From: Rhizobium sp. WYCCWR10014
Lineage (GTDB): Bacteria; Pseudomonadota; Alphaproteobacteria; Rhizobiales; Rhizobiaceae
Reading direction: 5' to 3'
DNA length: 64,000 nt
Assembly: GCF_001657485.1 (NCBI RefSeq)
Contig: NZ_LXFU01000028.1
Coordinates: 62,001-126,000, forward strand
In this document: positions 1-64,000 of the stretch, one piece after another
Layout: the number at the start of each line of letters is the position of its first letter
Numbering within the stretch: position 1 is the stretch's first letter
The notes under the pieces: generated by a model
Seen by the model: the letters and a program-made list of their open reading frames with translations, nothing else
Databases searched by the model: none
Told to the model about the DNA's origin: nothing
Made by a program: the position numbers and the translations under genes

Positions 1-85
1 ACTCAATCAGAATTTGGGCCTGTCGCAAATTTTCTGGTTAACCGCATGTCGCCCATCGGTAGAGATTTTCGGCTGCGAATGTTGG
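1..85 (+). repeat. IS6-type insertion sequence end (remnant)
   Basis: Bases from about 14 read gggcctgtcgcaaatttt, the same terminal motif found at 4512. Resemblance to that second copy continues for about 75 bases. Only the end of the element is present; the transposase is not in this piece. Confidence 0.5.
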
Positions 86-241
86 GGAGCACAGACTGCC
101 CTGTGCTCGCTCGAGAAGGCGGCGAATGCGAAAGCCGAGAAACTTGTAACCAAGGGCAAGCCACTCGATCTCGAAGAGCTGATCCGCACCGGGGCCGCGG
201 TAAGACCAACATGCCAGAACTCAATTTTCCGCACAGCCTAA
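86..241 (+). pseudogene. 3' end of an unidentified gene, cut by an IS6 end
   Basis: The frame that stops at 239-241 reads through about 50 residues with plausible coding character (LEKAANAKAEK, then PLDLEELIRTG, then RPTCQNSIFRTA). A strong terminator follows 40 bases later. This suggests the tail of a real gene whose 5' part was removed when the IS6 end was placed upstream. I do not recognise the family. Confidence 0.35.
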
Positions 242-281
242 TTGAGCGACTGAGCTGAGAGCTTGATCGTCTCGGAACGAG

Positions 282-317
282 AAAGCCTGCCGCGGGAGGA
301 GGTGCGGCAGGCTTTTC
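282..317 (+). terminator. Rho-independent terminator
   Basis: A perfect 12-base stem (aaagcctgccgc / gcggcaggcttt) with a 10-base loop is followed by further T residues. It sits just after the truncated reading frame that ends at 241. Confidence 0.7.
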
Positions 318-617
318 TAATTGAACAGCGGCTGGGGGAGGAGTCCGCTGTTCCGTCAAGCGCCCCTTGGGAGGAGGAATAGGTTCACCTGGGACACGAA
401 GCTTGGCGAGGAAGAGGCGCATCGCTTCAATGGTCAGAAGATAGCAGGACGCCGCCCCAACGCCAGCGCTCAGATCGCAGTGCAGGCATGCGGTTGCTGC
501 AATGCAATATAATCACTTTATAAGTGACCTTGGTGACCTGTTCGGTTTTGGCTGGATCTGCGCCAGCGAGCCCGCCTCTTTGGAAAACTGCTCGGAGACC
601 TTCCGTGCGCGAACGAA

Positions 618-1446
618 GGGTTTTGTCGCAAAATTTTAAAAAGGCCGCAGAAGCGGCCATCGCTGGACACAGTTATGCAGCGAGTGCGGCGAATTGCTGA
701 AATGCCGATCGGCCACTGGTTGAAATTGGCGCTTGCGGATCATGTGAGCCACCTCGATACCATCCAGTGTTGCTGACGCAGACTGAAGGATTTGAAGCCC
801 TTCAGGGGGCGGGTAAGCTTCTTGATAAACCGGTGGTCCTGCTCAATCGTGTTGTTGAGGTTTTTGACCTGCCGGATCTCGATCAGCCAGAACCATCCAT
901 ACAACAACAGGAGCAGCCTGTTGATGTTTTGCAATCCTGCCAGGTTCGCGCCGCTCTTGTCGATACGACCTTTTCGGGCCAGCCATTGTTCTTAATCGTG
1001 CGGGCGAAGAAAGCGCTGGCCGCGGCCTCATCGCAGTACTCGGACAAGCATGAAATCAAGGGTTTTGCAGAATTTGTCGACAGCCCGATAGAAATAGGTC
1101 CACTTGCCTTTGACCTGGATATAGGTCTCGTCCATCCGCCAGGAGCTGCTGGTTGCGGATTTGCGCCCGCTGGGCCTGGCAGGCAATCAGGGGCGAATAT
1201 TTCACGACCCATCTGTTCAGCGTCGCGTGGTCAACGGTAACGCCGCGCTCGGCCATAATCTCTTCCAGATCAGGATAGAAGACCGTATACCTCACGTAGA
1301 AATACCGCGCATAAAATCACGTCTTTCGGGTAATGACTGCCTTTGAAATCAACCATGATCGGCAAACTCAATCTGCCTGCTCATCTTCAACCCGGATCTA
1401 CGCCTACCATACTGGTTGCAAACTCGGTGAAAAGTTTTGCGACAGA
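618..1446 (-). mobile_element. IS6-family element, decayed
   Basis: The outer ends are inverted copies of the same motif: gggttttgtcgcaaaatttt near 618 and, inverted, agttttgcgacagagcc near 1430-1446. The spacing of about 830 bp is normal for IS6. Inside, on the minus strand, lies a transposase broken into three frames. The order of pieces is YPDLEEIMAERGVTVDHATLNRW (1295-1056), then FFARTIKNNGWPEKVV, then NRLLLLLYGWFWLIEIRQVKN to FIKKLTRPLKGFKSF (to about 740). These match the IS6/IS240 transposase N-terminus, DDE core and C-terminus in order. Confidence 0.75.
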
Positions 1447-1910
1447 GCCGCGGTCACGGCTTTCCACTGCGCCATGGCGCGGATGCGATGAATATGGGTG
1501 GCTAGGGCTGAGTGTCGCCGGTGCGGCGCGACGAAAAGATTTCGGACTGCTGAAAAGACCGAGATGAAACGCTGCAAACCTCCGACGGATCGAAAGCCCT
1601 GCATCATTCGCTCTCGTTTTCGAAGCGGCACGTGAGAATTCTCTGCGCGATTGTTAAGGCCCTTGTGCGATCGATGTTCGACGGCGGGCATCACGTCCCG
1701 TTTTGCCGCTCCGTATGAGCGCAGTTTGTCGGTGATGATGCGCTTCGGTGACAGGCCTGCTTCTTCAGCAGCCTGACCAGCAATCTCTTGGCAGCCTTGG
1801 TATCGCGGCGGGTCTGGACGATCTCATCGAGAACGCAAACGTTCTGGTCAACGGCGCGCCACAGCCAATGTTTTTGACCGCCGATGGAAATCACCAAGCG
1901 AGTGGCGCGG
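1447..1910 (-). pseudogene. IS6-family transposase C-terminal fragment
   Basis: The minus-strand frames read LWRAVDQNVCVLDEIVQTRR, then KAAKRLLVRLLKKQ, then (shifted) VEHRSHKGLNNRAENSH and GFRSVGGLQRFISVFSAVRN. This is the second half of an IS6-type DDE transposase, with a frameshift near 1690. Its 5' side is interrupted at about 1910 by the 3' end of a group II intron. The downstream side runs into the end of the neighbouring IS6 element at 1446. Confidence 0.7.
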
Positions 1911-1914
1911 GGGA

Positions 1915-2010
1915 GTTTCACCCCACGCTCTCTCAGAACCGGACGTGATACTCTCGCATCATCCGGCTCCCATTGTTCGGCCGTATACGGCTTTGCTCTA
2001 TCCACGAGGA
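1915..2010 (-). other. Group II intron 3' end (domains V and VI)
   Basis: Bases 1936-1969 on the minus strand form a 34-nt domain V: gagccggatgatgcg, a gagagtatc turn, then cacgtccggttc. A small hairpin like domain VI follows (gtggggtgaaactcccc). The intron lies inside the IS6-type transposase. Its body and reverse transcriptase are missing on this side, where IS481 sequence follows instead. Confidence 0.75.
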
Positions 2011-2580
2011 TCTCCCCCTTGTAAACCAGTGTCCGCCCCTGCGCCGGCTGGTCGGGGTTGCAGGGCGCTGGGGCGGACAAGCCGCTTGGTCTTCTTGTCG
2101 ATGATGCCGAGCGGATGGGCATGGAAGCGTAGCGTCCAGATGCCCGCTTCACTCTCCTCGATCACCACGATCTCGCCGGCCAGCGCTGCTGCGACATAGA
2201 CGAGGTCGCCGTTCCATTTGATCTCGCCATTGGAGCGCACCCGGCGCACCGCCGCCTCGGCCGGATAGGTCCGGTTCAGGCAGGCGGTCGGGCGGGGGCC
2301 GCAGTGACGATCGGTAATGATCAGCAGGCACGTCCATAGCGAGTGCCTCGTGTGGACGCTCGGCGTTGTAATTCTGGCGAAATGCGTCAAAGACCGCCTG
2401 CTGCGCGGCATGGTCGACCTCCGGCGCCATGGCCAGCGGCAGCATCGTCGGATGGAAGCGTTCGTGGCGGCCGTTCTGCTGCGGTTTGCCCGGCTGGATG
2501 CGCTCCAGGCCGATGCCGAGCTTGATGAACCGCACAGCAAGCGTCGTCAGCCCGGTGACGCCGATCGCCGAAGGGTCAGA
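2011..2580 (-). pseudogene. IS481-family transposase C-terminal fragment
   Basis: Minus-strand frames read LTTLAVRFIKLGIGLERIQP, then GKPQQNGRHERFHPTMLPLA and YNAERPHEALAMDVPADHY. After a frameshift near 2290 they continue AEAAVRRVRSNGEIKWNGDL, GIWTLRFHAHPLGIID and KTKRLVRP. This is the last part of an integrase-core transposase of the IS481 type: the final catalytic segment (PQQNGRHERFH) and the C-terminal beta domain. No start and no terminal repeat are visible. Confidence 0.75.
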
Positions 2581-3640
2581 ACCAACCAAGGAGCGGCTGG
2601 TGTTGATGGCCAGACGCATCTGGAACCGACGGTGGAGCCTGAATTCCATCCGGATTCCTATGGGTATCGGCCCGGCAAATCGGCACTCGATGCGATCAGC
2701 GTGGCACGGCAGCGATGCTGGCGTTACAACTGGGTTCTTGATCTCGATATCAAGACTTTCTTTGATAGCATCGAACCGGACCTGCTGATGCGGGCTGTGC
2801 GCAAGCACACCGATTGCCCGCGGGTGCTTTTATACATCGAATGATGGCTGAAAGCGCCGGTGCAGATGCCGGACGGAGATCTCGTCGCCAGAGAACGAGG
2901 AACGCCACAGGGCGGAGTAATCAGCCCCTCTTGGCAAACCTCTTTCTTCACTATGCGTTTGATATGTGGATGTGTCGGAATTTCCCGGACATTCCGTTTG
3001 AGCGGTATGCTGACGACGCGATCTGTCATTGTCGGACCGAGGACCAGGCGATGGCTCTTCAGGGAACTCTGGACGCGCGTTTTACTGACTGCGGGCTGAC
3101 GCTTCCTCCCGACAAGGCTAAAATCGTCTACTGCAGGAATGAAAGTCGGCGAGGTACTCACCCGGTCTATAAGTTCGACTTTCTCGACTACACTTTCCGG
3201 CCGAGACTTGTGAGCAAGAAGGCCGGGGGCATGGGTATTTATTCGGTCATGCGGCCAGTCCGACATCGCTCAAGGCGATACGGGGCACGATCCGTAGTTG
3301 GTCCTTGCACCTTCGCAATGACAAGGCTCTCGATGATCTGGCAGGGATGTTCAACTCGTACATCCGCGGCTGGATCAATTACTATGGTCGGTTCTGTCCT
3401 TCAGCTCTCCAATCTACGCTCTGGAGTGTCGAGCAATACCTGGCTCGATGGGCTTCGGGGAAGTACAAGTCCTTGCGTAGGCATAAACGGCGACCCCGAC
3501 ATTGGCTTTTGCGCATCGCGCAACGCCAACCTCGACCGTTCGCCCATTGGCCCCTGCTTCATGGATACGGCCGAACAATGGGAGCCGGATGATGCGAGAG
3601 TATCACGTCCGGTTCTGGGAGAGCGTGGGAGTGAAACTCC
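2581..3640 (+). pseudogene. Group II intron with broken reverse transcriptase/maturase
   Basis: The pieces, in order, are: GAAGVDGQ; YGYRPGKSALDAI (RT block 2); WVLDLDIKTFFDSI (block 3, first Asp); a stop at 2842; RGTPQGGVISP (block 4); a frameshift near 2925; RYADDAICHC (block 5, YADD catalytic motif); and FLDYTFRPR. The maturase part includes YIRGWINYYGRF. Domain V lies at 3582-3615 and domain VI just after. The N-terminus is replaced by IS481 sequence, so the intron is 5'-truncated as well as mutated. Confidence 0.85.
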
Positions 3641-4013
3641 CCGCGCCACTCGCCTCGTGGTGCGCATCGACGGTCAGAAATGCTGGTTGCTGACGCGACT
3701 TCTGAAGAAGCAGCGCATGCCGCCAAAGCGTATGATCACCGACAAATTGCGCTCCTACGGGGCGGCCACACGCCAGGTCATGCCGAACGTTGAACACCGC
3801 TCGCATAAAGGCTTGAACAACCGGGCGGAGAACTCTCACTTGCCGTTGAGAAAACGGGAGCAAACGCGACAGGGTTTCCGGTCGGTTGGCTCATTGCAAG
3901 ATTTCGTGTCGATCTTCTCCGCCGTCCGAAACTCTATCGACGCCAGGCAATGGCCGCGTGGCAAGCCGAGAGTGCCCGGCCTGCCTGAAAAGCGCAGGCT
4001 CGGTCTCACGTGA
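3641..4013 (+). pseudogene. IS6-family transposase C-terminal fragment (second, plus strand)
   Basis: The frame shows LLTRLLKKQRMPPKRMITDK, then YGAATRQVMPNVEHRSHKG, LNNRAENSHLPLRKREQT and FVSIFSAVRNSID. It is the same transposase segment as at 1447-1910 but in the opposite orientation, again directly following a group II intron end. The long open frame at 2814-4013 is an accidental join of intron and transposase. Confidence 0.75.
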
Positions 4014-4234
4014 CCACATTCAAACAACGTGACAACGCCGTCCGCACGGGCCTTGACTCGCCTGCCATTCAAAAAATGTGACAGCGCCGGCACCGCACCT
4101 CGCGCCGCTCAATCATCTTCGACCGTGGGACCGCCGCGGAGATTGGCTTGCGGCGTGGCCGCCAGTTGATCTGCATCAACGCCGCAACGGCAAACCAGAC
4201 ATAGGATCTCGCCGTCGCAACGGAGCAAGAGTCT

Positions 4235-4552
4235 ATGCCCGCAAACACCGTCATTCCTATCGGCGACGACGCCCTTTCCACTGCAGTTAGAATGCGCTTG
4301 GAACTGGAACTCGGACTGACGTACGATGTCGTGAAGGTGACGGTTCTCAATGGCGAGGTGACCTTGCGCGGAAGAATGGCGTGTCCGTCGAAAAGGGAAG
4401 CAGCGAAGGTCACCGCGGAGAGCGTGCGCGGCGTGCGCAGAGTACTCAGCGACATTTCGACGGCATATTACATGGCCGGAAGCCCAGCTGATCGTTCCAA
4501 GGAAGGCTGCGCATGGGCCTGTCGCAAATTTTGGCGCTCAACGGTATGTTGA
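4235..4552 (+). CDS. BON-domain protein, 3' end replaced by an IS6 end
   Basis: The 105-residue frame starts with MPANTVIP at a reasonable position after gagcaagagtct. Residues about 17-75 look like one BON domain: VRMRLELELGLTYDVVKVTV, NGEVTLRGRMACPSKREAAK, then ESVRGVRRVLSDI. BON domains are found in periplasmic OsmY-like and outer-membrane stress proteins. There is no signal peptide. The last 14 residues are translated from the IS6 terminal repeat at 4512, so the natural C-terminus is lost. Confidence 0.6.
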   Translation: MPANTVIPIGDDALSTAVRMRLELELGLTYDVVKVTVLNGEVTLRGRMACPSKREAAKVTAESVRGVRRVLSDISTAYYMAGSPADRSKEGCAWACRKFWRSTVC

Positions 4553-4905
4553 CCATGGGAAGAGAGATGCCGCTCCGAAAGTTGAGGGGCGAGCCTATGA
4601 TTCTGAATGCTATTGACGAAAAGTTGAAGCGGCAATCGAAGGATGATTTCAATGGCCGGCATTTCGAGGCATGGCCGATGTGCAGGCGGTTGCCTGGTAT
4701 TTGGGTTATCCACTCAGCTATCGGGATCTTAAGGAGATGTTCCGGGAACGTGGCTTCGAGGTCGATCATAGCAACGTCAACCGTTGGGTTCTGGCCTAGG
4801 CGCCGATGATCGAAAAGCGGCTTCGCCAGTTCCGGCGGCCGCATTTCGGCTCTGTCCGGATTGACGAGACCTACGTCAAGATCCGCGGCAACTGGCCGCC
4901 GCAGA
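4512..4905 (+). mobile_element. IS6-family element, left end and transposase N-terminal fragment
   Basis: The terminal repeat gggcctgtcgcaaatttt at 4514 is followed, in shifting frames, by FNGRHFE, VQAVAWYLGYPLSYRDLKEM, FRERGFEVDHSNVNRWV and, from 4806, MIEKRLRQFRRPHFGSVRID with ETYVKIRGNW. The last piece contains the first catalytic Asp of IS6 transposases. Similarity stops at about 4900, where unrelated sequence begins. Confidence 0.7.
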
Positions 4906-4984
4906 CAACGCTCTGCTTTCCTCCGACGACGGCAATATCGTCGTTTTCGCCGGACTCGGCCTCGCCAACATCAAGGCCCAGGAA

Positions 4985-5420
4985 TTTGTCTATGAAGACA
5001 ACGCAAGCTCAGCCAGCTGAATTGGGAAAGCAAGGGGATGAGCCTTTTCACTTTGGTGTTGACGCCCAGATTGACAACGACTGGAGCTTGAAGGGTCGGC
5101 ACCGGCGGCAACGGTCACCTGGTTGACTACGACTGGGATAGTTGCGAGTCATCATGACTGGAGCGACCGCTCAATCCATCCCTTACCGAACTCGATCACT
5201 ATGTCGCCGGAGTGACCCAGTTGAACCGGATCATCTACGGAAACGAGACCAGCAGTATCGCGGTCGGCGCCCGGTGTCCACTATGCCGACATCAAGTGGA
5301 CCGCCTATGTCGGGTCCGGCATCTATTCGTCCGCGGGTTGCTTTCGAAACAACCCCTGGAAGGATCCAGAATGGGAAAGAGGCACCAGCTATCAGCGACA
5401 GATTCCGATTGACTTCCTCA
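4985..5420 (+). pseudogene. Omptin-family outer-membrane protease, fragment with frameshifts
   Basis: Three frames stitched together give WSLKGR, GTGGNGHLVDYDW, HDWSDRSIHP, TELDHYVAG, then QLNRIIYGN and VGVHYADIKWTAYVGSG, IYSS, ERGTSYQRQIPIDFLSL. This follows the omptin (OmpT/Pla/IcsP) order: the G-N-M-V-D-x-D-W loop, W-x-D-x-S-x-H-P, T-x-L, and the beta-strand with YSS followed by G-x-x-Y-x-Q. Omptins are integral outer-membrane aspartate/histidine endopeptidases. Frameshifts near 5100, 5150 and 5275 and missing ends make it non-functional. Confidence 0.6.
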
Positions 5421-5665
5421 GCCTGAGGCGACGAACACGTCCTCGGCGATCTTACGATCAGCGGCGGCCTTTCGCAAGGCCAAAACTGCACCGACGCGTT
5501 GGGCCGCCGAGCTTCTGGTGAAGAAGCCGTACAATGTCGTCGCTGTTGCTTTGGCGAACAAGATGGCGCGGATCGTCTGTGCATCGGCAAGGCGCCTTCG
5601 CTGTCATCGCCGCTGGCCGTCGCATCCCAAGGCGCGGCCAGCAACTCGGCCACATCCAGTTCAGT
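5415..5665 (+). pseudogene. IS110-family transposase C-terminal fragment
   Basis: One frame reads AAAFRKAKTAPTRWAAELL, then VKKPYNVVAVALANKMARI. This resembles the conserved C-terminal part of IS110 transposases (A-x-L-L-x-R-P-x-x-V-A-x-A-L-A-N-K-x-A-R). It ends at about 5665, at the C-terminal end of the convergent phosphodiesterase gene. Confidence 0.6.
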
Positions 5666-5673
5666 AGGTGTGG

Positions 5674-7248
5674 CTATCGATCAGACGCCGGCGTGGACTT
5701 TCTCATCCAGCTTGGCTTGCCAATGATATCCTTCGGTGCGTCGATTATGGATGCCGGGTTGTAGTGTGCATCGATCGGAAAAGAGTAGTCCGCATGATTG
5801 CCTTCGGTGATAAAGCCAGCGGCATAGAGCGTCTCCAGATAAGGATTGTCGGCCACCAGCACGTCGGCGTAGGGCTCAAGCGCGCCGAAAGTGGCACGGA
5901 AATCCATGTCGGGACGTCCGGGCAGGGTGATCGGCACGCCCTGATGGCTGTAGTAAAACTTCTGACCGTTCACGGAGAAGGCTTCGGAGATATAGGACAT
6001 CGTGAGAGGCGTGTTGGCGAATGTTTCACCCGCTGCCCGGAATGTCTTGGTCACCTGGTTCATCTCGTCGAAGGTAGCGGTTCCCTTGAGGCGGGAGATT
6101 TGCACCATGGTCAGGTCGCCCAGCTTGTCGAAGGAGGTCAGCCAATCGCTAGCCTGGGTCACTGAATCGCCTTCGATGTGAGAAGACTGGACCTCTTCGA
6201 CTGTGCCGAGAACCGGGATCAGGTTGAGCTTGTTGTCCGGTTGGACGGCGACATTGGCCTGCTCCAGCGCATCAAGTACATTGGTGGTCTTCTTGTCCCA
6301 TTTGGCAATGACGCGATCGGTAGTGGGCACATAGGTCGAATAGATCTTGATGCCGAGGCGGCTCCGTACGTCAGCATTCTCAGGCGCCGAGAGCATCTTG
6401 ATTGCTGCGATCGTCGACCCTTCGTCCTTGGGGTCAATGAGGACGTTGAACTCGTCGCCGTTTCTTTTTTTCTCACGAATGTAATCGATGATACTCTGCA
6501 GGTCCTCCATTTTTTGCGGATTGCCGTTGTGGTCAAGTGCCAGCGTGCGGTTACTAGTGATGGGATTCCATATCGAGAGGTTCATGTTCTTGATTTCCTC
6601 GGTAGAGACATCCGAAATCAGGCAATTGTTCGGATCGCCGGTAACCCGCCCGAGTGTTGTGTCGTGCATCATCCAGGCATGGCCGTTCTTATCAGCGCGA
6701 AGATCGAGTTCGACACCATGGAAACCGTACTTGAACGCATTGGCGGCGGCTGAAATGGTGTTTTCGAGAATGCCCTCGGAATTATCGAACATGCCGCGGT
6801 GGGGTAGTATTTGCTTTCGATGTGGATCGATGCCGCGGGTCTTGGTCTCGAGTCCGGTCAGGAAGAGATCCTTGCCGTAGCCGGCGCTTTCAATTTCGTC
6901 TTCTGCGTCGCCGAGAGCGGGGCCGTCCAGACCGAAGTCGGATTTCCAATCGGCCTTGTTGCCGGCCGCCAACCACTCGGTGATGGTCTGGTTGACGGTG
7001 CCGTCGACTGGATCATCCGGATCATTGGAGCCAAATTTTGCCGTCGTCTCGCAGCGGGTGGAAATCGATAATGCGACGGGCTCGTCGCCCGGCTGCACCG
7101 GGCCGTTTTGGGTTTGCAGGCCAGCCTTCGCCCCTTCCCATGCGATGGCATTGGTGGCACTGTCAACAATGATTGAACTCTCGCTTTGCGCGCCAACCAA
7201 CGTTGAGGCGAGAACCATGCTCATAATGGACGCTATTAGATCTGTCAT
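5674..7248 (-). CDS. Secreted glycerophosphodiester phosphodiesterase-like protein
   Basis: The product has 524 residues. The N-terminus (MTDLIASIMSMVLASTLVGA) looks like a signal peptide. The GDPD core starts near residue 150 with LPHRGMFDNSEGILENT (the HRG and E-N-T motifs). It continues with GVELDLRADKNG (E-x-D metal-binding pair), HDTTLGRVTG (catalytic His) and VLIDPKDEGS. The enzyme would hydrolyse glycerophosphodiesters to glycerol-3-phosphate and an alcohol in the periplasm or outside the cell. The last residues may be foreign, since the gene ends where an IS110 fragment stops. No operon partner is evident. Confidence 0.8.
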   Translation of the reverse strand: MTDLIASIMSMVLASTLVGAQSESSIIVDSATNAIAWEGAKAGLQTQNGPVQPGDEPVALSISTRCETTAKFGSNDPDDPVDGTVNQTITEWLAAGNKADWKSDFGLDGPALGDAEDEIESAGYGKDLFLTGLETKTRGIDPHRKQILPHRGMFDNSEGILENTISAAANAFKYGFHGVELDLRADKNGHAWMMHDTTLGRVTGDPNNCLISDVSTEEIKNMNLSIWNPITSNRTLALDHNGNPQKMEDLQSIIDYIREKKRNGDEFNVLIDPKDEGSTIAAIKMLSAPENADVRSRLGIKIYSTYVPTTDRVIAKWDKKTTNVLDALEQANVAVQPDNKLNLIPVLGTVEEVQSSHIEGDSVTQASDWLTSFDKLGDLTMVQISRLKGTATFDEMNQVTKTFRAAGETFANTPLTMSYISEAFSVNGQKFYYSHQGVPITLPGRPDMDFRATFGALEPYADVLVADNPYLETLYAAGFITEGNHADYSFPIDAHYNPASIIDAPKDIIGKPSWMRKSTPASDR

Positions 7249-7269
7249 GTTGTCTGACTTTCCTTCATT

Positions 7270-7711
7270 TCATCCGTTGCGTTTCGTGCCACACGAAGCC
7301 GGAGGTGCGGTCGGGAAATCTCTGCACCTTATCGTGAGCAATGACATCAGCCGCGCGCCGGCCCCGATGGGGCGCAAAGGGAGATTAAAGCGCTTAGAAG
7401 CGTTCGCCGATTGTGTGGAAGGTGCCATCTTGTGTCCTTCGCCGCTCCTTTTTTGCTTAGGCTTTTTGGGCTTCCACTTGGACTTGCCGATATCCTCGAT
7501 GGCGACCTCCCTCTTGCCGTAATCCGCCTTGGCGAACCCCTTCGTGCCATCCCTGACCCGCTTGACGAAGAAGGCCCTCTTCCGCTTTGTCATCTTGATT
7601 GCTCATCGATTGAACCGTTTCGACCTCCTGGGCGATGCGGAATGCCTCCCTGACCGCCGTCGGGCTCATCTGCATTGCTGCTGTGAATTCCTTGGTGGTC
7701 GCATGTGTCAT
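7270..7711 (-). CDS. Two overlapping small frames of unknown function, probably one frameshifted gene
   Basis: An 84-residue frame (7711-7457) starts MTHATTKEFTAAMQMSP after a good ribosome-binding site (aaggaat). From 7593 a second frame continues with a basic stretch (KRVRDGTKGFAKADYGKRE, then SKWKPKKPKQKR). The second frame carries what looks like the natural continuation, and the tail of the first is low-complexity, so a frameshift near 7560 is likely. I do not recognise the protein. It lies upstream of the phosphodiesterase on the same strand. Confidence 0.35.
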
Positions 7712-8690
7712 AGCTTGTATTCCTTCACGTGTTCGGTGCGGTTATGCCGCACTGTGGATGGCGCCGGTCGCTCCCGCTGCCTTGCAATAGCTCTCAAGAT
7801 TCATGCCAAGCCGCCGATTGAGCTGACGACAATTATTTGCTGCTATTTCAGCGATGTGGGCGGAAAATACGGGATTGGGGGAGGAAGAATGCATGTCGCG
7901 GAGCCGACAAGGTGACGACGATGTCGTAAGTTGATTGTCATCAACAACCGACCCTACCGGAAAACACCGGTGGGCCAGTGCTATGGCGTTAAACTCCTTG
8001 GGATAGGATCCTGCTTGCCTCACAGCGCTGTCTCCGGTGGGATCATTTGACGACGGTCAAGCGCCGCGGCGAGCGATCCCATTCACAGGACGAGGTAACC
8101 TCGTGCCGCATCTGGTGCCCTGAATAACGTTGCCGTCCTGCTGCGTCATCGGCTAAAAAATGTTTGGGCGGCCTCACCCGTGCAAGGGACCGCGACGTCG
8201 CAAATGACGCTTGCCGTTTCATAAATGTATCCGGCCCTGCTCGCGTGGATTGCTGTTGCAGCAGGTCATGATGACAGATCCGCACACGCCGTTCCCAATA
8301 GATAGTTCGGGCACGAAGCCGTTTTTTCACAAGATTTACGGAATGTTGATCGACTGTTTTGTCCATCATTATGCCGGTGCGTTGTAGTTGGGCGAAAGCA
8401 GGATCTCCGAAGGACGATTGTGCGGCATGCATAAATGTCCCAACATAACGATTCCCTGCTTGCTGATGCCGAGGGCTTGCGCGGGGGAGGCGGACCATCC
8501 CGTTGGTGGTGGTGACCTCACGAGGCCCGCGCCTGGCACCTGGATAACCATGACGCTTGCACGAACGAAGGAGACACCCCTGCAGCAAGGTCTTGTTCAG
8601 CGATAGCTCGGCGACGTTCTCCTGCTTGACGTACGCCCTTCCAAACTGGCATAGACGCTTCACTTGCGAGAGCATCAGACCGGTATATTT
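7712..8690. other. About 1 kb without a convincing gene
   Basis: Open frames exist on the minus strand (7742-8023 and 8043-8675), but none has a recognisable motif, and the longer one reads out of the adjoining IS5 fragment. I see no promoter or repeat here that I can name. Confidence 0.4.
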
Positions 8691-8694
8691 TGCG

Positions 8695-9560
8695 CGAATT
8701 TAGAAGTTCGCGAGTCTGCTGACCCGGCAGCGCCTGGCCCGCAGACGCCGCCCGATGATGGACTTGTATCGCCCGATTGCCGTCACAACCTCTCAACCAG
8801 CGAGCGTTTGCCGTAGCCGTTAGAGACCTGCCATTTCATCCGGCCGTCACTGTTGATTGCGGCGATATGCCGGTTCCGTTGGCCGGGAGGTCTATCGTCG
8901 CTTGGCTCGACCGCGTTGGCGCGAGGCGGAATGACGATAGCCGCCGCCGCGCTATGATCGATGACCGCGTCGTATGTAGGGTTTCCATCATAGGCACCGT
9001 CGGCTGTGAACTGTCCGATCGGACCGCCAATCTGGTCGAGGAGTGGCGCAACTTGAGAGACATCGCCAGCATTCTTGATCCGTCAGGGTATGGGCAACGA
9101 TCTCGCCGCTATCGGCATCCAGTGCCAGATGCAGCTTTCGCCAACCTCGGCGCGATCTGGCGCCATGCTTCTCGTCCAGCCACTGGCCCGCGCCGTAAAC
9201 CTGCCGGCCGCTGCTGTCCACCAGAGCATGCAACGGTCCGGCAGGTGGAACCTGATTTCCGGGCCGCTTCCCGGCAGATCGCCGTGCGCGCGGCCGACGG
9301 CTCAGCGTGGTGTGCTCGGGACGGCAAGCGCTAAGCCCATCAACCGCAGCACCGATTCCAACAAGCCTTCTGCCTGGCGAAGCCGCAAGCCAAACACCAT
9401 GGCCCAGCGTCAAGGTGGTCTCGATTGCCAGATCTGAATAACGGTGCTGGCCGCCGCGGGTCTTGCGTCTTGGAGCATACCATTTGGACAGGGCTTCCGG
9501 TGTCAGCCACAAGGTCAGGCTGCCACGCCGAGGAAGTCCTGCTTCATATTCCGGCCGTCA
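8695..9560 (-). pseudogene. IS5-family transposase, frameshifted
   Basis: Minus-strand frames give WLTPEALSKWYAPRRKTRGG, QHRYSDLAIETTLTLG, HTTLSRR, LVDSSGRQVYGAGQWL, EKHGARSRRGWRKLHLALD and DSGEIVAHTLTDQE. After frame changes come NGYGKRSLVE and AIGRY. This is the order of an IS5 transposase from N-terminus to the Y-x-x-R-x-x-V-E/I region. Several frameshifts and a missing C-terminus near 8700 show it is inactive. A C-terminal piece of the same transposase occurs at 15300-15520. Confidence 0.75.
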
Positions 9561-9577
9561 CCCTGAGCTTCGTCTTC

Positions 9578-10696
9578 TCATGCGATCATCTCCGCTTGCC
9601 CGGTGACAGCTGCCTGTTCGGCACTGTGGGGAATCTCGTAGGTGGGGCTGCTGTACTTACCGGGATGCCCCGGCAGGGGATTGCGGATCAGTTCAACGAT
9701 TATATTACGGAATTCGAACATGATCGGAACGGTTTCCAGCAGCAAGCTCGGCTGGCCATTATAGGCACGCGTCAAAAGCTCCAGAAACTCGCCATAACAT
9801 GTATTGAAGTCGGTCGCCGCCTCCCGCAATTCCGAGCCTTCGGATATTTCCGCCACCTTGAGGTTCGGTTTGATGGGATAAGCGCCTTCCCAGTCGACCT
9901 GCAAATGCGGACCCGTGGGGTGGTCGGGCTGATCACCTTTCCGGTAATAGCGGCCTTTGACCAGTTCATCGAAACGATAGTAATGGGCCAGTTCGTGCTC
10001 GTCATCGTCGTAGATACCGCTACCGTCACCTTCGCCCTGTTCCATGATGAGCTCTATGGCTTCGAGGGCGCTTTTCAGATCGGTCACGGGAAACAACGCA
10101 CCGCCGCCGGAATAATAATATTCCGAGGTAATCTGGCGAGACGTGTCGCCGATAAAAATCGTTGTGCCCGCCCGGCGCGCTTCGGCTTCTAAGTATTTCA
10201 CGCCGTCTGCGATTGCCGAATAGAACTCGCCAATACTGTAAAAATGGAGATCTTCATGCCTCGGATCACTGCCAAGCGCTGTGATATGCGGGGAGTTCTT
10301 GCGTTGTATCCGGCCCTTGCCAGCGAGATGTTCGGGGCGCCGGGCCGGCCGCTCGATTTTCAAGAATGTCGCCAGGGCTTCACGGCTGAAAGCCTGTATG
10401 CTGACCTTAAAGTCGGTCTCGCCGTCAGGGAGCGAGGCGGGATAGTTAACCGCGAAATCTGGCCTAGTAAGATCCGGCGTGCCACCGATGGCATTGAGGA
10501 TATTGGCCGCAATGGTCAAATGCAGCATTTCTTCCACGACGATCACGCGGAGAACTTGCGCCGCATCCCGGTTCACACCGGGCTTAATCGAGTAAAGTGC
10601 CGTCAGATACGGCGGAATCGTCGCATGTTCGAGCTGCATCGCACGGTGGAGAAACTCTTTCAGCTCATCGAGCGTCTTAATGCCATAAGGATCCAT
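9578..10696 (-). CDS. Ferritin-like protein of the VioB/iminophenyl-pyruvate dimer synthase type
   Basis: The product has 372 residues from the ATG at 10696, which has gggag seven bases upstream; the frame can be extended two codons to a TTG. The N-terminal four-helix part carries spaced metal-ligand motifs: LEHATIPPYLTALYSI near residue 20, then VEEMLHLTIAANILNAIGG near residue 55. Later come FYSIGEFYSAI and DDEHELAHYYRF. This arrangement is typical of the ferritin-like domain found in VioB, RebD and StaD. The substrate cannot be told from sequence. A degraded GMC oxidoreductase lies directly upstream on the same strand, a pairing that suggests an oxidative small-molecule pathway. The gene itself looks intact. 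Confidence 0.7.
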   Translation of the reverse strand: MDPYGIKTLDELKEFLHRAMQLEHATIPPYLTALYSIKPGVNRDAAQVLRVIVVEEMLHLTIAANILNAIGGTPDLTRPDFAVNYPASLPDGETDFKVSIQAFSREALATFLKIERPARRPEHLAGKGRIQRKNSPHITALGSDPRHEDLHFYSIGEFYSAIADGVKYLEAEARRAGTTIFIGDTSRQITSEYYYSGGGALFPVTDLKSALEAIELIMEQGEGDGSGIYDDDEHELAHYYRFDELVKGRYYRKGDQPDHPTGPHLQVDWEGAYPIKPNLKVAEISEGSELREAATDFNTCYGEFLELLTRAYNGQPSLLLETVPIMFEFRNIIVELIRNPLPGHPGKYSSPTYEIPHSAEQAAVTGQAEMIA

Positions 10697-10795
10697 CCTC
10701 AAGCTCCCTGGAATATAGTTAGGTGCACAGTCCGGCGTCGTGTCGCTTGCGTCGAGTTCCGCAGTTCGTTCCGCGTACCGGATATTGGTCTTTGT

Positions 10796-11766
10796 TCAGT
10801 GCAGACATTTCAGAATGTCGCGACTGCTTCGGAGGCACATGGCGGCCAGCGTCAAGGTGACATTGGCTGTACCGATGATCGGCATACTGCCGCCACCCAC
10901 GAGGTAGAGGTTTTCTTGGTCCCAGCCGCGCTGGTTCTTGTCCACGACGGAATTGGCCTTCGTCGCTCCCACGATGTGGGTGCCAGCCAAATGATTGCCG
11001 CCGCGGATGGCATAGCCTCGCCCCTCATAGGATACGTAGCCGAAATCGCTGAGGTCGTAATGTGTGTGATCCTGCGCATCCAAACGCGCAAATACGGTAC
11101 CCGCAAACTGGCGGCTATAGTCCGCTCCCTGCATGGTATATTCCGGCATAGCGGTCACGCCGTGTCGGAATTCGCTCGGACCGTTTCCAGTGCTGGACAA
11201 TGATCCCCTGCCGCTGGCGACATACATGGCAAAGTTTCCTAATCTCATTTCAACGATGGACAACGCATAAAATGCCGTCCTCGCCCGGTAGAGGATGCTT
11301 CCGGGCCCATTTAACAATGGCGACACGGACCGGCTCACAGCAGACAACGTCCCAGGGGGCCGATGTATTCCGTCGTGAGGCCGTGACGTCGAACACTTCT
11401 CAGAAAATCGTTCGCGGCGATCAGGTTGAGATAAAGCTCGTCCTCGCCAGAGCCCACGTTCATGGATTTCATCCAATATAACGCTTGCTGGGAAATGACC
11501 CGAAGCCGCCACTTGCCACCCTCCAGCCGACGTAGTTCGAAATCAACACGCTGATGCACCGATGCTGAGATACGGGCCGCAGTCCGGGCCGAACTTTGGT
11601 CGACATGCTTTTCGGGTTCTGAAGACATACCTATCCACCACTCAGACCAGATCAGAATGCGGAAACGGTCGGACGGCGCAAGGCAAGAGCCAATCGTTTC
11701 CAATGCGGAGTCCCAGGCCTGAGATAGCCAGAACCGCCAACCCCACGCCAGATGGTGCAAGGTCAA
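10796..11766 (-). pseudogene. GMC-family oxidoreductase, only the C-terminal part readable
   Basis: The last 130 residues are clear: YVSYEGRGYAIRGGNHLAGT, then HIVGATKANSVVDKNQRGWD and ENLYLVGGGSMPIIGTANVT with LTLAAMCLRSSRDIL. This is the GMC C-terminal domain with the catalytic His of H-L-A-G-T and the FAD-binding G-T-A-N motif. Upstream the frame shifts several times and the FAD-binding N-terminus is absent. It lies 93 bases before the ferritin-like gene and was probably cotranscribed with it. Confidence 0.65.
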
Positions 11767-11919
11767 CGGTTAACGACGACAACGACGGAGGCAAGAGGGA
11801 AGGAATGATCCATGATGTCGCGATAGCAAGCACACCGGGGAAAAGGGCCGTCTGCGTCCACCAACGTTGTTCCCTCATCATAACCTCCATTTGAAGCAAC
11901 AGCAGGAGGCCAAGGCCGT

Positions 11920-12225
11920 TCGCCGCGTGTGACGATCACCGACAAGCTGCAGTCCTACGCGGCGCAGCAAAGCGAGAGATCGTGCCGGGCGTCGAGCATC
12001 GTTCGCACAAGGGCCTGAACAATCGGGCGGAGAACTCTCATAAACCCGTCCGACGACGAGAGAGGATCATGAAGCGCTTCTGGTCAGCGCGACAGCGTCA
12101 GCGTTTCGTTTCCGTACACGCCCCGATCGCCAACCTCTTTACCGTTCCCTGCAACGATATTCCATCCGCCCACCATCGAGAATTGCGAGCAACTGCCATG
12201 CAAGCATGGCGCCAAATCGCGCGCC
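11920..12225 (+). pseudogene. IS6-family transposase C-terminal fragment (third)
   Basis: The frames read ITDKLQSYAA, then VPGVEHRSHKGLNNRAENSH and KPVRRRERIMKRFWSARQRQ with RFVSVHAPIANLF. It is the same transposase segment as at 1447-1910 and 3641-4013, with its own frameshift near 11970. No terminal repeat is seen. Confidence 0.65.
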
Positions 12226-12400
12226 TTCACACCAAACGAACCAAAGCCTCACTCCGAGATCTTGTCTTCGCAGCGTTAAGTTTACGGTGCCTCCATTCGT
12301 TTGGACCGCTTCTTGGCCCAGCTCCAACTGAGGCGAGTGTTATTGAAGACACCAATTCAGTTATAATCATTTCTGGGCGAGGTAAATGAGTAGATTTACT

Positions 12401-12430
12401 GTAAGCGCTCATTTCCATGCACATTGACGC
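12401..12430 (+). repeat. IS66-type terminal repeat remnant
   Basis: The motif gtaagcgctcatttccatgc is nearly the same as the end at 38342 (gtaagcgcgattttccatgc), where IS66 transposase sequence follows. Here only the end is left, directly before the IS3 element. Confidence 0.5.
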
Positions 12431-12523
12431 TGATCTGAACCTTGATCTGAACCCTTCAAACTGGACCGTTTTTGGTTAGAGTTTTCCGGTGCATTTTCCA
12501 AACTGGGAAAGGAACGGAAGACG

Positions 12524-12790
12524 ATGAAAGCATCGCAGTTTTCGGACGCACAGAAGGCGTTCATTTTGAAGCAGGGTGATGAAGGAGTGTCGGTGGCGGA
12601 GATCTGCCGCAAGGCGGGAATTAGCCAGGCGACCTATTTCAACTGGAAGAAAAAATACGCGGGCATGCTGCCGCTGGAGATGAAGAAGCTGAAGCAGCTC
12701 GAGGACGAGAATGCGCGGTTGAAGAAGATCGTCGCGGACCTGACGCTGGACCGCGAGATGTTGCAGGACGTCATCCGGCGAAAGCTCTAA
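12524..12790 (+). CDS. IS3-family transposase OrfA
   Basis: The product has 88 residues. It starts MKASQFSDAQKAFIL with the helix-turn-helix EGVSVAEICRKAGISQATYF and a leucine-zipper-like tail (MKKLKQLEDENARLKKIV). It binds the IS ends and, through -1 frameshifting with orfB, forms the N-terminus of the full transposase. The frame is intact. A ggaaagga ribosome-binding site precedes the start by about 10 bases. Confidence 0.85.
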   Translation: MKASQFSDAQKAFILKQGDEGVSVAEICRKAGISQATYFNWKKKYAGMLPLEMKKLKQLEDENARLKKIVADLTLDREMLQDVIRRKL

Positions 12791-13626
12791 GGCCTGCTCG
12801 GAAACGCGAGATGGTGAAAGGCATGTGCCGGGATTGGATGATCTCGATCCGGCGTGCCTGTGGGGCACTGAACTTCGATCGGTCGACCCACCATTACACC
12901 TCTCGCCGTGCCGATCAGGCCGGTCTGGAACGTCGAATTCGTGAGATCTGCGAGAGCCGTGTGCGCTATGGTTATCGTCGTGTACATGTACTCCTGGAAC
13001 GCGAGGGTTGGGGGACCAACATCAAGCGAACCTATCGCATTTACAGGGACTTGGGCCTGCAACAGCGCAACAAGACGCCGAAGCGACGGGTCAAAGCCAA
13101 GCTGCGGGAAGATCGGCAAATGGCCGTTGGACCGAACGATGTCTGGGCGATGGACTTCGTGCACGACCAACTCGCGACCGGCAAGAAGCTGTGGGTGCTC
13201 ACGGTGGTCGACACCTTCTCGCGCTATGTGCCGGTGCTTGATCCACGTCACAGCTATCGAGGTGAAGATGTCGTGCAAACCTTGGAACGGGTATGCCGGA
13301 AAGTTGGCTATCCGAAGACGATCCGTGTCGATCAGGGGACTGAGTTCGTGTCTCGCGATCTTGACCTTTGGGCCTATGCCAAAGGCGTCACCTTGGACTT
13401 CTCACGCCCCGGCAAACCGACCGACAATGCGTTCATTGAAGCGTTCAATGGCCGCTTCCGCGCCGAATGTCTGAACCAGCACTGGTTCCTGACCCTTGCG
13501 GATGCCCGCGAAAAGATGGAGGATTGGCGTAGAGAGTATAATGAGTTTCGGCCACATGGTGCGATCGGCAATAAGGTGCCGATCTCGCTGATGAAATCAG
13601 GAGGCGCAACCAGCCCGCCTCCCTGA
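12787..13626 (+). CDS. IS3-family transposase OrfB (integrase core)
   Basis: OrfB is open from about 12787 in the -1 frame relative to orfA (first internal ATG at 12811). It has the HTH_21 segment (RVRYGYRRVHVLLEREGW) and the rve core with DDE residues: D in WAMDFVHD, D in IRVDQGTEF and E in NAFIEAFNG. The end WRREYNEFRPHGAIGNKVP is typical of the IS407/IS51 branch. The frame is complete, so the element may still be mobile. Confidence 0.85.
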   Translation, partial: LRPARKREMVKGMCRDWMISIRRACGALNFDRSTHHYTSRRADQAGLERRIREICESRVRYGYRRVHVLLEREGWGTNIKRTYRIYRDLGLQQRNKTPKRRVKAKLREDRQMAVGPNDVWAMDFVHDQLATGKKLWVLTVVDTFSRYVPVLDPRHSYRGEDVVQTLERVCRKVGYPKTIRVDQGTEFVSRDLDLWAYAKGVTLDFSRPGKPTDNAFIEAFNGRFRAECLNQHWFLTLADAREKMEDWRREYNEFRPHGAIGNKVPISLMKSGGATSPPP

Positions 13627-13779
13627 ATGAAGCCGGAAAACTCTAGCCTCAGCTGGTCCAGAGTTTGGGGGTGGTTCAAAGCCGCCGAGGCTCTAACCGC
13701 CGCTGGATGTAAGTTCAGTGGCAGGTCGGCATTGACTAAACGACAAGAGCTGTTGCGGTTCCCTGCCTAACTCATACCG

Positions 13780-14058
13780 CTAAACGTTCCGTGTACCAAC
13801 GCCAATTTCGTCGATCGGCTGCGGTCCGGGATCGGAAGGTAACTTGGCGCCCCTGGCAAGCGCACGCCGCTTGAGTTCGGAAGCTTGTTCTCGCAGGAAC
13901 CCAAGATACCGTTCCCGAACCTCTTGCATTTCAATTTCGCCGGCAATCCATTGTTCGATCCATACGAGGAAACGCGGATCCTCCTCCGTCGGCAATCCCG
14001 CGCGACGGAGACGGTCAAAGGCTTTTTGCGCGGCAAGGCGTCGTTGTTCGCTCTTCAT
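13780..14058 (-). CDS. VbhA-like antitoxin-type small protein, unpartnered
   Basis: The product has 92 residues from the ATG at 14058 (aaagg just upstream); a TTG nine codons earlier is possible. Residues 10-60 (AQKAFDRLRRAGLPTEEDPR, then WIEQWIAGEIEMQEVRERYL) resemble the VbhA family: a helix starting in A-x-x-A, a gap, then the G-E-I/L-S-x-x-E signature. VbhA proteins inhibit Fic-domain toxins by an S/T-x-x-x-E/N helix. No Fic gene is nearby in the window, so it may be a leftover antitoxin or a protein of another function. The C-terminus is basic. Confidence 0.4.
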   Translation of the reverse strand: MKSEQRRLAAQKAFDRLRRAGLPTEEDPRFLVWIEQWIAGEIEMQEVRERYLGFLREQASELKRRALARGAKLPSDPGPQPIDEIGVGTRNV

Positions 14059-14508
14059 AACCTTTGCTAATATCCGATTCGGCAAAAGAAAACGTGGTCG
14101 ACATTTCAGGCGAACCGTAAGCGAAAATCCGCCTACGCCGAAGACATTCTGATCTGCATCCGTTGCACCCCCTTCCGTAAAGACCTCGTCTGTTGGTCGA
14201 AAAGAGCTGGGATCATTGCGCAGTCAATTCGATCGCCGCCAAAATGAAAACCAGGTATTCCACTTTGGGCAGATCACCAGGCCGCCGGTGTCGTCCGTTT
14301 AGTATAGGAGCTTGATCGGACCCGGGCCTGCTACCGTAACCAATATCTCCGATCCAGAACACGATCAGGCTTTTTGGATCATGCTTTCGCTGTGGGCATG
14401 TCGCAGACTTCCAGAGCTACCGCAGGTCGCATCGCCGCGTGTCTTCCAAGCAAAAACGCGTCGCGCGTCCGTGAAGACGTCTCATAATATGACCTCTGGA
14501 TTTGGCGC

Positions 14509-14660
14509 TTATGCGCCACCAAAACGGCGAAGCATGGGATTGAGCCTATCGTTCTCCCCACGGAACTTCACGAGCATGAGCCGTTTCAGATTGCGATTTT
14601 CAGCTTCAAGAGCAGCCAGCTCTGAATTCGACTCACGGGCTTCCCAAAATGCGATGAATT
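14509..14660 (-). pseudogene. SyrB-like regulator, C-terminal fragment
   Basis: The frame reads ELAALEAENRNLKRLMLVKF and RGENDRLNPMLRRFGG. It has the same heptad pattern as the ends of the two SyrB-like proteins at 23519 and 24211 (EENQKLRKLLAEKLRAEN, ADLRKRLNL). The N-terminal part is absent and IS630 sequence begins just to the right. Confidence 0.45.
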
Positions 14661-14702
14661 TGAATCTTTGGTGCAAATCGGAGGTGATGGGTTCAGCGGT
14701 TT

Positions 14703-14970
14703 CGTTACGAGAGGATTTCGACGCAGAGCGTTTGCGTCGTCTGGCGCGCCAGACCACGGATGCCGCGCAGGCACGCCGTCTCCTGGCGCTAGCCTCGATC
14801 TATGACGGCGGCTCGCGCTCGAATGCGGCGCGGCTGGGCAGTGTCACGCTTCAGATCGTGCGGGATTGGGTCTTGCGGTTCAATGCGCATGGCCGGGCTG
14901 ATCAACGACAAGGCTCCTGGGCCCAAATCACGGTTGGACGATACTCAGCGGGCGGCGCGCCTCCATTGGA
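14703..14970 (+). pseudogene. IS630-family transposase N-terminal fragment
   Basis: The frame reads REDFDAERLRRLARQTTDAA, then QARRLLALASIYDGGSRSNA and ARLGSVTLQIVRDWVLRFNA. This is the paired helix-turn-helix region of IS630 transposases. It breaks off at 14970, where a copy of the nodX 3' end starts. Confidence 0.7.
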
Positions 14971-15183
14971 GTTCCGATCTTTTAACGGGAGCTTCCCGTT
15001 TAAGCGACGGCAAGCCGTCTGGTGACTAGCGATGAGCGAAGTTTCATGGCCCGCTTTTCGATCAGCGCCCATGATAGAGCGGCTAATTCCACGGTTCCGA
15101 CCGGCTCGACGATCCAAAGCCACCAGTGGCCGACCCATCCGATGCCGATCAGCGTGTGCATGACGAGCATATGGTAGAGGTAG
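14971..15183 (-). repeat. Copy of the 3' end of the nodX acetyltransferase gene
   Basis: This 213-base stretch matches 25347-25558. The match is nearly perfect over the half that encodes the upstream part (LYHMLVMHTLIGIGWVGHWW) and more diverged toward the stop. It is a duplicated C-terminus of about 60 residues with no start, left behind next to IS630 and IS5 fragments. Confidence 0.85.
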
Positions 15184-15299
15184 TTGTAGGGTATATTTCA
15201 AAGTATATCGTTTCAAATTTGGCAGATCTTACTTTCTGTTGTGACAAGCCCGTGAGCTATGGAATATATTACTTTATATTTATATATATATCGCACTTC

Positions 15300-15520
15300 A
15301 TGTCTTTGGCGGCCGCATGACATGGCAACTCTCTAACGGCTACGGCCAACGCTCGCTGGTCGAAACGCCAATCGGGCGATAAAAGTCCATCATCGGGCGG
15401 CGTCTGCGGGCGAGGTCGCGGCCTGGTCAGCAGACCGAAGGCGTCATCAGCTGCGCCGTTCACAATCGCATGCTTGACTGTGCACGCCCGAAATCCGCCG
15501 CAAGGCAGCCACGGCATGAT
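15300..15520 (+). pseudogene. IS5-family transposase C-terminal fragment
   Basis: The frame gives NGYGQRSLVETPIGR, a stop, then KSIIGRRLRARSRPGQQTEG and NRMLDCARPKS. It is the C-terminal end of the transposase whose N-terminal and middle parts stand at 8695-9560. An in-frame stop makes it defective. Confidence 0.65.
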
Positions 15521-16400
15521 CAACCGTTTCAAAGATCCCACACCCGTTCAATTCCAGATCCGTCCACCAGCGCCCGGCACGGCTTGAATCCGGTCGTCGC
15601 CGATCGCATTTGCAGAGTTTACTGTCTCAATGCATCACTTCTTCTTGGAGCTTAACGCGGCCGCAGAGAGGCACGCGCGGGATTCGACCGCCGTTCAAGA
15701 AGTCCGAAGCTGACGCTGACAGAGTCGCCATGGCAGGTGCACGACGGTCAGCTTTCGGTCGAGAATTCGGACCACGATCGTTTTTACGCCTTGTGTATTT
15801 GTACAATTTATCGCCAGCGATTGGACATGGTCATGAAATAAGATTGCATCGACAAGTGCAGATAACATGTCGTCGCCAACGACGTATCCGGAGAGGTCTG
15901 CGCCGGAGCCAGGAGCTCTGCGAGGGTGAGTGTAGACTTGCCGCCTCGACCGGTCTGAAAATATCCGGGGACTGATAGGGTTCTCTCATTCACGGCGACG
16001 ATTCTTTCAAGAATGAGAGGATTTACAAACAAAGATGAATGGACCGCAAAACGAAATAGATAGAAGCTGCCAAAACTGCGCCACGTTGCCTCGCGATCAC
16101 GCGGCAGCTGGCGAAGAGATTGGACAATATGGCATGTGTCGGCTTTGGATTATTGTGGTGTCTTCGATGAAAGACCCTCGACATTGGCGCTGTTGAAGAC
16201 TGCGGACTTAAATCATCAAATTGGCACCAAAAAATTTCGGTTCGCGCGAGTCAACGTAGCGGCGAAGGAGGGCTAGTCGTCAGCATCGAGATTGTCTTGA
16301 TACCTATGATGATGTTCGGCCTTTTTCTGGCAGCCCTGATAATTGTTTTCGGCCAGTGTGCTGGAAACCCGGCGTGAGGAGGGTGCAGCCGGGCACCGCT
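15521..16400. other. About 0.9 kb without a convincing gene
   Basis: Only short frames without motifs are present. The last 100 bases form the leader of the following binding-protein gene; I could not identify a specific promoter. Confidence 0.4.
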
Positions 16401-16416
16401 TTGTGGAGGAAGTAAA

Positions 16417-17346
16417 ATGAAAAAGTTTATCCTGGGCACTGCGATGGCGCTCGTCATGTCGACGGCCGCTCACGCGGAAACTGTCGGCGTCTCGATGGCG
16501 AAATTCGACGACAATTTCCTGACGGTTCTGCGCAACGGCATGACCGATTATGCAAAGACCCTCAGCGGTGTGACGCTGCAGGTCGAAGACGCACAGAACG
16601 ACGTTTCCAAGCAGCAGAGCCAGATCCAGAATTTCATCGCCTCCAAGGTCGATGCAATCATCGTCAACCCTGTCGATACCGATGCGACCACGGCGATGTC
16701 GAAGCTCGCGGCCGATGCCGGCATTCCGCTGGTTTACGTCAACCGTCAGCCAGTCAACGTCGACACGCTGCCGGACAATCAGGCCTTCGTCGCTTCCAAC
16801 GAGCAGGAATCCGGCACGCTGGAAACCAAGGAAATCTGCCGCATTCTCGGCGGCAAGGGCAAGGCCGTCGTCATCATGGGCGAGCTTTCCAACCAGGCTG
16901 CGCGCATGCGGACCCAGGACGTTCATGACGTCATCAAGACGGATGAGTGCAAGGGTCTAGAGATCGTCGAAGAGCAGACGGCCAACTGGGACCGCACCCA
17001 GGGCGCCGACCTGATGACCAACTGGCTCTCCAGCGGCATTGAATTCGACGCCGTGATCTCCAACAACGACGAAATGGCGATCGGCGCCATCCAGGCGCTG
17101 AAGGCAGCCGGCAAGGATATGACCAAGGTTGTCGTCGGCGGTGTCGACGCCACCCAGGACGCGCTTGCCGCCATGCAGGCGGGCGATCTTGACGTCACCG
17201 TGTTCCAGGATGCCGCCGGCCAGGGCAAGGGTTCGCTCGATGCAGCGCTCAAGCTCGCCAAGGGCGAGAAGATCGACAAGAAGGTCTACATTCCCTTCCA
17301 GCTCGTGACGCCTGCCAACGTCAAGGACTTCGTCGCCAAGAACTGA
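16417..17346 (+). CDS. Periplasmic rhizopine/sugar-binding protein (MocB-like)
   Basis: The product has 309 residues. A Sec signal peptide (KKFILGTAMALVMSTAAHA, cleavage after AHA) is followed by a type I periplasmic binding protein fold: VGVSMAKFDDNFLTVLRNGM, VDAIIVNPVDTDA, IPLVYVNRQP, AVISNNDEMAIGAIQALKA and VVGGVDATQDALAAMQ. Length and motifs fit the ribose/rhizopine family, of which MocB binds 3-O-methyl-scyllo-inosamine. The start follows ggaggaagt. There is no ABC ATPase or permease beside it, and a terminator follows at once, so it is transcribed alone and must rely on transporter parts elsewhere. The ligand is an inference. Confidence 0.75.
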   Translation: MKKFILGTAMALVMSTAAHAETVGVSMAKFDDNFLTVLRNGMTDYAKTLSGVTLQVEDAQNDVSKQQSQIQNFIASKVDAIIVNPVDTDATTAMSKLAADAGIPLVYVNRQPVNVDTLPDNQAFVASNEQESGTLETKEICRILGGKGKAVVIMGELSNQAARMRTQDVHDVIKTDECKGLEIVEEQTANWDRTQGADLMTNWLSSGIEFDAVISNNDEMAIGAIQALKAAGKDMTKVVVGGVDATQDALAAMQAGDLDVTVFQDAAGQGKGSLDAALKLAKGEKIDKKVYIPFQLVTPANVKDFVAKN

Positions 17347-17360
17347 GGGCGAACGCCACA

Positions 17361-17391
17361 CAGGATGCGGGCTTTGCCCGCATCCTGTTTT
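17361..17391 (+). terminator. Rho-independent terminator of the binding-protein gene
   Basis: A perfect 12-base stem (caggatgcgggc / gcccgcatcctg) with a ttt loop is followed by tttt, 15 bases after the stop codon. Confidence 0.85.
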
Positions 17392-17786
17392 CGGCGCTCG
17401 AAGGTCCACAAATCCTTAAGTGCCAAGATTATGAAAGGACCCTTGAGCTCAGGCTGCTTGAGGATGAGACTGGCATCCACAACCTCGTGGGCTAGTGAAG
17501 ACCGAGAAACATCGCCCGATCGCGTTCCGCGCTGGTATGTTGGGTGTCTATGTGACCGCTATTTTCTCCGCTTCGGCACGAACGCGGTGTGGAGCTTCAC
17601 CATGGATCGCCGGCACCCGATCGGTGTGGACTGCCGAGAAGGCACTCGAAGCTGCTCGTCTTCGGTCTAAGTCATTACTTGAGCGCGGCGATCAATGTCG
17701 ATTGCAGCAAGGCGTCATTCTACTAGCGGGCGCCCATGACGATCGCAGGAAGGATTGGCTTCTCCGGAGGCAAGGGTCGTCCATTC
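17392..17786. other. Intergenic, no gene seen
   Basis: Short plus-strand frames at 17365-17670 and 17495-17818 have no motif and no good start. The segment ends at the left inverted repeat of the IS3 element. Confidence 0.4.
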
Positions 17787-18736
17787 TGACCTTGCCCCCA
17801 AGTTTTATCCAGTTTTGAGTTCGCTCCGGCGGTTTTGGGTTGCTGTATTCGGGGCGGTAGCGGCGAGTTGCGGTGCGGAGCCATTCGGCTGCGCAGCACC
17901 GCATCACGTCGCGGATTGATGGTCTGAGCGAACTCGGCGGGCGTCAGCCAGCCAAGGCCGGAGTGCGGTCGATGATCGTTGTAATCGCTGCGCCAGTTTG
18001 AAAGCGCTGATCGAGCGTGGGTCAATGACGAGACGAGCGTTTCATTCAAGAGCTCGTCGCGCAGCCGACCATTGAAGCTTTCGATGAAGGCGTTCTGGAT
18101 CGGTTTGCCTGGTGCGATGTAGTGCCAATCGACTTTGGTCCGGGCGGCCCATTGCAGAATCGCGTTGCTGGTGAACTCGCTGCCATTGTCACTGACGATC
18201 ATCCTGGGTTTGCCACGTTCCTCAATAATCCGATCAAGCTCGCGGGCAACCCGAAGGCCGAAAAGCGAGGTATCCGCGACGAGGCCAAGGCATTCTCTGG
18301 TGCAATCGTCGACGACCGTCAAAACCCGGAACCTGCGACCATCGGTGAACTGATCCGACACGAAGTCCAACGACCAACGGTCGTTGGACGCCATCGGAAC
18401 CAGCATCGGTGCTCGTGTGCCTATCGCTCGCTTTCGGCCGCCACGCTTGCGCACCGTCAGCTTCTCCTCGCGATAGAGCCGCAAGAGCTTCTTGTGGTTC
18501 ACAAGGTGTCCCTCGCGCCTGAGCAGCACATGAAGGCGTCGATAGCCGAAGCGGCGGCGTTCGTGCGCCAACGCCTTCATGCGCTCGCGGAGGCCCTGAT
18601 CGTCGCTGCGTTTAGTGTCATAACGGATCGTCATCCGGCAAAAAACGATGGCTTTACATGCCCGCCGTTCGCTCATCCCACGTTGGTTCATGAGATGTGC
18701 GACAGCTTTCCGCTGGGCTGCGGGCGTCACCACTTC
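17723..18736 (-). CDS. IS3-family transposase OrfB (integrase core)
   Basis: The readable start is around [21 protein letters not shown]_21 is [20 protein letters not shown]. The rve core has D in WSLDFVSD, D in [10 protein letters not shown] and E in [10 protein letters not shown]; the tail is [16 protein letters not shown]. OrfB lies in the -1 frame relative to orfA and overlaps it. The frame runs 64 bases beyond the left inverted repeat, so about the last 21 residues come from flanking DNA. Confidence 0.85.
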
Positions 18737-19057
18737 TTTCCCAAAAGGTCTTTCAAAGCGGCATTGTCGAGCATGGCATCCGCCAGAAGCCGCTTCAGCT
18801 TCATGTTCTCGTCCTCCAGCGTCTTCAGCCGCTTGGCCTCGGACACCTCCATGCCGCCAAACTTGGCTTTCCATTTATAGATGCTGGCATCGCTGACACC
18901 GTGCTTGCGGCAAAGCTCCGCGACCGGCGTGCCCGCCTCGTGCTCCTTCAGAATGCCGATGATCTGTTCGTCTGTGAAACGGTTGCGCTTCATTCTCTGG
19001 TCCTCTCAATGGGCCAGAGCTTACTTCAAAATGGATTATTTCAACGGGGCAAGGTCA
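17787..19057 (-). mobile_element. IS3-family insertion sequence, apparently complete
   Basis: The 1271-bp element is bounded by tgaccttgcccccaag at 17787 and its inverted counterpart ending ggggcaaggtca at 19057. It carries orfA and orfB on the minus strand. The flanking triplets (ttc and aag) are not direct repeats, so a target duplication is not evident. It is distinct from the IS3 element at 12448. Confidence 0.85.
18727..18993 (-). CDS. IS3-family transposase OrfA
   Basis: The product has 88 residues. [20 protein letters not shown] leads into the helix-turn-helix [20 protein letters not shown] and a leucine-zipper segment ([20 protein letters not shown]). The frame is complete, with gaggacca upstream of the ATG at 18993. 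Confidence 0.88.
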
Positions 19058-19169
19058 AAGCGCATCGAGACACCCGCTCTCGCAAAGCTGACAAAGCTGC
19101 CGCACTGTGGAGCCCCTCGCGAAAGCGGACTGGTCCGAAATCCCCAGGTTAATCAGGACGCCATCGGCC

Positions 19170-19185
19170 TGGCACGACGAGTGCT
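19170..19185 (+). promoter_or_regulatory. Sigma54 -24/-12 promoter before the fdxB unit
   Basis: tggcacgacgagtgct has GG and GC exactly ten bases apart. The block around it (cggcctggcacgacgagtgc, then taggacc and a-c-c-g-a-a/g-a-c-a-c-a) is almost the same as that upstream of fixA. Together with nearby nif genes this implies NifA-dependent expression. I found no perfect TGT-N10-ACA site close upstream, where an IS3 element now ends. Confidence 0.75.
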
Positions 19186-19277
19186 AGGACCAACCGAAAC
19201 ACAAAAATACATTCGGTTGGAGCCAGGGGACGTCTGGCCGCTGACATGTAAGTCTCCCAACCTGTGAAGGAGGGGCT

Positions 19278-19442
19278 ATGGCCTCGGTGCTTGAAAATAC
19301 CCTAAGCCGCGTTTTGGAAGCAGCCGAGCTCCTGGCTCTTAATCCTGGTGTACGGCTGAAGAGGATTACCATGGTAGCGATCCGTGAGACCGGTTCACAG
19401 GAAAGGCATCCATGTCTCAAACGCCCGTCTCAAAGGCTCTGA
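19278..19442 (+). CDS. Small ORF of unknown function before fdxB
   Basis: The product has 54 residues from the ATG at 19278, with a strong gaaggaggg ribosome-binding site. It begins MASVLENTLSRVLEAAELLA and has a basic tail. It lies between a sigma54 promoter and fdxB, so it is probably expressed with nitrogen-fixation genes. I do not recognise it; it could be a shortened relative of small proteins found near nifX/fdxB, but no motif confirms this. Confidence 0.5.
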   Translation: MASVLENTLSRVLEAAELLALNPGVRLKRITMVAIRETGSQERHPCLKRPSQRL

Positions 19443-19508
19443 GCCGACCTTCAAGAGCAATGCTAGGTCGGCATTACGCAAAAAGACCTCGCTTCACAGG
19501 AGAACACT

Positions 19509-19802
19509 ATGCCGGACTCATTCGTAAGCCGCGACGGATCTAGATGGCTCCCGGAATATCTGAGCCAGATAGACGCAAGTTGCATTGGCTGCGGCCGCTG
19601 TTTCAAAGTCTGTTCGCGTGACGTCATGCACCTTTGCGGCATTACCGACTCGGGCGAAATTTTAGGTGACGGTGATGGAGAAGACGATGATGAGGTCGAT
19701 CGATTGCTGATGATTGTCGATCACCCCGGCCGATGTATCGGTTGCGGCGCCTGCGCCCGCGTCTGCCCGAAGAATTGTCAGACTCACATCATGTCCCACT
19801 AA
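19509..19802 (+). CDS. fdxB: Nif-associated ferredoxin III (FdxB)
   Basis: The product has 97 residues. It contains two 4Fe-4S cysteine clusters: CIGCGRCFKVCSRDVMHLCG near residues 23-42 and CIGCGACARVCPKNC near residues 78-92. The acidic insert between them (GDGDGEDDDEVD) and the start MPDSFVSRDGSRWLPEY are typical of ferredoxin III encoded with nifENX. It is a cytoplasmic electron carrier, presumably for cofactor assembly or nitrogenase reduction. It starts after caggagaac. Elsewhere it follows nifX; here it stands alone with rpoN sequences. Confidence 0.9.
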   Translation: MPDSFVSRDGSRWLPEYLSQIDASCIGCGRCFKVCSRDVMHLCGITDSGEILGDGDGEDDDEVDRLLMIVDHPGRCIGCGACARVCPKNCQTHIMSH

Positions 19803-19822
19803 CGGACCGAGGAGATTTCCCC

Positions 19823-20212
19823 ATGACCTCTGCCAATCTTTTCCTCCGTCAGACGCACTCTTTGGTGCTGACACCGCGACTGATGCAAGCCATCCAGTTG
19901 CTGCAGATGACGCGTTTCGAACTCAAGCAGTTCATCACCCTGAAAGTTGAGAAGAACCCGCCGCTCGAATTTCAATCGAACGACGGGGAGACAGGCGACG
20001 ATGAGAAGTTCGGCCGCTTGCCGGAGGACGCCGGCGCAGACGATCGTTACGACAACCGGACCGGCGCGCTCTCCAGCGAATGGTCTGACAATGCCAGCAC
20101 CAGTCGGCTGAGTGAGGAAGTCGACGCCGATTACACCATTTTTCCCAACCGACAAGGTCTGCCGAGTGGCCCTGTCGCGTCTCCGACGAAAACCTGCAGC
20201 AAAGATGTCTAG
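19823..20212 (+). pseudogene. Truncated sigma54 gene (N-terminal part only)
   Basis: The frame starts MTSANLFLRQTHSLVLTPRL and continues MQAIQLLQMTRFELKQFITL. This is region I of sigma54, which contacts the activator. After residue about 110 it ends in sequence copied from the nifB upstream region (SGPVASPTKTCSKDV). Core-binding, HTH and RpoN-box parts are missing. It is a diverged partial copy of rpoN2, which starts 735 bases downstream. If made, the 129-residue peptide could still touch NifA, but that is speculative. Confidence 0.85.
20173..20188 (+). promoter_or_regulatory. NifA upstream activator-like site, copied from nifB
   Basis: tgtcgcgtctccgacg is TGT-N10-ACG, one base off the NifA consensus TGT-N10-ACA. 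The corresponding site before nifB (44721-44736, minus strand) has the same single mismatch. Confidence 0.5.
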
Positions 20213-20261
20213 AGCGGACAACCAACAGCATGCCCAGTTGGAAAGGTGAGGATTCTCAAAC

Positions 20262-20277
20262 TGGCATCGCTCTTGCT
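20262..20277 (+). promoter_or_regulatory. Sigma54 promoter before rpoN2, a copy of the nifB promoter
   Basis: tggcatcgctcttgct has GG and GC ten bases apart. It is identical over its 16 bases to the nifB promoter at 44632-44647, and the surrounding leader (ctcgcggaactgagctttc and onward) is also shared. It should make rpoN2 dependent on NifA and sigma54, giving positive feedback. Confidence 0.8.
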
Positions 20278-20314
20278 CGCGGAACTGAGCTTTCAAGCGT
20301 TATTGGAGTTCGGA

Positions 20315-20400
20315 ATGTCCCGAGGGATAAGTTGTAATCGTATAGCCACCAACACCGCGCCTGAGAGTAAGCGCTTGCCTACCCGCAGACACGCCATGCC
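20315..20400 (+). pseudogene. Copy of the nifB start
   Basis: The frame MSRGISCNRIATNTAP parallels the NifB start MSRGMSKCRITNTAP. Similarity fades after about 20 codons. It is the downstream end of the duplicated nifB promoter block. Confidence 0.7.
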
Positions 20401-20437
20401 GATGATCCAGTGTTCACCGAAAATGGGGGATCCTTCG

Positions 20438-20542
20438 ATGAAAGTAATCGCTCTTGTGGGCACACTGCTCTTCTCCGTCTCCCTTGCCGCCTGTGGCGAG
20501 GCATTCGGTAGTCCGAACCTTGACCTGACAACATTTTCCTAA
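20438..20542 (+). CDS. Tiny predicted lipoprotein before rpoN2
   Basis: The product has 34 residues: MKVIALVGTLLFSVSLAACG followed by a short tail ending TTFS. The hydrophobic stretch and LAAC lipobox at residues 16-19 predict export and lipidation; the mature peptide would be 16 residues. The ATG at 20438 has ggggga eight bases upstream. It lies between the sigma54 promoter and rpoN2, 16 bases before the rpoN2 start. It resembles the size class of entericidin-like peptides but I cannot assign it. Confidence 0.5.
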   Translation: MKVIALVGTLLFSVSLAACGEAFGSPNLDLTTFS

Positions 20543-20558
20543 CGACCAGGAGGTTCCC

Positions 20559-22115
20559 ATGGCCTTGTCGGCAAACCTTTTCCTGCGTCAGACCCAGTCC
20601 CTGGTAATGACACCGCAATTGATGCAGTCCATCCAGTTGCTGCAGATGACGCATTTCGAACTCAACCAGTTCATCGCCCTGGAAGTGGAGAAGAACCCGC
20701 TGCTCGAATTTGCGAACGACGGCGAGACGGGCGACGAGTACACGGCAGGCGATGACGAGCGGTTCAGCCACTCAACGGAAGATGCCGGCGCGGATGATGG
20801 CACCGACAATCGTGAGGATGCGCTTTCCAGCGACTGGTATGACTATGGCGGCAGCGCCGGCACCAGCCGGCTGAACGACGAACTCGACGCCAATTACAGC
20901 AATGTCTTTCCTGATGACGGTGCCCCGCAGCGCCTCGATGCGCCGGAGCTCGTCAGCCAGTGGAAATCGATGCCGGGCAGCGGCGAGGGCGCCGATTACG
21001 ATCTCGACGATTTCGTCGCCGGCCAGGTGTCGCTGCGCGATCATCTCGCCCAGCAGATCCCCTTCGTTCTGCCTGACATGGCCGACCGGCTCATCGCGCA
21101 GAATTTCGTCGACCAGCTCGACGACTGCGGTTATCTGCAGGCCGATATCGTCGAAGCGGGCGAGATGCTGGGCACGAGCCTCGCACAGGCCGAGCGCGTG
21201 CTCGCCACCCTCCAGAGCCTCGATCCGCCGGGTGTTTTCGCCCGCAGCCCTGCCGAATGCCTGGCGATCCAGCTCAGGCAGAAGGACCGATACGACCCGG
21301 CCATGCAGGCTATGGTCGAAAACCTCGAACTCCTGGCGAGCCGCGATTTCGCCACGCTGAAGCGGCTTTGCGGCGTCGACGAGGAAGATCTTCTCGACAT
21401 GCTCGGCGAGATCCGCCAGCTCAATCCGAAGCCCGGCAGCGGTTTCGGGGCGGGCGTTTCCGAAGCGATCATGCCCGATGTGGTCGTCAGAGCCTCCTCG
21501 GATGGCGGCTGGCGGGTCGAACTCAATCCGGATGCGCTGCCGCGCGTGCTGGTCAACCAGTCTTATTTTTCCCGGGTGACAAAGAACGGCGAGGATCACG
21601 CCTTCCTCTCCGATTGCCTGCAGACCGCCAACTGGCTGACCCGCAGCCTCGATCAGCGGGCTAAAACCATCATGAAGGTGGCAAGCGAAATCGTCCGCCA
21701 GCAGGACGCCTTCTTGCTGCACGGCGTCGGCTATCTGCGCCCGCTGAACCTGAAGACGGTCGCCGAAGCGATCAAGATGCATGAATCCACCGTCAGCCGC
21801 GTCACGTCGAACAAATATATGCTGACGCCGCGCGGCCTCTTCGAACTCAAATATTTCTTCACCGTCTCGATCAGCGCCGTCGCCGGCGGCGACAGCCATT
21901 CGGCCGAAGCCGTGCGTCACAAGATCCGGGCGCTGATCCTGGAGGAGAGCCCGGAGGCGGTGCTTTCCGACGGCGATATCGTCGACATGCTGAAGAAGGG
22001 CGGCGTCGATCTCGCCCGCCGCACGGTTGCGAAATACCGGAAGGCGATGAACATCGCCTCTTCGGTTCAGCGCCGCCGCGAAAAGCGGGCGCTTGCCAAG
22101 GTCGCTGGTTCGTGA
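20559..22115 (+). CDS. rpoN2: RNA polymerase sigma54 factor (RpoN2)
   Basis: The product has 518 residues, normal for sigma54. Region I is at the start (NLFLRQTQSLVMTPQLMQSI), then an acidic region II, then core-binding region III (VSLRDHLAQQIPF and QNFVDQLDDCGYLQ). The HTH is near residue 390 (LKTVAEAIKMHESTVSRVTS). The RpoN box (ARRTVAKYRKAMNI) lies near the end and reads the -24 element. It directs transcription from nif and fix promoters with NifA. It starts after aggaggttccc. The upstream copied nifB promoter suggests symbiotic, autoregulated expression, as known for rhizobial rpoN2. Codon usage is GC-rich compared with its surroundings. Confidence 0.95.
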   Translation: MALSANLFLRQTQSLVMTPQLMQSIQLLQMTHFELNQFIALEVEKNPLLEFANDGETGDEYTAGDDERFSHSTEDAGADDGTDNREDALSSDWYDYGGSAGTSRLNDELDANYSNVFPDDGAPQRLDAPELVSQWKSMPGSGEGADYDLDDFVAGQVSLRDHLAQQIPFVLPDMADRLIAQNFVDQLDDCGYLQADIVEAGEMLGTSLAQAERVLATLQSLDPPGVFARSPAECLAIQLRQKDRYDPAMQAMVENLELLASRDFATLKRLCGVDEEDLLDMLGEIRQLNPKPGSGFGAGVSEAIMPDVVVRASSDGGWRVELNPDALPRVLVNQSYFSRVTKNGEDHAFLSDCLQTANWLTRSLDQRAKTIMKVASEIVRQQDAFLLHGVGYLRPLNLKTVAEAIKMHESTVSRVTSNKYMLTPRGLFELKYFFTVSISAVAGGDSHSAEAVRHKIRALILEESPEAVLSDGDIVDMLKKGGVDLARRTVAKYRKAMNIASSVQRRREKRALAKVAGS

Positions 22116-22181
22116 AGAGACGCCAAGGGTGCCTTCTTCGAAGGCACCAATCAGACGGTAGTTGTAGAAGGAGAAAACACA

Positions 22182-22330
22182 GTGAAGAGCTATACCATCC
22201 CAGATCACGTTCCCTCCGTGAAGGACTTCATGGTGCCAACGGCAAACGGAGAACCACACGCAGCCGGTGCTCGCATCGATGGAGAGCCCGAGATTTTATC
22301 CTATCTGCAAAATGGCACCGGTTGGCGTCT
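22182..22330 (+). pseudogene. Start of an unidentified gene, broken
   Basis: A GTG start at 22182 has an excellent gaaggag site upstream. The frame reads MKSYTIPDHVPSVKDFMVPT and continues to LSYLQNGTGW near 22325, then loses coding character; another frame (22267-22509) may hold the continuation. I do not recognise it. It follows rpoN2 by 66 bases on the same strand. Confidence 0.35.
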
Positions 22331-22731
22331 TGGCTGTTCGCCCGGCGTGCGCCCGGCGCAAGGTGCTAGAGAATGTGGAATCCTTTTCGGCCATGAACAT
22401 CTTCTCCTCCGCACTCGGCGAAGATTGCCCAATGATCCAGCTCGAACTCCCGTCACCTGGCGTTCTCTTTTTAATGCCAGGCCGGACCGCAGTGTCCTTC
22501 TACCGGTAAGCAAAGTTGCCAACTGCGGCTATGATCGAGCTGCGTCCAGTAACCCATTTCCCACGTCGATGGCCGGTTTGAACCGATTGCGAACAATGCC
22601 GCCGATCTATTTCACGTACTCGCCGCCCCCTCCTCAGCCAGCTCAGGATCATGCACCGTACCCGGACCCTTCGCAATAATGCCCGCCGCTCCTCCGAGAT
22701 CCGAGGAGCGAAGTCGACAGGAACGAAGTCA
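22331..22731. other. Intergenic, no clear gene
   Basis: Overlapping frames exist but none has a recognisable domain. The stretch likely holds the decayed remainder of the preceding frame and the leader of the next gene. Confidence 0.35.
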
Positions 22732-23316
22732 ATGTCCCCACGACCTAACGATCCCTATTTCTCGAACGGTGTTCATATACTGCCTTTGCATTCGCTTGGT
22801 GAGCGCATCGCGATTCTTGGCCCCTCAAACGCAGGCAAGTCGACGTTGGCGGTCGCCCTGAGTAAGAAGCGCGGTATTCCAGCCGTGCATCTCGACCAAC
22901 TTCATTATCTGCCCGGTACGGATTGGCAACCGCGCCCGGAAGCAGAGTTTGCCGCGCTTCATGATTTGGCGATTCAGGAAGAGCGGTGGATTATCGAAGG
23001 CAGCTACTCGCGCCTGATGCCGCGGCGATTAGTCCGTTCCACTGGTGTTATTGTCATCACGTCAAATCCCTGGTTACGTTTTTTCCGTTATCTCAAGCGC
23101 ACTCTTGCCGATCAACCGGATCGCGCAGGATATCTCCAAGGGGCCAAAGACAGAATAAAATGGCGGATGGTATATTGGATTCTGTTCAAGTCCCGTAATA
23201 GCAATCTGGAATATGCGAAAGTTCTTCAGGAGTTCGGCTTGCCGACAGTCGAATGCCAAACTGCGGCTGCCCTTAATAACCTCTATCGAACATGGGGTCT
23301 GCCGGTCCCGCGTTAG
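22732..23316 (+). CDS. P-loop nucleotide kinase-like protein (FlaR/topology-modulation type)
   Basis: The product has 194 residues from the ATG at 22732; an in-frame ATG 27 codons upstream is less likely. The Walker A motif is GPSNAGKST at residues 29-37. It is followed by VHLDQLHYLPGTDWQPRPEA, WIIEGSYSRLMPRRL and VIVITSNPWLRFFRYLKRTL. This follows the small AAA/adenylate-kinase-like family often called FlaR or topology modulation protein. Its biological role is unclear. It stands alone between rpoN2 and the SyrB-like genes and has no symbiotic signature of its own. Confidence 0.7.
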   Translation: MSPRPNDPYFSNGVHILPLHSLGERIAILGPSNAGKSTLAVALSKKRGIPAVHLDQLHYLPGTDWQPRPEAEFAALHDLAIQEERWIIEGSYSRLMPRRLVRSTGVIVITSNPWLRFFRYLKRTLADQPDRAGYLQGAKDRIKWRMVYWILFKSRNSNLEYAKVLQEFGLPTVECQTAAALNNLYRTWGLPVPR

Positions 23317-23518
23317 CGAACGATGGACCCAACTCAGGGGCGATTCGCGTGACCAATTTTTCGTGCGGCCACGCTAGGCTTTAATATGGCCTATCTCGCA
23401 CGACAGCTCGAAGATTAGGTATCGCTGCGGAGAAAGCCAGATTGGAGTTGAAGATATGTTTAATGCCATCAGATTATCCGTGTGGCCACGAAAGTCTCGG
23501 CTGGATCTATGGACGCGT

Positions 23519-24079
23519 TCAGCGCTCAAAGCGCTGCAGCATCCTCTTTAATTGTGTATTCTGTATTTGGAGCTTGCGCGCTAGCTTATCCCGGAGCAGC
23601 CTGATCTCTTCATTAAGATTGATTGCATCTTCAGAAGCGGCGGAAACAGTTTGAGACGGTGGAAGAACAACCGCAATCGCTTCCACTTTGGTGCGCCGCA
23701 TGCTGCGCTTTCGCGTTTGACCACCGCCAACTCGAGAGATCTTCTGTGCGGCACGCGCGGCTGTATTGGCCAAATCGGGCAAAGCCGGATCAGCCGCTTC
23801 CGCCGACTTTGCGTCTTCGATATCTGCGCGATCATCAACAGCGCTTGCCGTTTCTTCGGATTGATCCGGATCGACTGACACCGCGGCGGAAGGATTGTCA
23901 AGAACTGGCTTTTCGTCGGCCGAACGGTCTGTGGCGCCCAACTCGTTTTTGGTTGCCGTTTCAGTCGGCTCGGCGATGGCTGATACGTCCGGCTTCACAT
24001 CATCGGTCGAGCCGTGTTCTTGCTTCTGCTGGCGTCGCCGTGACACTAGCCCGGCAAGAAGTTTCCATGGAGACGCCAT
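23519..24079 (-). CDS. SyrB-like regulator (paralogue 1)
   Basis: The product has 186 residues. A basic N-terminus (MASPWKLLAGLVSRRRQQKQ) is followed by an acidic, Ala/Glu-rich middle and a basic patch (RKRSMRRTK). A C-terminal coiled segment (EEIRLLRDKLARKLQIQNTQ, LKRMLQRFER) matches the end of the SyrB protein next door. SyrB of Sinorhizobium is a repressor of syrM; here the target is unknown. Low-complexity sequence makes the assignment less sure for this copy than for the neighbour. Confidence 0.55.
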   Translation of the reverse strand: MASPWKLLAGLVSRRRQQKQEHGSTDDVKPDVSAIAEPTETATKNELGATDRSADEKPVLDNPSAAVSVDPDQSEETASAVDDRADIEDAKSAEAADPALPDLANTAARAAQKISRVGGGQTRKRSMRRTKVEAIAVVLPPSQTVSAASEDAINLNEEIRLLRDKLARKLQIQNTQLKRMLQRFER

Positions 24080-24210
24080 TTTATTCGACCTCGAATTCTA
24101 CTGCGTATGCAAACTGCGAGCAAAAACGTTGGCGGCAGAACGAACCGCCGCCAAAATCTAAACTTCAATAAGCATGAGAATGCGGCCAGCGCTTGACCGT
24201 CTGCTGCCGA

Positions 24211-24612
24211 TCAACCGAGGTTGAGGCGCTTTCGCAGATCGGCATTTTCAGCGCGGAGCTTCTCCGCCAGCAGCTTGCGCAGTTTCTGGTTTTCCTCTTC
24301 GAGATGCAGAAGATCCGAAATCTCATCAACTGCCGCCACCGACGGTGCAGCCGCTATCGACAAAGCCTTCGGAGCACGTTTGACAGGCGCACGCTTGGCA
24401 CTCGTCGTCCCTTCGTCAGGCTTTGCTTTGCGTCCTCTCGTCTGCTTTCCAGCTTTGGCATCCGAAGCCGCTGCCGGTTGCAAAGAAACGGCTGCTGGTG
24501 CCGTTTCAGGCACTGCCTTCTTGGCGCGAGGTTTGCGCACCTTCTTCGGCACATCGGGCGCCGCGGCGGCCGGCGTGTCAGCACTGATCATCGTAGCGTT
24601 TTCGTCGGCCAT
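24211..24612 (-). CDS. syrB: SyrB-like transcriptional regulator
   Basis: The product has 133 residues from the ATG at 24612, chosen because aggag stands seven bases upstream. It has MADENAT, then Pro/Ala/Lys-rich low-complexity repeats (VPKKVRKPRAKKAVPET, SAKRAPVKRAPKAL) and a C-terminal coiled coil (LLHLEEENQKLRKLLAEKLR). This is the SyrB architecture. The reading frame stays open for 363 bases upstream, with coding-like sequence there. It is expected to act in the cytoplasm as a DNA-associated regulator of symbiosis genes; the target is not visible. Confidence 0.65.
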   Translation of the reverse strand: MADENATMISADTPAAAAPDVPKKVRKPRAKKAVPETAPAAVSLQPAAASDAKAGKQTRGRKAKPDEGTTSAKRAPVKRAPKALSIAAAPSVAAVDEISDLLHLEEENQKLRKLLAEKLRAENADLRKRLNLG

Positions 24613-24975
24613 TATGGTCTCCTGTAAAGCCGATGCATTTGTCTCCCGCCCAATCGGCAGTGTCAATAACGGCCCGGCCCGTTCTTCTCCGGATACAAGC
24701 ATCTCGCTGCTTCTTGCCTGCGGAGTTAAAGCCATAAATGGCGCTGCCTCATCCTGCAGATCTTGAGCAACGGACTTCAGATCGGTCTCTCCCCAAATCG
24801 AGTTCGCTTTGGAATTGAGTTTTCGCCGACCTGATTTGTACTCGACGGCAAAGCTGCGCTGGACTTTTTTCACTTTAAGGAAACCTTGTATCTGCGATGA
24901 TGTCTCGTGGCGCTCCAATGAAGAACCTGGCCCATAGCGCATCCTTTGATTCGGAAGACAAGGATGCTCCATCAA
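24613..24975 (-). CDS. In-frame upstream extension of syrB, possible separate gene
   Basis: The frame upstream of syrB reads VKKVQRSFAVEYKSGRRKL, then SKANSIWGETDLKSVAQDLQ and EAAPFMALTP. This has normal amino-acid composition and a plausible folded start, unlike random sequence. Either it is an N-terminal domain fused to SyrB (total 254 residues) or a separate small gene that lost its stop codon. I recall the F-A/V-V-E-Y/I-K-S-G-R-R pattern from proteins encoded beside syrB-like genes, but cannot verify it. Confidence 0.4.
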
Positions 24976-25009
24976 AGCCTGGGATCAAACATCTAGAGCG
25001 GTCTTGTTT

Positions 25010-25345
25010 TAGATCCGTTCATATCCGGCTTCCTTGAAGTAAATCGTGCCTGAAGACGATCCAGCTTGGCACGCCCATACATTTGCCTTTTAACGAGCTT
25101 CAGCTTGTTGATCTGGCCTTCGACCTGGCCGTTCGACCAAGGTTCTGCGATGGCGGCGGACGCCGCTGCCTTGTCTTTTAGTATCCCGTTGGTGAAGGGG
25201 GCGAACAGACTGTCGCGCGCATCAGCGATCCATGGGTCAAGTTCTGTTGGAACAGTCGAATGACAGTCAAAATTGCTATCGACCCAAAAGTGGACGAACG
25301 ACGATTTTCCCGATCTGGGCGCGTCCAATGTGGCAGCTTCGATTG
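25010..25345 (-). pseudogene. ISL3-family transposase C-terminal fragment
   Basis: The frame reads LDPWIADARDSLFAPFTNGI, then LKDKAAASAAIAEPWSNGQV and EGQINKLKLVKRQMYGRAKL. This is the C-terminus of ISL3 transposases, including the W-S-N-G-Q-x-E-G catalytic region. There is no start and no terminal repeat. It abuts the 3' end of nodX. Confidence 0.8.
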
Positions 25346-25374
25346 CGTTCCGATCTTTTACAGGAGCTTTCCGT

Positions 25375-26478
25375 TTAAGCAACCGAAAGCCTTCTGGCGA
25401 CTAACGATGTGCGAAGGTTCATGGCCGGCTTTTCAATCAGCGCCCATGATAGAGCGGCTAATGCCACGGTCCCGACCGGCTCGACGATCCAAAGCCACCA
25501 GTGGCCGACCCATCCGATGCCGATCAGCGTGTGCATGACGAGCATATGGTAGAGGTAGATCCCGTAAGAGAGATCCTGCCCGCGCAAAAGGTTAGGGCGC
25601 GGAAATGAGTACGCTGCCGACAGGACTAGACCGGCAAGAATAGCGATTCGGAATGCATCGACAGGCGCCGCATTGTTGATAGAGATGAATGCAGCGGACG
25701 TCCCTGCTACCCACCACGTTATCGTGAGATGAATTGCCAGCCACCACAAGAGCTTCCCCTCAAAGATCCTGCTTACGCGATGCCAGTAAAGCCGTGCAAG
25801 AACTCCCATCGAAAAAATCCAGAAAGTCGGGCCCACTGTCACCGACAGGAACGGATTGTACCTATCAGTTATGTTGAAGTGCTGCGCCATGACCCAAGAC
25901 CCGAGAGCGGCGACGGCAACGACTAGCGCCCCTGCTCGTTTCCATCGCCGCCAAAATTCCAACAGCGTTGGCAGGGTGAGGTAGAATGTCAGCTCCACCG
26001 TCAGCGTCCACAGCACTCCACTTGGGTCCGAGACGCCGTAAAAGCCGCTCATCGTGTAGGGCTCGTAGGTGAAGTAGACGGCCCAGATTCGTGCAGCGGT
26101 CAGGATGTAGACCGTGAAGTAAGACAGATACTGCAAGATGCCAGTGACATTTAATCCCCCCGTCACAAACAGGGCAAGTTCCATCACGGCGATGTTGACG
26201 AACAGTGCAGGAAAGATTCGGAGCGACCGCTTGACGAAAAAAGAGGCCGCCGACGATGAGCGGATGTAAGAATCTGTTACTAGAAAGCCGCTGATTACAA
26301 AGAAGATCGCAACACCCGGCGTCGAAAACAACAGATTGAAGGCCGTTGTGCCGTTCAAAGAATCGCCCAGGTGAAGCCAATTCCACGCGTGGCTGAACAT
26401 CACTTGGCAGGCGGCAAAGAGCCTTAACAGGTCGAAGTTGTTCCGGTGGCCGGATGAGTGTTCATTGGATGGTCCCAT
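25375..26478 (-). CDS. nodX: Nod-factor O-acetyltransferase, NodX/NolL type
   Basis: The product has 367 residues and is an integral membrane acyltransferase-3 with about ten hydrophobic segments. It starts NNFDLLRLFAACQVMFSHAW (the essential R-L-F-A and His region). It has the typical FSTPGVAIFFVISGFLVT and, near the end, QDLSYGIYLYHMLVMHTLIG. NodX acetylates the reducing-end sugar and NolL the fucose of Nod factors. Its place after nodN fits the trifolii order nodFERLMNX, which is why I prefer nodX. It lies 286 bases downstream of nodN. Its last 60 codons are duplicated at 14971-15183. Confidence 0.8.
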   Translation of the reverse strand: MGPSNEHSSGHRNNFDLLRLFAACQVMFSHAWNWLHLGDSLNGTTAFNLLFSTPGVAIFFVISGFLVTDSYIRSSSAASFFVKRSLRIFPALFVNIAVMELALFVTGGLNVTGILQYLSYFTVYILTAARIWAVYFTYEPYTMSGFYGVSDPSGVLWTLTVELTFYLTLPTLLEFWRRWKRAGALVVAVAALGSWVMAQHFNITDRYNPFLSVTVGPTFWIFSMGVLARLYWHRVSRIFEGKLLWWLAIHLTITWWVAGTSAAFISINNAAPVDAFRIAILAGLVLSAAYSFPRPNLLRGQDLSYGIYLYHMLVMHTLIGIGWVGHWWLWIVEPVGTVALAALSWALIEKPAMNLRTSLVARRLSVA

Positions 26479-26764
26479 GAATGTCCATTAGCCGGCAGAT
26501 GCCGCGCAACCTTTCGGCGGTGTATTGAGAACAGAAGTCAGGTGTGGTGGTGGACGGGTTAGTTGTCTGCAGCCAAGACGGTGTAATTGCCGCTTCTCAA
26601 GGCTCAGACAGCCTGTCGTCGAGGTAAAGAGCCGTTTGCGCCTTGGCGACTGTTTTCGCCCCGGTGCCGCCTGCGGATGCAAACCCGAGCGGCATTGGCA
26701 TCCCCCGTCAGATCGTTTGCCTTCGTTGGTTAACAACATCGATGGATAATACCTATAACTAGGA
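26479..26764 (-). promoter_or_regulatory. Leader of nodX with a possible degenerate nod box
   Basis: This is a 286-base gap between nodN and nodX. On the minus strand, bases about 26767-26718 read gatcctagttatagg, tattatccatcgatg and ttgttaacc. These share the ATCC half-sites and a weak match to the nod-box 3' part, but the spacing is about four bases short. I treat it as doubtful. Confidence 0.25.
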
Positions 26765-27256
26765 TCAACTATGAGACGTCTTTGGCCGATCTTTTGGATC
26801 AAACTGAACAATCGTGATCCAATTGGCAGTGAGTGCGGGCCGGTTCTCGTTTTCGATCTCGACCGTCACCTCGTAGGTCGTCACCAGCATGCTTGAGCCC
26901 CGAAAACGGCAGTCGGACAATACGAAGCGGCCGCGTACGCGACTCCCAGTCTTAACGGGCGACATGAAGCGCACGTTGTCGAAGCCGTAGTTGAGGCCCA
27001 TTGTCTGCTCGCGAATTTTTGGCATCCCGCTGAAATTCATCACCGACAAAAGTGAAAGAGTCAGGAAACCATGAGCGATCGTGCCGCCAAATGGGCTTTC
27101 CACCGCAGCGCGTTCCGGATTCACGTGAATGAACTGATGGTCATGCGTTGCATCCGCGAATAGATCGACTGTTGATTGATCGATCATGATCCATTCGGAT
27201 CTTCCAACTTCCTGGCCAACTCGCCCAAAGACATCCACGAGCGAAATTTCATTCAT
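26765..27256 (-). CDS. nodN: NodN, MaoC-like dehydratase
   Basis: The product has 163 residues, a hot-dog fold of the R-specific enoyl-CoA hydratase (MaoC) type: FADATHDHQFIHVNPERAAV carries the D-x-x-x-x-H active site, and SPFGGTIAHGFLTLSL follows. NodN contributes to full Nod-factor production by an unknown reaction, perhaps on the acyl chain. It lies 80 bases after nodM and is expected to share its nod box. Confidence 0.93.
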   Translation of the reverse strand: MNEISLVDVFGRVGQEVGRSEWIMIDQSTVDLFADATHDHQFIHVNPERAAVESPFGGTIAHGFLTLSLLSVMNFSGMPKIREQTMGLNYGFDNVRFMSPVKTGSRVRGRFVLSDCRFRGSSMLVTTYEVTVEIENENRPALTANWITIVQFDPKDRPKTSHS

Positions 27257-27336
27257 ACGACCTCACTTATTCTAAATTCCAATGAGAAGGTTTCGGTATT
27301 TGTCCGAAATCGTGCTAGCTACGGGAGCTATGCAAT

Positions 27337-29163
27337 TTATTCGACGGTGACCGATTTCGCGAGATTGCGCGGCTGGTCGACATCGGTTCCTTTGGTGACC
27401 GCCACGTAGTAGGCAAGCAACTGTAGAGGTAGAGAGAAGATGATGGGCGCGATTATTTCCTCGACATCCGGCAGCACGACCGTGTGAATGGTATCGAGTT
27501 TGGAACGCGCAGCTCCGCTCTCATCGGTGAGAAGAATGACGCGGCCGCCGCGTGCGGCCACCTCCTGCATGTTGGAGACGGTCTTGTCGAAGAATCGATC
27601 ATGTGGCGCGATAATGATGACGGGCATGTTTTTATCGACGAGCGCGATCGGGCCGTGTTTCAGTTCACCGGCGGCATAGCCTTCAGCGTGGATATAGGAA
27701 ATTTCCTTGAGCTTCAGCGCGCCTTCCATCGCCAAAGGGAAACTGGTGCCGCGGCCAAGAAAGAGCGCATGAGAGTATCCCGAAAGTTCCTTCGACAGGA
27801 GTTCGATCTTTGGCCGAATGTTCCGCAGCACCCGCCTCATGATGCGCGGCATTTCAATCAAGCTCATGACCAGTTGTCGCTCCTCGTCCTCGGTTATAGT
27901 ACCTCGCGCCTTGCCTGCACCGATGGCGAGAGCAGCGAGAACTGCGAGCTGGCAAGTGAACGCCTTGGTCGAGGCGACCCCGATTTCAGGACCTGCGAGG
28001 ATCGGGAAGATGACATCGGCTTCTCGGGCAATGGTCGATTCGCTTGTATTGACGACGGCGCCGACCTTCAGCCCTTGTGCCTTGCAATATCGCATTGATG
28101 CTAGCGTGTCGGCGGTTTCACCGGACTGCGAGATAAAAAGCGCCGCCGCATGTGGCGACAGGGGGATATCGCGATAGCGGAACTCTGAAGCGACATCGAT
28201 TTCCACTGAAAGGCGTGCGTAGCGTTCGAACCAGTACTTGCCGATCAGGCCTGCCAAATAGGCAGTGCCGCATGCGGAGATCACGAGGCTACTGACGTTT
28301 GCAAAATTCAGTTCCGTTGATACTTGAACTGCCCGATTGCTGGCTATATCGATGTGGCGGGCGAGAGCACCGGCTATGACCTCGGGCTGTTCGTAGATTT
28401 CCTTCTGCATGAAGTGGTCATAGTCGCCCTTGGTCACTCGGTCGACAGAGGCCATCGAGGTGTGTCGAGGCCGTGCGACGACATTGCCCTCACTATCGAA
28501 GATCCTGAAGTCTGTTTTCTCGATCACGGCCCAGTCGCCGTCAACCAGGTAGGTAACTTCGTTGGTTAAGGGAGCAAGCGTGATAGGGTCGGAGCCTAGA
28601 AACATTTCCCCGTCGCCATGACCAATCACCAGCGGAGGTCCATTGCGCGCCGCCATAATGGTGGCTGGCTCATCCTGGAAAAGAATTGCAAGGCTGAAGG
28701 CTCCCTTCAGCCGCTTTAGCATCGCGTGCATGGCCTCTCGGCCGCTCATACCGCCGCGACGGGATTTTGCGAGGAGATGCGCGACGACCTCGCTATCGGT
28801 GCTCGTCTCGAAATCCGCACCAGTCGCTTCCAGTTCGGCCTTCAGCTCCGCGAAATTTTCGATGATACCGTTATGAACGACGGCAATACCGTCGACGATA
28901 TGTGGATGAGCGTTGCGTTCAGTCGGAGCCCCATGAGTAGCCCAGCGGGTGTGGCCAATGCCGATCATTCCGTTCAGTGGCTGTTGCTCCAGCCTCATTT
29001 CAAGATTGACGAGCTTACCCTGCGCGCGGCAGCGCTCCAACCTGCCTCCGGAGATCGTCGCAATTCCAGCGGAGTCGTATCCGCGGTACTCCAGACGCTT
29101 TAGCGCTTCGAGCAGTCGCTGCGACACCGAGTGCCGCCCTACGATCCCGACAATCCCACACAT
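27337..29163 (-). CDS. nodM: NodM, glucosamine-fructose-6-phosphate aminotransferase
   Basis: The product has 608 residues, the size of GlmS. It starts MCGIVGIVG, giving the Cys1 nucleophile of the N-terminal glutaminase, with RWATHG and HNGIIEN following. The C-terminal half has two SIS sugar-isomerase domains (SACGTAYLAGLIGKYWFE, ISQSGETADT, GRGTSFPLAMEGALKLKEI) and ends in LAKSVTVE. It converts fructose-6-phosphate and glutamine to glucosamine-6-phosphate in the cytoplasm, providing precursor for the Nod-factor backbone. A nod box lies 93 bases upstream. Confidence 0.96.
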   Translation of the reverse strand: MCGIVGIVGRHSVSQRLLEALKRLEYRGYDSAGIATISGGRLERCRAQGKLVNLEMRLEQQPLNGMIGIGHTRWATHGAPTERNAHPHIVDGIAVVHNGIIENFAELKAELEATGADFETSTDSEVVAHLLAKSRRGGMSGREAMHAMLKRLKGAFSLAILFQDEPATIMAARNGPPLVIGHGDGEMFLGSDPITLAPLTNEVTYLVDGDWAVIEKTDFRIFDSEGNVVARPRHTSMASVDRVTKGDYDHFMQKEIYEQPEVIAGALARHIDIASNRAVQVSTELNFANVSSLVISACGTAYLAGLIGKYWFERYARLSVEIDVASEFRYRDIPLSPHAAALFISQSGETADTLASMRYCKAQGLKVGAVVNTSESTIAREADVIFPILAGPEIGVASTKAFTCQLAVLAALAIGAGKARGTITEDEERQLVMSLIEMPRIMRRVLRNIRPKIELLSKELSGYSHALFLGRGTSFPLAMEGALKLKEISYIHAEGYAAGELKHGPIALVDKNMPVIIIAPHDRFFDKTVSNMQEVAARGGRVILLTDESGAARSKLDTIHTVVLPDVEEIIAPIIFSLPLQLLAYYVAVTKGTDVDQPRNLAKSVTVE

Positions 29164-29255
29164 TTATCTGTCTCCGTTGTAGTGTGCCAAAGGACGCAGG
29201 TGCCACGAGGTTTTGTACCGCGACCCATTTGCGGAACCTTCTAATCGCATCCGGT

Positions 29256-29304
29256 AAGATGTTTAAAATCGATTGTTGTGATTGCGCACATCCAAATCAT
29301 GGAT
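29256..29304 (-). promoter_or_regulatory. nod box before nodM
   Basis: On the minus strand: atccatgatttggatg, a spacer, then aatcacaacaatcgatttta and aacatctt. It fits the NodD-binding nod-box pattern with two mismatches in the 3' half (accaat to aacat). It points at nodM. Confidence 0.75.
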
Positions 29305-29595
29305 GCAGCTTGCCCCATTGTACCGAGACCCGCTCAATGCAGGTGGAGATGTCGCATCAACCCTTCATTGAATTGATCGCGAAACACCTCGCCTTCTCAA
29401 CTGAGTTCAGTTTCCACTGGTTCGACGAGACGTGCAAAGCCCACATATGTGCATCCGTCAGAAAGCCGTCGTGGTTGCCGTTGGCCGGTCTGATATCCAA
29501 GATTTAAGCATCAACCACCCCGCATCGGCTTGGTGGCAAGTGGGAGTTTTGGTTCACAAGCACCGCCTTGACTATGGCGTTCTCAGCGGCTTGCC
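29305..29595. other. Gap between nodL and the nodM promoter
   Basis: No gene or terminator is evident in this stretch between the end of nodL and the nodM nod box. Short plus-strand frames here lack motifs. Confidence 0.4.
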
Positions 29596-30147
29596 TCAGC
29601 GCTTCAACCGAGCCGGATTTCCCATGGCCTTTTCCCCCGCGGGTATATCGCGGGTGACTACGCTTCCGGCGCCGATGACGGCGTTGTCGCCGATCGTCAC
29701 CCCTGGGAGAATAATTGCTCCACCACCAATCCAGACATCTTTACCAATCCGGACAGGCCGACCTAGCTGCAGACCAGCCTGCCGCTGCTCGGGATCATGC
29801 GGGTGGTCGGCGGTGTAAATCTGCACAGCCGGCCCGACTGCCGTCCCAGCACCGATCGTCACTTCTGCTACGTCAAGGATCACGCAGTTGAAATTGATGT
29901 AAACGTAGGCACCAAGCCTGATGTTAAAGCCGTAGTCGCAATGAAATGGCGGACGAATGACGGCTCCAGTTCCGACCTCTCCTAGTCGCTCCAGAAGAAG
30001 TGCGTTCCAATGCTCGGCCGTACTTCCCAGAGTATCATTATATCTCTTCAGCCAAGCTCCCGTGGCCAACAGGTCCGTCTGAATCTCCTCGTCCGCCGGG
30101 TTGTACATCTCGCCCGCCAGCATCTTTTCTTTTTGAGTGCGTGTCAT
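29596..30147 (-). CDS. nodL: NodL, Nod-factor O-acetyltransferase
   Basis: The product has 183 residues, a left-handed beta-helix hexapeptide acetyltransferase of the NodL/LacA/CysE family. It starts MTRTQKEKMLAGEMYNPADE, with core repeats INFNCVILDVAEVTIGAGTA, IGKDVWIGGGAIILPGVTIG and VIGAGSVVTRDIP. It acetylates the 6-O of the non-reducing GlcN residue. It lies after nodE with a 478-base gap. Confidence 0.93.
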   Translation of the reverse strand: MTRTQKEKMLAGEMYNPADEEIQTDLLATGAWLKRYNDTLGSTAEHWNALLLERLGEVGTGAVIRPPFHCDYGFNIRLGAYVYINFNCVILDVAEVTIGAGTAVGPAVQIYTADHPHDPEQRQAGLQLGRPVRIGKDVWIGGGAIILPGVTIGDNAVIGAGSVVTRDIPAGEKAMGNPARLKR

Positions 30148-30213
30148 TGTCTGTTCTCAGATCGCGTTCATCGATGAAGTTGTTAGTCCTCTGACGCCCG
30201 GCTTGAACGAGGT

Positions 30214-30447
30214 TCAGATAAGCTCCTCTTCTCGACGCTCAACATCGCATGGCGCAGAAGAGAAGTCCCGGCAGGAATCGGTCGACAACGCGGCGTTTGC
30301 GTGGTCCAGAGGGTCGTCCGACAGCAGTGGATTGAAAGTGGCAGTGACCAGCCCGGCCGGCAAGCGGAATCGACAGCAGGTGTAGTTGAAGAGCCGCTCC
30401 GAGACCCGGAGCGGGCGCTCTTTCCAGCCGGTTTTTTGGATGATCAT
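30214..30447 (-). CDS. Small ORF between nodE and nodL, position of nodR
   Basis: The product has 77 residues from the ATG at 30447: MIIQKTGWKERPLRVSERLF, then NYTCCRFRLPAGLVTATFNP and an acidic end (VERREEELI). A longer frame begins upstream inside nodE. In biovar trifolii a gene called nodR is described at this place, but I cannot match the sequence from memory and leave the symbol blank. The start has only a weak ggag site. Confidence 0.4.
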   Translation of the reverse strand: MIIQKTGWKERPLRVSERLFNYTCCRFRLPAGLVTATFNPLLSDDPLDHANAALSTDSCRDFSSAPCDVERREEELI

Positions 30448-30625
30448 AACTCCGGAACGCAACCATATTTTCCTCGCCCCGCCTTGTGAGCAATCCCCGG
30501 CGAGCCGTTGTGGGCTAACCATTGGTGCGAATTGACCTGCATTAGTAACAGCACCCCAGTTAGCTTCTCTCCATCGGCCCTCGCGGTTGCGGCTGGAGCC
30601 ATTCACGGCCACATCGTCCGCCCCT

Positions 30626-31837
30626 TCACACCTGTCTGAATGCCAGGACGGCGTTGGTGCCTCCCATAGCGAACGCATTGCTCATCGCTACGCGCACCTT
30701 GCGCTCACGCGGGACATTGGGCGTGACATCGAGATCGCACTGCGGGTCAGGCTCACGATAGTTGGCGGTGGGCGGTATGACACCTTCTTGGATCGCCATT
30801 ATACAGGCAATCATTTCAAGTGCACTGGCGGCACCCAGGCAATGGGCGTGCATGGACTTGGTGGAGGAGACGGACATCTGAAAAGCGTGGTCTCCGAAGA
30901 CGCGCTTGATCGCTGCCGTCTCCATCTCGTCATTCGCAACGGTGCCGGTGCCGTGTGCGTTCAGGTAGTCTACATCGTCCGGGTTTAGCTCGGCATCGGC
31001 GAGGCAGCTGCGCATTGCGGCCTCCGGTCCCTCGATGGAGGGCATGACAATGTCGTAGGCATCGCCGGAGAGTCCGATTCCGGCAACCTCGGCAAGCATA
31101 GTCGCACCGCGGGCAGTGGCGTGCTCGTAGCTTTCCAGGACAGCCATTCCGGCACCCTCGCCAAGGACAACACCTTTTCTGTCGGCGGAGAACGGGCGAC
31201 AGGTATCAGGGGCAAGCACGCGCAGTGCCTCCCATGATTTCAGGACGCCCCATGTGAGCGGCGCATCGCTTCCCCCGGCAAGCATGACGTCTGCACGGCC
31301 CAGCCTGATCTGATCTACCGCGGAAGCGATGGCATGATTGCCCGCCGCGCAAGCGGAGGTGACGCCGAAGACGGGGCCGCGCAGGCCGAGATAAATGCTG
31401 ACCTGGCCGGCAGCCGCGCTTGGCATTCCCTTGGGTGCTGTGAAAATGCGCGCGCGGGTCACTCCGTCTAGAAGGATACTGCGGTATGTTTCTTCAATCG
31501 TTCCCCAGCCGGGCCCGCCGACGCCCATCGCGGCGCCGTAGCGGTGGGCATTTTGTTCATTGGTGGAAAGCCCGGCCTGTCGCATGGCTTCGGTTGCAGC
31601 AATCACTGCAAGCAGGCTGAAGCGGTCCATAGAGACAAGCTGTTTGCGAGGGATGTCGTGTCCCGGTATCGCCCTGATTTCGGCACCAACGGTGCCTTCC
31701 ATATCATAGAGATCTGTGGTGATGATCGGGCTGATTGCGGAGCGGCCTTCGCGCATTTCTTTCCAAATAGATGAAGCGTTTGTTCCTAATCCGCATAGTC
31801 CGCCAATCCCCGTGATTACGACGCGCCTATCCATCAC
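30626..31837 (-). CDS. nodE: NodE, beta-ketoacyl synthase for the Nod-factor acyl chain
   Basis: The product has 403 residues, a FabF-type condensing enzyme. The catalytic Cys is in [12 protein letters not shown], the active-site histidines in [15 protein letters not shown] and [15 protein letters not shown], and the end is [19 protein letters not shown]. With NodF it makes polyunsaturated fatty acids that determine host range. Its start overlaps the nodF stop by four bases (ATGA), so the two are translationally coupled. Confidence 0.96.
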
Positions 31838-32112
31838 GCCTCCTTCGCGATCAAGCCGCGAACAGCTTCGACGACATCGCCGATATTTTTCAGATTAGAC
31901 CAGGCATCGGTCGTGTTCATCTCGATCCTGATGCCGTAGGCCTGCTCCAGGTCCCAGAGCACATCGGCCAAAGCCAGGGAATCGATGCCAAGGGAAGTCA
32001 ATTCGCTATCAGCGGTGATTTCTCCGATTGCTACAGGAATCCTCCCACCGTTTTCAGATTGGGCGAGATTTTTGATTGCGGCAATAATTTCTACTGTGAG
32101 CTGATCGGCCAT
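31834..32112 (-). CDS. nodF: NodF, specialised acyl carrier protein
   Basis: The product has 92 residues from the ATG at 32112 ([15 protein letters not shown]), preceded by aaagga. The phosphopantetheine attachment serine is in [19 protein letters not shown] near residue 45. Length and sequence fit NodF. The longer in-frame start 18 codons upstream has no ribosome-binding site. It carries the acyl chain for NodE and NodA. Confidence 0.95.
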
Positions 32113-32238
32113 CTTAGTCCTTTCAATCATTTCAAACTGGCGCGGCTGATTATCCCGGCCTAGCAACCCTTGAGCACGCTCGATGCTCTCACGGAGGGAC
32201 CGGCCCTACGTCTGGCTCTGTGCTATGGGGCACGCAGA

Positions 32239-32287
32239 AGAATTGGTAAAATTGATTGATTGGATCGAATTCATCCAGAATATGGAT
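32239..32287 (-). promoter_or_regulatory. nod box before nodF
   Basis: On the minus strand: atccatattctggatg, then aattcgatccaatcaatcaa and ttttaccaattc. This is a close match to the consensus, about 130 bases before the nodF start. It should drive nodF-E and probably nodL. Confidence 0.88.
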
Positions 32288-32586
32288 GATGTGAGCCCTT
32301 TTTTGTAGAATTTCCGGCCTCTCGGACGGCCAGAACTGCGTGCGAGATATCTGGGGGTCGGATGTCAAGCGCCAGATATCAGATGTTGAGAGGCAGGCGG
32401 GATCAGGACTGGCCTGCCGACCTAGGTCTATGACAATCGCCCGGGATAGCACGAGTAGAAACGCAGCAATGGACCAATGGCCACTTTGATTACGTCACGG
32501 GTTGACCACCCAGAGGAACCAAGACTGCGAAATTGGCAGAGTCGCCAGAGCGTGGGACGACAAATTTGACTGAAGCTCGACCGGGA

Positions 32587-33534
32587 CTACATCGCTCTGG
32601 CCTTTTGAAAGTCACCTTCGGCAGATGTCTCAATCCGGGAAGCCTCCTCCAATATTATGTTGCGCATCCAGATGCTTCCGGGGTCGGAATTGTGAAGCAA
32701 GGGCCACTGTATAGCCTCCGTGAATGAGAGAGGAGGCAGCGGATGATCTACGATCTGAAGGGGAATCGTCGGTTCGAAATGTTTGACAAGAAGCAAGGGA
32801 AGGGTTGCTATCCGATTCGTCCCCTGAAGTAACATCGGGATCGAGTTGAAACCGGGGACCGCGATTTCGATACGCCGCTTAAAACCGTGCTCCAGCAACA
32901 GCCATTGTTCAATGGATGGCTTCAAAGTACGTCCAAACATGGCCGCGACGTGTCCCAGCGACATGAATCGCTCGAGGGAAAGCTTCCCGCGCAGCTGCTG
33001 ATTGTTAGGGCAACCGACACATACGAGTTTCTCCTCAAACAGTTTCGCACTGGGATGACCGGCTGACATGAACTGATCTGGAAAAATCAAAAAATCCAAA
33101 TCTCCACTGCGCAGACGCTCGTCCGAATCATCATTGATGTGAAGCAATTCAAAGCTGACGCCGGGTGCCTCGCGCGCTACGCGCTTTATCACCTTTTCGA
33201 AGAATACGAGCGTCATGAAATCGGACAGTACGATTCTGAAGCGCCGGTCAGATTCCGCTGGGACCAATGGATCCCACGCAATGACAGAGAGCTGAATCTG
33301 CAGTAGAGCTTCGCGAACTGCAGGGGCGAGCGCCTCGGCTCGCGGGGTCGGGACAAGTCTACGCTGCTGCATCACAAACAGCTCGTCATTGAAGTAGGCG
33401 CGCAACCTAGCGATGGCTGCGCTCATGGCTGGCTGACTAAGGTTGATGCTGCGCGCTGCTGCCGTGAGCTTCCGCTCGGTCATCAAAGCATTGAGAGCGA
33501 CGAGAAGATTTAGGTCCAGGCCCTTAAAACGCAT
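32587..33534 (-). CDS. nodD: NodD, LysR-type flavonoid-responsive activator
   Basis: The product has 315 residues from the ATG at 33534 ([20 protein letters not shown]). The LysR helix-turn-helix is near residues 20-45 ([20 protein letters not shown]). The C-terminal inducer-binding domain has [20 protein letters not shown] and the usual NodD ending. It binds nod boxes in response to host flavonoids. The start codon lies only a few bases from the nod box it shares with nodA on the opposite strand, the classical divergent arrangement that allows autoregulation. Confidence 0.97.
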
Positions 33535-33539
33535 ATTCG

Positions 33540-33588
33540 ATCCATGATGTAGATGATTGTGATCCAAACAATCAATTTTACCAATCTT
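33540..33588 (+). promoter_or_regulatory. nod box in the nodD-nodA intergenic region
   Basis: Reading atccatgatgtagatgatt, then gtgatccaaacaatcaattt and taccaatctt. This is essentially the consensus nod box with both ATC-N9-GAT-type half-sites. It directs nodABCIJ to the right and overlaps the nodD leader. Confidence 0.95.
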
Positions 33589-33768
33589 TCGGAGTGCTTA
33601 TTAGAAAGGCCGGAACTTATCAAGGCGCCAAAGCAAACTAGCGAGCGGAGGCGGATCGTATCTGTCGCAAATTGACGACGAGCGGTCCCATCTGTCCCAT
33701 CAGCGTGTGCGAATGCACCAATCTTTGCTGCTTTGGACTTGTGGCTGAGAAACGAATTGGAGCTTTGC

Positions 33769-34359
33769 ATGTCTGCTGGAGTGCGGTGGAAAATAACTTG
33801 GGAAAATGATCTCGAACCGTCGGATCATGCGGAACTGTCTCAATTTTTCCGAGCAACCTATGGTCCGACCGGCGAATTCAATGCCAAACCTTTTGAGACT
33901 GGCCGCAGTTGGGCAGGTGCGAGGCCGGAACGCCGGGCAATTGCTTATGATTCAAAAGGCATAGCCAGCCACATGGGTTTGCTGCGTCGCTTCATAAGGG
34001 TCGGCGACACGGATTTGCTGGTCGCCGAACTTGGCTTGTATGGAGTGCGCCCGGATCTGGAGGGGCTTGGCATCGCTCACTCGATCCGCGCTTTGGCTCC
34101 GGCTTTGCAGGAGCTGGCGGTGCCGTTCGCGTTCGGTACCGTCCGACATGCTATGCGGAACCACGTGGAGAGATTCTGCCGAGACGGTATTTCCAATATC
34201 GTCACTGGGATTCGTGTACGCTCGACCCTTCCAGATGTGCTGCCCAATATGCCCTCTACGCGCACCGAAGACGTGCTCGTCCTGGTATTTCCGATAGGAC
34301 GACCGATGAGCGAGTGGCCTTCCGGATCATTGATCGAACGAAACGGGTGCGAGCTATGA
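33769..34359 (+). CDS. nodA: NodA, Nod-factor N-acyltransferase
   Basis: The product has 196 residues from the ATG at 33769 ([20 protein letters not shown]). Conserved blocks are [54 protein letters not shown] and [13 protein letters not shown]. It moves the fatty acid from the acyl carrier to the free amino group of the chitin oligomer. The preceding in-frame start 12 codons earlier lacks a ribosome-binding site. Its stop overlaps the nodB start (ATGA). Confidence 0.97.
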
Positions 34360-35006
34360 AGCGGCGCTCTTATATAAGCGAAGTGCCGTTGGATGACGGC
34401 GGGAGCGACGATCGTAGCATCTACCTGACGTTCGACGACGGTCCCAATCCGGAATGTACTGGCCAGATCCTGGATGTGCTCGCCGAACACCGCGTACCAG
34501 CCACCTTTTTCGTCCTCGGCGCGTATGTCAAAGACCATCCCGATCTCGTCCGCCGTGTTGCGGCAGAAGGTCACTTGGTCGCCAATCACACGATGACCCA
34601 CCCCGATCTTACGGCCTGTGACTCGGAGGCGATCGAACGAGAGATAAAGGAGACAAACGAAGCCATTGTCTCGGCGTGTCCCCAAGTTGCGGTTCAACAT
34701 ATACGAGCGCCATACGGCGCTTGGAACGCGGATGTCCTTTCAAGATCCATGAACGCCGGACTTCGACCTGTTCACTGGTCGATAGACCCGAGAGACTGGT
34801 CCCGTCCCGGAGTCGATTCTATCGTTGACGCGGTACTCGCTGCTGCTCGGCCAGGTGCAATCGTGCTTTTGCACGACGGTTGCCCACCTGATGAGGTCGG
34901 GAACTGCAAGCTCACCAGACTGCGCGATCAAACACTTTCGGCGCTCTTGGCAATTATCCCGGCACTGCATAGCCGTGGATTTTCCCTTCGTTCACTTCCC
35001 CAGTAA
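34356..35006 (+). CDS. nodB: NodB, chitooligosaccharide deacetylase
   Basis: The product has 216 residues from the ATG at 34356. It is a polysaccharide deacetylase domain with [16 protein letters not shown] (catalytic and metal Asp pair), [10 protein letters not shown] (H-x-x-x-H metal ligands), RAPYGAWN and [12 protein letters not shown]. It removes the acetyl group from the non-reducing end of the chitin oligomer. It overlaps nodA by four bases, which implies coupled translation. Confidence 0.97.
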
Positions 35007-35026
35007 AACTAAATCGACGAGAAACC

Positions 35027-36307
35027 ATGACCTTGCTTGAAACAACCAGCATCGCCGCCGTCTCGCTTTATGGACTGCTTTCCTCCGCCTATAGGAGTGT
35101 ACAGGTCCTTCATGCTCGGCGAACTCTCAAGTCGGAAACAGCGGAAAACACCGTCGAAGAGAGCTCGTTGCCAAGTGTGGACATCATTGTGCCTTCATTT
35201 AACGAGAGCCCGCGCGTCCTGTCCGATTGCCTGGCATCCCTCGCCAACCAGGACTATCCGGGGGTATTGCGCGTTGTTGTGGTTGACGACGGTTCCAGAA
35301 ACCGTGACGCGGTGGTAGCCGAGCAGATCGTCTATGCGGGTGACGCGAGATTTGAATTCATCATGCTGCCCAGGAATGTCGGAAAGCGCAAAGCGCAAAT
35401 CGCCGCCATTTCCCGATCATCCGGGGACCTCATCCTGAATGTGGATTCAGACACCACTCTCGCCAGCGATGTTGTTTCCAAACTCAGTCAGAAAATGCGC
35501 GATCCGGCGGTCGGTGCGGTGATGGGGCAGCTTGTAGCAAGCAATCAGAACGACTCGTGGCTGACCCGATTGATCGACATGGAGTACTGGCTGGCCTGCA
35601 ATGAGGAGCGCGCCGCGCAGGGACGCTTCGGTGCCGTGATGTGTTGCTGTGGACCCTGTGCCATGTACCGCCGGTCCGCCTTCGTCTTGCTTCTTGATCA
35701 ATACGAGACGCAGCTTTATAGGGGAAAGCCGAGTGACTTTGGCGAGGACCGTCATCTGACCATTCTAATGCTAAGCGCCGGCTTCCGTACCGAATATGTC
35801 CCAAGCGCCATCGCCGCAACCGTCGTTCCTGACGGTTTGGCTGCCTATCTGCGCCAGCAACTGCGTTGGGCACGGAGTACATTCCGAGATACCCTGCTCG
35901 GACTTCACCTCCTCCGTGGCATGAACTGGTATCTGACTTTGGACGTCGTCGGGCAGAATGCCGGCCCTCTTCTGCTCGCATTGTCCGTACTGGCGGGTCT
36001 AGCACAGTTCGCCCTGACCGGTTCACTGCCCTGGTGGACGATAGGAACGATTGGATCGTTGACACTGATACGATGCGGCGTAGCTGCTTATCGTGCCAGG
36101 CAGCTTAGATTTCTTGGTTTCTCGCTGCACACGCTCGTGAACGTCTTTCTATTACTGCCGGTGAAGGCTTATGCCCTCTGCACGTTGTCCAACAGTGACT
36201 GGCTGTCACGCGGCTCAGGAGTCAACGCTTCAGGCGCCGTTCGGACGCAGAAAGCCTCCGAAACTCCAATGCTTTCCGCCCCCGAAGCTACTTTCAGCGG
36301 CGAATAA
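35027..36307 (+). CDS. nodC: NodC, chitin oligosaccharide synthase
   Basis: The product has 426 residues. An N-terminal membrane segment is followed by a GT2 glycosyltransferase core: [41 protein letters not shown] (D-x-D), [12 protein letters not shown] (ED) and [12 protein letters not shown] (Q-x-x-R-W). Three hydrophobic stretches follow near residues 300-390. It polymerises UDP-GlcNAc at the inner membrane. It starts 20 bases after nodB. Confidence 0.97.
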
Positions 36308-36345
36308 TCGCTGTGTCGCCGCATCTTGCCAACCTTAGGAACCAC

Positions 36346-37377
36346 ATGAACGGTCAATCGGATCTACAGGCAGCTGTGGCTGAGACGCTCCGCCGCCAGA
36401 GCAACCTTCCAGGGCGACAGTGCCTTTCGGTTTCAGACGGATTCGGCTCCCCTTTAGGCTCGATGTCTTCCATGGCGGTCGAGCTCGCTGGCGTTACAAA
36501 GTCATACCAGGGCAAGGCTGTAGTCGACGGGTTGTCTTTCAAGATTGCTCCAGGAGAGTGTTTTGGCCTGTTAGGTCCGAACGGCGCCGGAAAAAGCACG
36601 ATTACCCGTATGATTCTGGGAATGACGTTGCCTGATGCGGGAAACATCTCGGTGCTCGGAATGCAGGTGCCGGGGCAGGCTCGTTCGGCACGCGCGCGTA
36701 TCGGTGTCGTTTCACAGTTCGACAATCTCGATATGGAGTTCACGGTTCGGGAAAATCTTTTTGTCTACGGCCGCTACTTCCGCATGAAGGCCCGCGAGAT
36801 CGAAGCAGTCGTGCCCTCCTTGCTGGAATTTGCGCGGCTTGAAACCAAGGCAGATACGCGGGTGGCGGATCTTTCGGGAGGCATGAAGCGGCGCCTCACA
36901 TTGGCGCGCGCGCTGATCAATGACCCTCAGATCCTCATACTGGATGAACCGACAACCGGCCTCGATCCGCACGCGCGCCACCTGATCTGGGAACGGTTGC
37001 GATCGCTCTTGGCACGAGGAAAGACGATCCTCCTGACGACCCACATCATGGAAGAGGCCGAACGCTTATGTGATCGGCTGTGCGTGCTCGAAGGTGGAGT
37101 TAAAATAGCCGAAGGCCGCCCCTTTGACCTGATAGAGGAGCAGATCGGCTGCCCCGTTATCGAGATTTATGGCGGAAACCCACAGGAGCTTAGGCTTTTG
37201 ATCAAGCCAAACGCACGGCGCATCGAAATCAGTGGCGAGACCCTGTTCTGCTACACCCCCGACCCAGAACAGGTTCGGGCGCAACTGCGCGGACACAGGG
37301 GTCTGCGCCTTCTCGAGCGTCCGCCGAACTTGGAGGACGTCTTCTTGCGGTTAACCGGACGTGAGATGGAGAAGTAG
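36346..37377 (+). CDS. nodI: NodI, ABC-transporter ATPase for Nod-factor export
   Basis: The product has 343 residues from the ATG at 36346, preferred because taggaa precedes it by five bases; an alternative start at 36463 would give 304 residues. Walker A is GPNGAGKST, the signature is [16 protein letters not shown], Walker B is [14 protein letters not shown], and the switch histidine is in [13 protein letters not shown]. It powers Nod-factor secretion with NodJ. The N-terminal 39 residues are longer than in most biovars and not conserved. Confidence 0.95.
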
Positions 37378-37379
37378 CA

Positions 37380-38168
37380 ATGAGTGGAGATAGCGTAACG
37401 GCATTGCCAGGCGGCAGCTTGAACTGGATTGCGGTCTGGCGTCGAAATTATCTTGCATGGAAGAAGGCGGCGCTGGCGTCGCTTCTGGGGCATTTGGCCG
37501 AACCTCTGATCTACCTTTTTGGCCTTGGCGCTGGCTTGGGCGTGATGGTGGGCCGCGTCGGTGGCGTTTCCTATACTGCTTTCCTGGCAGCTGGAATGGT
37601 CGCGACAAGTGCGATGACGGCTGCAACGTTTGAGACGATTTACGCAGCTTTCGGCCGGATGGAGGGTCAGCGCACTTGGGAAGCGATGCTCTACACACAG
37701 CTGAGACTAGGCGATATCGTTCTCGGTGAGATGGCCTGGGCGGCAACGAAGGCCGCTCTGGCGGGTGCCGGTATAGGCATGGTCGCGGCCGTTCTAGGGT
37801 ACACTCAGTGGCTGTCGCTGCTATATGCCCTTCCGGTTATCGCGCTGACGGGTTTGGCCTTTGCAAGCCTTGGGATGGTCGTCACAGCCCTTGCTCCGAG
37901 CTATGATTATTTCATCTTTTATCAGACGCTTGTTATCACACCTATATTGTTCCTCTCGGGTGCCGTCTTTCCAGTCGATCAACTGCCAATTGTCTTTCAG
38001 ACGGCTGCGCGATTTCTTCCTCTGTCGCATTCGATCGACCTCATACGTCCGATAATGCTCGGTCACCCCGTGGTGGATGTCTGCCTGCACGTCGGCGCAC
38101 TTTGCATATACATCGTCATCCCATTCTTTTTATCGACAGCCTTGCTGCGACGCCGCCTTTTGCGCTGA
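37380..38168 (+). CDS. nodJ: NodJ, ABC-2 type permease for Nod-factor export
   Basis: The product has 262 residues with six hydrophobic segments. It starts [19 protein letters not shown], with [20 protein letters not shown] and [20 protein letters not shown]. The gene begins three bases after the nodI stop, and NodI and NodJ form the exporter. It ends the nodABCIJ operon. The nodT gene found next in several strains is replaced by IS sequence. Confidence 0.96.
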
Positions 38169-38341
38169 CGCTCATTAATGCGCGCAGGCCGACTGGGATC
38201 CGTCGTTTTGGCTTTTCTGCCAGGCAAGCCCCTTGCTTCTAATCCGGGAGGTGCTCACTAGGCTCAGGACCTATCAAATCGCCTGCATCGGCCTCCCTTC
38301 CTTTACTGATTAGAATGAAAAGGAGACGCTGCGAGCCTATT

Positions 38342-38595
38342 GTAAGCGCGATTTTCCATGCGCATTGACGGCTGCGGCACCGCTGAAGCGCACTCGTACC
38401 GGGAGAGATACGCGGCTCTGTCGGGCCGCAGAGGTTTTGGAGAAGTTGAACGGTAGCAAGTCGCCGACGTCGGCCTCTTCGCCTCGCTGTGGCAACCCGG
38501 TGAGCACATCGCGCAGCCAAGTGAGTGGATCGACGCCACAGGCGCGGCAAGTCGGCATCAAACTATAGATCACTGGCTCGCCTTGGCTCCGTCAG
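38342..38595 (-). pseudogene. IS66 end with the C-terminus of TnpC
   Basis: The terminal motif gtaagcgcgattttccatgc at 38342 is followed inward, on the minus strand, by IYSLMPTCRACGVDPLTWLR, DVLTGLPQRGEEADVGDLLP and FNFSKTSAA. This is the same C-terminus as in the fuller tnpC at 39164. The rest is missing from about 38590. Confidence 0.8.
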
Positions 38596-38694
38596 CGGTG
38601 TCGGGCACACATATTACTGACCGGCGAATATCTCTGGCTGAAGGGAGCAAAGGCTTAGAGTGTCATTTCCGCCCCCAGCCGGAACCAACCCCTT

Positions 38695-39048
38695 TTATCG
38701 GATCGACATGCGGTAGCAGTGCTCTATCATCCGTCCCCTAAGGTTAAGATCGGTCATGCCAAATCTATCGACGTAGCCCAGCCCCAGGGCGAGTATTCCC
38801 TGCCCGGCGACGTTGCCCGGGTTATGGCTGTAGTGAGCTACGGCCATTTCCTCTTCCTTCGTATAAGTGGCAGGGCCTTGCAGCAGAGAGACAATCGACT
38901 GGCCTCGGGCATTCAGCAATCCGGCTTCGCTTGCCAATCCGAGTTCAACCAATTTGGCTTTTGTCTCTTTGAAGGTTGACGGCGTCGTCTTTTGAAAATG
39001 TTCAAGCACGGCCTTAACTTCTTCGTCGGTGAAATTGGCATGCTCCAT
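38695..39048 (-). CDS. Unrecognised 117-residue protein between IS66 pieces
   Basis: The start is MEHANFTDEEVKAVLEHFQK with a gagagga ribosome-binding site; it continues TFKETKAKLVELGLASEAGL and PGNVAGQGILALGLGYVDRF and ends ENCYRMSIR-like (IEHCYRMSIR). It has no signal peptide, is mostly helical, and composition and codon use look coding. It could be a passenger gene caught between IS66 copies, but I do not recognise the family. Confidence 0.5.
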   Translation of the reverse strand: MEHANFTDEEVKAVLEHFQKTTPSTFKETKAKLVELGLASEAGLLNARGQSIVSLLQGPATYTKEEEMAVAHYSHNPGNVAGQGILALGLGYVDRFGMTDLNLRGRMIEHCYRMSIR

Positions 39049-39163
39049 GGAATGATCCTCTCAAAACAGGAAATCCGTAAAACCCTGTATATACCCGTGT
39101 CTCCTCCGAAAGCCAGACCCTGGCTGCCCAGCTCGAGGCACTCCAACAACGTGACCTGTTGGC

Positions 39164-40753
39164 TTAGGCCGCAGAGGTTTTGGAGAGGTTGAACGGCAGC
39201 AGGTCGCCGATGTCGGCCGCTTCTTCGCGCTGCGGCAACTCAGTGAGCACGTGGCGCAGCCAGGTGAGCGGGTCGACGCCACAGGCGCGGCAGGTCAGCA
39301 TCAAACTGTAGATCACGGCGCTGGCCTTGGCTCCGTCAGCGGTGTCGCTGAACAGCCACGATTTCCTGCCGGTGGCAAAAACTCTGATCTCGCGTTCCAG
39401 AATGTTGTTATCGATCGGCATCCTGCCGTCGCTGGTATAGCGCGTTAGATAATCCCATTGGTTCAGGGTGTAGGACACTGCATCACCGAGCTTGGTATCC
39501 GGCACGACCTTCGGCGCGATATTGCCGAGCCAAGTCTTCAGAGCGTTCAGGACAGGCAAGCTGTGTTGTTGCCGGAAGCGGCGAATGCAGTCTGCTTTCG
39601 TCTCGCCGGCATCTGGGGTTTTGTCTCTTGCCTGCTTTTCGATCCGGTAGAGCTGCTCGAAGAACCGGAGTGCCTGTTCCGGCGGTCCGCCTCCGTTCTT
39701 CCTGGTTTTGAGAGCCTCGACGAAGCGCCGCCGTGAATGGGCGATGCATCCGACATGGGTTGCGCCATGTAATGTGCGCCAGGCGGTGTAGCCATCGGTC
39801 ACCAATATGCCGCGGTAGTCACCGAGAAAGGCCTGCGGGTGGACCTGGCCGCGGCCCGGTTGATAATCGAGAAGCACGATTGGCTCCTCACTATTCTCGC
39901 CGCTGCGATATGCCCACATGTACGACGTGCTGGTGGCTTCCTTGTCCTTTTCCTTCAGCACTTGAACTGTCGTCTCGTCACCATGAATGAGAGGCTGCGA
40001 CTGAAGCCGCAATCTCAGCGCATCGTAGATGCGATGCAGGTGCCTCTCGCTCGAGCCGATCACCCAGTGCGCGAGAGCGCCCCGGCTGATCGGAACACCG
40101 GCCCGTTCGAATGTTTGCGCCACGCGGTAGAGCGGCGTGCCGTCGACGTATTTGTGGACGAGTGTGAAGGCCAGTGTCGAGGCAGTGGCAATGCTGCCCG
40201 GCAAGGGCTGCGGCGGCATCGGTGCGATCACCACAGGCGTGTTGATCCCGGTGCGGTCGCAATGGCGGCAGGCGTATTTGAACCGCACATTCTGCAGAAC
40301 CTTTGCCTTGACCTCGATATGGAGCTGTTCGCTAACGGCCTCGCCCATGCGATGCATTTGACTGTCGCAGCAAGGGCAAGTTTTTTGATCGTCGGGTAGA
40401 TCGTATTCGACACGCTCGCCCGGCAGGTCTTCCGGCAGAGGTCTGCGGCCCCGCTTTTTACGCGCGGCGCTATCGACTGCTGGCAGGCCTGTATCCGGAA
40501 GATCGGCGACGTCGTCGCCATAATCACGATCATCCTCGTCTGCGGCCTCTTCGGCCTCGTTGAAGATGCGATCGATGTGCTTTTCGCTGCGGGGGGCAAA
40601 ACGATGGAGCTTTGCGAGTACCAGCTCTTCTTCCAGCTTGGCGACCCGCTGCGAGAGCGCTTCCTTCTCGGCTTTGAGCGCGGCGATTTCGGCGGCACTT
40701 GCCGCCAACTGCGCCATCAGCTCTGCAACATCAGGTTCGCCGGTTTGGGTCAT
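39164..40753 (-). CDS. IS66-family transposase TnpC
   Basis: The product has 529 residues: an N-terminal leucine-zipper region (EIAALKAEKEALSQRVAKLE), a zinc-finger motif (KTCPCCDSQMHRMGEAVSEQ) and the DDE domain of IS66 (PLIHGDETTVQVLKEK, GILVTDGYTAWR, NNILEREIRVFATGRKSWLF). The frame is complete. The neighbouring IS66 end motif is not found directly after it, so the left end of the element is probably lost. Confidence 0.92.
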   Translation of the reverse strand: MTQTGEPDVAELMAQLAASAAEIAALKAEKEALSQRVAKLEEELVLAKLHRFAPRSEKHIDRIFNEAEEAADEDDRDYGDDVADLPDTGLPAVDSAARKKRGRRPLPEDLPGERVEYDLPDDQKTCPCCDSQMHRMGEAVSEQLHIEVKAKVLQNVRFKYACRHCDRTGINTPVVIAPMPPQPLPGSIATASTLAFTLVHKYVDGTPLYRVAQTFERAGVPISRGALAHWVIGSSERHLHRIYDALRLRLQSQPLIHGDETTVQVLKEKDKEATSTSYMWAYRSGENSEEPIVLLDYQPGRGQVHPQAFLGDYRGILVTDGYTAWRTLHGATHVGCIAHSRRRFVEALKTRKNGGGPPEQALRFFEQLYRIEKQARDKTPDAGETKADCIRRFRQQHSLPVLNALKTWLGNIAPKVVPDTKLGDAVSYTLNQWDYLTRYTSDGRMPIDNNILEREIRVFATGRKSWLFSDTADGAKASAVIYSLMLTCRACGVDPLTWLRHVLTELPQREEAADIGDLLPFNLSKTSAA

Positions 40754-40805
40754 CCCAGTTTTGAATCTGAACCGCGTCGCCGCGTCAACAGATCAACACG
40801 CCACC

Positions 40806-41159
40806 TCAGCCGGCAATCTGATATTGCCGCACAGGATGACGGATCATCGCATCGATATCGATCCCGTCGAGAATCCAGTGCAGCTGCTCGGTCGTCAGTG
40901 TGACCACCGGCACCTCTCGGCGCGGCCATCGGAACTTGTCTTCGGTTAACCGCTTCAGGACCAGCACGAACCCGGACCGATCAAAGAACAGCAGCTTCAC
41001 CCGGTCACGCCGACGGTTGCAGAAGGCAAACACTGCAGGAGCAAACGGGTCCAGCGCCATCGTCTCCTGGACCAGGACCGCAAGGCTGTTGATGCCCGCC
41101 CGGAAGTCGATCGGTTCGCGGTGCAGGTAGACTTGAAGATCAGCGCCAAGCTTAAACAT
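40806..41159 (-). CDS. IS66-family accessory protein TnpB
   Basis: The product has 117 residues with the IS66 Orf2 signature: VYLHREPIDFRAGINSLAVL, FAFCNRRRDRVKLLFFDRSG and FVLVLKRLTEDKFRWPR. The gene overlaps tnpA by eight bases, as usual in IS66. Confidence 0.92.
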   Translation of the reverse strand: MFKLGADLQVYLHREPIDFRAGINSLAVLVQETMALDPFAPAVFAFCNRRRDRVKLLFFDRSGFVLVLKRLTEDKFRWPRREVPVVTLTTEQLHWILDGIDIDAMIRHPVRQYQIAG

Positions 41160-41586
41160 GACCCAGAGCTCCGATTATTGCCGTCAATGCGTTGAGATCG
41201 CTGCACTCCAGCGTCAATCTCACACCATTCGGCAGTGACGCACTCACCTTTGCTGGAGAGGTCAGCGGGCCGCTTCTCTCCGTCGTCGGCAATCGCTCTT
41301 CGCGATCCGTGGCAGGCATCTCAATGTCGAACTCGCTGCTCGGGGCGGCGATCTGAACGGGAATAAACGCAGATGACGAAGACGGCGATAATGGATGGGC
41401 CTGGGTGTGTTTCCTGATCCATTTCCAAACGAGGTTCGCGTTGACCCCGTGTACTCGCGCAAGTTTCGATACTGATGCGCCGGGTTCAAGGCATGCCGCA
41501 ACTAGGCGATCTTTCGAACCTGGATCGAAGCGGCGCCTTCCATTCCGACCAACCAGCCGCACGGCGAGTTTTTGACCTTCATCCAT
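41152..41586 (-). CDS. IS66-family accessory protein TnpA
   Basis: The product has 144 residues from the ATG at 41586 (MDEGQKLAVRLVGRNGRRRF). It contains the helix-turn-helix LEPGASVSKLARVHGVNANL, VWKWIRKH. The longer frame to 41634 begins inside a palindrome and is unlikely to be used. It forms the IS66 set with tnpB and tnpC. Confidence 0.85.
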   Translation of the reverse strand: MDEGQKLAVRLVGRNGRRRFDPGSKDRLVAACLEPGASVSKLARVHGVNANLVWKWIRKHTQAHPLSPSSSSAFIPVQIAAPSSEFDIEMPATDREERLPTTERSGPLTSPAKVSASLPNGVRLTLECSDLNALTAIIGALGHV

Positions 41587-41591
41587 AACTT

Positions 41592-41618
41592 GGTGTCCAC
41601 CTCTTTTAGGTGGACACC
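41592..41618. terminator. Perfect palindrome between tnpA and the Ntn-hydrolase gene
   Basis: An 11-base stem (ggtgtccacct / aggtggacacc) around five bases (ctttt). It is 55 bases after the stop of the Ntn-hydrolase gene on the minus strand. It may terminate that transcript or mark the edge of IS66; there is no clear T-run on the minus strand. Confidence 0.4.
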
Positions 41619-41672
41619 TCATGCCAAAGCTCACTCAACTACAGAAGGTGCGGTGAAATTCGCGGTTACAGC

Positions 41673-42206
41673 CTATTGCGTAGCCGTGCCCCGATATTTC
41701 CGGAAAAGTCGAACGACGCGCCCGATCTTTGACGGTTGGTTGGCGTCGGACGTATCGAGCTGCAAGGTCACAATAGGAGGTTCGGAGAAGGGATCGCACT
41801 CGATAGCCACGTTAACGGCGCCTAACATGTCAGCGCCGGCCCTGAAGGCGCCCAGCGCGTACGCACAACCCGAGCCTATCGCGATGAAGTCGGCCTCGAT
41901 CGGGCCGGAAGGATAAATGCTGTTGTTGAAGAAAAATCTCGAGCCATCGACCTTTACCAGGAGCGCCTCAAAATCGGGCTCGTTCGTGCCAAACGCTTCC
42001 TTGCTCATGCCCCCCGTCACCCACTGCGTGACGAATTCATTCATACCGGGAACGGTGGACGAGACGCCGAGCAGCGAGCCTTTGTATTTCCCTGCCTCGA
42101 TCCGGTGAATCTTCCTCTTGGCGCCGATCGGATGGCTGCTGCCGGAGAAGGCGCGGCTGTCAGAGGCCATTCTCCGAATCTTGGCGTCGTAGACGATGGT
42201 GGTCAT
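41673..42206 (-). CDS. Ntn-hydrolase of the proteasome/HslV type
   Basis: The product has 177 residues from the ATG at 42206 (gaggg upstream). After Met removal Thr is first: TTIVYDAKIRRMASDSRA carries Thr1 and the Asp near position 17, and IGAKRKIHRI supplies a Lys near position 33. Together these form the Thr/Asp/Lys catalytic set of proteasome beta subunits. FIAIGSGCAYALGAFRAGAD is the conserved GSG-x-x-x-A-x-G helix segment. It is the size of HslV and of phage-type Ntn hydrolases, but no HslU-type ATPase is nearby. It follows nifB-fdxN-nifT on the same strand with only short gaps, so it may be transcribed from the nifB promoter. Its substrate is unknown. Confidence 0.75.
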   Translation of the reverse strand: MTTIVYDAKIRRMASDSRAFSGSSHPIGAKRKIHRIEAGKYKGSLLGVSSTVPGMNEFVTQWVTGGMSKEAFGTNEPDFEALLVKVDGSRFFFNNSIYPSGPIEADFIAIGSGCAYALGAFRAGADMLGAVNVAIECDPFSEPPIVTLQLDTSDANQPSKIGRVVRLFRKYRGTATQ

Positions 42207-42217
42207 ACACCGAGCCC

Positions 42218-42529
42218 TCACTTGATGCGCTTCGGGCGCCTGATGGTGTTCGTAACCGACTGAAACCGGACCTGTGCCGAGTCAGGCACTTGCTTTATGC
42301 AAGCCGCGATATTCATGTGTTCCCGGGCTGCAAGCGAATGCTGTCTTGGTGTCTCGGGTTGTTCATGCGCGAAATGAAAAACGTAATCGTAAGATTGGGC
42401 ATGTTTATCCTCCACGTGAACCAATGCCGTTATTTCACAAGATGGCTGCGCCAGCCGTTCCCTTCGCACATCGGCAGCCGCCGCTGTCGAAAGTCCGATG
42501 TTCGGTCCGCCCGTGTCAGTCCTGATCAT
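42218..42529 (-). CDS. Chimeric ORF ending in a copy of the fixA start
   Basis: The product has 103 residues. Its ATG at 42529 overlaps the nifT stop by four bases. The first 71 residues (MIRTDTGGPNIGLSTAAAAD and onward) are unrecognised. From 42316 the frame reads MNIAACIKQVPDSAQVR, SVTNTIRRP, a diverged copy of the FixA N-terminus (MNIVVCIKQVPDSAQIR, PVTNTIMRQ). It ends 12 bases before the Ntn-hydrolase start. It could be translated as a whole or be only debris. Confidence 0.5.
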   Translation of the reverse strand: MIRTDTGGPNIGLSTAAAADVRRERLAQPSCEITALVHVEDKHAQSYDYVFHFAHEQPETPRQHSLAAREHMNIAACIKQVPDSAQVRFQSVTNTIRRPKRIK

Positions 42530-42726
42530 TGCTTCCTCGCCTCGACTGTGATGGGTAAGCGGGTGCTCTGCGCTAGGTCGGGGAGGGCGAGGAGCCATCC
42601 GTTCCTTAGCAATACAAAGCCGCCCCACAAGTCATGACTCTCCACCGCAACAACCGGCTCCTCGACATCCTTTTTGGACATATAGATCGACAAGCCGGCC
42701 CCATTTCTCCGGATCATTGCTTTCAT
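42526..42726 (-). CDS. nifT: NifT (FixU)
   Basis: The product has 66 residues with the whole NifT/FixU pattern: MKAMIRRNGAGLSIYMSKKD, VEEPVVAVE, DLWGGFVLLRNGWLLALPDL and ending TRLPITVEARKQ. It is a small conserved nif protein of unknown precise role. It follows fdxN by 167 bases on the same strand. Confidence 0.93.
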   Translation of the reverse strand: MKAMIRRNGAGLSIYMSKKDVEEPVVAVESHDLWGGFVLLRNGWLLALPDLAQSTRLPITVEARKQ

Positions 42727-42831
42727 TTACTGTACCTCGTTTTACACGTGCTCCATTTCGCACCCGTTGGAACCGACGATGCTGCCACGCTCAACCACCT
42801 CATTGTTCCATGGGTTGCTGTCGAGGAGGAT

Positions 42832-42865
42832 GCCCGCCTGCGCCAAAATGCTTTCGCAGGCGGGC
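42832..42865. other. Strong stem-loop between fdxN and nifT
   Basis: An 11-base GC-rich perfect stem (gcccgcctgcg / cgcaggcgggc) with a 12-base loop. On the minus strand it is not followed by a T-run, so it may be an mRNA stabiliser or partial terminator between fdxN and nifT. Downstream the frame LLDSNPWNNEVVERGSIVG to EMEHV (ending 42742) may be the leftover end of another nif gene such as nifZ; this is a guess. Confidence 0.5.
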
Positions 42866-42893
42866 CCCTTTTGCTTTCGTTTAGTACGGCTGC

Positions 42894-43088
42894 TCAGGCA
42901 GGAACGCAGGTGTTCGGCATGGGGCAAATGGCTCTGCATTTGGGCGCGTCAAACTCAATCCTGCACTCGGTGCATATTTTAGGATCGACCACGAATCTGT
43001 CAGTTTTGAAACTGATTGCGCCTGAGGGGCACTCAAATTCGCATGCGCCGCATTGGGTGCATTGTGAGGCGATGATTTTGAAGGCCAT
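42894..43088 (-). CDS. fdxN: FdxN, 2[4Fe-4S] ferredoxin
   Basis: The product has 64 residues with two cysteine clusters: [15 protein letters not shown] at residues 10-24 and [18 protein letters not shown] near residues 40-57. The long second-cluster spacing is typical of bacterial nif ferredoxins of the FdxN type. It gives electrons to nitrogenase-related steps, including NifB chemistry. It lies 33 bases after nifB and is cotranscribed with it. Confidence 0.95.
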
Positions 43089-43121
43089 GATTCAGCTCCT
43101 CTGGTTTAGTCAAAGCGTGTG

Positions 43122-44594
43122 TCAAGTCGCGGCTGCTAAAGCGTCGTCGTGAAGCACCGCGCTATAATGAGCGTCGATTGCCTGCTCGATGTAGGAGCCG
43201 CCATAAGCGCCCGTTGCTCGAACACCTCGGCGTGCGAGTTTATTCGTAGGGCCCTTGCCGATCTGAGAACAAATCAGCAAATCTAAGCCTTCGAGCGCAT
43301 TGATGATACTGTTGAGAGTAGCCTCCTCCCCCCATCCACCAAGGCAGTACGGGTCGATCTTCAGGTGACCAATCAATCCGATGCCTTTTTGACAGACTGA
43401 GAAAATTTGTAGTTCCTGCGCGTGACCGAAATGTTCATTGACCCGGCCTCCACCTTTGGTGGTTACAGCAATAAGGAGAAGTTCGTCAGATGGACCTGAG
43501 ACCGATGTGGCCGCGCCCCTTGCTTCCAATGTTTGGGCGCGTCGCTCGCGCTCGATCAACTTGCGATAGGCATTGCGCTTGCCACTGTCGTTGGTCGCTT
43601 CAGCTGGGAGTTGGGAAATCTTGAATTCGTTTGCGCGATCATCACTGAGCAGACCGACTGCATCGGCGCGGCACTGGCGGCAATGGCGCATCACCTTCGT
43701 GTCGCCTTCAAGCCGATCCCGGAGCGCGATTAGTTCGGAAGGTGTAGGGCAACGCTGATCGTTCATGCCATAGAAAGTGCCATGTGTAGGCTCTGAAATC
43801 AGGGGCATTACGTTGTGCATGAACGCACCCCTGTCCTTGACCCACTTGTTAACATCGATGAGATGCTCGTCGTTGACGCCTGGGATCATCACGGAATTGA
43901 CCTTGATGAGGATGCCGCGTTCTGCCAGCATTTCGAGCCCCAACATTTGCCTCTCATGAAGGATCCTGGACGCGTCGATACCGTTGTAGCGGCGGCCGTC
44001 ATAGAATATCCAGGGGTAGATCTTGGTCCCGATCTTCGGATCTACCATGTTGATGGTGATCGTCACGTGCCCGACATTCATGTCGACAAGCTCGTCGACA
44101 TGTTCAGGAAGTGCGAGACCATTGGTCGAGATGCAAAGCTTGACGTCAGGGATTTCCCGGGCGATCGGTATGAGCGTCGCCTTTGTTTTCCTCCAATCGT
44201 AGCAGGCATCGCCTGGCCCGGCGATGCCCACCACCGAAAGCTGCGGCACTTCGTTGGCGACCGCCATGGCCCTGCGCAGCGCCTGGTCGGGAGTGAGCCT
44301 ATGGGATGCTACTCCTGGCCTGCTTTCGTTGGCGCAGTCGTATTTTCGATTGCAGTAATTGCATTGGATATTGCAGGCTGGTGCGACCGCGAGATGCATC
44401 CGCGCGAAATAGAGATGCGCCTCCCGCGAGAAGCACGGGTGGTCTTTGATCTTTTCAATGATTGCTGGAGCCATACCATTCGGCTCTGAACTACCACGGG
44501 ATGAAGACGCATGGTCACCGAACGTTGTTGCCCCCGGCTCGCGTGCGGCAGGTGCTGTGTTGGTGATCCTACACTTACTCATCCCTCTGGACAT
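43122..44594 (-). CDS. nifB: NifB, radical SAM enzyme of FeMo-cofactor synthesis
   Basis: The product has 490 residues from the ATG at 44594 (MSRGMSKCRITNTAP); the longer frame to 44663 covers the promoter and is not used. The radical-SAM cluster is in CNIQCNYCNRKYDC near residues 95-108. It is followed by VVGIAGPGDA and CISTNGLALP, a CRQCRADAVG cysteine region, and a C-terminal NifX-like domain (AVTTKGGGRVNEHFGHAQEL). It makes the carbide-containing NifB-co precursor. Expression comes from the sigma54 promoter at 44632. Confidence 0.97.
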   Translation of the reverse strand: MSRGMSKCRITNTAPAAREPGATTFGDHASSSRGSSEPNGMAPAIIEKIKDHPCFSREAHLYFARMHLAVAPACNIQCNYCNRKYDCANESRPGVASHRLTPDQALRRAMAVANEVPQLSVVGIAGPGDACYDWRKTKATLIPIAREIPDVKLCISTNGLALPEHVDELVDMNVGHVTITINMVDPKIGTKIYPWIFYDGRRYNGIDASRILHERQMLGLEMLAERGILIKVNSVMIPGVNDEHLIDVNKWVKDRGAFMHNVMPLISEPTHGTFYGMNDQRCPTPSELIALRDRLEGDTKVMRHCRQCRADAVGLLSDDRANEFKISQLPAEATNDSGKRNAYRKLIERERRAQTLEARGAATSVSGPSDELLLIAVTTKGGGRVNEHFGHAQELQIFSVCQKGIGLIGHLKIDPYCLGGWGEEATLNSIINALEGLDLLICSQIGKGPTNKLARRGVRATGAYGGSYIEQAIDAHYSAVLHDDALAAAT

Positions 44595-44631
44595 TACGAA
44601 CTCCAATGACGCTTGAAAGCTCAGTTCCGCG

Positions 44632-44647
44632 AGCAAGAGCGATGCCA
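44632..44647 (-). promoter_or_regulatory. Sigma54 promoter of nifB
   Basis: On the minus strand tggcatcgctcttgct has GG and GC ten bases apart, with the -12 about 40 bases before the nifB ATG. The same 16 bases occur at 20262 before rpoN2. Confidence 0.88.
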
Positions 44648-44720
44648 GTCTGAGAAACGTCACCCTGCCAGCTGGGTATGCTCTTCGTTGTCCGGTTTAG
44701 ACCTCTTTGCTACAGGGTTT

Positions 44721-44736
44721 CGTCGGAGACACGACA
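44721..44736 (-). promoter_or_regulatory. NifA upstream activator-like site for nifB
   Basis: tgtcgtgtctccgacg on the minus strand is TGT-N10-ACG, one mismatch from the consensus. It lies about 75-90 bases upstream of the -24 element, a usual distance. Confidence 0.55.
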
Positions 44737-44836
44737 GGGCCGCTTGGTAGACCTTGTCGGGTGGGGGAAACTAGAATTGCCGGGCGTCAGTTGGGCGCGA
44801 CCTGCCGCAGCAGGTCTGCACCAATGACCTCCTTGA

Positions 44837-46018
44837 CTAGAAGAGTTTTCGTTCGATCCCGTGCCGGCGCAGAGAGTAACCGACCTGTCGCGGCGTACGA
44901 CCAAGGAGCCGCGCAGCTTTAGCCTGATTCCCTCCGGCCGTCGCCATCGCCTGTACCAACCGTTCTCTGCCGATCAGACCTGAGTGTCCCATTACGGCTT
45001 CGGCCGCGAAGACGGCGGCATCACGCGGCTGTCCCGTTGACACGGTTTCACCTCGAGCGAGCCCATGAACTGCGCCCTTGCCCTCTCGCTCGGCAACCGC
45101 CTTTTTGAGGAGCGGGGAATAGCATCGACCCTGTTCACAGGCGAGATCTTGAGGAATGATGACGTCCGAACGGGCGAGCGTTGCGGTCCTCTGTATGCAG
45201 TTTTGCAGCTCACGAATATTGCCTGGGAACTCGCATTTCGAAAGGATATCAAGTGTGGAGGGTGCAAAGCTTAACGAACGGCCGTTCTCCTTGTTGAAAC
45301 GCCGAAGGAATAATTGGGCCAAACGCGGGATGTCACCGTCGCGTTGCCTCAGTGGTGGCAAAGTGATCGGTACGACATTGATCCGGTAATACAGGTCGGC
45401 TCTGAATTCTCCCGCCGCCACGGCCGTTTCAAGATCCTTATTGGTCGCGCAAATCAACCTGACATTGACTTTCAATGTTCTGGTCCCACCGACGCGCTCA
45501 AGTTCGCCTTCCTGCAAGACGCGCAGCAACTTGGCCTGGAACTCCGCCGAGATTTCTCCTATTTCGTCGAGCAGCAAAGTTCCACCGTGCGCCAGTTCGA
45601 ACCGACCTTCTTTCGGAGAGGTAGCGCCGGTGAAGGCGCCTTTCTCGTGCCCGAAAAGTTCCGATTCCAGAACGCCTGCCGACAGCGCAGCGCAATTCAA
45701 CTTTACGAAGGGCTTTTCACGGCGCGACGAAGAATCGTGTATCAGCTTTGCAAAGAATTCTTTGCCCGTGCCGCTCTCACCTCTCAACAGAACAGGCGAG
45801 TTGCTCCTTGCGACAATCTGGGCAATTTCAAAAACCTCCTTGAGTGCGGCACTCTCGCCGACAATTTCAGCACCCGGCCGCACTGCAGATTTGGGCGTCG
45901 TCTCATCATCTGATCCAGCCACGGGGCTACTCCATTCAGCACGTGGTTCAGAGTGCTTTGGGCACTCAGGACAGTCCTGGAACGTCCTCCGCGCTACATA
46001 TTGGACTTTGAAGGTCAA
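44837..46018 (-). CDS. nifA: NifA, sigma54-dependent nif activator lacking the GAF domain
   Basis: The product has 393 residues. It goes almost directly from a short start (MTFKVQYVARRTFQD) into the AAA+ domain: IVGESAALKEVFEIA, RGESGTGKEFFAKLIH (Walker A), ESELFGHEKGAFTGATS (the GAFTGA loop that contacts sigma54), GGTLLLDEIGEI and FRADLYYRINVVPI. The oxygen-sensing cysteines are complete (C-x11-C-x19-C-x4-C, from CEFPGN to CEQGRC). The Fis-like HTH is at the end (GNQAKAARLLGRTPRQVGYS). Other NifA proteins have about 150-200 more N-terminal residues with a GAF domain. A NifA without it is described for biovar trifolii. Likely expressed by read-through from fixABCX. Confidence 0.96.
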   Translation of the reverse strand: MTFKVQYVARRTFQDCPECPKHSEPRAEWSSPVAGSDDETTPKSAVRPGAEIVGESAALKEVFEIAQIVARSNSPVLLRGESGTGKEFFAKLIHDSSSRREKPFVKLNCAALSAGVLESELFGHEKGAFTGATSPKEGRFELAHGGTLLLDEIGEISAEFQAKLLRVLQEGELERVGGTRTLKVNVRLICATNKDLETAVAAGEFRADLYYRINVVPITLPPLRQRDGDIPRLAQLFLRRFNKENGRSLSFAPSTLDILSKCEFPGNIRELQNCIQRTATLARSDVIIPQDLACEQGRCYSPLLKKAVAEREGKGAVHGLARGETVSTGQPRDAAVFAAEAVMGHSGLIGRERLVQAMATAGGNQAKAARLLGRTPRQVGYSLRRHGIERKLF

Positions 46019-46121
46019 TAAAAATTACAAATTGGTAGGGGCGCCCCATCAGCCGGTTCGTCATTGTTTGCTTACCCTGCGTTTGCAACCGAGTGGCTGT
46101 ATCGACTACAGAAGAAGCTGT

Positions 46122-46418
46122 TCATCCAAACTTGAAGAGAACGCCGAACCCACCCCGTGGATACGTCCACTCAATGTCGCCGTCGGGTCCGCATAACACG
46201 TTGCACGTCCCGCATTCCAGGCAGCCATCGGAAACGATGATTACCTGACGTCTGTCGTTCAGCTGGTAGCATTTCGCCGGACACACTTGCGTCAAGGCGA
46301 TCAGGTTTTGGGTTGGAAACAGGTGTTTCCTGACCGATATGTGTGGGCGGCCCGGGTCAACCAGATATCGGTTCTGGTAAAGCTTGTCCTCAACTCGCCG
46401 TTTAACGATGGCCTTCAT
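46122..46418 (-). CDS. fixX: FixX, ferredoxin-like subunit
   Basis: The product has 98 residues. It has [20 protein letters not shown], then [20 protein letters not shown]; the 4Fe-4S ligands are C-x2-C-x2-C-x3-C plus an earlier Cys in QVCPAKC. It accepts the low-potential electrons from the FixABC flavoprotein complex. It starts 13 bases after fixC. Confidence 0.95.
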
Positions 46419-46430
46419 CTGGATCTCCTT

Positions 46431-47738
46431 TTAGCGCCACGCGCGGGCGAGCCGGACTGCGTCTGAAATCAATCCCCACCGGGATCGTGCTTTCAAGAAG
46501 GCGGCGGACGTGGCCTTTTCCTTGTCGAGTTTTGAATTTCCGTCGACACGGACGAAACTTTGCGCAGCCTTAGATATCAACTTTGGATATGAAACAAACA
46601 AGTTCTGGCTGTTGGCATGGAGAAACCTTGGCATCTCTTTATGCTTCATCAGATCTTTGATGACGAAGGATGAGTCGAGCATGCTCTTGTACAAAGCCAA
46701 GTTGCTTTTCACCATCGAGCCGCCGCGATCCTTTACGTCTGCAATCGCTTTTCCCGCCAGATACCCTGATGTCATTGCGAGGTTCGAGCCCTCCCGATGT
46801 GCGGTATTGTTCAACTGGGCCGCGTCTCCAACCACGACCCACCCATTGCCGAAGAGCTGTGGGATAGCCGTAAAACCGCCTTCGGGAATGAGATGCGCGG
46901 CATATTCCTTCACCTCAGACCCGGCGATCAATGGCCGGATCGAAGGATGGTGCTTGAAAGCTTCAAGCAGATCGTATGGCCTTTCCATGGCCGCGGCCAA
47001 ACCGGAAACGAGGCATCCTATTCCAATAGAGATGGACTCCTTGTTCGTATATAGAAAGCCAAGCCCTGGGACTCCCCGTGAAATTGTACCGCCTGCCTCG
47101 ATCACACAGCCTTCGTCTGCAGTCAGGCCGAAGCGTTCTGCGATAACGTCCTCCGGTAGGAAATGCATCTCTTTCACGGCAAGTGCCACGCTGTCCGGCT
47201 TGGGAGTTTCGCGCAAACGCCCTCGTGTTCCAAGGAAGCCGTTCACCCCCTCAGCAAGCACCACGACGTCGGCAGAGATGGCCTCGCCGGGTCGGTCGGT
47301 GTATACGCCTGTCACGTTGCCCCTCGAATCCTGCTTAAGCCTTGTGGCCAATGTTTCGCAGAGGACGGTGCATCCGGCCTCGCGCACCTTGGCCGAGAAC
47401 CATCTATCGAATTGGGCACGGATGATCGTGTATCGGTTTGGCCGCCGTTCGTTGAAGTCATCCGACCGATAGTGAATTCCGGTGTGCGACGCGCCGTCCA
47501 TGATCCAGAAGCGCTGCTCGACGAGATGCCGTTCAAGCGGCGCGTCATCGCGGAAGTCTGGAATGATCTTTTCCAGCGCGTCGGCGTACAGTATCGCTCC
47601 TTGAACGTTCTTCGAACCCGGGTACTCGCCGCGCTCCAACTGCAGCACTTTCAGACCACGCATGGCCATCGCATAAGCAGCCGCGTTACCCGACATACCT
47701 GCCCCGACGACAATCGCGTGAAATTTCTCGCCCTTCAT
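46431..47738 (-). CDS. fixC: FixC, ETF-quinone oxidoreductase-like flavoprotein
   Basis: The product has 435 residues from the ATG at 47738 ([23 protein letters not shown]-binding G-x-G-x-x-G); three further upstream codons are possible. [15 protein letters not shown] and [20 protein letters not shown] are the later FAD motifs. It belongs to the membrane-associated electron-bifurcating FixABCX complex that supplies nitrogenase with electrons. Confidence 0.95.
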
Positions 47739-47753
47739 TAGCCACACCTCAGT

Positions 47754-48860
47754 TTACTTGCATCGATTGGTATGAGGCGCTAGTCGCCTGGTGAACGCCG
47801 CGGTCAGTGCCGGCAGAAGAGCGACTGCATCAGCCACAACGGCGACATGGGCGAAATCGAATATCGGGGCGTTGCTGTCGGTGTTGATGGCAACGATCAA
47901 ATCAGCCCCTTCGACGCCAACCCGATGTTGGACCGCCCCTGATATTCCAGCCGCAAGATAGAGCTTGGGCCGGATCGTCTGGCCCGTTTGGCCAATCTGT
48001 CGATCAACCTCCATCCAACCTTTTTGAACCAAAGGTCGGGAGCAGCCGAATTCACCGCCAATCGTCCTCGCTAGAACCATCACACGTTCCAGATTCTCGG
48101 CGGTGCCAATACCAAGCCCGCCAGCGACCACGATATCTGCATAGGCGAGGTTGATTTTTTCCGATCGTTCATCCGGAAGGAAGCCGAGAACCTTTGTGAC
48201 AATCTCTTCCTCAATCATCATCAAGTCATGCCGAATGATAGGTCCAATCGCATGGGTCACGCGTTTGGGGGTCGCCATGACCCGGGGTCGCACTGTCGCC
48301 ATTTGCGGGCGAGAGTTGAGAGTGTAGATCGTGCACAGCAGCGAACCGCCAAATGTGGGCCGGGTCGCTGCGAGCGAGCCGTCTGCATCGACATCCAATT
48401 CGGTGCAGTCAGCCGTAAGCCCTGTTTCCAAAGTAGTTGCCACAGAACCGGCAAGATCTCGCCCAAGCGAAGTGGCGCCAAGAAGCAGAATTTCCGGCTT
48501 ATGAAGGATGACCAGGTCTGAGAGAGCTTTGGTGAAGGGCTCGTTTCGGTAGTCCGATAGCAGCGGCGACTCGACGAGATAGGCGAGATCGGCCCCGTAC
48601 GCGAACGCCTCCGCAATGGCAGACCGAACTCCCAGGTCTTCCGCGGTTCCAATAACCACTCCCGCCAGTTGAACGCCAAGCTTATCGGCAAGCTTGCGTC
48701 CTTCACCGAGCAGTTCAATAGACACGGGATGCACTTGGCCTCGTTCCAGCTCGATGAAAACCCAGACGTGCCGATTGTCGCGGAAGTGTCTGGGCAATTC
48801 CTTCTTCGCGCTGGCGCGACTGACGATTGGAGACTGACTTTCAGCTTGGTGGGCTTCCAT
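47754..48860 (-). CDS. fixB: FixB, ETF alpha-like subunit
   Basis: The product has 368 residues. The N-terminus is extended ([20 protein letters not shown]) before [20 protein letters not shown]. The FAD-binding ETF-alpha C-terminal domain has [45 protein letters not shown] and [16 protein letters not shown]. It pairs with FixA in the bifurcating complex. Confidence 0.95.
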
Positions 48861-48876
48861 TTATGCTCCTTGTTTC

Positions 48877-49725
48877 TCACGTGAGCCCATTCGGTTGAAA
48901 GCTCGCTTCCAATGCGGGCTGGTGCTCGAAGATCGATGCGATTATTTCGTCAACCAGCGGACCGCACTGGTCATCGTTTAATTTGATTTGGATTGCTTTT
49001 TCGGCCCTTGGGGTGGGGGCGAATACGCGCTTGACGACGGTCGGTGATCCTCTCAAGCCGCAATTAGCTATCTCCACAATACCGGCGTCGGCTGCACGCC
49101 AGGTCGGTATTTGCGCGCGTGCGGCACGCAACGCGTCAGCGACGGAGCCGCGACGGAGGGCGTTGACGCCTTCAAGGACACTGATCAAGCACGGCAGTTG
49201 GCTCTTCAGCATTTGTGTGCCGCCTTCCGAACGGCGCTCCACCGTGATCTCTCGGGCATGAAGATCGACTGAGACAATTTTCGTTACGTAGGTCAGTTGT
49301 TGCAGTTCGAGACGCCTGGCAATCCCCGGCCCCACCTGCGCAGTATCGCCGTCGATCGTCTGCTTGCCAGTAAACACGATTTCAGGCGCATGGCGGAGTC
49401 CAAGGTTCGTGATAGCTCGCGAGATAGCAAATGAAGTTGCCAAGGTGTCTGACCCGGCGAAGTGACGGTCGCTCAGGAGTACCGCTTCATCTGCGCCGTA
49501 TGCCAGAGCTTTCTCCAGCGCTTGTTTTGCCATAGGCGGGCCCATGGTAAGCACAGTGACTTTACCCCCATACCGGTCACGCAGTTTGAGAGCTTCTTCC
49601 AAGGCGAAAAGATCATAAGGATTGATGATGGTCGGCACGCCCTGGCGCATGATGGTATTCGTAACCGGATGAACCCGGATCTGTGCAGAGTCAGGCACTT
49701 GCTTTATGCAGACCACGATATTCAT
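48877..49725 (-). CDS. fixA: FixA, ETF beta-like subunit
   Basis: The product has 282 residues: MNIVVCIKQVPDSAQIRVHP, NPYDLFALEEALKLRDRYGG, VTVLTMGPPMAKQALEKALA and FTGKQTIDGDTAQVGPGIAR. It binds flavin with FixB and takes electrons from NADH. It is the first gene of fixABCX, with a sigma54 promoter 52 bases upstream. Fragments of its 5' end occur at 42218. Confidence 0.96.
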   Translation of the reverse strand: MNIVVCIKQVPDSAQIRVHPVTNTIMRQGVPTIINPYDLFALEEALKLRDRYGGKVTVLTMGPPMAKQALEKALAYGADEAVLLSDRHFAGSDTLATSFAISRAITNLGLRHAPEIVFTGKQTIDGDTAQVGPGIARRLELQQLTYVTKIVSVDLHAREITVERRSEGGTQMLKSQLPCLISVLEGVNALRRGSVADALRAARAQIPTWRAADAGIVEIANCGLRGSPTVVKRVFAPTPRAEKAIQIKLNDDQCGPLVDEIIASIFEHQPALEASFQPNGLT

Positions 49726-49776
49726 GCTGTCTTTGGCTCCGACCGAAATGTAGTAGTTTGTGTCTCGGTCGGTCCT

Positions 49777-49792
49777 AGCACTCGTCGTGCCA
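49777..49792 (-). promoter_or_regulatory. Sigma54 promoter of fixABCX
   Basis: On the minus strand tggcacgacgagtgct has GG and GC ten bases apart, identical to the site at 19170. No exact TGT-N10-ACA element is seen within 150 bases upstream. Confidence 0.88.
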
Positions 49793-50085
49793 GGCCGATT
49801 GCGCGGTGATTAACTCGCGAGTTTCGGGCGGGTCGAGTTTGCTATTGGTCCAACGGTGCGACAGCTTTGCCAGGTTTGCGACACGGGTGGCTGCATGCGC
49901 TCGGCAGCGGTGCAACACTGCTTGCGCGATTTTTTGACCGCAAACGATTTCGCTAGAGCTCCGCGCCGCTTTCCAATTGCCAGCATTTGCGTCAAGTGCG
50001 GCTCATTCGACGGAGACGTGCTTGCGCAGAGTTACCGTGGCTCTCCGAGAGCCTCACGACATATGTGCGACATTGTCGTCAATTT

Positions 50086-50101
50086 TGTCGGCTTCGTGAC
50101 A
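50086..50101 (+). promoter_or_regulatory. NifA upstream activator site for nifH
   Basis: tgtcggcttcgtgaca is a perfect TGT-N10-ACA, 105 bases before the -24 element of the nifH promoter. It may also serve the divergent fixA promoter. Confidence 0.85.
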
Positions 50102-50141
50102 CGACTCAGGATTCTTCGGTCCGGAATTTCATCCCCCCTAA

Positions 50142-51179
<1,038 letters not shown>

Positions 51180-51270
51180 AGATGGGCGGAGCGGATGACG
51201 CACCGTGTTAATCGACAAACATGCCTCCTTGTCGAGGCTCAATGCGAACCTTCGAGAGAGGAAAGGCCCT

Positions 51271-52791
51271 ATGAGCCTCGACTACGAGAACGACGGTGAT
51301 TTCAACGCAAGGCTTATAGATGCGGTACTCTTGCAGTATCCGGATAAGACGGCTAAGCGCCGCAAAAAACACCTTGGCGTGGCGAAGGCCAGAGAGGCAC
51401 TCGAGCGGGGCTCCGATGCGCTTTGCGAGACCGGGGTGAAATCCAACATCAAGTCTATTCCGGGCGTGATGACCGTCCGCGGCTGCGCTTACGCCGGCTC
51501 GAAGGGTGTCGTGTGGGGGCCGATCAAGGATATGGTCCATATATCGCATGGGCCTGTCGGTTGTGGCCACTATTCCTGGTCGCAACGCCGCAACTATTAC
51601 GTCGGTCTGACGGGTGTCGACGCCTTTGTCACCATGCAATTCACGTCTGATTTTCAAGAGAAGGATATTGTTTTTGGTGGCGACAAAAAGCTCGAGAAGC
51701 TCATCGATGAAGTTGAGGAACTGTTTCCACTGAACAATGGTGTGAGCTTGCAGTCCGAGTGTCCAATCGGATTGATCGGAGACGACATAGAGGCTGTGGC
51801 GCGCAAGAAGGCCAAGGAGCACGACAAAACGATCGTGCCGGTGCGATGCGAAGGGTTTCGTGGCGTGTCGCAATCGCTTGGCCATCATATCGCCAACGAC
51901 GCGATACGGGACTGGGTTTTCGATAAAAGAGAGGCCGACTTCGAACCCAGCCTTTTCGACGTTAACGTCATAGGTGACTACAATATCGGCGGCGATGCAT
52001 GGGCCTCACGCATTCTGCTGGAGGATATGGGGTTGCGGGTAATCGGCAACTGGTCGGGAGATGCCACACTCGCGGAGGTGGAGCGTGCACCAAAGGCTAC
52101 GCTCAACCTTATTCACTGCTACCGGTCCATGAATTACATCGCTCGGCATATGGAGGAAAAGTACGGCATTCCCTGGATGGAGTACAACTTTTTTGGTCCT
52201 TCCCAGATCGAAGCTTCTTTGCGCAATATCGCCGCGTTTTTCGGGCCGGAGACCCAAGATAAGGCCGAAGCACTCATCACCAGATACCAACCTCTCGTCC
52301 AGGCGGTGACGGAGAAGTACCGTCCGCGCCTTATTGGCAAAACTGTGATGCTCTACGTCGGCGGATTGCGTCCCCGCCATGTCATCACCGCCTACGAGGA
52401 TCTTGGAATGGAGATCGTTGGTACGGGCTACGAATTTGGCCACGGCGACGATTACGAGCGCACGGGCCATTATGTCAAAAAAGGTACGCTTATCTACGAT
52501 GATGTGACTGGCTACGAGCTCGAGAGCTTCATCGAGGCCATTCGCCCGGACCTCGTAGGCTCGGGCATCAAGGAAAAATACCCGGTTCAAAAAATGGGCA
52601 TACCGTTCCGTCAGATGCATTCTTGGGATTATTCTGGTCCGTATCACGGCTATGACGGCTTCGCCATTTTTGCCCGAGACATGGATCTTGCCATCAACAA
52701 TCCGGTCTGGGGCCTCTACGACCCGCCATGGAAAGTAACGCACAGCTCCGATGCAGGCGGTGCCTGCAGTTGTTGCCGGGATGATGAATAA
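51271..52791 (+). CDS. nifD: NifD, nitrogenase MoFe protein alpha chain
   Basis: The product has 506 residues from the ATG at 51271 ([17 protein letters not shown], with gaggaaagg upstream). P-cluster ligands are in [28 protein letters not shown] and [12 protein letters not shown]. The FeMo-cofactor Cys is in [11 protein letters not shown] and the His in [13 protein letters not shown]. The tail ([11 protein letters not shown]) has three extra cysteines not usual in other genera. It is 91 bases after nifH. Confidence 0.98.
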
Positions 52792-52868
52792 TTTTTGCTG
52801 AGCGACAACATTTTAGACATCTCGCAAAGTCTACGCAGCCGCACTCGCGGCGAAAAAGGATGAAAACT

Positions 52869-54401
52869 ATGCCGCAATCGGCCGAGAAAGTTCTCGATCA
52901 TGTTCCTCTGTTCTGCGAGCCGGAATACGAGAAAATGTTCGCCCGCAAGAAGTTGAAGTTCGAATGTCCGCATCCGGATAAGGTCGTCGAAGCGCAATAT
53001 GAATTCACCTGGACATGGGAATATCGAGAAAAGAATCTGGCGCGCGAAGCGCTGGTCGTAAACCCCGCGAAGGCTTGTCAGCCGCTCGGCGCGGTTTTCG
53101 CAGCGGCTGGCTTCGAGCGGACCATGTCGTTTGTTCACGGCAGTCAGGGCTGTGTGGCGTACTACCGCTCGCACCTGTCACGCCATTTCAAGGAACCGTC
53201 GTCTGCAGTTTCGTCTTCGATGACAGAGGACGCGGCTGTGTTTGGCGGCTTGAAAAATATGATCGACGGGCTCGCCAATACCTATCAGCTCTACGACCCC
53301 AAGATGATTGCGGTCTCGACGACTTGCATGGCCGAGGTCATTGGGGATGATCTTCACGGCTTCATTGAAAACGCCAAAAATGAAGGCTCCGTTCCAGCCG
53401 ATTTCGACGTGCCCTTCGCCCACACCCCAGCCTTCGTCGGCAGCCATGTCGATGGTTACGACAGCATGGTTAAAGGCATTCTGGAAAATTTCTGGAAAAG
53501 CACCGAACGCGTGCCGACGCCAGCACTCATCAACATTATTCCAGGCTTCGACGGTTTCTGTGTTGGCAACAATCGAGAAATCAAGCGCCTGCTCGACACG
53601 ATGGGAGTGACCTACGTTTTCATCCAAGACGCCTCTGACCAGTTCGACACACCTTCCGACGGCGAGTACCGCATGTATGACGGAGGGACCAAGATCGAGG
53701 ACGTGAAGGTAGCCAAACATGCGGAGGCGACAATATCGCTGCAGCACTACAATACGCGAAAGACCTTGGACTATTGTCGCGAGCTTGGTCAGACGACTGC
53801 CTCGTTCCACTACCCGCTGGGCATTGGGGGCACGGACGAATTCCTGATGAAGATATCCGAGCTTTCCAAGAGGGAAATTCCCGAATCTATCGATCGTGAT
53901 CGGGGGCGATTGATAGATGCCATGGCCGATAGTCAATCTTGGTTGCATGGCAAGAAATACGGAATCTACGGCGACCCGGACTTCGTCTACTCAATGGCGC
54001 GCTTCGTCATGGAAACCGGTGGCCACCCTACACATTGCCTTGCCACCAACGGCACCGCAGCCTGGGAAGCGGAGATGAAGGAATTGCTCGCATCCTCTCC
54101 CTTCGGCGGAGGTGCGCAGGTGTGGGCTGGCAAAGACCTGTGGGCAATGCGCTCGCTTCTTTTGACGGAGCCAGTGGATCTGCTGATCGGCAATTCCTAT
54201 GGCAAGTATCTTGAGCGTGACACCGACACGCCATTGGTTCGGCTTACGTTTCCGATTTTCGATCGCCATCATCATCATCGCTTTCCTCTCATGGGCTACC
54301 AAGGCGGATTGCGTCTTCTGACCGTCATTCTCGACAAGATTTTCGACGAGCTTGATCAGGAGACCATGTGGGAAGGCGTTTCGTACGACCTCACGCGCTA
54401 A
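52869..54401 (+). CDS. nifK: NifK, nitrogenase MoFe protein beta chain
   Basis: The product has 510 residues from the second ATG ([20 protein letters not shown]), better placed than the ATG three codons earlier. P-cluster ligands are in [35 protein letters not shown] and [18 protein letters not shown]. It pairs with NifD in the alpha2-beta2 tetramer. Confidence 0.98.
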
Positions 54402-54454
54402 ATGCTTGGCCGGGCGTCGACCGGCCATTCGTCCCTGGATTGGAAGGTCCCGAG

Positions 54455-55894
54455 ATGTCATCGATCGAGACACAAATGCGAGATGCCTCCGCCAAGATAT
54501 TCCGCACCACGGAAGCCAAGGAGACATGTCACAACGCGTCACAGGGATCAGCAGCCAGCGGTGGCTGCGCCTTCGACGGAGCTAAGATCGTGCTGCAGCC
54601 AATCACCGATGTCGCGCATCTCGTCCACGCGCCGCTCGCGTGCGAGGGCAATTCCTGGGACAATCGAGGCGCCGCGTCTTCAGGTCCAGTTCTTTGGCGC
54701 ACAAGTTTCACCACTGATCTCACCGAACTCGACATAGTGACGGGAGATAGTGAGCGAAAGCTTCTCAAGGCTATCCGGGAGATCAAGGAGGGGTATGCGC
54801 CGGCAGCAATCTTCGTCTACGGAACCTGCGTCACGGAGCTGATCGGTGACGACATCGACGCGGTCTGCAGGCAAGCAGCGCAGAAGTTCGCAATACCAGT
54901 GGTGCCGGTGAAGTCGCCGGGCTTCGGCGGTTCGAAGAACCTCGGTAACCGGCGCGCCGGCGAGGCTCTGCTCGAGCACGTCATAGGCACGGTGGAGGCT
55001 GATGATCCAGGTCCATACGACATCAATATACTCGGCGAATTCAACCTCTCAGGGGAATTCTGGTTGATGAAACCGCTGTTGGACAGACTTGGTATCCGTG
55101 TCCGCGCCTGCATTCCCGGAGACGCGCGCTACGCGCAGGTGGCGTCCGCCCACCGGTCACGTGCAGCTATGATGGTGTGTTCAACTGCTCTCATCAATCT
55201 TGCTCGCAAGATGGAAGAACGCTGGAACATTCCGTTTTTCGAAGGCTCCTTCTATGGCATTTCGAGCACCTCTGAAGCCCTCCGGCGGATCGCCCAACTG
55301 CTCGTAAGGAAAGGCGCTGGTTCCGCGTTGCTCCACCACGTCGAGGCTCTCTTAGCAGAAGAGGAGGAGAGGGCCTGGAAGAAGCTGGAAGCGTATCGGC
55401 ATCGGCTTGAGGGGAAGCGCGTTCAGCTGAACACCGGCGGGGTGAAATCCTGGTCCATCGTGCACGCACTGATCGAAATCGGCATGGAAATTGTCGGTAC
55501 ATCCATCAGGAAATCGACGACCAGGGACAAGGAGAGAATCAAGCAGATGCTGAAGGACGAGAACCACCTTCACCAATCGATGGCAGCGAGCGAGCTCTAC
55601 GCGATGTTACGTGAACACAAGCCTGATATCATGCTGTCAGGCGGACGCACTCAGTTCGTCGCGCTTGAGGCGAAAATTCCTTGGCTCGACGTGAATCAGG
55701 AACGCCAGCATGCTTACGCCGGCTACGCAGGCATGGTGGAACTAGCACGCCAGATCGATTTGGCAATCCACAACCCGGTCTGGGCGCAGTTACGCGAACC
55801 GGCGCCGTGGAAGCAGTTCGTTACGACCGCAAGATCGGCGGAGCCACGCATTAATATGAGGTCTGCCGACGAGGCGACAGCTGGTTTTTATTGA
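54455..55894 (+). CDS. nifE: NifE, FeMo-cofactor scaffold alpha-like chain
   Basis: The product has 479 residues from the ATG at 54455 (MSSIETQMRDASAKIFRT), 53 bases after nifK. It has the conserved cysteines in GGCAFDGAKIVLQPITDVAH, HAPLACEGNSWDNRGA and YGTCVTELIGDDID, and GTSIRKSTTRDKERIKQML typical of NifE. With NifN it matures NifB-co into the cofactor before insertion into NifDK. Confidence 0.97.
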   Translation: MSSIETQMRDASAKIFRTTEAKETCHNASQGSAASGGCAFDGAKIVLQPITDVAHLVHAPLACEGNSWDNRGAASSGPVLWRTSFTTDLTELDIVTGDSERKLLKAIREIKEGYAPAAIFVYGTCVTELIGDDIDAVCRQAAQKFAIPVVPVKSPGFGGSKNLGNRRAGEALLEHVIGTVEADDPGPYDINILGEFNLSGEFWLMKPLLDRLGIRVRACIPGDARYAQVASAHRSRAAMMVCSTALINLARKMEERWNIPFFEGSFYGISSTSEALRRIAQLLVRKGAGSALLHHVEALLAEEEERAWKKLEAYRHRLEGKRVQLNTGGVKSWSIVHALIEIGMEIVGTSIRKSTTRDKERIKQMLKDENHLHQSMAASELYAMLREHKPDIMLSGGRTQFVALEAKIPWLDVNQERQHAYAGYAGMVELARQIDLAIHNPVWAQLREPAPWKQFVTTARSAEPRINMRSADEATAGFY

Positions 55895-55904
55895 GGTAAA
55901 AATT

Positions 55905-57248
55905 ATGGCTGTTATCCTGACCCCAACAAAAACGGCAGCGATCAACCCTCTAAAGTCGTCTCAACCATTGGGCGCTGCCTTGGCCTTCCTGGGCGTCGAT
56001 GGTGCGCTGCCAATACTCCATGGCAGCCAGGGATGTAGCAGTTTTGCACTGGTGCTGCTCGTGAGGCATTTCAAGCATATGGTCCCGCTGCAGACAACTG
56101 CAATGGACCAGATCGCGACGGTGGTGGGCGGCGCTGATTTTCTCGAGAAAGCTCTCGTCAAGCTAAAAGCTCGCACGTGGCCGCGGCTGATCGGAATCTG
56201 CACTACCGCCGCGGCAGAAACCCGCGACGAAGATATCGCAGGTGATATCTTCGACGCCAAAGGCGCGCGCCCGAGAAAACTCATTGATACGGAAGTGGTA
56301 CTCGCACGCACTCCCGACTTCGCAGGGGCGGTGGAGGAGGGGTGGTCGAAGGCTGTTACGGCTATGATCGAGGCAATCACGCGGCCCGGCCAGCAGGATC
56401 GCGATCCGGCGACGGTCGTCATACTGCCCGGCTCGAACATCACAGTTTCCGATGTAGAGCATCTGCGAGAAACGGTAGAGAGCTTCGGCTTAATACCCCT
56501 CATTTTGCCTGACGTGTCCGGCGGGCCTGACGAAGCTGTCCGCGATCGATGGATTCCGATCGCACGCGGTGGCGCGAAGGTAGAGCTTATCCGCGATCTC
56601 GGGGCGGCAACACTGTGCATCGCCATCGGCGAACAGATGCGCCGACCGGCTGAAGCTTTGCAGGGCCTAACTGGATTGCCATACGTGATGTTCGGATCGC
56701 TCACGGGCCTGAATAACGCCGACCGTTTCGCCTGGCTCCTTGCAGCGATTTCGCGCGACAACGCGCCAACGGCTGTCCGTCGTGGCCGCATGCAGTTGCA
56801 GGAGGCGATGCTCAGTGGGCATTTTCATTTTGCAGGGAAGAAGGTCGCCATCGGCTCCGAACCGGACCAGCTCTTGCAGTTCTCGCAATTCTTTATCGGC
56901 ATGGGGGCGGTCATTACAGCCGCGGTCGCCACGACCGGGGACTCAAAGGCGCTGCAAATCGTACCAACCGATACGGTCAAAGTCGGCGATCTTGGTGACT
57001 TGGAAGAACTCGCCGTAGACGCTGATCTACTCGTCACGCACTCCCACGGTCGACAGGCCGCAGAACGCCTCGCAGTTCCGCTGATGCGAGTTGGTTTTCC
57101 TGTCTTCGACCGCATAGGCAGCCAGCATAAACTGAACATTCTTTATCGAGGAACGCGCGACATGATCTTCGAAGTCGCCAACATAGTTCAGGCGACTCAA
57201 GGTCTGCCACCCGCTCGCGCACCTCCCGAAACCGTACTCATGAGGTGA
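55905..57248 (+). CDS. nifN: NifN, FeMo-cofactor scaffold beta-like chain
   Basis: The product has 447 residues. It starts MAVILTPTKTAAINPLKSSQ, then PLGAALAFLGVDGALPILHG and SQGCSSFALVLLVRHFK. The key Cys near residue 44 is kept, while fewer cysteines remain than in NifK. It starts 10 bases after nifE and ends the run of clear nifHDKEN genes. nifX, which often follows, is not present here. Confidence 0.96.
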   Translation: MAVILTPTKTAAINPLKSSQPLGAALAFLGVDGALPILHGSQGCSSFALVLLVRHFKHMVPLQTTAMDQIATVVGGADFLEKALVKLKARTWPRLIGICTTAAAETRDEDIAGDIFDAKGARPRKLIDTEVVLARTPDFAGAVEEGWSKAVTAMIEAITRPGQQDRDPATVVILPGSNITVSDVEHLRETVESFGLIPLILPDVSGGPDEAVRDRWIPIARGGAKVELIRDLGAATLCIAIGEQMRRPAEALQGLTGLPYVMFGSLTGLNNADRFAWLLAAISRDNAPTAVRRGRMQLQEAMLSGHFHFAGKKVAIGSEPDQLLQFSQFFIGMGAVITAAVATTGDSKALQIVPTDTVKVGDLGDLEELAVDADLLVTHSHGRQAAERLAVPLMRVGFPVFDRIGSQHKLNILYRGTRDMIFEVANIVQATQGLPPARAPPETVLMR

Positions 57249-57413
57249 GCATCGCCGGACCTTTTCATCCGTCGCGTACTTCTCCTCGTCGCACGAGGAG
57301 CCGCTCCTGATGACTTCATCGGCAGCCACATTGAACTGAAGAAGAAAGGAAGCCGAAGGCGTGGAGACAATGCCACTTTTGGCAATTCGTGGATCTAAGT
57401 TGAGGATCAAACT

Positions 57414-57764
57414 ATGTCTTCTGTAAAAACCGTTAATATCACGAACTTTCAGTCTGAAGTTTTGGATTCGACAATGTTCGTTCTCGTCGATTTCTGCGCT
57501 CCTGGGTGTCGCCCGTGGAACATGATCGCCCCAATCCTCGAACACATCGCCATCGAGATGAAGGGCCTTGTCAAGGTCGTTAAGCTGAATATCGCTGAGA
57601 ACCCGGAACTCGCTGCTCAATACATTCAGCAACGCTTAATAAACGAAAAGTTCGCTGCCGTCGTACTTCCTGCCCTTGTAATCTTCAATGGCCTGAAGGT
57701 CGTCGGCACTTTGGAGGCTTCCAGCCGAAGTCCGATATCGAAAAATGGATATGTCGAACGGTAG
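57414..57764 (+). CDS. Thioredoxin-fold protein with a changed active site
   Basis: The product has 116 residues. The thioredoxin-like start VNITNFQSEVLDSTMFVLVD is followed by FCAPGCRPWNMIAPILEHIA, where the usual W-C-G-P-C is replaced by G-C-R-P-W: the first cysteine is retained, the second is Trp. KVVKLNIAENPELAAQYIQQ continues the fold, but after residue 75 the sequence diverges from its paralogue at 58375 (no I-P cis-proline motif), perhaps after a frameshift. It follows nifN on the same strand after 165 bases. Confidence 0.65.
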   Translation: MSSVKTVNITNFQSEVLDSTMFVLVDFCAPGCRPWNMIAPILEHIAIEMKGLVKVVKLNIAENPELAAQYIQQRLINEKFAAVVLPALVIFNGLKVVGTLEASSRSPISKNGYVER

Positions 57765-57857
57765 CTGATTACTCATGATGTGAATGGACAAGCAGAGCAC
57801 CCGGCAAACCGCCCTGGGCTTGCCGGAGGCTCCAACTTCTGAGAAAAGGGAGCCGAC

Positions 57858-58030
57858 ATGAGCAAGACAATTACCAAGGTTTCAGCGGAAGTCCGCGAGC
57901 GTGCGATCCGTTGTTGCGGGTGGGAGGCTGCGCCTGAGCCGGTCAAGAGTCCGTGGGTGCGTGGTGCCTTCAACGCCTGCACCATGGCATCACACGATCT
58001 GCGCAACGTCCTCATGAAATATCAAATCTA
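57858..58030 (+). pseudogene. IS3-family OrfA-like remnant
   Basis: The start MSKTITKVSAEVRERAIR looks like the beginning of an IS3 OrfA, with an aaaaggg-type site upstream. The helix-turn-helix does not follow and the frame quickly loses its character. It separates the two thioredoxin-like genes. Confidence 0.4.
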
Positions 58031-58374
58031 CGGATCGAAAAGGCCACTCTCGAAGTCAACGAGAGTGCCGAACTGCTCAAGCACGACAGACCAACCGTAC
58101 CGTTTCGTGCGCCTGGTTGTCGCTGTGGTCAGCTCGTAACGGCAGCCGGCAAGAATGATCTGCCGGACCGTCTTACGGTAGGTCTCCAAAAACGGTCCCA
58201 CAGTGGCGGGTTTGCCGGAGGCACATGACGCGCAGTGTGGGGCAGGATCTGGCTGAATTACGTGACGTCTCGCTCAGTCTGACCACCTTCACGACGCGCG
58301 TTTCGTCAGATCAATTCGACAACGCATCAACACATCCATCAAACGGCGCTCAACTCTGGTAACAGGAAACGTCC
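58031..58374. other. Spacer between thioredoxin-like genes
   Basis: No gene with a recognisable motif is visible. The end carries the leader of the next gene (ggtaacaggaaacgtcc). Confidence 0.4.
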
Positions 58375-58707
58375 ATGCACTGGGTACACGTCAATTTCAA
58401 CAATTTCCAGTTAGAAGTTCGGGAATCCCCAATACCTGTTATCCTTCACCTTTGGGCTGAAGGCTGCGGCCCATGCGACACGATTGCTCAGATCCTAGAA
58501 GAAGTTGCCGTCGAGATGAAAGGCAGAATCAAAGTCGCCAAGCTGGATCTCGGTAAGAACCGGGAACTCGCCGCGCAATTCGGTGTGCAATTTATTCCGA
58601 TCCTAGCTTTCTTCAAGGGGGGCATAGTCAACGATTTCTTTGTCGGTGCCCCGCAGAAATCCGCTATTGTGAAGTGGGTAGATAAAACTTTGCTGACTAG
58701 CTCGTGA
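58375..58707 (+). CDS. Thioredoxin-like protein with intact CGPC motif
   Basis: The product has 110 residues: MHWVHVNFNNFQLEVRESPI, LHLWAEGCGPCDTIAQILEE, then RIKVAKLDLGKNRELAAQFG, VQFIPILAFFKGG. It has the C-G-P-C redox pair with E-G before it instead of W/A, and a cis-proline (I-P). It is a paralogue of 57414 but with the full fold. A role in redox protection or assembly of nitrogenase is inferred only from position. Confidence 0.75.
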   Translation: MHWVHVNFNNFQLEVRESPIPVILHLWAEGCGPCDTIAQILEEVAVEMKGRIKVAKLDLGKNRELAAQFGVQFIPILAFFKGGIVNDFFVGAPQKSAIVKWVDKTLLTSS

Positions 58708-58810
58708 AGCTCAGGTGGAGCAAACCGTAGGCGAGGGTTTGGATGCGGGGAGATTGAGTCGGCTTGACGTGCCCCGATAATTTAGGCCATTTGGAACTGG
58801 AATTTTCCAC

Positions 58811-58999
58811 TTTGAACCGCCCCCAAACTCTGGACCAGCTGAGGCTAGAGTTTTCCGGCTTCATTCAGGGAGGCGGGCTGGTTGCGCCTCCTGATTTCAT
58901 CAGCGAGATCGGCACCTTATTGCCGATCGCACCATGTGGCCGAAACTCATTATACTCTCTACGCCAATCCTCCATCTTTTCGCGGGCCTCCGCAAGGGT
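58811..58999 (-). repeat. Inverted partial copy of the IS3 element at 12448
   Basis: It matches 13680-13492 in reverse, from the terminal repeat (tttgaaccgcccccaaactc) into the orfB C-terminus (WRREYNEFRPHGAIGNKVP in the minus frame). The match stops at 58999. It is a fragment of only one end. Confidence 0.88.
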
Positions 59000-59136
59000 T
59001 GCGATTTCGTCGTGCCTAACTCAGATCGCTAAGATCCGTGCACTGACGCGGAGCTGCACTGCTTGATACTGATCAGGATGACACGCGTTCACCCGCTCTC
59101 TTTCGAAAAATGAATTGGATGGCCGTCGCACAAGCT

Positions 59137-59847
59137 CTATCGAGAAAGCAACCGCGGAACTGGAAAGTCTAACACATTGTCCGTGTAGCTTTCGACCACG
59201 GCGCTAAACGGCGTTCCGTCTCGAAGTTTAAGCACTGCACGATGTTCGAGCAGGAACGGCTGCAGGCTAGGGGAACTTGTTTCATGCGCTACTAAGCCGT
59301 CTATGTCCCAGCCTTCGGATAGAGGGGACCAGAGCAACTTGGCAGACAGGTTTGTGCGAGTGAAATTGAGAGCCTGAACGGCTCTGCCAAACGCGATATC
59401 GCTGGTCTTCAACGCGTGATTCATCGCTGCAGTAAGTTTTGCAGGTAAATACCAATTGTCGGCCTCGGATAGGACGCGGTCGCCGCAGACCAAGCGGACG
59501 TGGCGATAAGCGATCAGCTCTCCGGGTCCGACTGTCAGAAGTTCACGGATGTGCTCGTCGGCCGGCTTGTCTTGCCCGCGCACACGCTGTGCTACGATCT
59601 TGGAACCTTCCGGCGCGAGCTTGTGCGCCGCGCACCAGCGGTCAAGGGTCAACGTAGCACTGGCATTGCTCAGGAGATTGGCATTCAAGGTCTGGAGGAC
59701 CGCAAGCGCTTCCACTCGAGATGCTGGGCTGTTCAGCCAATGAGACCGTGTGGAAGATTGTTGCGCAAAAGCAATCTGCGTCCCCAGCGCCATGCCGGCC
59801 GCTGCGCGTGCGGCAATGCGAATGCATTTCAAAGAGGGTAACATCAC
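59137..59847 (-). CDS. Exported protein of a chorismate-lyase-like (UbiC-type) fold
   Basis: The product has 236 residues. A signal peptide (CIRIAARAAAGMALGTQIAFA) ends around residue 29. The rest resembles the UbiC/DUF98-type fold: PGELIAYRHVRLVCGDRVLS, EADNWYLPAKLTAAMNHALK, SDIAFGRAVQALNFTRTNL and LLEHRAVLKLRDGTPFSAVV, ending VESYTDNVLDF. Ordinary chorismate lyase is cytosolic, so an exported form likely does something else. No operon partner is seen. Confidence 0.55.
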   Translation of the reverse strand: MMLPSLKCIRIAARAAAGMALGTQIAFAQQSSTRSHWLNSPASRVEALAVLQTLNANLLSNASATLTLDRWCAAHKLAPEGSKIVAQRVRGQDKPADEHIRELLTVGPGELIAYRHVRLVCGDRVLSEADNWYLPAKLTAAMNHALKTSDIAFGRAVQALNFTRTNLSAKLLWSPLSEGWDIDGLVAHETSSPSLQPFLLEHRAVLKLRDGTPFSAVVESYTDNVLDFPVPRLLSR

Positions 59848-59942
59848 TGAAAATGAACTCCTTTTCTGCGGTGAATTTGATGGGAAGCCGTGCGGTCAAG
59901 TTTTCTGTTTTTGGCAGGCGAGCATATATGCATCCTGCAGCA

Positions 59943-60197
59943 TTATTTGAACTGCGCGTTGCGTGTACCGGATAGGGTAGGGTTCTCGATTGACTTCTTA
60001 ATCTTTCGATGTCGTTGTTGGAGTTTGCAACCGTTGGCGACTGCGTCGGCGATTTCACCCTGGAATTTGGAAGCAAGACTTAATATTAAATCGGGAACGC
60101 GGCCGCCGTCCGAGCTCTCCCAGTTCCATACATCGTAACCCTCACCTACGGGGTTTAGCGCCCTTGTTGTCCTCCTCGCTCTTTGCGAAATGTTCAT
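59943..60197 (-). CDS. Hypothetical protein, 84 residues
   Basis: It starts MNISQRARRTTRALNPVGEG with good coding composition downstream (YDVWNWESSDGG, DLILSLASKFQGEIADAVAN, KLQQRHRKIKKSIE). It overlaps the end of the upstream small gene by 56 bases in another frame. I do not recognise it. Confidence 0.45.
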   Translation of the reverse strand: MNISQRARRTTRALNPVGEGYDVWNWESSDGGRVPDLILSLASKFQGEIADAVANGCKLQQRHRKIKKSIENPTLSGTRNAQFK

Positions 60198-60363
60198 GCC
60201 GCTGGATTGGATAAAATAGGTCGCAACCGTAAGCCCAATCCAAGAGAAATTGTTGAAAGATGGTCTTCTTCTTCGACACAGAGTCCTTCTGCCGGTGGTC
60301 GACGGTCGCTGCCAGCAGGCGCGCGTCGGTAACGTACTTGTCTGATTTCTTGTTGCGCTCCAT
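60142..60363 (-). CDS. Hypothetical protein, 73 residues
   Basis: It starts MERNKKSDKYVTDARLLAAT with gggag nine bases upstream, and continues KKKTIFQQFLLDWAYGCDLF. The protein is charged and helical with no signal peptide. Family unknown. It overlaps the next frame on the same strand. Confidence 0.45.
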   Translation of the reverse strand: MERNKKSDKYVTDARLLAATVDHRQKDSVSKKKTIFQQFLLDWAYGCDLFYPIQRHEHFAKSEEDNKGAKPRR

Positions 60364-60800
60364 GCCATCGTGCTCCCTGTGTAACCTGCCGGCGATGATG
60401 TCGCCTGCAATGGTTCAGCTTCGTAGGAAAAAGACTGTCCTGTTGTGATATCGGTAGCCGGGTTGCGGGGACATTTGATGAAGGCGATAAATAAAGCAAC
60501 TACTCGCCAGGATATACTTTCTGGCATAACATGAAATATTCAATAAAAGAATTTATAACTGTGGTAAAACAGTAGGTTATACAAATATAAGTTTGCATAT
60601 AATATTGCATATATCGCACTTCGTTTCTTTGGCTGCAGCCGTCAAGGCCACTTTGTCCTCCACCGCTCTACGGCTGAAGCAATCAGCTGCACGATATGAG
60701 GCGCCGAGCCCAGTCTCCGATCGTGAAGGGAATGATCGCGGCCCAGGCATCCCTGTCAGTCCACGAAAACGGCGCGGCAAACGGATAGCCGCCGAAGACG
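60364..60800. other. AT-rich spacer with an IS-end-like repeat
   Basis: Bases 60610-60650 (atatatcgcacttcgtttct, ttggctgcagcc) resemble 15290-15320 (atatatcgcacttcatgtct, ttggcggccgc), which adjoins an IS5 fragment. No gene is visible. Confidence 0.4.
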
Positions 60801-61223
60801 CTAGAAGGGCAACCTCGCGTTCTCCTTGACTTTCTTCATCACGAAGAAGGTGCGCGTCTGGCGCACGCCAGGCAGGGCGATCAGCTTCTGGCCGTGCAGC
60901 TTGTTGAAATCGGCCATGTCACGGACGCGGATTTTCAGGAGGTAATCGAAATCTCCGGCCACCAGACTGCAGTCCAGCACTTCCTTAAGCTCCATGACAG
61001 CGCCCTCGAATGCGCCAAAGCTCTCAGGTGTGGAGCGATCCAATACGACGCCCACCATCACCATCGCGCCGAGTCCGACGACGCTCGGCGCGACCTCCGC
61101 CCGAACGCCGGTAAGGGGACGTGCCGCCGAACGTGCGATCGTCCCGACACGGGGCCAAATCTGGCTGTGATCGGTGATGCGGCGCGGGCATCTCAATCTG
61201 TCGTTATCCACTCCCCGACTCAA
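60801..61223 (-). pseudogene. Lrp/AsnC-family regulator, only the C-terminal ligand domain
   Basis: Residues about 50-140 match the AsnC ligand-binding domain: SFGAFEGAVMELKEVLDCSL, VAGDFDYLLKIRVRDMADFN and IALPGVRQTRTFFVMKKVKE. The upstream part in this frame does not contain the helix-turn-helix that should come first, so the gene is truncated or frameshifted. The family regulates amino-acid metabolism. Confidence 0.65.
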
Positions 61224-61274
61224 CCTTTGCGTAAAGTGCGGGGAGTGAACCGTTCGGCCGAGGGGTTTCGCCTC

Positions 61275-61679
61275 TTACTGGCAGGCAGTCAGACCGCCCG
61301 GATTTTGAATGGGGGCGAAACCGACGCCGTCGATTGTGTTGTCGTTGCGGGCAATGAAGCAGTAATTGTCATTGGCATGGGGAGCTGCAACGACGCAGGA
61401 GTTGGCCCCCGCCGGAATGACATAGGTGTCCAATCCGTTGATCGCAAAGACCGAGGCTGTTCCATTCGGATGGGGTACCGGCTGCTTTGTGAACAAGATG
61501 GCATTCTGTGGTGGCGCGACTGCGATAGGCTGATGGTTCCGGCAATCGGACGAAAAGACGAGTTGTGCCGCCGCGGGTATAGCGGTTGCGATAATGGAGG
61601 AGATGGCAATGAGAAGTCTTGCAGCGGTCTTGCCGCGAGGACCTGTTTGGCCGGTGAACTTCGTTGTGATGCCCGACAT
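61275..61679 (-). CDS. Exported protein of unknown function, 134 residues
   Basis: The ATG at 61679 has caggag upstream. An N-terminal hydrophobic stretch (RLLIAISSIIATAIPAAA) ends in A-Q, a likely signal cleavage. The mature part has a few cysteines (SSDCRNHQPI, SCVVAAPHANDNYCFIARND, LTAC) that could form disulfides. It is the last gene of the minus-strand group that begins at 63259. Confidence 0.6.
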   Translation of the reverse strand: MSGITTKFTGQTGPRGKTAARLLIAISSIIATAIPAAAQLVFSSDCRNHQPIAVAPPQNAILFTKQPVPHPNGTASVFAINGLDTYVIPAGANSCVVAAPHANDNYCFIARNDNTIDGVGFAPIQNPGGLTACQ

Positions 61680-61746
61680 GGCTATTCTCCTGATTGCAAG
61701 GATTGAGGGGATTGCTCAAGCGTCTGTAATGATCCTGATTCTGGGT

Positions 61747-62463
61747 CTATGGTCCTCCCGCCGCCGAAAAGGTCCCGTTGGCATTGTAGGTTACGGTGTA
61801 CGTTGCGTAGCCGGTGGTGAAATCGCAGCGCGCGGCGTTGCTCTCGTCGTAAGCCACGGTGCTTCCGACCGGCTGGTAGCCCATTTTCACGAAAAAGATT
61901 TGCTTCGGTATGCAGTTCATGATCGCATTGGGGACAGGAGCGACGAAGCTCGAGAGTATGATCGCCTGACTGTTGTTGAGGGCGACGACGCCGCAATAGA
62001 GTTCGGGATGCGGCAGCGGCGTATAGGAAGGCACGTTGATGCCAAACCCTCCGATCGCAATTCCGGCTTGATTGGCCGGCGCCGAAAGTCCGAGCGGGTC
62101 GAGCGTCAAGGTCGTGCAATTATCCGGCGAACCATCGGCCGTGGTGAGCGTAACCGGTCGGAACGCCGAGGTGCTGCCGACCACCGATAGCGTAGCTGCA
62201 TTGAGCGCGAGCAGCGCAATAAGCTGGGAGGCAGACGCTTGTTTGGTGCTGAGGGCACCTGCATAGATCTGACTGTCCAACCCGAAATTGATCTGCGCTC
62301 CCGTAGTTGCGTAATTGCCGACGCTTTGGCAGCCGAGACTGCCGCTGAGGATGGGATCAGGGCTCGGCAGCAACGGAAATGCGGCCTGCTTCTGGAAGAC
62401 ATAGAAATATTGCGTCGTTTGCGAAAGGTTTCGAACGATGATCTGGTATGACGAACTCGTCAT
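61747..62463 (-). CDS. Unknown protein, paralogue of the upstream gene
   Basis: The product has 238 residues from the ATG at 62463 (MTSSSYQIIVRNLSQTTQYF); aaggggat lies about 11 bases upstream. Like its neighbour it starts with a short strand and the pattern I-x-V-x-N-x5-T-x-x-F-Y-x-F-Q, then LGCQSVGNYATTGAQINFGL, and ends in F-T-T-G-Y-A-T-Y-x-V-T-Y-N-A-N-G-T-F. It has no signal peptide. The beta-rich, Asn/Ser/Gly/Tyr-rich composition suggests a structural or surface protein. No family is recognised. Confidence 0.6.
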   Translation of the reverse strand: MTSSSYQIIVRNLSQTTQYFYVFQKQAAFPLLPSPDPILSGSLGCQSVGNYATTGAQINFGLDSQIYAGALSTKQASASQLIALLALNAATLSVVGSTSAFRPVTLTTADGSPDNCTTLTLDPLGLSAPANQAGIAIGGFGINVPSYTPLPHPELYCGVVALNNSQAIILSSFVAPVPNAIMNCIPKQIFFVKMGYQPVGSTVAYDESNAARCDFTTGYATYTVTYNANGTFSAAGGP

Positions 62464-62587
62464 GGCGTGTGATAATCCCCTTTTAGACCAAGCCTGTCCG
62501 TCGCCCGGAACGAGCGGTGGCAACCGAACGAATGGTGCGCATGCAGGTGAAGAAGGGGCGGATCCTCACCTGCGTGCCTGCCGGGGT

Positions 62588-63259
62588 TTACTGGAGCTGC
62601 GTAGTCCAGGTCCCGTCAGATTTCAGGCTGACGTTGCAGACGGAATAGCCGCCGGTGAAATCCGAAAGCGCCGCGTTCACGCTCGATTGCGTAAAGTTCA
62701 TGACGACACCTGGCGTGTAAGCCCCGGTCTGGACATAGTATTTCAGGATCGGCTGGCAATCGGTGTTGCTGGCGGGGTTTGCCTGCACGAAGTTGGAGAG
62801 CACGATGCCGCCATTGACGGCAACCGCCGAGCCGACATTGAAATAGGGGGGCGAGTTGAAGACCGGCGTGGTAATGCGAAACGCACCAGGCTGCACACCT
62901 TCCCCGTAGATCGGCGAGGAGAGACCGAGCGGGTTGACCGTCGCGGTCGTCCAGTCGTTCGGTTTACCGCTGCCACCTGAACTCGGAGCAAGATCGATGG
63001 CGCGGCTGGCTGACGAGTAGCCGGAAGAGGCGCCGATTTGCGGCGGTGTGTTTGCCTGCTGGATGCCGGCATAATATTGCAGGTTGACCTGGAAGGTCAG
63101 GATCGCGCCGGTGTTGTCGTAGTTGCCGAGCGATTGCGAGAAAAGGCTATTCGAATAGACTTGCCCGCCGCCGGTGTAAATCGCCGGCTGCTGAAAGAAG
63201 TAGAAGTTTTGCGTCTGGGATTCGTAATTTTTCACGTTGATCGTCAGCATCGTAGACAT
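62588..63259 (-). CDS. Unknown beta-rich protein, first gene of the group
   Basis: The product has 223 residues from the ATG at 63259 (agaaggg seven bases upstream): MSTMLTINVKNYESQTQNFY, FFQQPAIYTGGGQVYSNSLF, SQSLGNYDNTGAILTFQVNL, LSDFTGGYSVCNVSLKSDGT. It is related along its length to the following gene. It has no signal peptide and no transmembrane segment; two Cys near the end (TDCQPILKYYVQTGAYTPGV, SVCNV) recur in the paralogue. Function unknown. Confidence 0.65.
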   Translation of the reverse strand: MSTMLTINVKNYESQTQNFYFFQQPAIYTGGGQVYSNSLFSQSLGNYDNTGAILTFQVNLQYYAGIQQANTPPQIGASSGYSSASRAIDLAPSSGGSGKPNDWTTATVNPLGLSSPIYGEGVQPGAFRITTPVFNSPPYFNVGSAVAVNGGIVLSNFVQANPASNTDCQPILKYYVQTGAYTPGVVMNFTQSSVNAALSDFTGGYSVCNVSLKSDGTWTTQLQ

Positions 63260-63265
63260 GGGCAA

Positions 63266-63436
63266 CCCTTCTGCGTTTGAGAGTGAAAACGAGGGTCTTC
63301 ACCGCGGCGAGGGCAGGTGGCCTAGTTTTGCTACCGATGCCGTCGTGAAACCCTAACTAGAAATATTGTTTATGGCGGCGGTAGTTGCAATCTAAAGATG
63401 TTGAGTGCAACGTAAAAAAGCCGTATGAAATTGTGC
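63266..63436. other. Spacer before the three-gene group
   Basis: No gene is seen. It should contain the promoter of the group on the minus strand; I cannot recognise its elements. Confidence 0.3.
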
Positions 63437-63787
63437 TTAGCGTAACACGTGCTCCCGAGGGATCGATTCGAGCAGCCCGATGAGATTGGACTGGGATGCC
63501 GCAGACCGGCCGCGCAGCGCCATGACCCATAGCAACTCCGTGGCGGAGATCGTGCTGTTCTTATGGCCATCTATGGCTCCTCGCCCGAGAAGCAGCCAGT
63601 CGAGGGAGACGTCCAGAAGGCGGGCGAGAGCGCAGGCGCTTTCCAGGGATGTATGGCCGCCGTTCTGCCAGCGGGAGACGGCCGCGACGGATACATTCAG
63701 TTCGGCCGCGAGAGCGTGTACTTTCCGGAAGTTGCCCAGAGAAATCGCTTCTCGAATACGTTTGCCGCGCGCTGGGTCGTAGGCCAT
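63437..63787 (-). CDS. XRE/Cro-family helix-turn-helix regulator
   Basis: The product has 116 residues from the ATG at 63787 (aggaag eight bases upstream). The helix-turn-helix is FRKVHALAAELNVSVAAVSR, WQNGGHTSLESACALARLLD, VSLDWLLLGRG. The tail (ISATELLWVMALRGRSAASQ) is short and probably for dimerisation. It lies just upstream of the unknown paralogous genes on the same strand and could control them; that is inference. Confidence 0.75.
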   Translation of the reverse strand: MAYDPARGKRIREAISLGNFRKVHALAAELNVSVAAVSRWQNGGHTSLESACALARLLDVSLDWLLLGRGAIDGHKNSTISATELLWVMALRGRSAASQSNLIGLLESIPREHVLR

Positions 63788-63964
63788 GACCATTCTTCCT
63801 TTGGGTGCATTGAATTGGCAGCCACAGAGCTTGGGATCGGTCAAGCTTTGGAATTTAAGCGAAAATGAAAGGCAAAGCGAAGCACCGGTCAACCTGGTGA
63901 AATATCCAGATTGCTCCCGGTCGTCTTCCTGTTGTGAAACATCACCACATCAGGAGGGATGGAT

Positions 63965-64000
63965 ATGTTGCGGATACTCACCAAAGACATGCTCGAGACC
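63965..64000 (+). CDS. Start of a gene cut by the window end
   Basis: MLRILTKDMLET follows an aggagg site at the right distance (seven bases before the ATG at 63965). Only 12 codons are inside the window, too few to name it. Confidence 0.45.
   Translation, partial: MLRILTKDMLET

Follow-up and report, generated by a model that had tools for sequence, protein, structure and literature searches.

A phage-type Ntn hydrolase gene on Rhizobium symbiosis plasmids, probably captured behind the start of fixA

The closest described relatives of the protein studied here are the phage proteasome homologs termed PPH, proteins of about 140 residues in which helix H2 is absent and which carry a proteasome-like Thr/Ser1-Asp-Lys-Gly set (Fuchs 2021, PMC8665760). 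In the portion of that paper available to us, a non-phage context for PPH is given only in the hosts Mesorhizobium and Pseudoalteromonas, no word starting with 'rhizobi' occurs, and the phage homologs are given no tested function. Peptidases of a different kind, HrrP and SapA, are rhizobial M16 enzymes for which the accessible parts of two papers report degradation of NCR peptides (PMC8175422, PMC9953144), and one of these papers, in its available part, lists U204_1, an HrrP-like plasmid protein of 911 aa from a clover strain, at 87.5% to HrrP (PMC9953144).

The window, that is the whole 64,000-nucleotide stretch of Rhizobium sp. WYCCWR10014 DNA analysed here, encodes a hydrolase (Table 1) with Thr2, which becomes Thr1 once Met is removed, Asp16, Lys32 and Gly47 in the places of Thr/Ser1, Asp17, Lys33 and Gly47 of proteasome-like Ntn hydrolases. 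The GSG helix is in place (GSG, residues 111-113); the preliminary description of this gene had already read this helix and the Thr/Asp/Lys set. D16, K32 and G47 were invariant across the 16 rows of a first alignment (A1), and D16, K32, G111, G113, Y116, A117, A120, G124 and A125 across the 39 sequences of a second (A2). Of the 80 viral loci, 38 entered A2; those that were cut, were duplicates or had an odd start were dropped. Structure prediction of the monomer (mean pLDDT 91.4) gave the Ntn fold that had been supposed, with HslV 4g4e as the top structural match (Z 17.6, rmsd 2.6, 144 aligned) and Z of at least 8 for 1000 of the 1000 chains compared. In the model, helix 55-64 is followed by a 4-residue helix (69-72) and a strand (80-84), and the domain ends at about residue 150 of 177. 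A profile search matched PHROG 1040, the 'peptidase HslV family' of phages, to residues 1-153 (E 1.7e-27) and to four relatives too, while the best PDB profile-sequence match was BPH (E 9.5e-11). By its profile, the hydrolase belongs to this phage family, from which its plasmid-borne, nif-linked context sets it apart.

Several other assignments failed. Public records label the protein 'peptidase S14', which we take to mean ClpP; this is ruled out, no Pfam family matching at E of 1 or below and the fold being Ntn instead. HslV shares the fold, but the hydrolase scored 12.3 bits against an NCBIfam equivalog cut-off of 157.75, and the genome has its own separate chromosomal HslV. The Pfam search gave no M16 metallopeptidase match. 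Neither HslU nor any other ATPase lies beside the gene, in agreement with the earlier view that it has no ATPase partner. The GTG start at 42221 chosen by the ORF caller (182 aa) is unlikely, because five residues would then precede the nucleophile. As far as the available text on PPH goes, the hydrolase resembles those proteins in being compact, phage-borne in type and proteasome-like, with a Thr/Ser1-Asp-Lys-Gly set, no propeptide and, in our model, a single long helix after the oxyanion glycine; it differs in its apparent capture behind a fix gene start on symbiosis plasmids and in its C-terminal tail (residues ~153-177), which is unlike the tails of the aligned phage copies. PHROG 1040 is probably the published PPH family.

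Relatives 61-63% identical to the window hydrolase occur in Rhizobium phages of ~120 kb and in the phage-plasmid-like pRlX6. Single-protein searches of genome contigs and viral contigs returned no relatives; alignment A1 run against viral contigs gave at least 195 among 600 candidate stretches, and the best 80 were kept. The gene preceding the hydrolase carries PF24729 (Acb2/Tad1 hairpin domain) in all eight phage or phage-plasmid loci tested, a set that does not take in the more remote phage loci L021, L028 and L029, and each of the eight phage-type loci tested shows a 4-base overlap between the two genes. Exceptions to the pairing exist: in phiM5 a terminase gene precedes the hydrolase. In distant locus L021 the gene in this position is annotated as terminase.

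Table 1. Features in and around the hydrolase segment (window positions)
Feature	Position	Strand	Basis or remark
IS66 element just downstream of hydrolase	39164-41634	-	ORFs, comparison with public plasmids
Phage-type Ntn hydrolase	41673-42206	-	ATG start, 177 aa; profile, alignment, structure prediction
Chimeric ORF	42218-42529	-	contains fixA'::phage fusion; same ORF annotated in loci L003, L004
Last codons (RRPKRIK, stop) of phage Acb2/Tad1-hairpin gene, fused to fixA'	42218-42241	-	sequence comparison
Copy of fixA 5' end and leader	42235-42357	-	80% over 125 columns
nifT	42526-42726	-	NCBIfam/Pfam
GC-rich hairpin between fdxN and nifT	42827-42869	-	T-run absent on this strand
4Fe-4S ferredoxin, fdxN-type	42894-43088	-	NCBIfam/Pfam
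nifB	43122-44594	-	TIGR01290
-24/-12 (sigma54-type) site CTGGCATCGCTCTTGCT before nifB	44632-44648	-	11/13 consensus positions
fixA, source of captured 5' end	48877-49725	-	comparison; annotated in locus L002
-24/-12 site CTGGCACGACGAGTGCT before true fixA	49777-49793	-	same as site preceding 23B second copy

The preliminary description had placed the gene after nifB, fdxN and nifT on the same strand, and profile matches upheld this for nifB, nifT and the 4Fe-4S ferredoxin, which we take to be fdxN. The 167-base gap between fdxN and nifT contains a strong hairpin, and the terminator listing has none on this strand between nifT and the hydrolase. The nifT stop overlaps the start of an intervening ORF by 4 bases (ATGA, 42529-42526), as described before, but the gap from the end of this ORF to the hydrolase start counts 11 bases rather than 12. 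The ORF had been called chimeric, and its 42235-42320 segment is indeed 87% identical to the fixA 5' end (49644-49730). The truncated fixA reading frame begins at 42316; sequence comparison shows that about 25 first fixA codons are fused in frame with about 10 last codons of the phage gene, the junction falling at a short stretch common to both, TCATGCGCC. From these comparisons we read the chimeric ORF as a scar left when the hydrolase gene was captured; this, like the phage origin of the hydrolase, the earlier account had missed. We do not take the stretch between nifT and the fixA copy (42358-42525) for a nifH leader, the similarity being weak; by eye, its first bases look like the region downstream of nifT in locus L123. 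The IS66 element downstream of the hydrolase is present in CC275e and 9B and absent from 23B and TA1.

Retention of the fixA promoter by the window copy is ruled out, as the copied stretch ends 8 bases short, and no promoter of its own is recognisable directly before this copy. No perfect TGT-N10-ACA occurs on the nifB strand within 44600-44900. In strain 23B, a second copy located elsewhere retains the entire fixA-type -24/-12 promoter together with a TGT-N10-ACA site; it also has the start of fixA and the ATGA stop/start overlap. In this copy Ser112 of the GSG motif is replaced by Thr, the single virus-conserved column that varies among captured copies; the best promoter thus stands before a hydrolase with changed surroundings of its catalytic site.

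We consider it likely that a phage hydrolase was captured by a symbiosis plasmid and drawn into the nif regulon. Capture would have occurred probably once, through illegitimate recombination within fixA. The fixA-type promoter would bring the hydrolase into the NifA/sigma54 regulon, with production in nitrogen-fixing bacteroids, and it is from this promoter that we infer both; since its gene sits behind a nitrogen-fixation gene start, the hydrolase is probably produced in root nodules. Rearrangement of the cassette in the window lineage would have cost it the fixA promoter, and the nifB-fdxN-nifT promoter may serve the cassette now behind nifT. Removal of Met would expose the Thr nucleophile, and the enzyme, lacking an ATPase of its own, may cut peptides or some other amide substrate. 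The Thr/Asp/Lys set is kept while the remaining sequence changes fast. The benefit, if any, probably lies in the nodule.

Conservation beside nif genes in other rhizobia, on which the preliminary description had staked its reading, held in part and not for rhizobia in general: the segment follows nifT in 15 of 38 plasmids with close fdxN and nifT and is absent from the other 23, and copies in R. binae, Vavilovia and lentil strains lie elsewhere. Synteny was read directly in seven of the 15; in 14, one continuous match spans at least 95% of the hydrolase, the broken copy of L025 being the exception. On a quick look at three forward frames, of which one in L128 was readable, loci L127-L130 showed no nif context. 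The strains with captured copies are from Trifolium, Galega, Vavilovia and lentil; truncated remnants occur in Sinorhizobium, and remnants were seen in strains of Medicago lupulina. These hosts are IRLC legumes. Matches to the fixA promoter number 8 in the window's own genome and 8 in the 23B plasmid, while TA1 has 7 and the plasmids of CC275e and Galega have 2 apiece.

The captured copies show a dN/dS of ~1, against 0.14 in phages, which together with the broken copies is also compatible with a decaying passenger: a dispersed fixA-promoter repeat would have picked up a phage gene that now decays with no symbiotic role. We regard this as possible though doubtful. Frameshifted copies (L025, L006, L009), truncated ones, the presence/absence polymorphism and the multiple promoter matches per genome or plasmid (2 to 8) all fit it. 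However, among six captured copies amino-acid variation touched 1 of 15 virus-conserved columns (conserved at 90% or more), Asp16 and Lys32 being spared, versus 82 of the 138 remaining columns (p=1.3e-4), and there was no depletion of synonymous change. Stops also argue against a passenger, with 0 seen in the six copies versus 5.5 expected (p=0.004) over at least 234 substitutions, a figure biased because intact copies were chosen, as do the near-complete matches in 14 of 15 plasmids. The tree included two frameshifted copies, L006 over codons 1-133 and L009 from codon 18 onwards; the selection tests did not.

It seems unlikely, although some observations point that way, that the enzyme hydrolyses NCR or other host peptides in the manner of HrrP, altering symbiosis outcome in IRLC legumes while its pocket diversifies. 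The fixA-type promoter and the host list would suit such a role. Codons 24, 31, 51 and 115 each show three different residues among three near-identical alleles, and double-hit codons between the window type and 23B number 5 against 0.58 expected; the three closest alleles have a dN/dS of 2.67, which is statistically indistinguishable from 1 (p=0.2). With our own codon models, M2a was favoured over M1a in the six captured copies (LRT 38.5, unchanged with another tree), but the same comparison was significant (p<0.01) in fixA, fixB, fixC and nifA, four of six control genes, and not significant in nifB, nodC and the phage set. We thus reject diversifying selection as proven; recombination or multi-base mutations may mimic positive selection in site tests. 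An M16 peptidase gene lies two genes from the second 23B copy, recalling U204_1, and its product is ~87% identical to S. meliloti plasmid M16 proteins. This neighbour was seen in a single plasmid, where the surrounding stretch is rich in IS6. Host range cannot be separated from R. leguminosarum ancestry, and folded, disulphide-bonded peptides would have to be cleaved without an unfoldase. HrrP and SapA, as described in the available parts of the papers cited above, are peptidases of rhizobia that act in nodules, hrrP being an accessory gene, but they are metallopeptidases of a family unrelated to the Ntn hydrolase, and it is for them that NCR degradation is reported. That a phage counter-defence protease placed in the nif regulon digests NCR peptides in bacteroids, its pocket diversifying as the host's peptides change, we judge distinctly unlikely.

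An improbable alternative is that the hydrolase and the Acb2/Tad1-like protein act together against host immunity and that the plasmid copy hinders related phages. Phages of this type infect Rhizobium and the two genes were paired in every tested locus of the set above, but the partner is cut to ~10 codons in captured copies, phiM5 lacks it in this position, and a fixA-type promoter would be an odd choice for phage defence. A housekeeping role in nitrogenase maturation or turnover as part of a nifB operon, suggested by the position behind nifB-fdxN-nifT, is highly improbable, given the 23 plasmids without the gene and the captured copies that do not adjoin nifT.

Capture from a phage and recruitment by a fixA-type promoter would place a phage proteasome homolog outside phages, wired by a traceable fusion to the start of a nitrogen-fixation gene, on clover plasmids including that of TA1, a past inoculant according to the available part of its description (PMC9953144). 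If the hydrolase works, it would offer a tractable system for the biochemistry of this phage family; present in some strains and absent from others, its gene may also account for differences between strains in clover symbiosis. If the NCR reading were true, host-range peptidases would include, next to HrrP, a second class that is derived from phages. Since nif promoters are dispersed repeats on symbiosis plasmids, our data suggest that genes of foreign origin can enter the nodule programme through them.

The product of the gene behind nifB-fdxN-nifT matched no Pfam family at E ≤ 1 and missed the NCBIfam equivalog cut-off for HslV by a wide margin, but it matched PHROG family 1040, "peptidase HslV family", at E 1.7e-27 in the PHROGs profiles. 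A structure model computed from this protein and 38 viral homologues had a mean pLDDT of 91.4, the tail beyond residue 150 being poorly predicted. Its best structural match was HslV (E. coli HslV, Z 17.6, 144 residues, 18% identity), 20S subunits ranked close behind, and the nearest solved sequence by profile was BPH (E 9.5e-11). The proteasome-like Ntn fold proposed in the preliminary description is thus supported by prediction, and the proposed Asp, Lys and GSG helix also held: Asp16, Lys32, the GSG glycines, Tyr116, Ala117, Ala120, Gly124 and Ala125 are invariant in 39 aligned sequences. Public records name the hydrolase "peptidase S14". S14 being ClpP, this label is wrong in view of these results. 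A chromosomal-type HslV is also present in the same genome, on another contig.

Positions of the hydrolase genes and associated features
Feature	Sequence	Position	Strand	Remark
Ntn hydrolase gene	window	41673-42206	-	177 residues, N-terminus MTTIVYD
Copy of fixA start	window	42235-42320		87%, upstream of hydrolase
GC-rich hairpin	window	42827-42869		between fdxN and nifT
Candidate nifB promoter site	window	44648
fixA promoter repeats	window	19135-19225; 49706-49839
Ferredoxin-like ORF	window	19509-19802		identified by eye
Copy of nifB promoter and 5' end	window	20144-20363		84.5% to 44549-44765
RpoN-looking ORF	window	20559-22115		identified by eye
Duplicate of its 5' part	window	19799-20138		73.8%; region 19733-22115
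IS6-flanked hydrolase cassette, strain 23B	L121	2853-8534		enclosed by a pair of IS6 transposases sharing one accession
Remnant of fixA-phage fusion, S. medicae ml60	L010	7957-8210		unannotated

Outside symbiosis plasmids, the sequences nearest to this gene are of phage type. The Rhizobium phages B1VFA, V1VFA-S and RHph_X66 encode proteins 62-63% identical to the window protein, and 385 phage records matched it at E ≤ 1, 79 of them covering at least 80% of the protein. A 63%-identical homologue lies on the 119-kb plasmid pRlX6 in a similar gene order. In the phages, a preceding partner gene ends within the start of the hydrolase gene, the two sharing 4 bases (ATGA, but TTGA in locus L023). When B1VFA and seven further loci were scanned, the partner gene carried the Acb2/Tad1 hairpin domain (PF24729) in all eight (L008, L017-L020, L022-L024), for which reason the two genes may form a counter-defence unit. 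In Sinorhizobium phage phiM5 a terminase gene precedes the hydrolase, so the pairing is not universal.

The chimeric ORF noted previously upstream of the window gene proved to contain a copy of the fixA start fused to the tail of the phage gene: the frame reads MNIAACIKQVPDSAQVRFQSVTNTI and then RRPKRIK and a stop, and a phage partner gene ends, for example, in ...NRAVMRPKRIKGDLA and a stop (L030). At the junction, true fixA reads ...AATACCATCATGCGCCAGGGC and phage X66 reads ...CGCGCCGTCATGCGCCCGAAGCGC; as both share TCATGCGCC, recombination may have used this common stretch. The identical junction was found in plasmid loci L002-L006, L007 (in part) and L025-L027, in L121 of strain 23B and in the Sinorhizobium remnant of S. 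medicae ml60, the one record inspected of nine such; in L009 it is partly missing. This recurrence points to one capture event that spread afterwards.

The fixA copy in the window does not reach the fixA promoter, breaking off 8 bases before it. The stretch from fdxN to the hydrolase contains no -24/-12 site with GG-N10-GC scoring above 8/13, the nearest candidate promoter is that of nifB, and a strong hairpin without a T-run (z -2.6 for a 171-base stretch) separates fdxN from nifT; co-transcription from the candidate nifB site is therefore possible. The hairpin is perhaps a processing or stabilising element.

The second hydrolase copy of strain 23B has an uninterrupted reading frame and shares 56% identity with the window protein. 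Its 5' region has TGT-N10-ACA and the same -24/-12 sequence as fixA, CTGGCACGACGAGTGCT; the leader and start of fixA are kept, the in-frame fusion ends in MNIAICIKQVPDSARIRFHSVTNTIMRPERIKGGLVQ and a stop, and an ATGA overlap joins it to the hydrolase. We infer that this copy retains the original layout of the captured cassette, in which a phage hydrolase would be transcribed and translated like fixA. Thr replaces Ser112 of its GSG, which could alter catalysis. Two genes away, an adjacency seen in this plasmid alone, lies an M16 peptidase of 911 residues, which shares about 87% identity with M16 proteins encoded by S. meliloti plasmids. An HrrP-like plasmid protein of 911 residues, with 87.5% identity to HrrP, is described for a clover strain in the excerpted text of PMC9953144; the 23B protein resembles such proteins in its length and its S. 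meliloti plasmid matches.

The fixA promoter region is itself a dispersed repeat, found on own-genome contigs C28, C43 and C44, with 8 matches in the own genome, 8 in 23B, 7 in TA1 and 2 each in the CC275e and Galega plasmids. In the window, the repeat at 19169 stands before the ferredoxin-like ORF, and the nifB promoter copy precedes the RpoN-looking ORF, whose 5' part is duplicated. Watson and Schofield reportedly described repeated nif promoter sequences in R. leguminosarum bv. trifolii, where Iismaa, Watson and colleagues are said to have sequenced the nif-nod junction in the 1980s.

Conservation of the gene behind nifT in other symbiosis plasmids was found in part. The post-nifT segment occurs in 15 plasmid records, of which 14 are clover-type and one comes from a Galega nodule; they are the same 15 that gave the best hydrolase matches (H1-H15); synteny was read directly in seven, one of which (L025) has a frameshifted hydrolase. 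A close fdxN-nifT was found in 38 plasmids by megablast, which covers close relatives only; 23 of them are absent from the 36 records having any hydrolase match. In three of these 23 that were inspected, nifT is followed directly by nodJ (L123), by a transposase piece and nodJ (L124), or by IS66 and other sequences (L125), with no hydrolase match at E ≤ 1e-3. The gene is frameshifted in Vavilovia, intact in R. binae from lentil and, in OyaliB, also from lentil, broken by a frameshift near codon 17; in these three it sits close to fixA together with a TlpA-family gene, or to other genes, and does not follow nifT. Within the genus, 5/148 genomes matched, including the window's own and one at 33% identity only.

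Captured copies (L002-L005, L007) compared pairwise with one another gave dN/dS of 0.77-2.08 and, against phage copies, 0.37-0.57; the phage-type pair L008 and L017 gave 0.23, and adjoining nif, fix and nod genes 0 to 0.44. Under a codon model the estimate was 1.06 in six captured copies, which does not differ from 1, and 0.135 in five sequences of phage type. Among captured copies, only 1/15 virus-conserved (≥90%) columns varied (Ser112Thr), compared with 82/138 others (p=1.3e-4), and synonymous change was not depleted there (5/15 and 22/138); purely neutral evolution is therefore unlikely. Cut-offs of 60, 70 and 80% gave the same direction (13/41, 8/28 and 6/22; p 0.0009-0.01), with synonymous change if anything enriched in the conserved columns (p 0.009, 0.05, 0.03), so that sites are unequal in mutation too. 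With at least 234 changes, 5.5 stop codons would be expected and none was observed (p=0.004), a figure biased by the choice of intact copies. Three near-identical alleles have three different residues at each of codons 24, 31, 51 and 115, and the three captured pairs tested showed an excess of double-hit codons, which three phage pairs lacked. M2a fitted captured copies better than M1a (LRT 38.5); because four of six control genes also favour M2a, we do not regard diversifying selection as demonstrated. In L002-L005, fixA, fixB, fixC and nifA give site-model signals of positive selection, perhaps through recombination between plasmids or gene copies.

In the excerpted text of PMC8665760, the phage proteasome homolog family PPH is defined and described as viral, with Mesorhizobium and Pseudoalteromonas exceptions; HrrP/SapA and NCR peptides are covered in the abstract of PMC8175422, and the excerpts of PMC12691615 contain no word beginning "peptidase". 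Judged by title and abstract start, with subscription papers mostly outside this scope, no paper among the matches listed concerned this gene, its capture or the phage pair. "Peptidase S14" was absent from the 15 of 92 literature matches listed for nifB or R. leguminosarum, as were Acb2 and the phage pair from the 8 of 16 listed for HslV or Ntn hydrolase, and none was found joining "Rhizobium phage" and HslV.

The predicted fold, the catalytic residues, the fusion and the 23B promoter sequence are what sequence and modelling establish here. From family knowledge, Met removal would expose Thr1 as the N-terminal residue, and the predicted hydrolase would cleave an amide bond of its substrate. 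Hydrolysis of host NCR peptides is the boldest reading that fits the data, and a passenger gene the dullest. Most likely the gene is intermediate between these two, a domesticated, nif-linked hydrolase.
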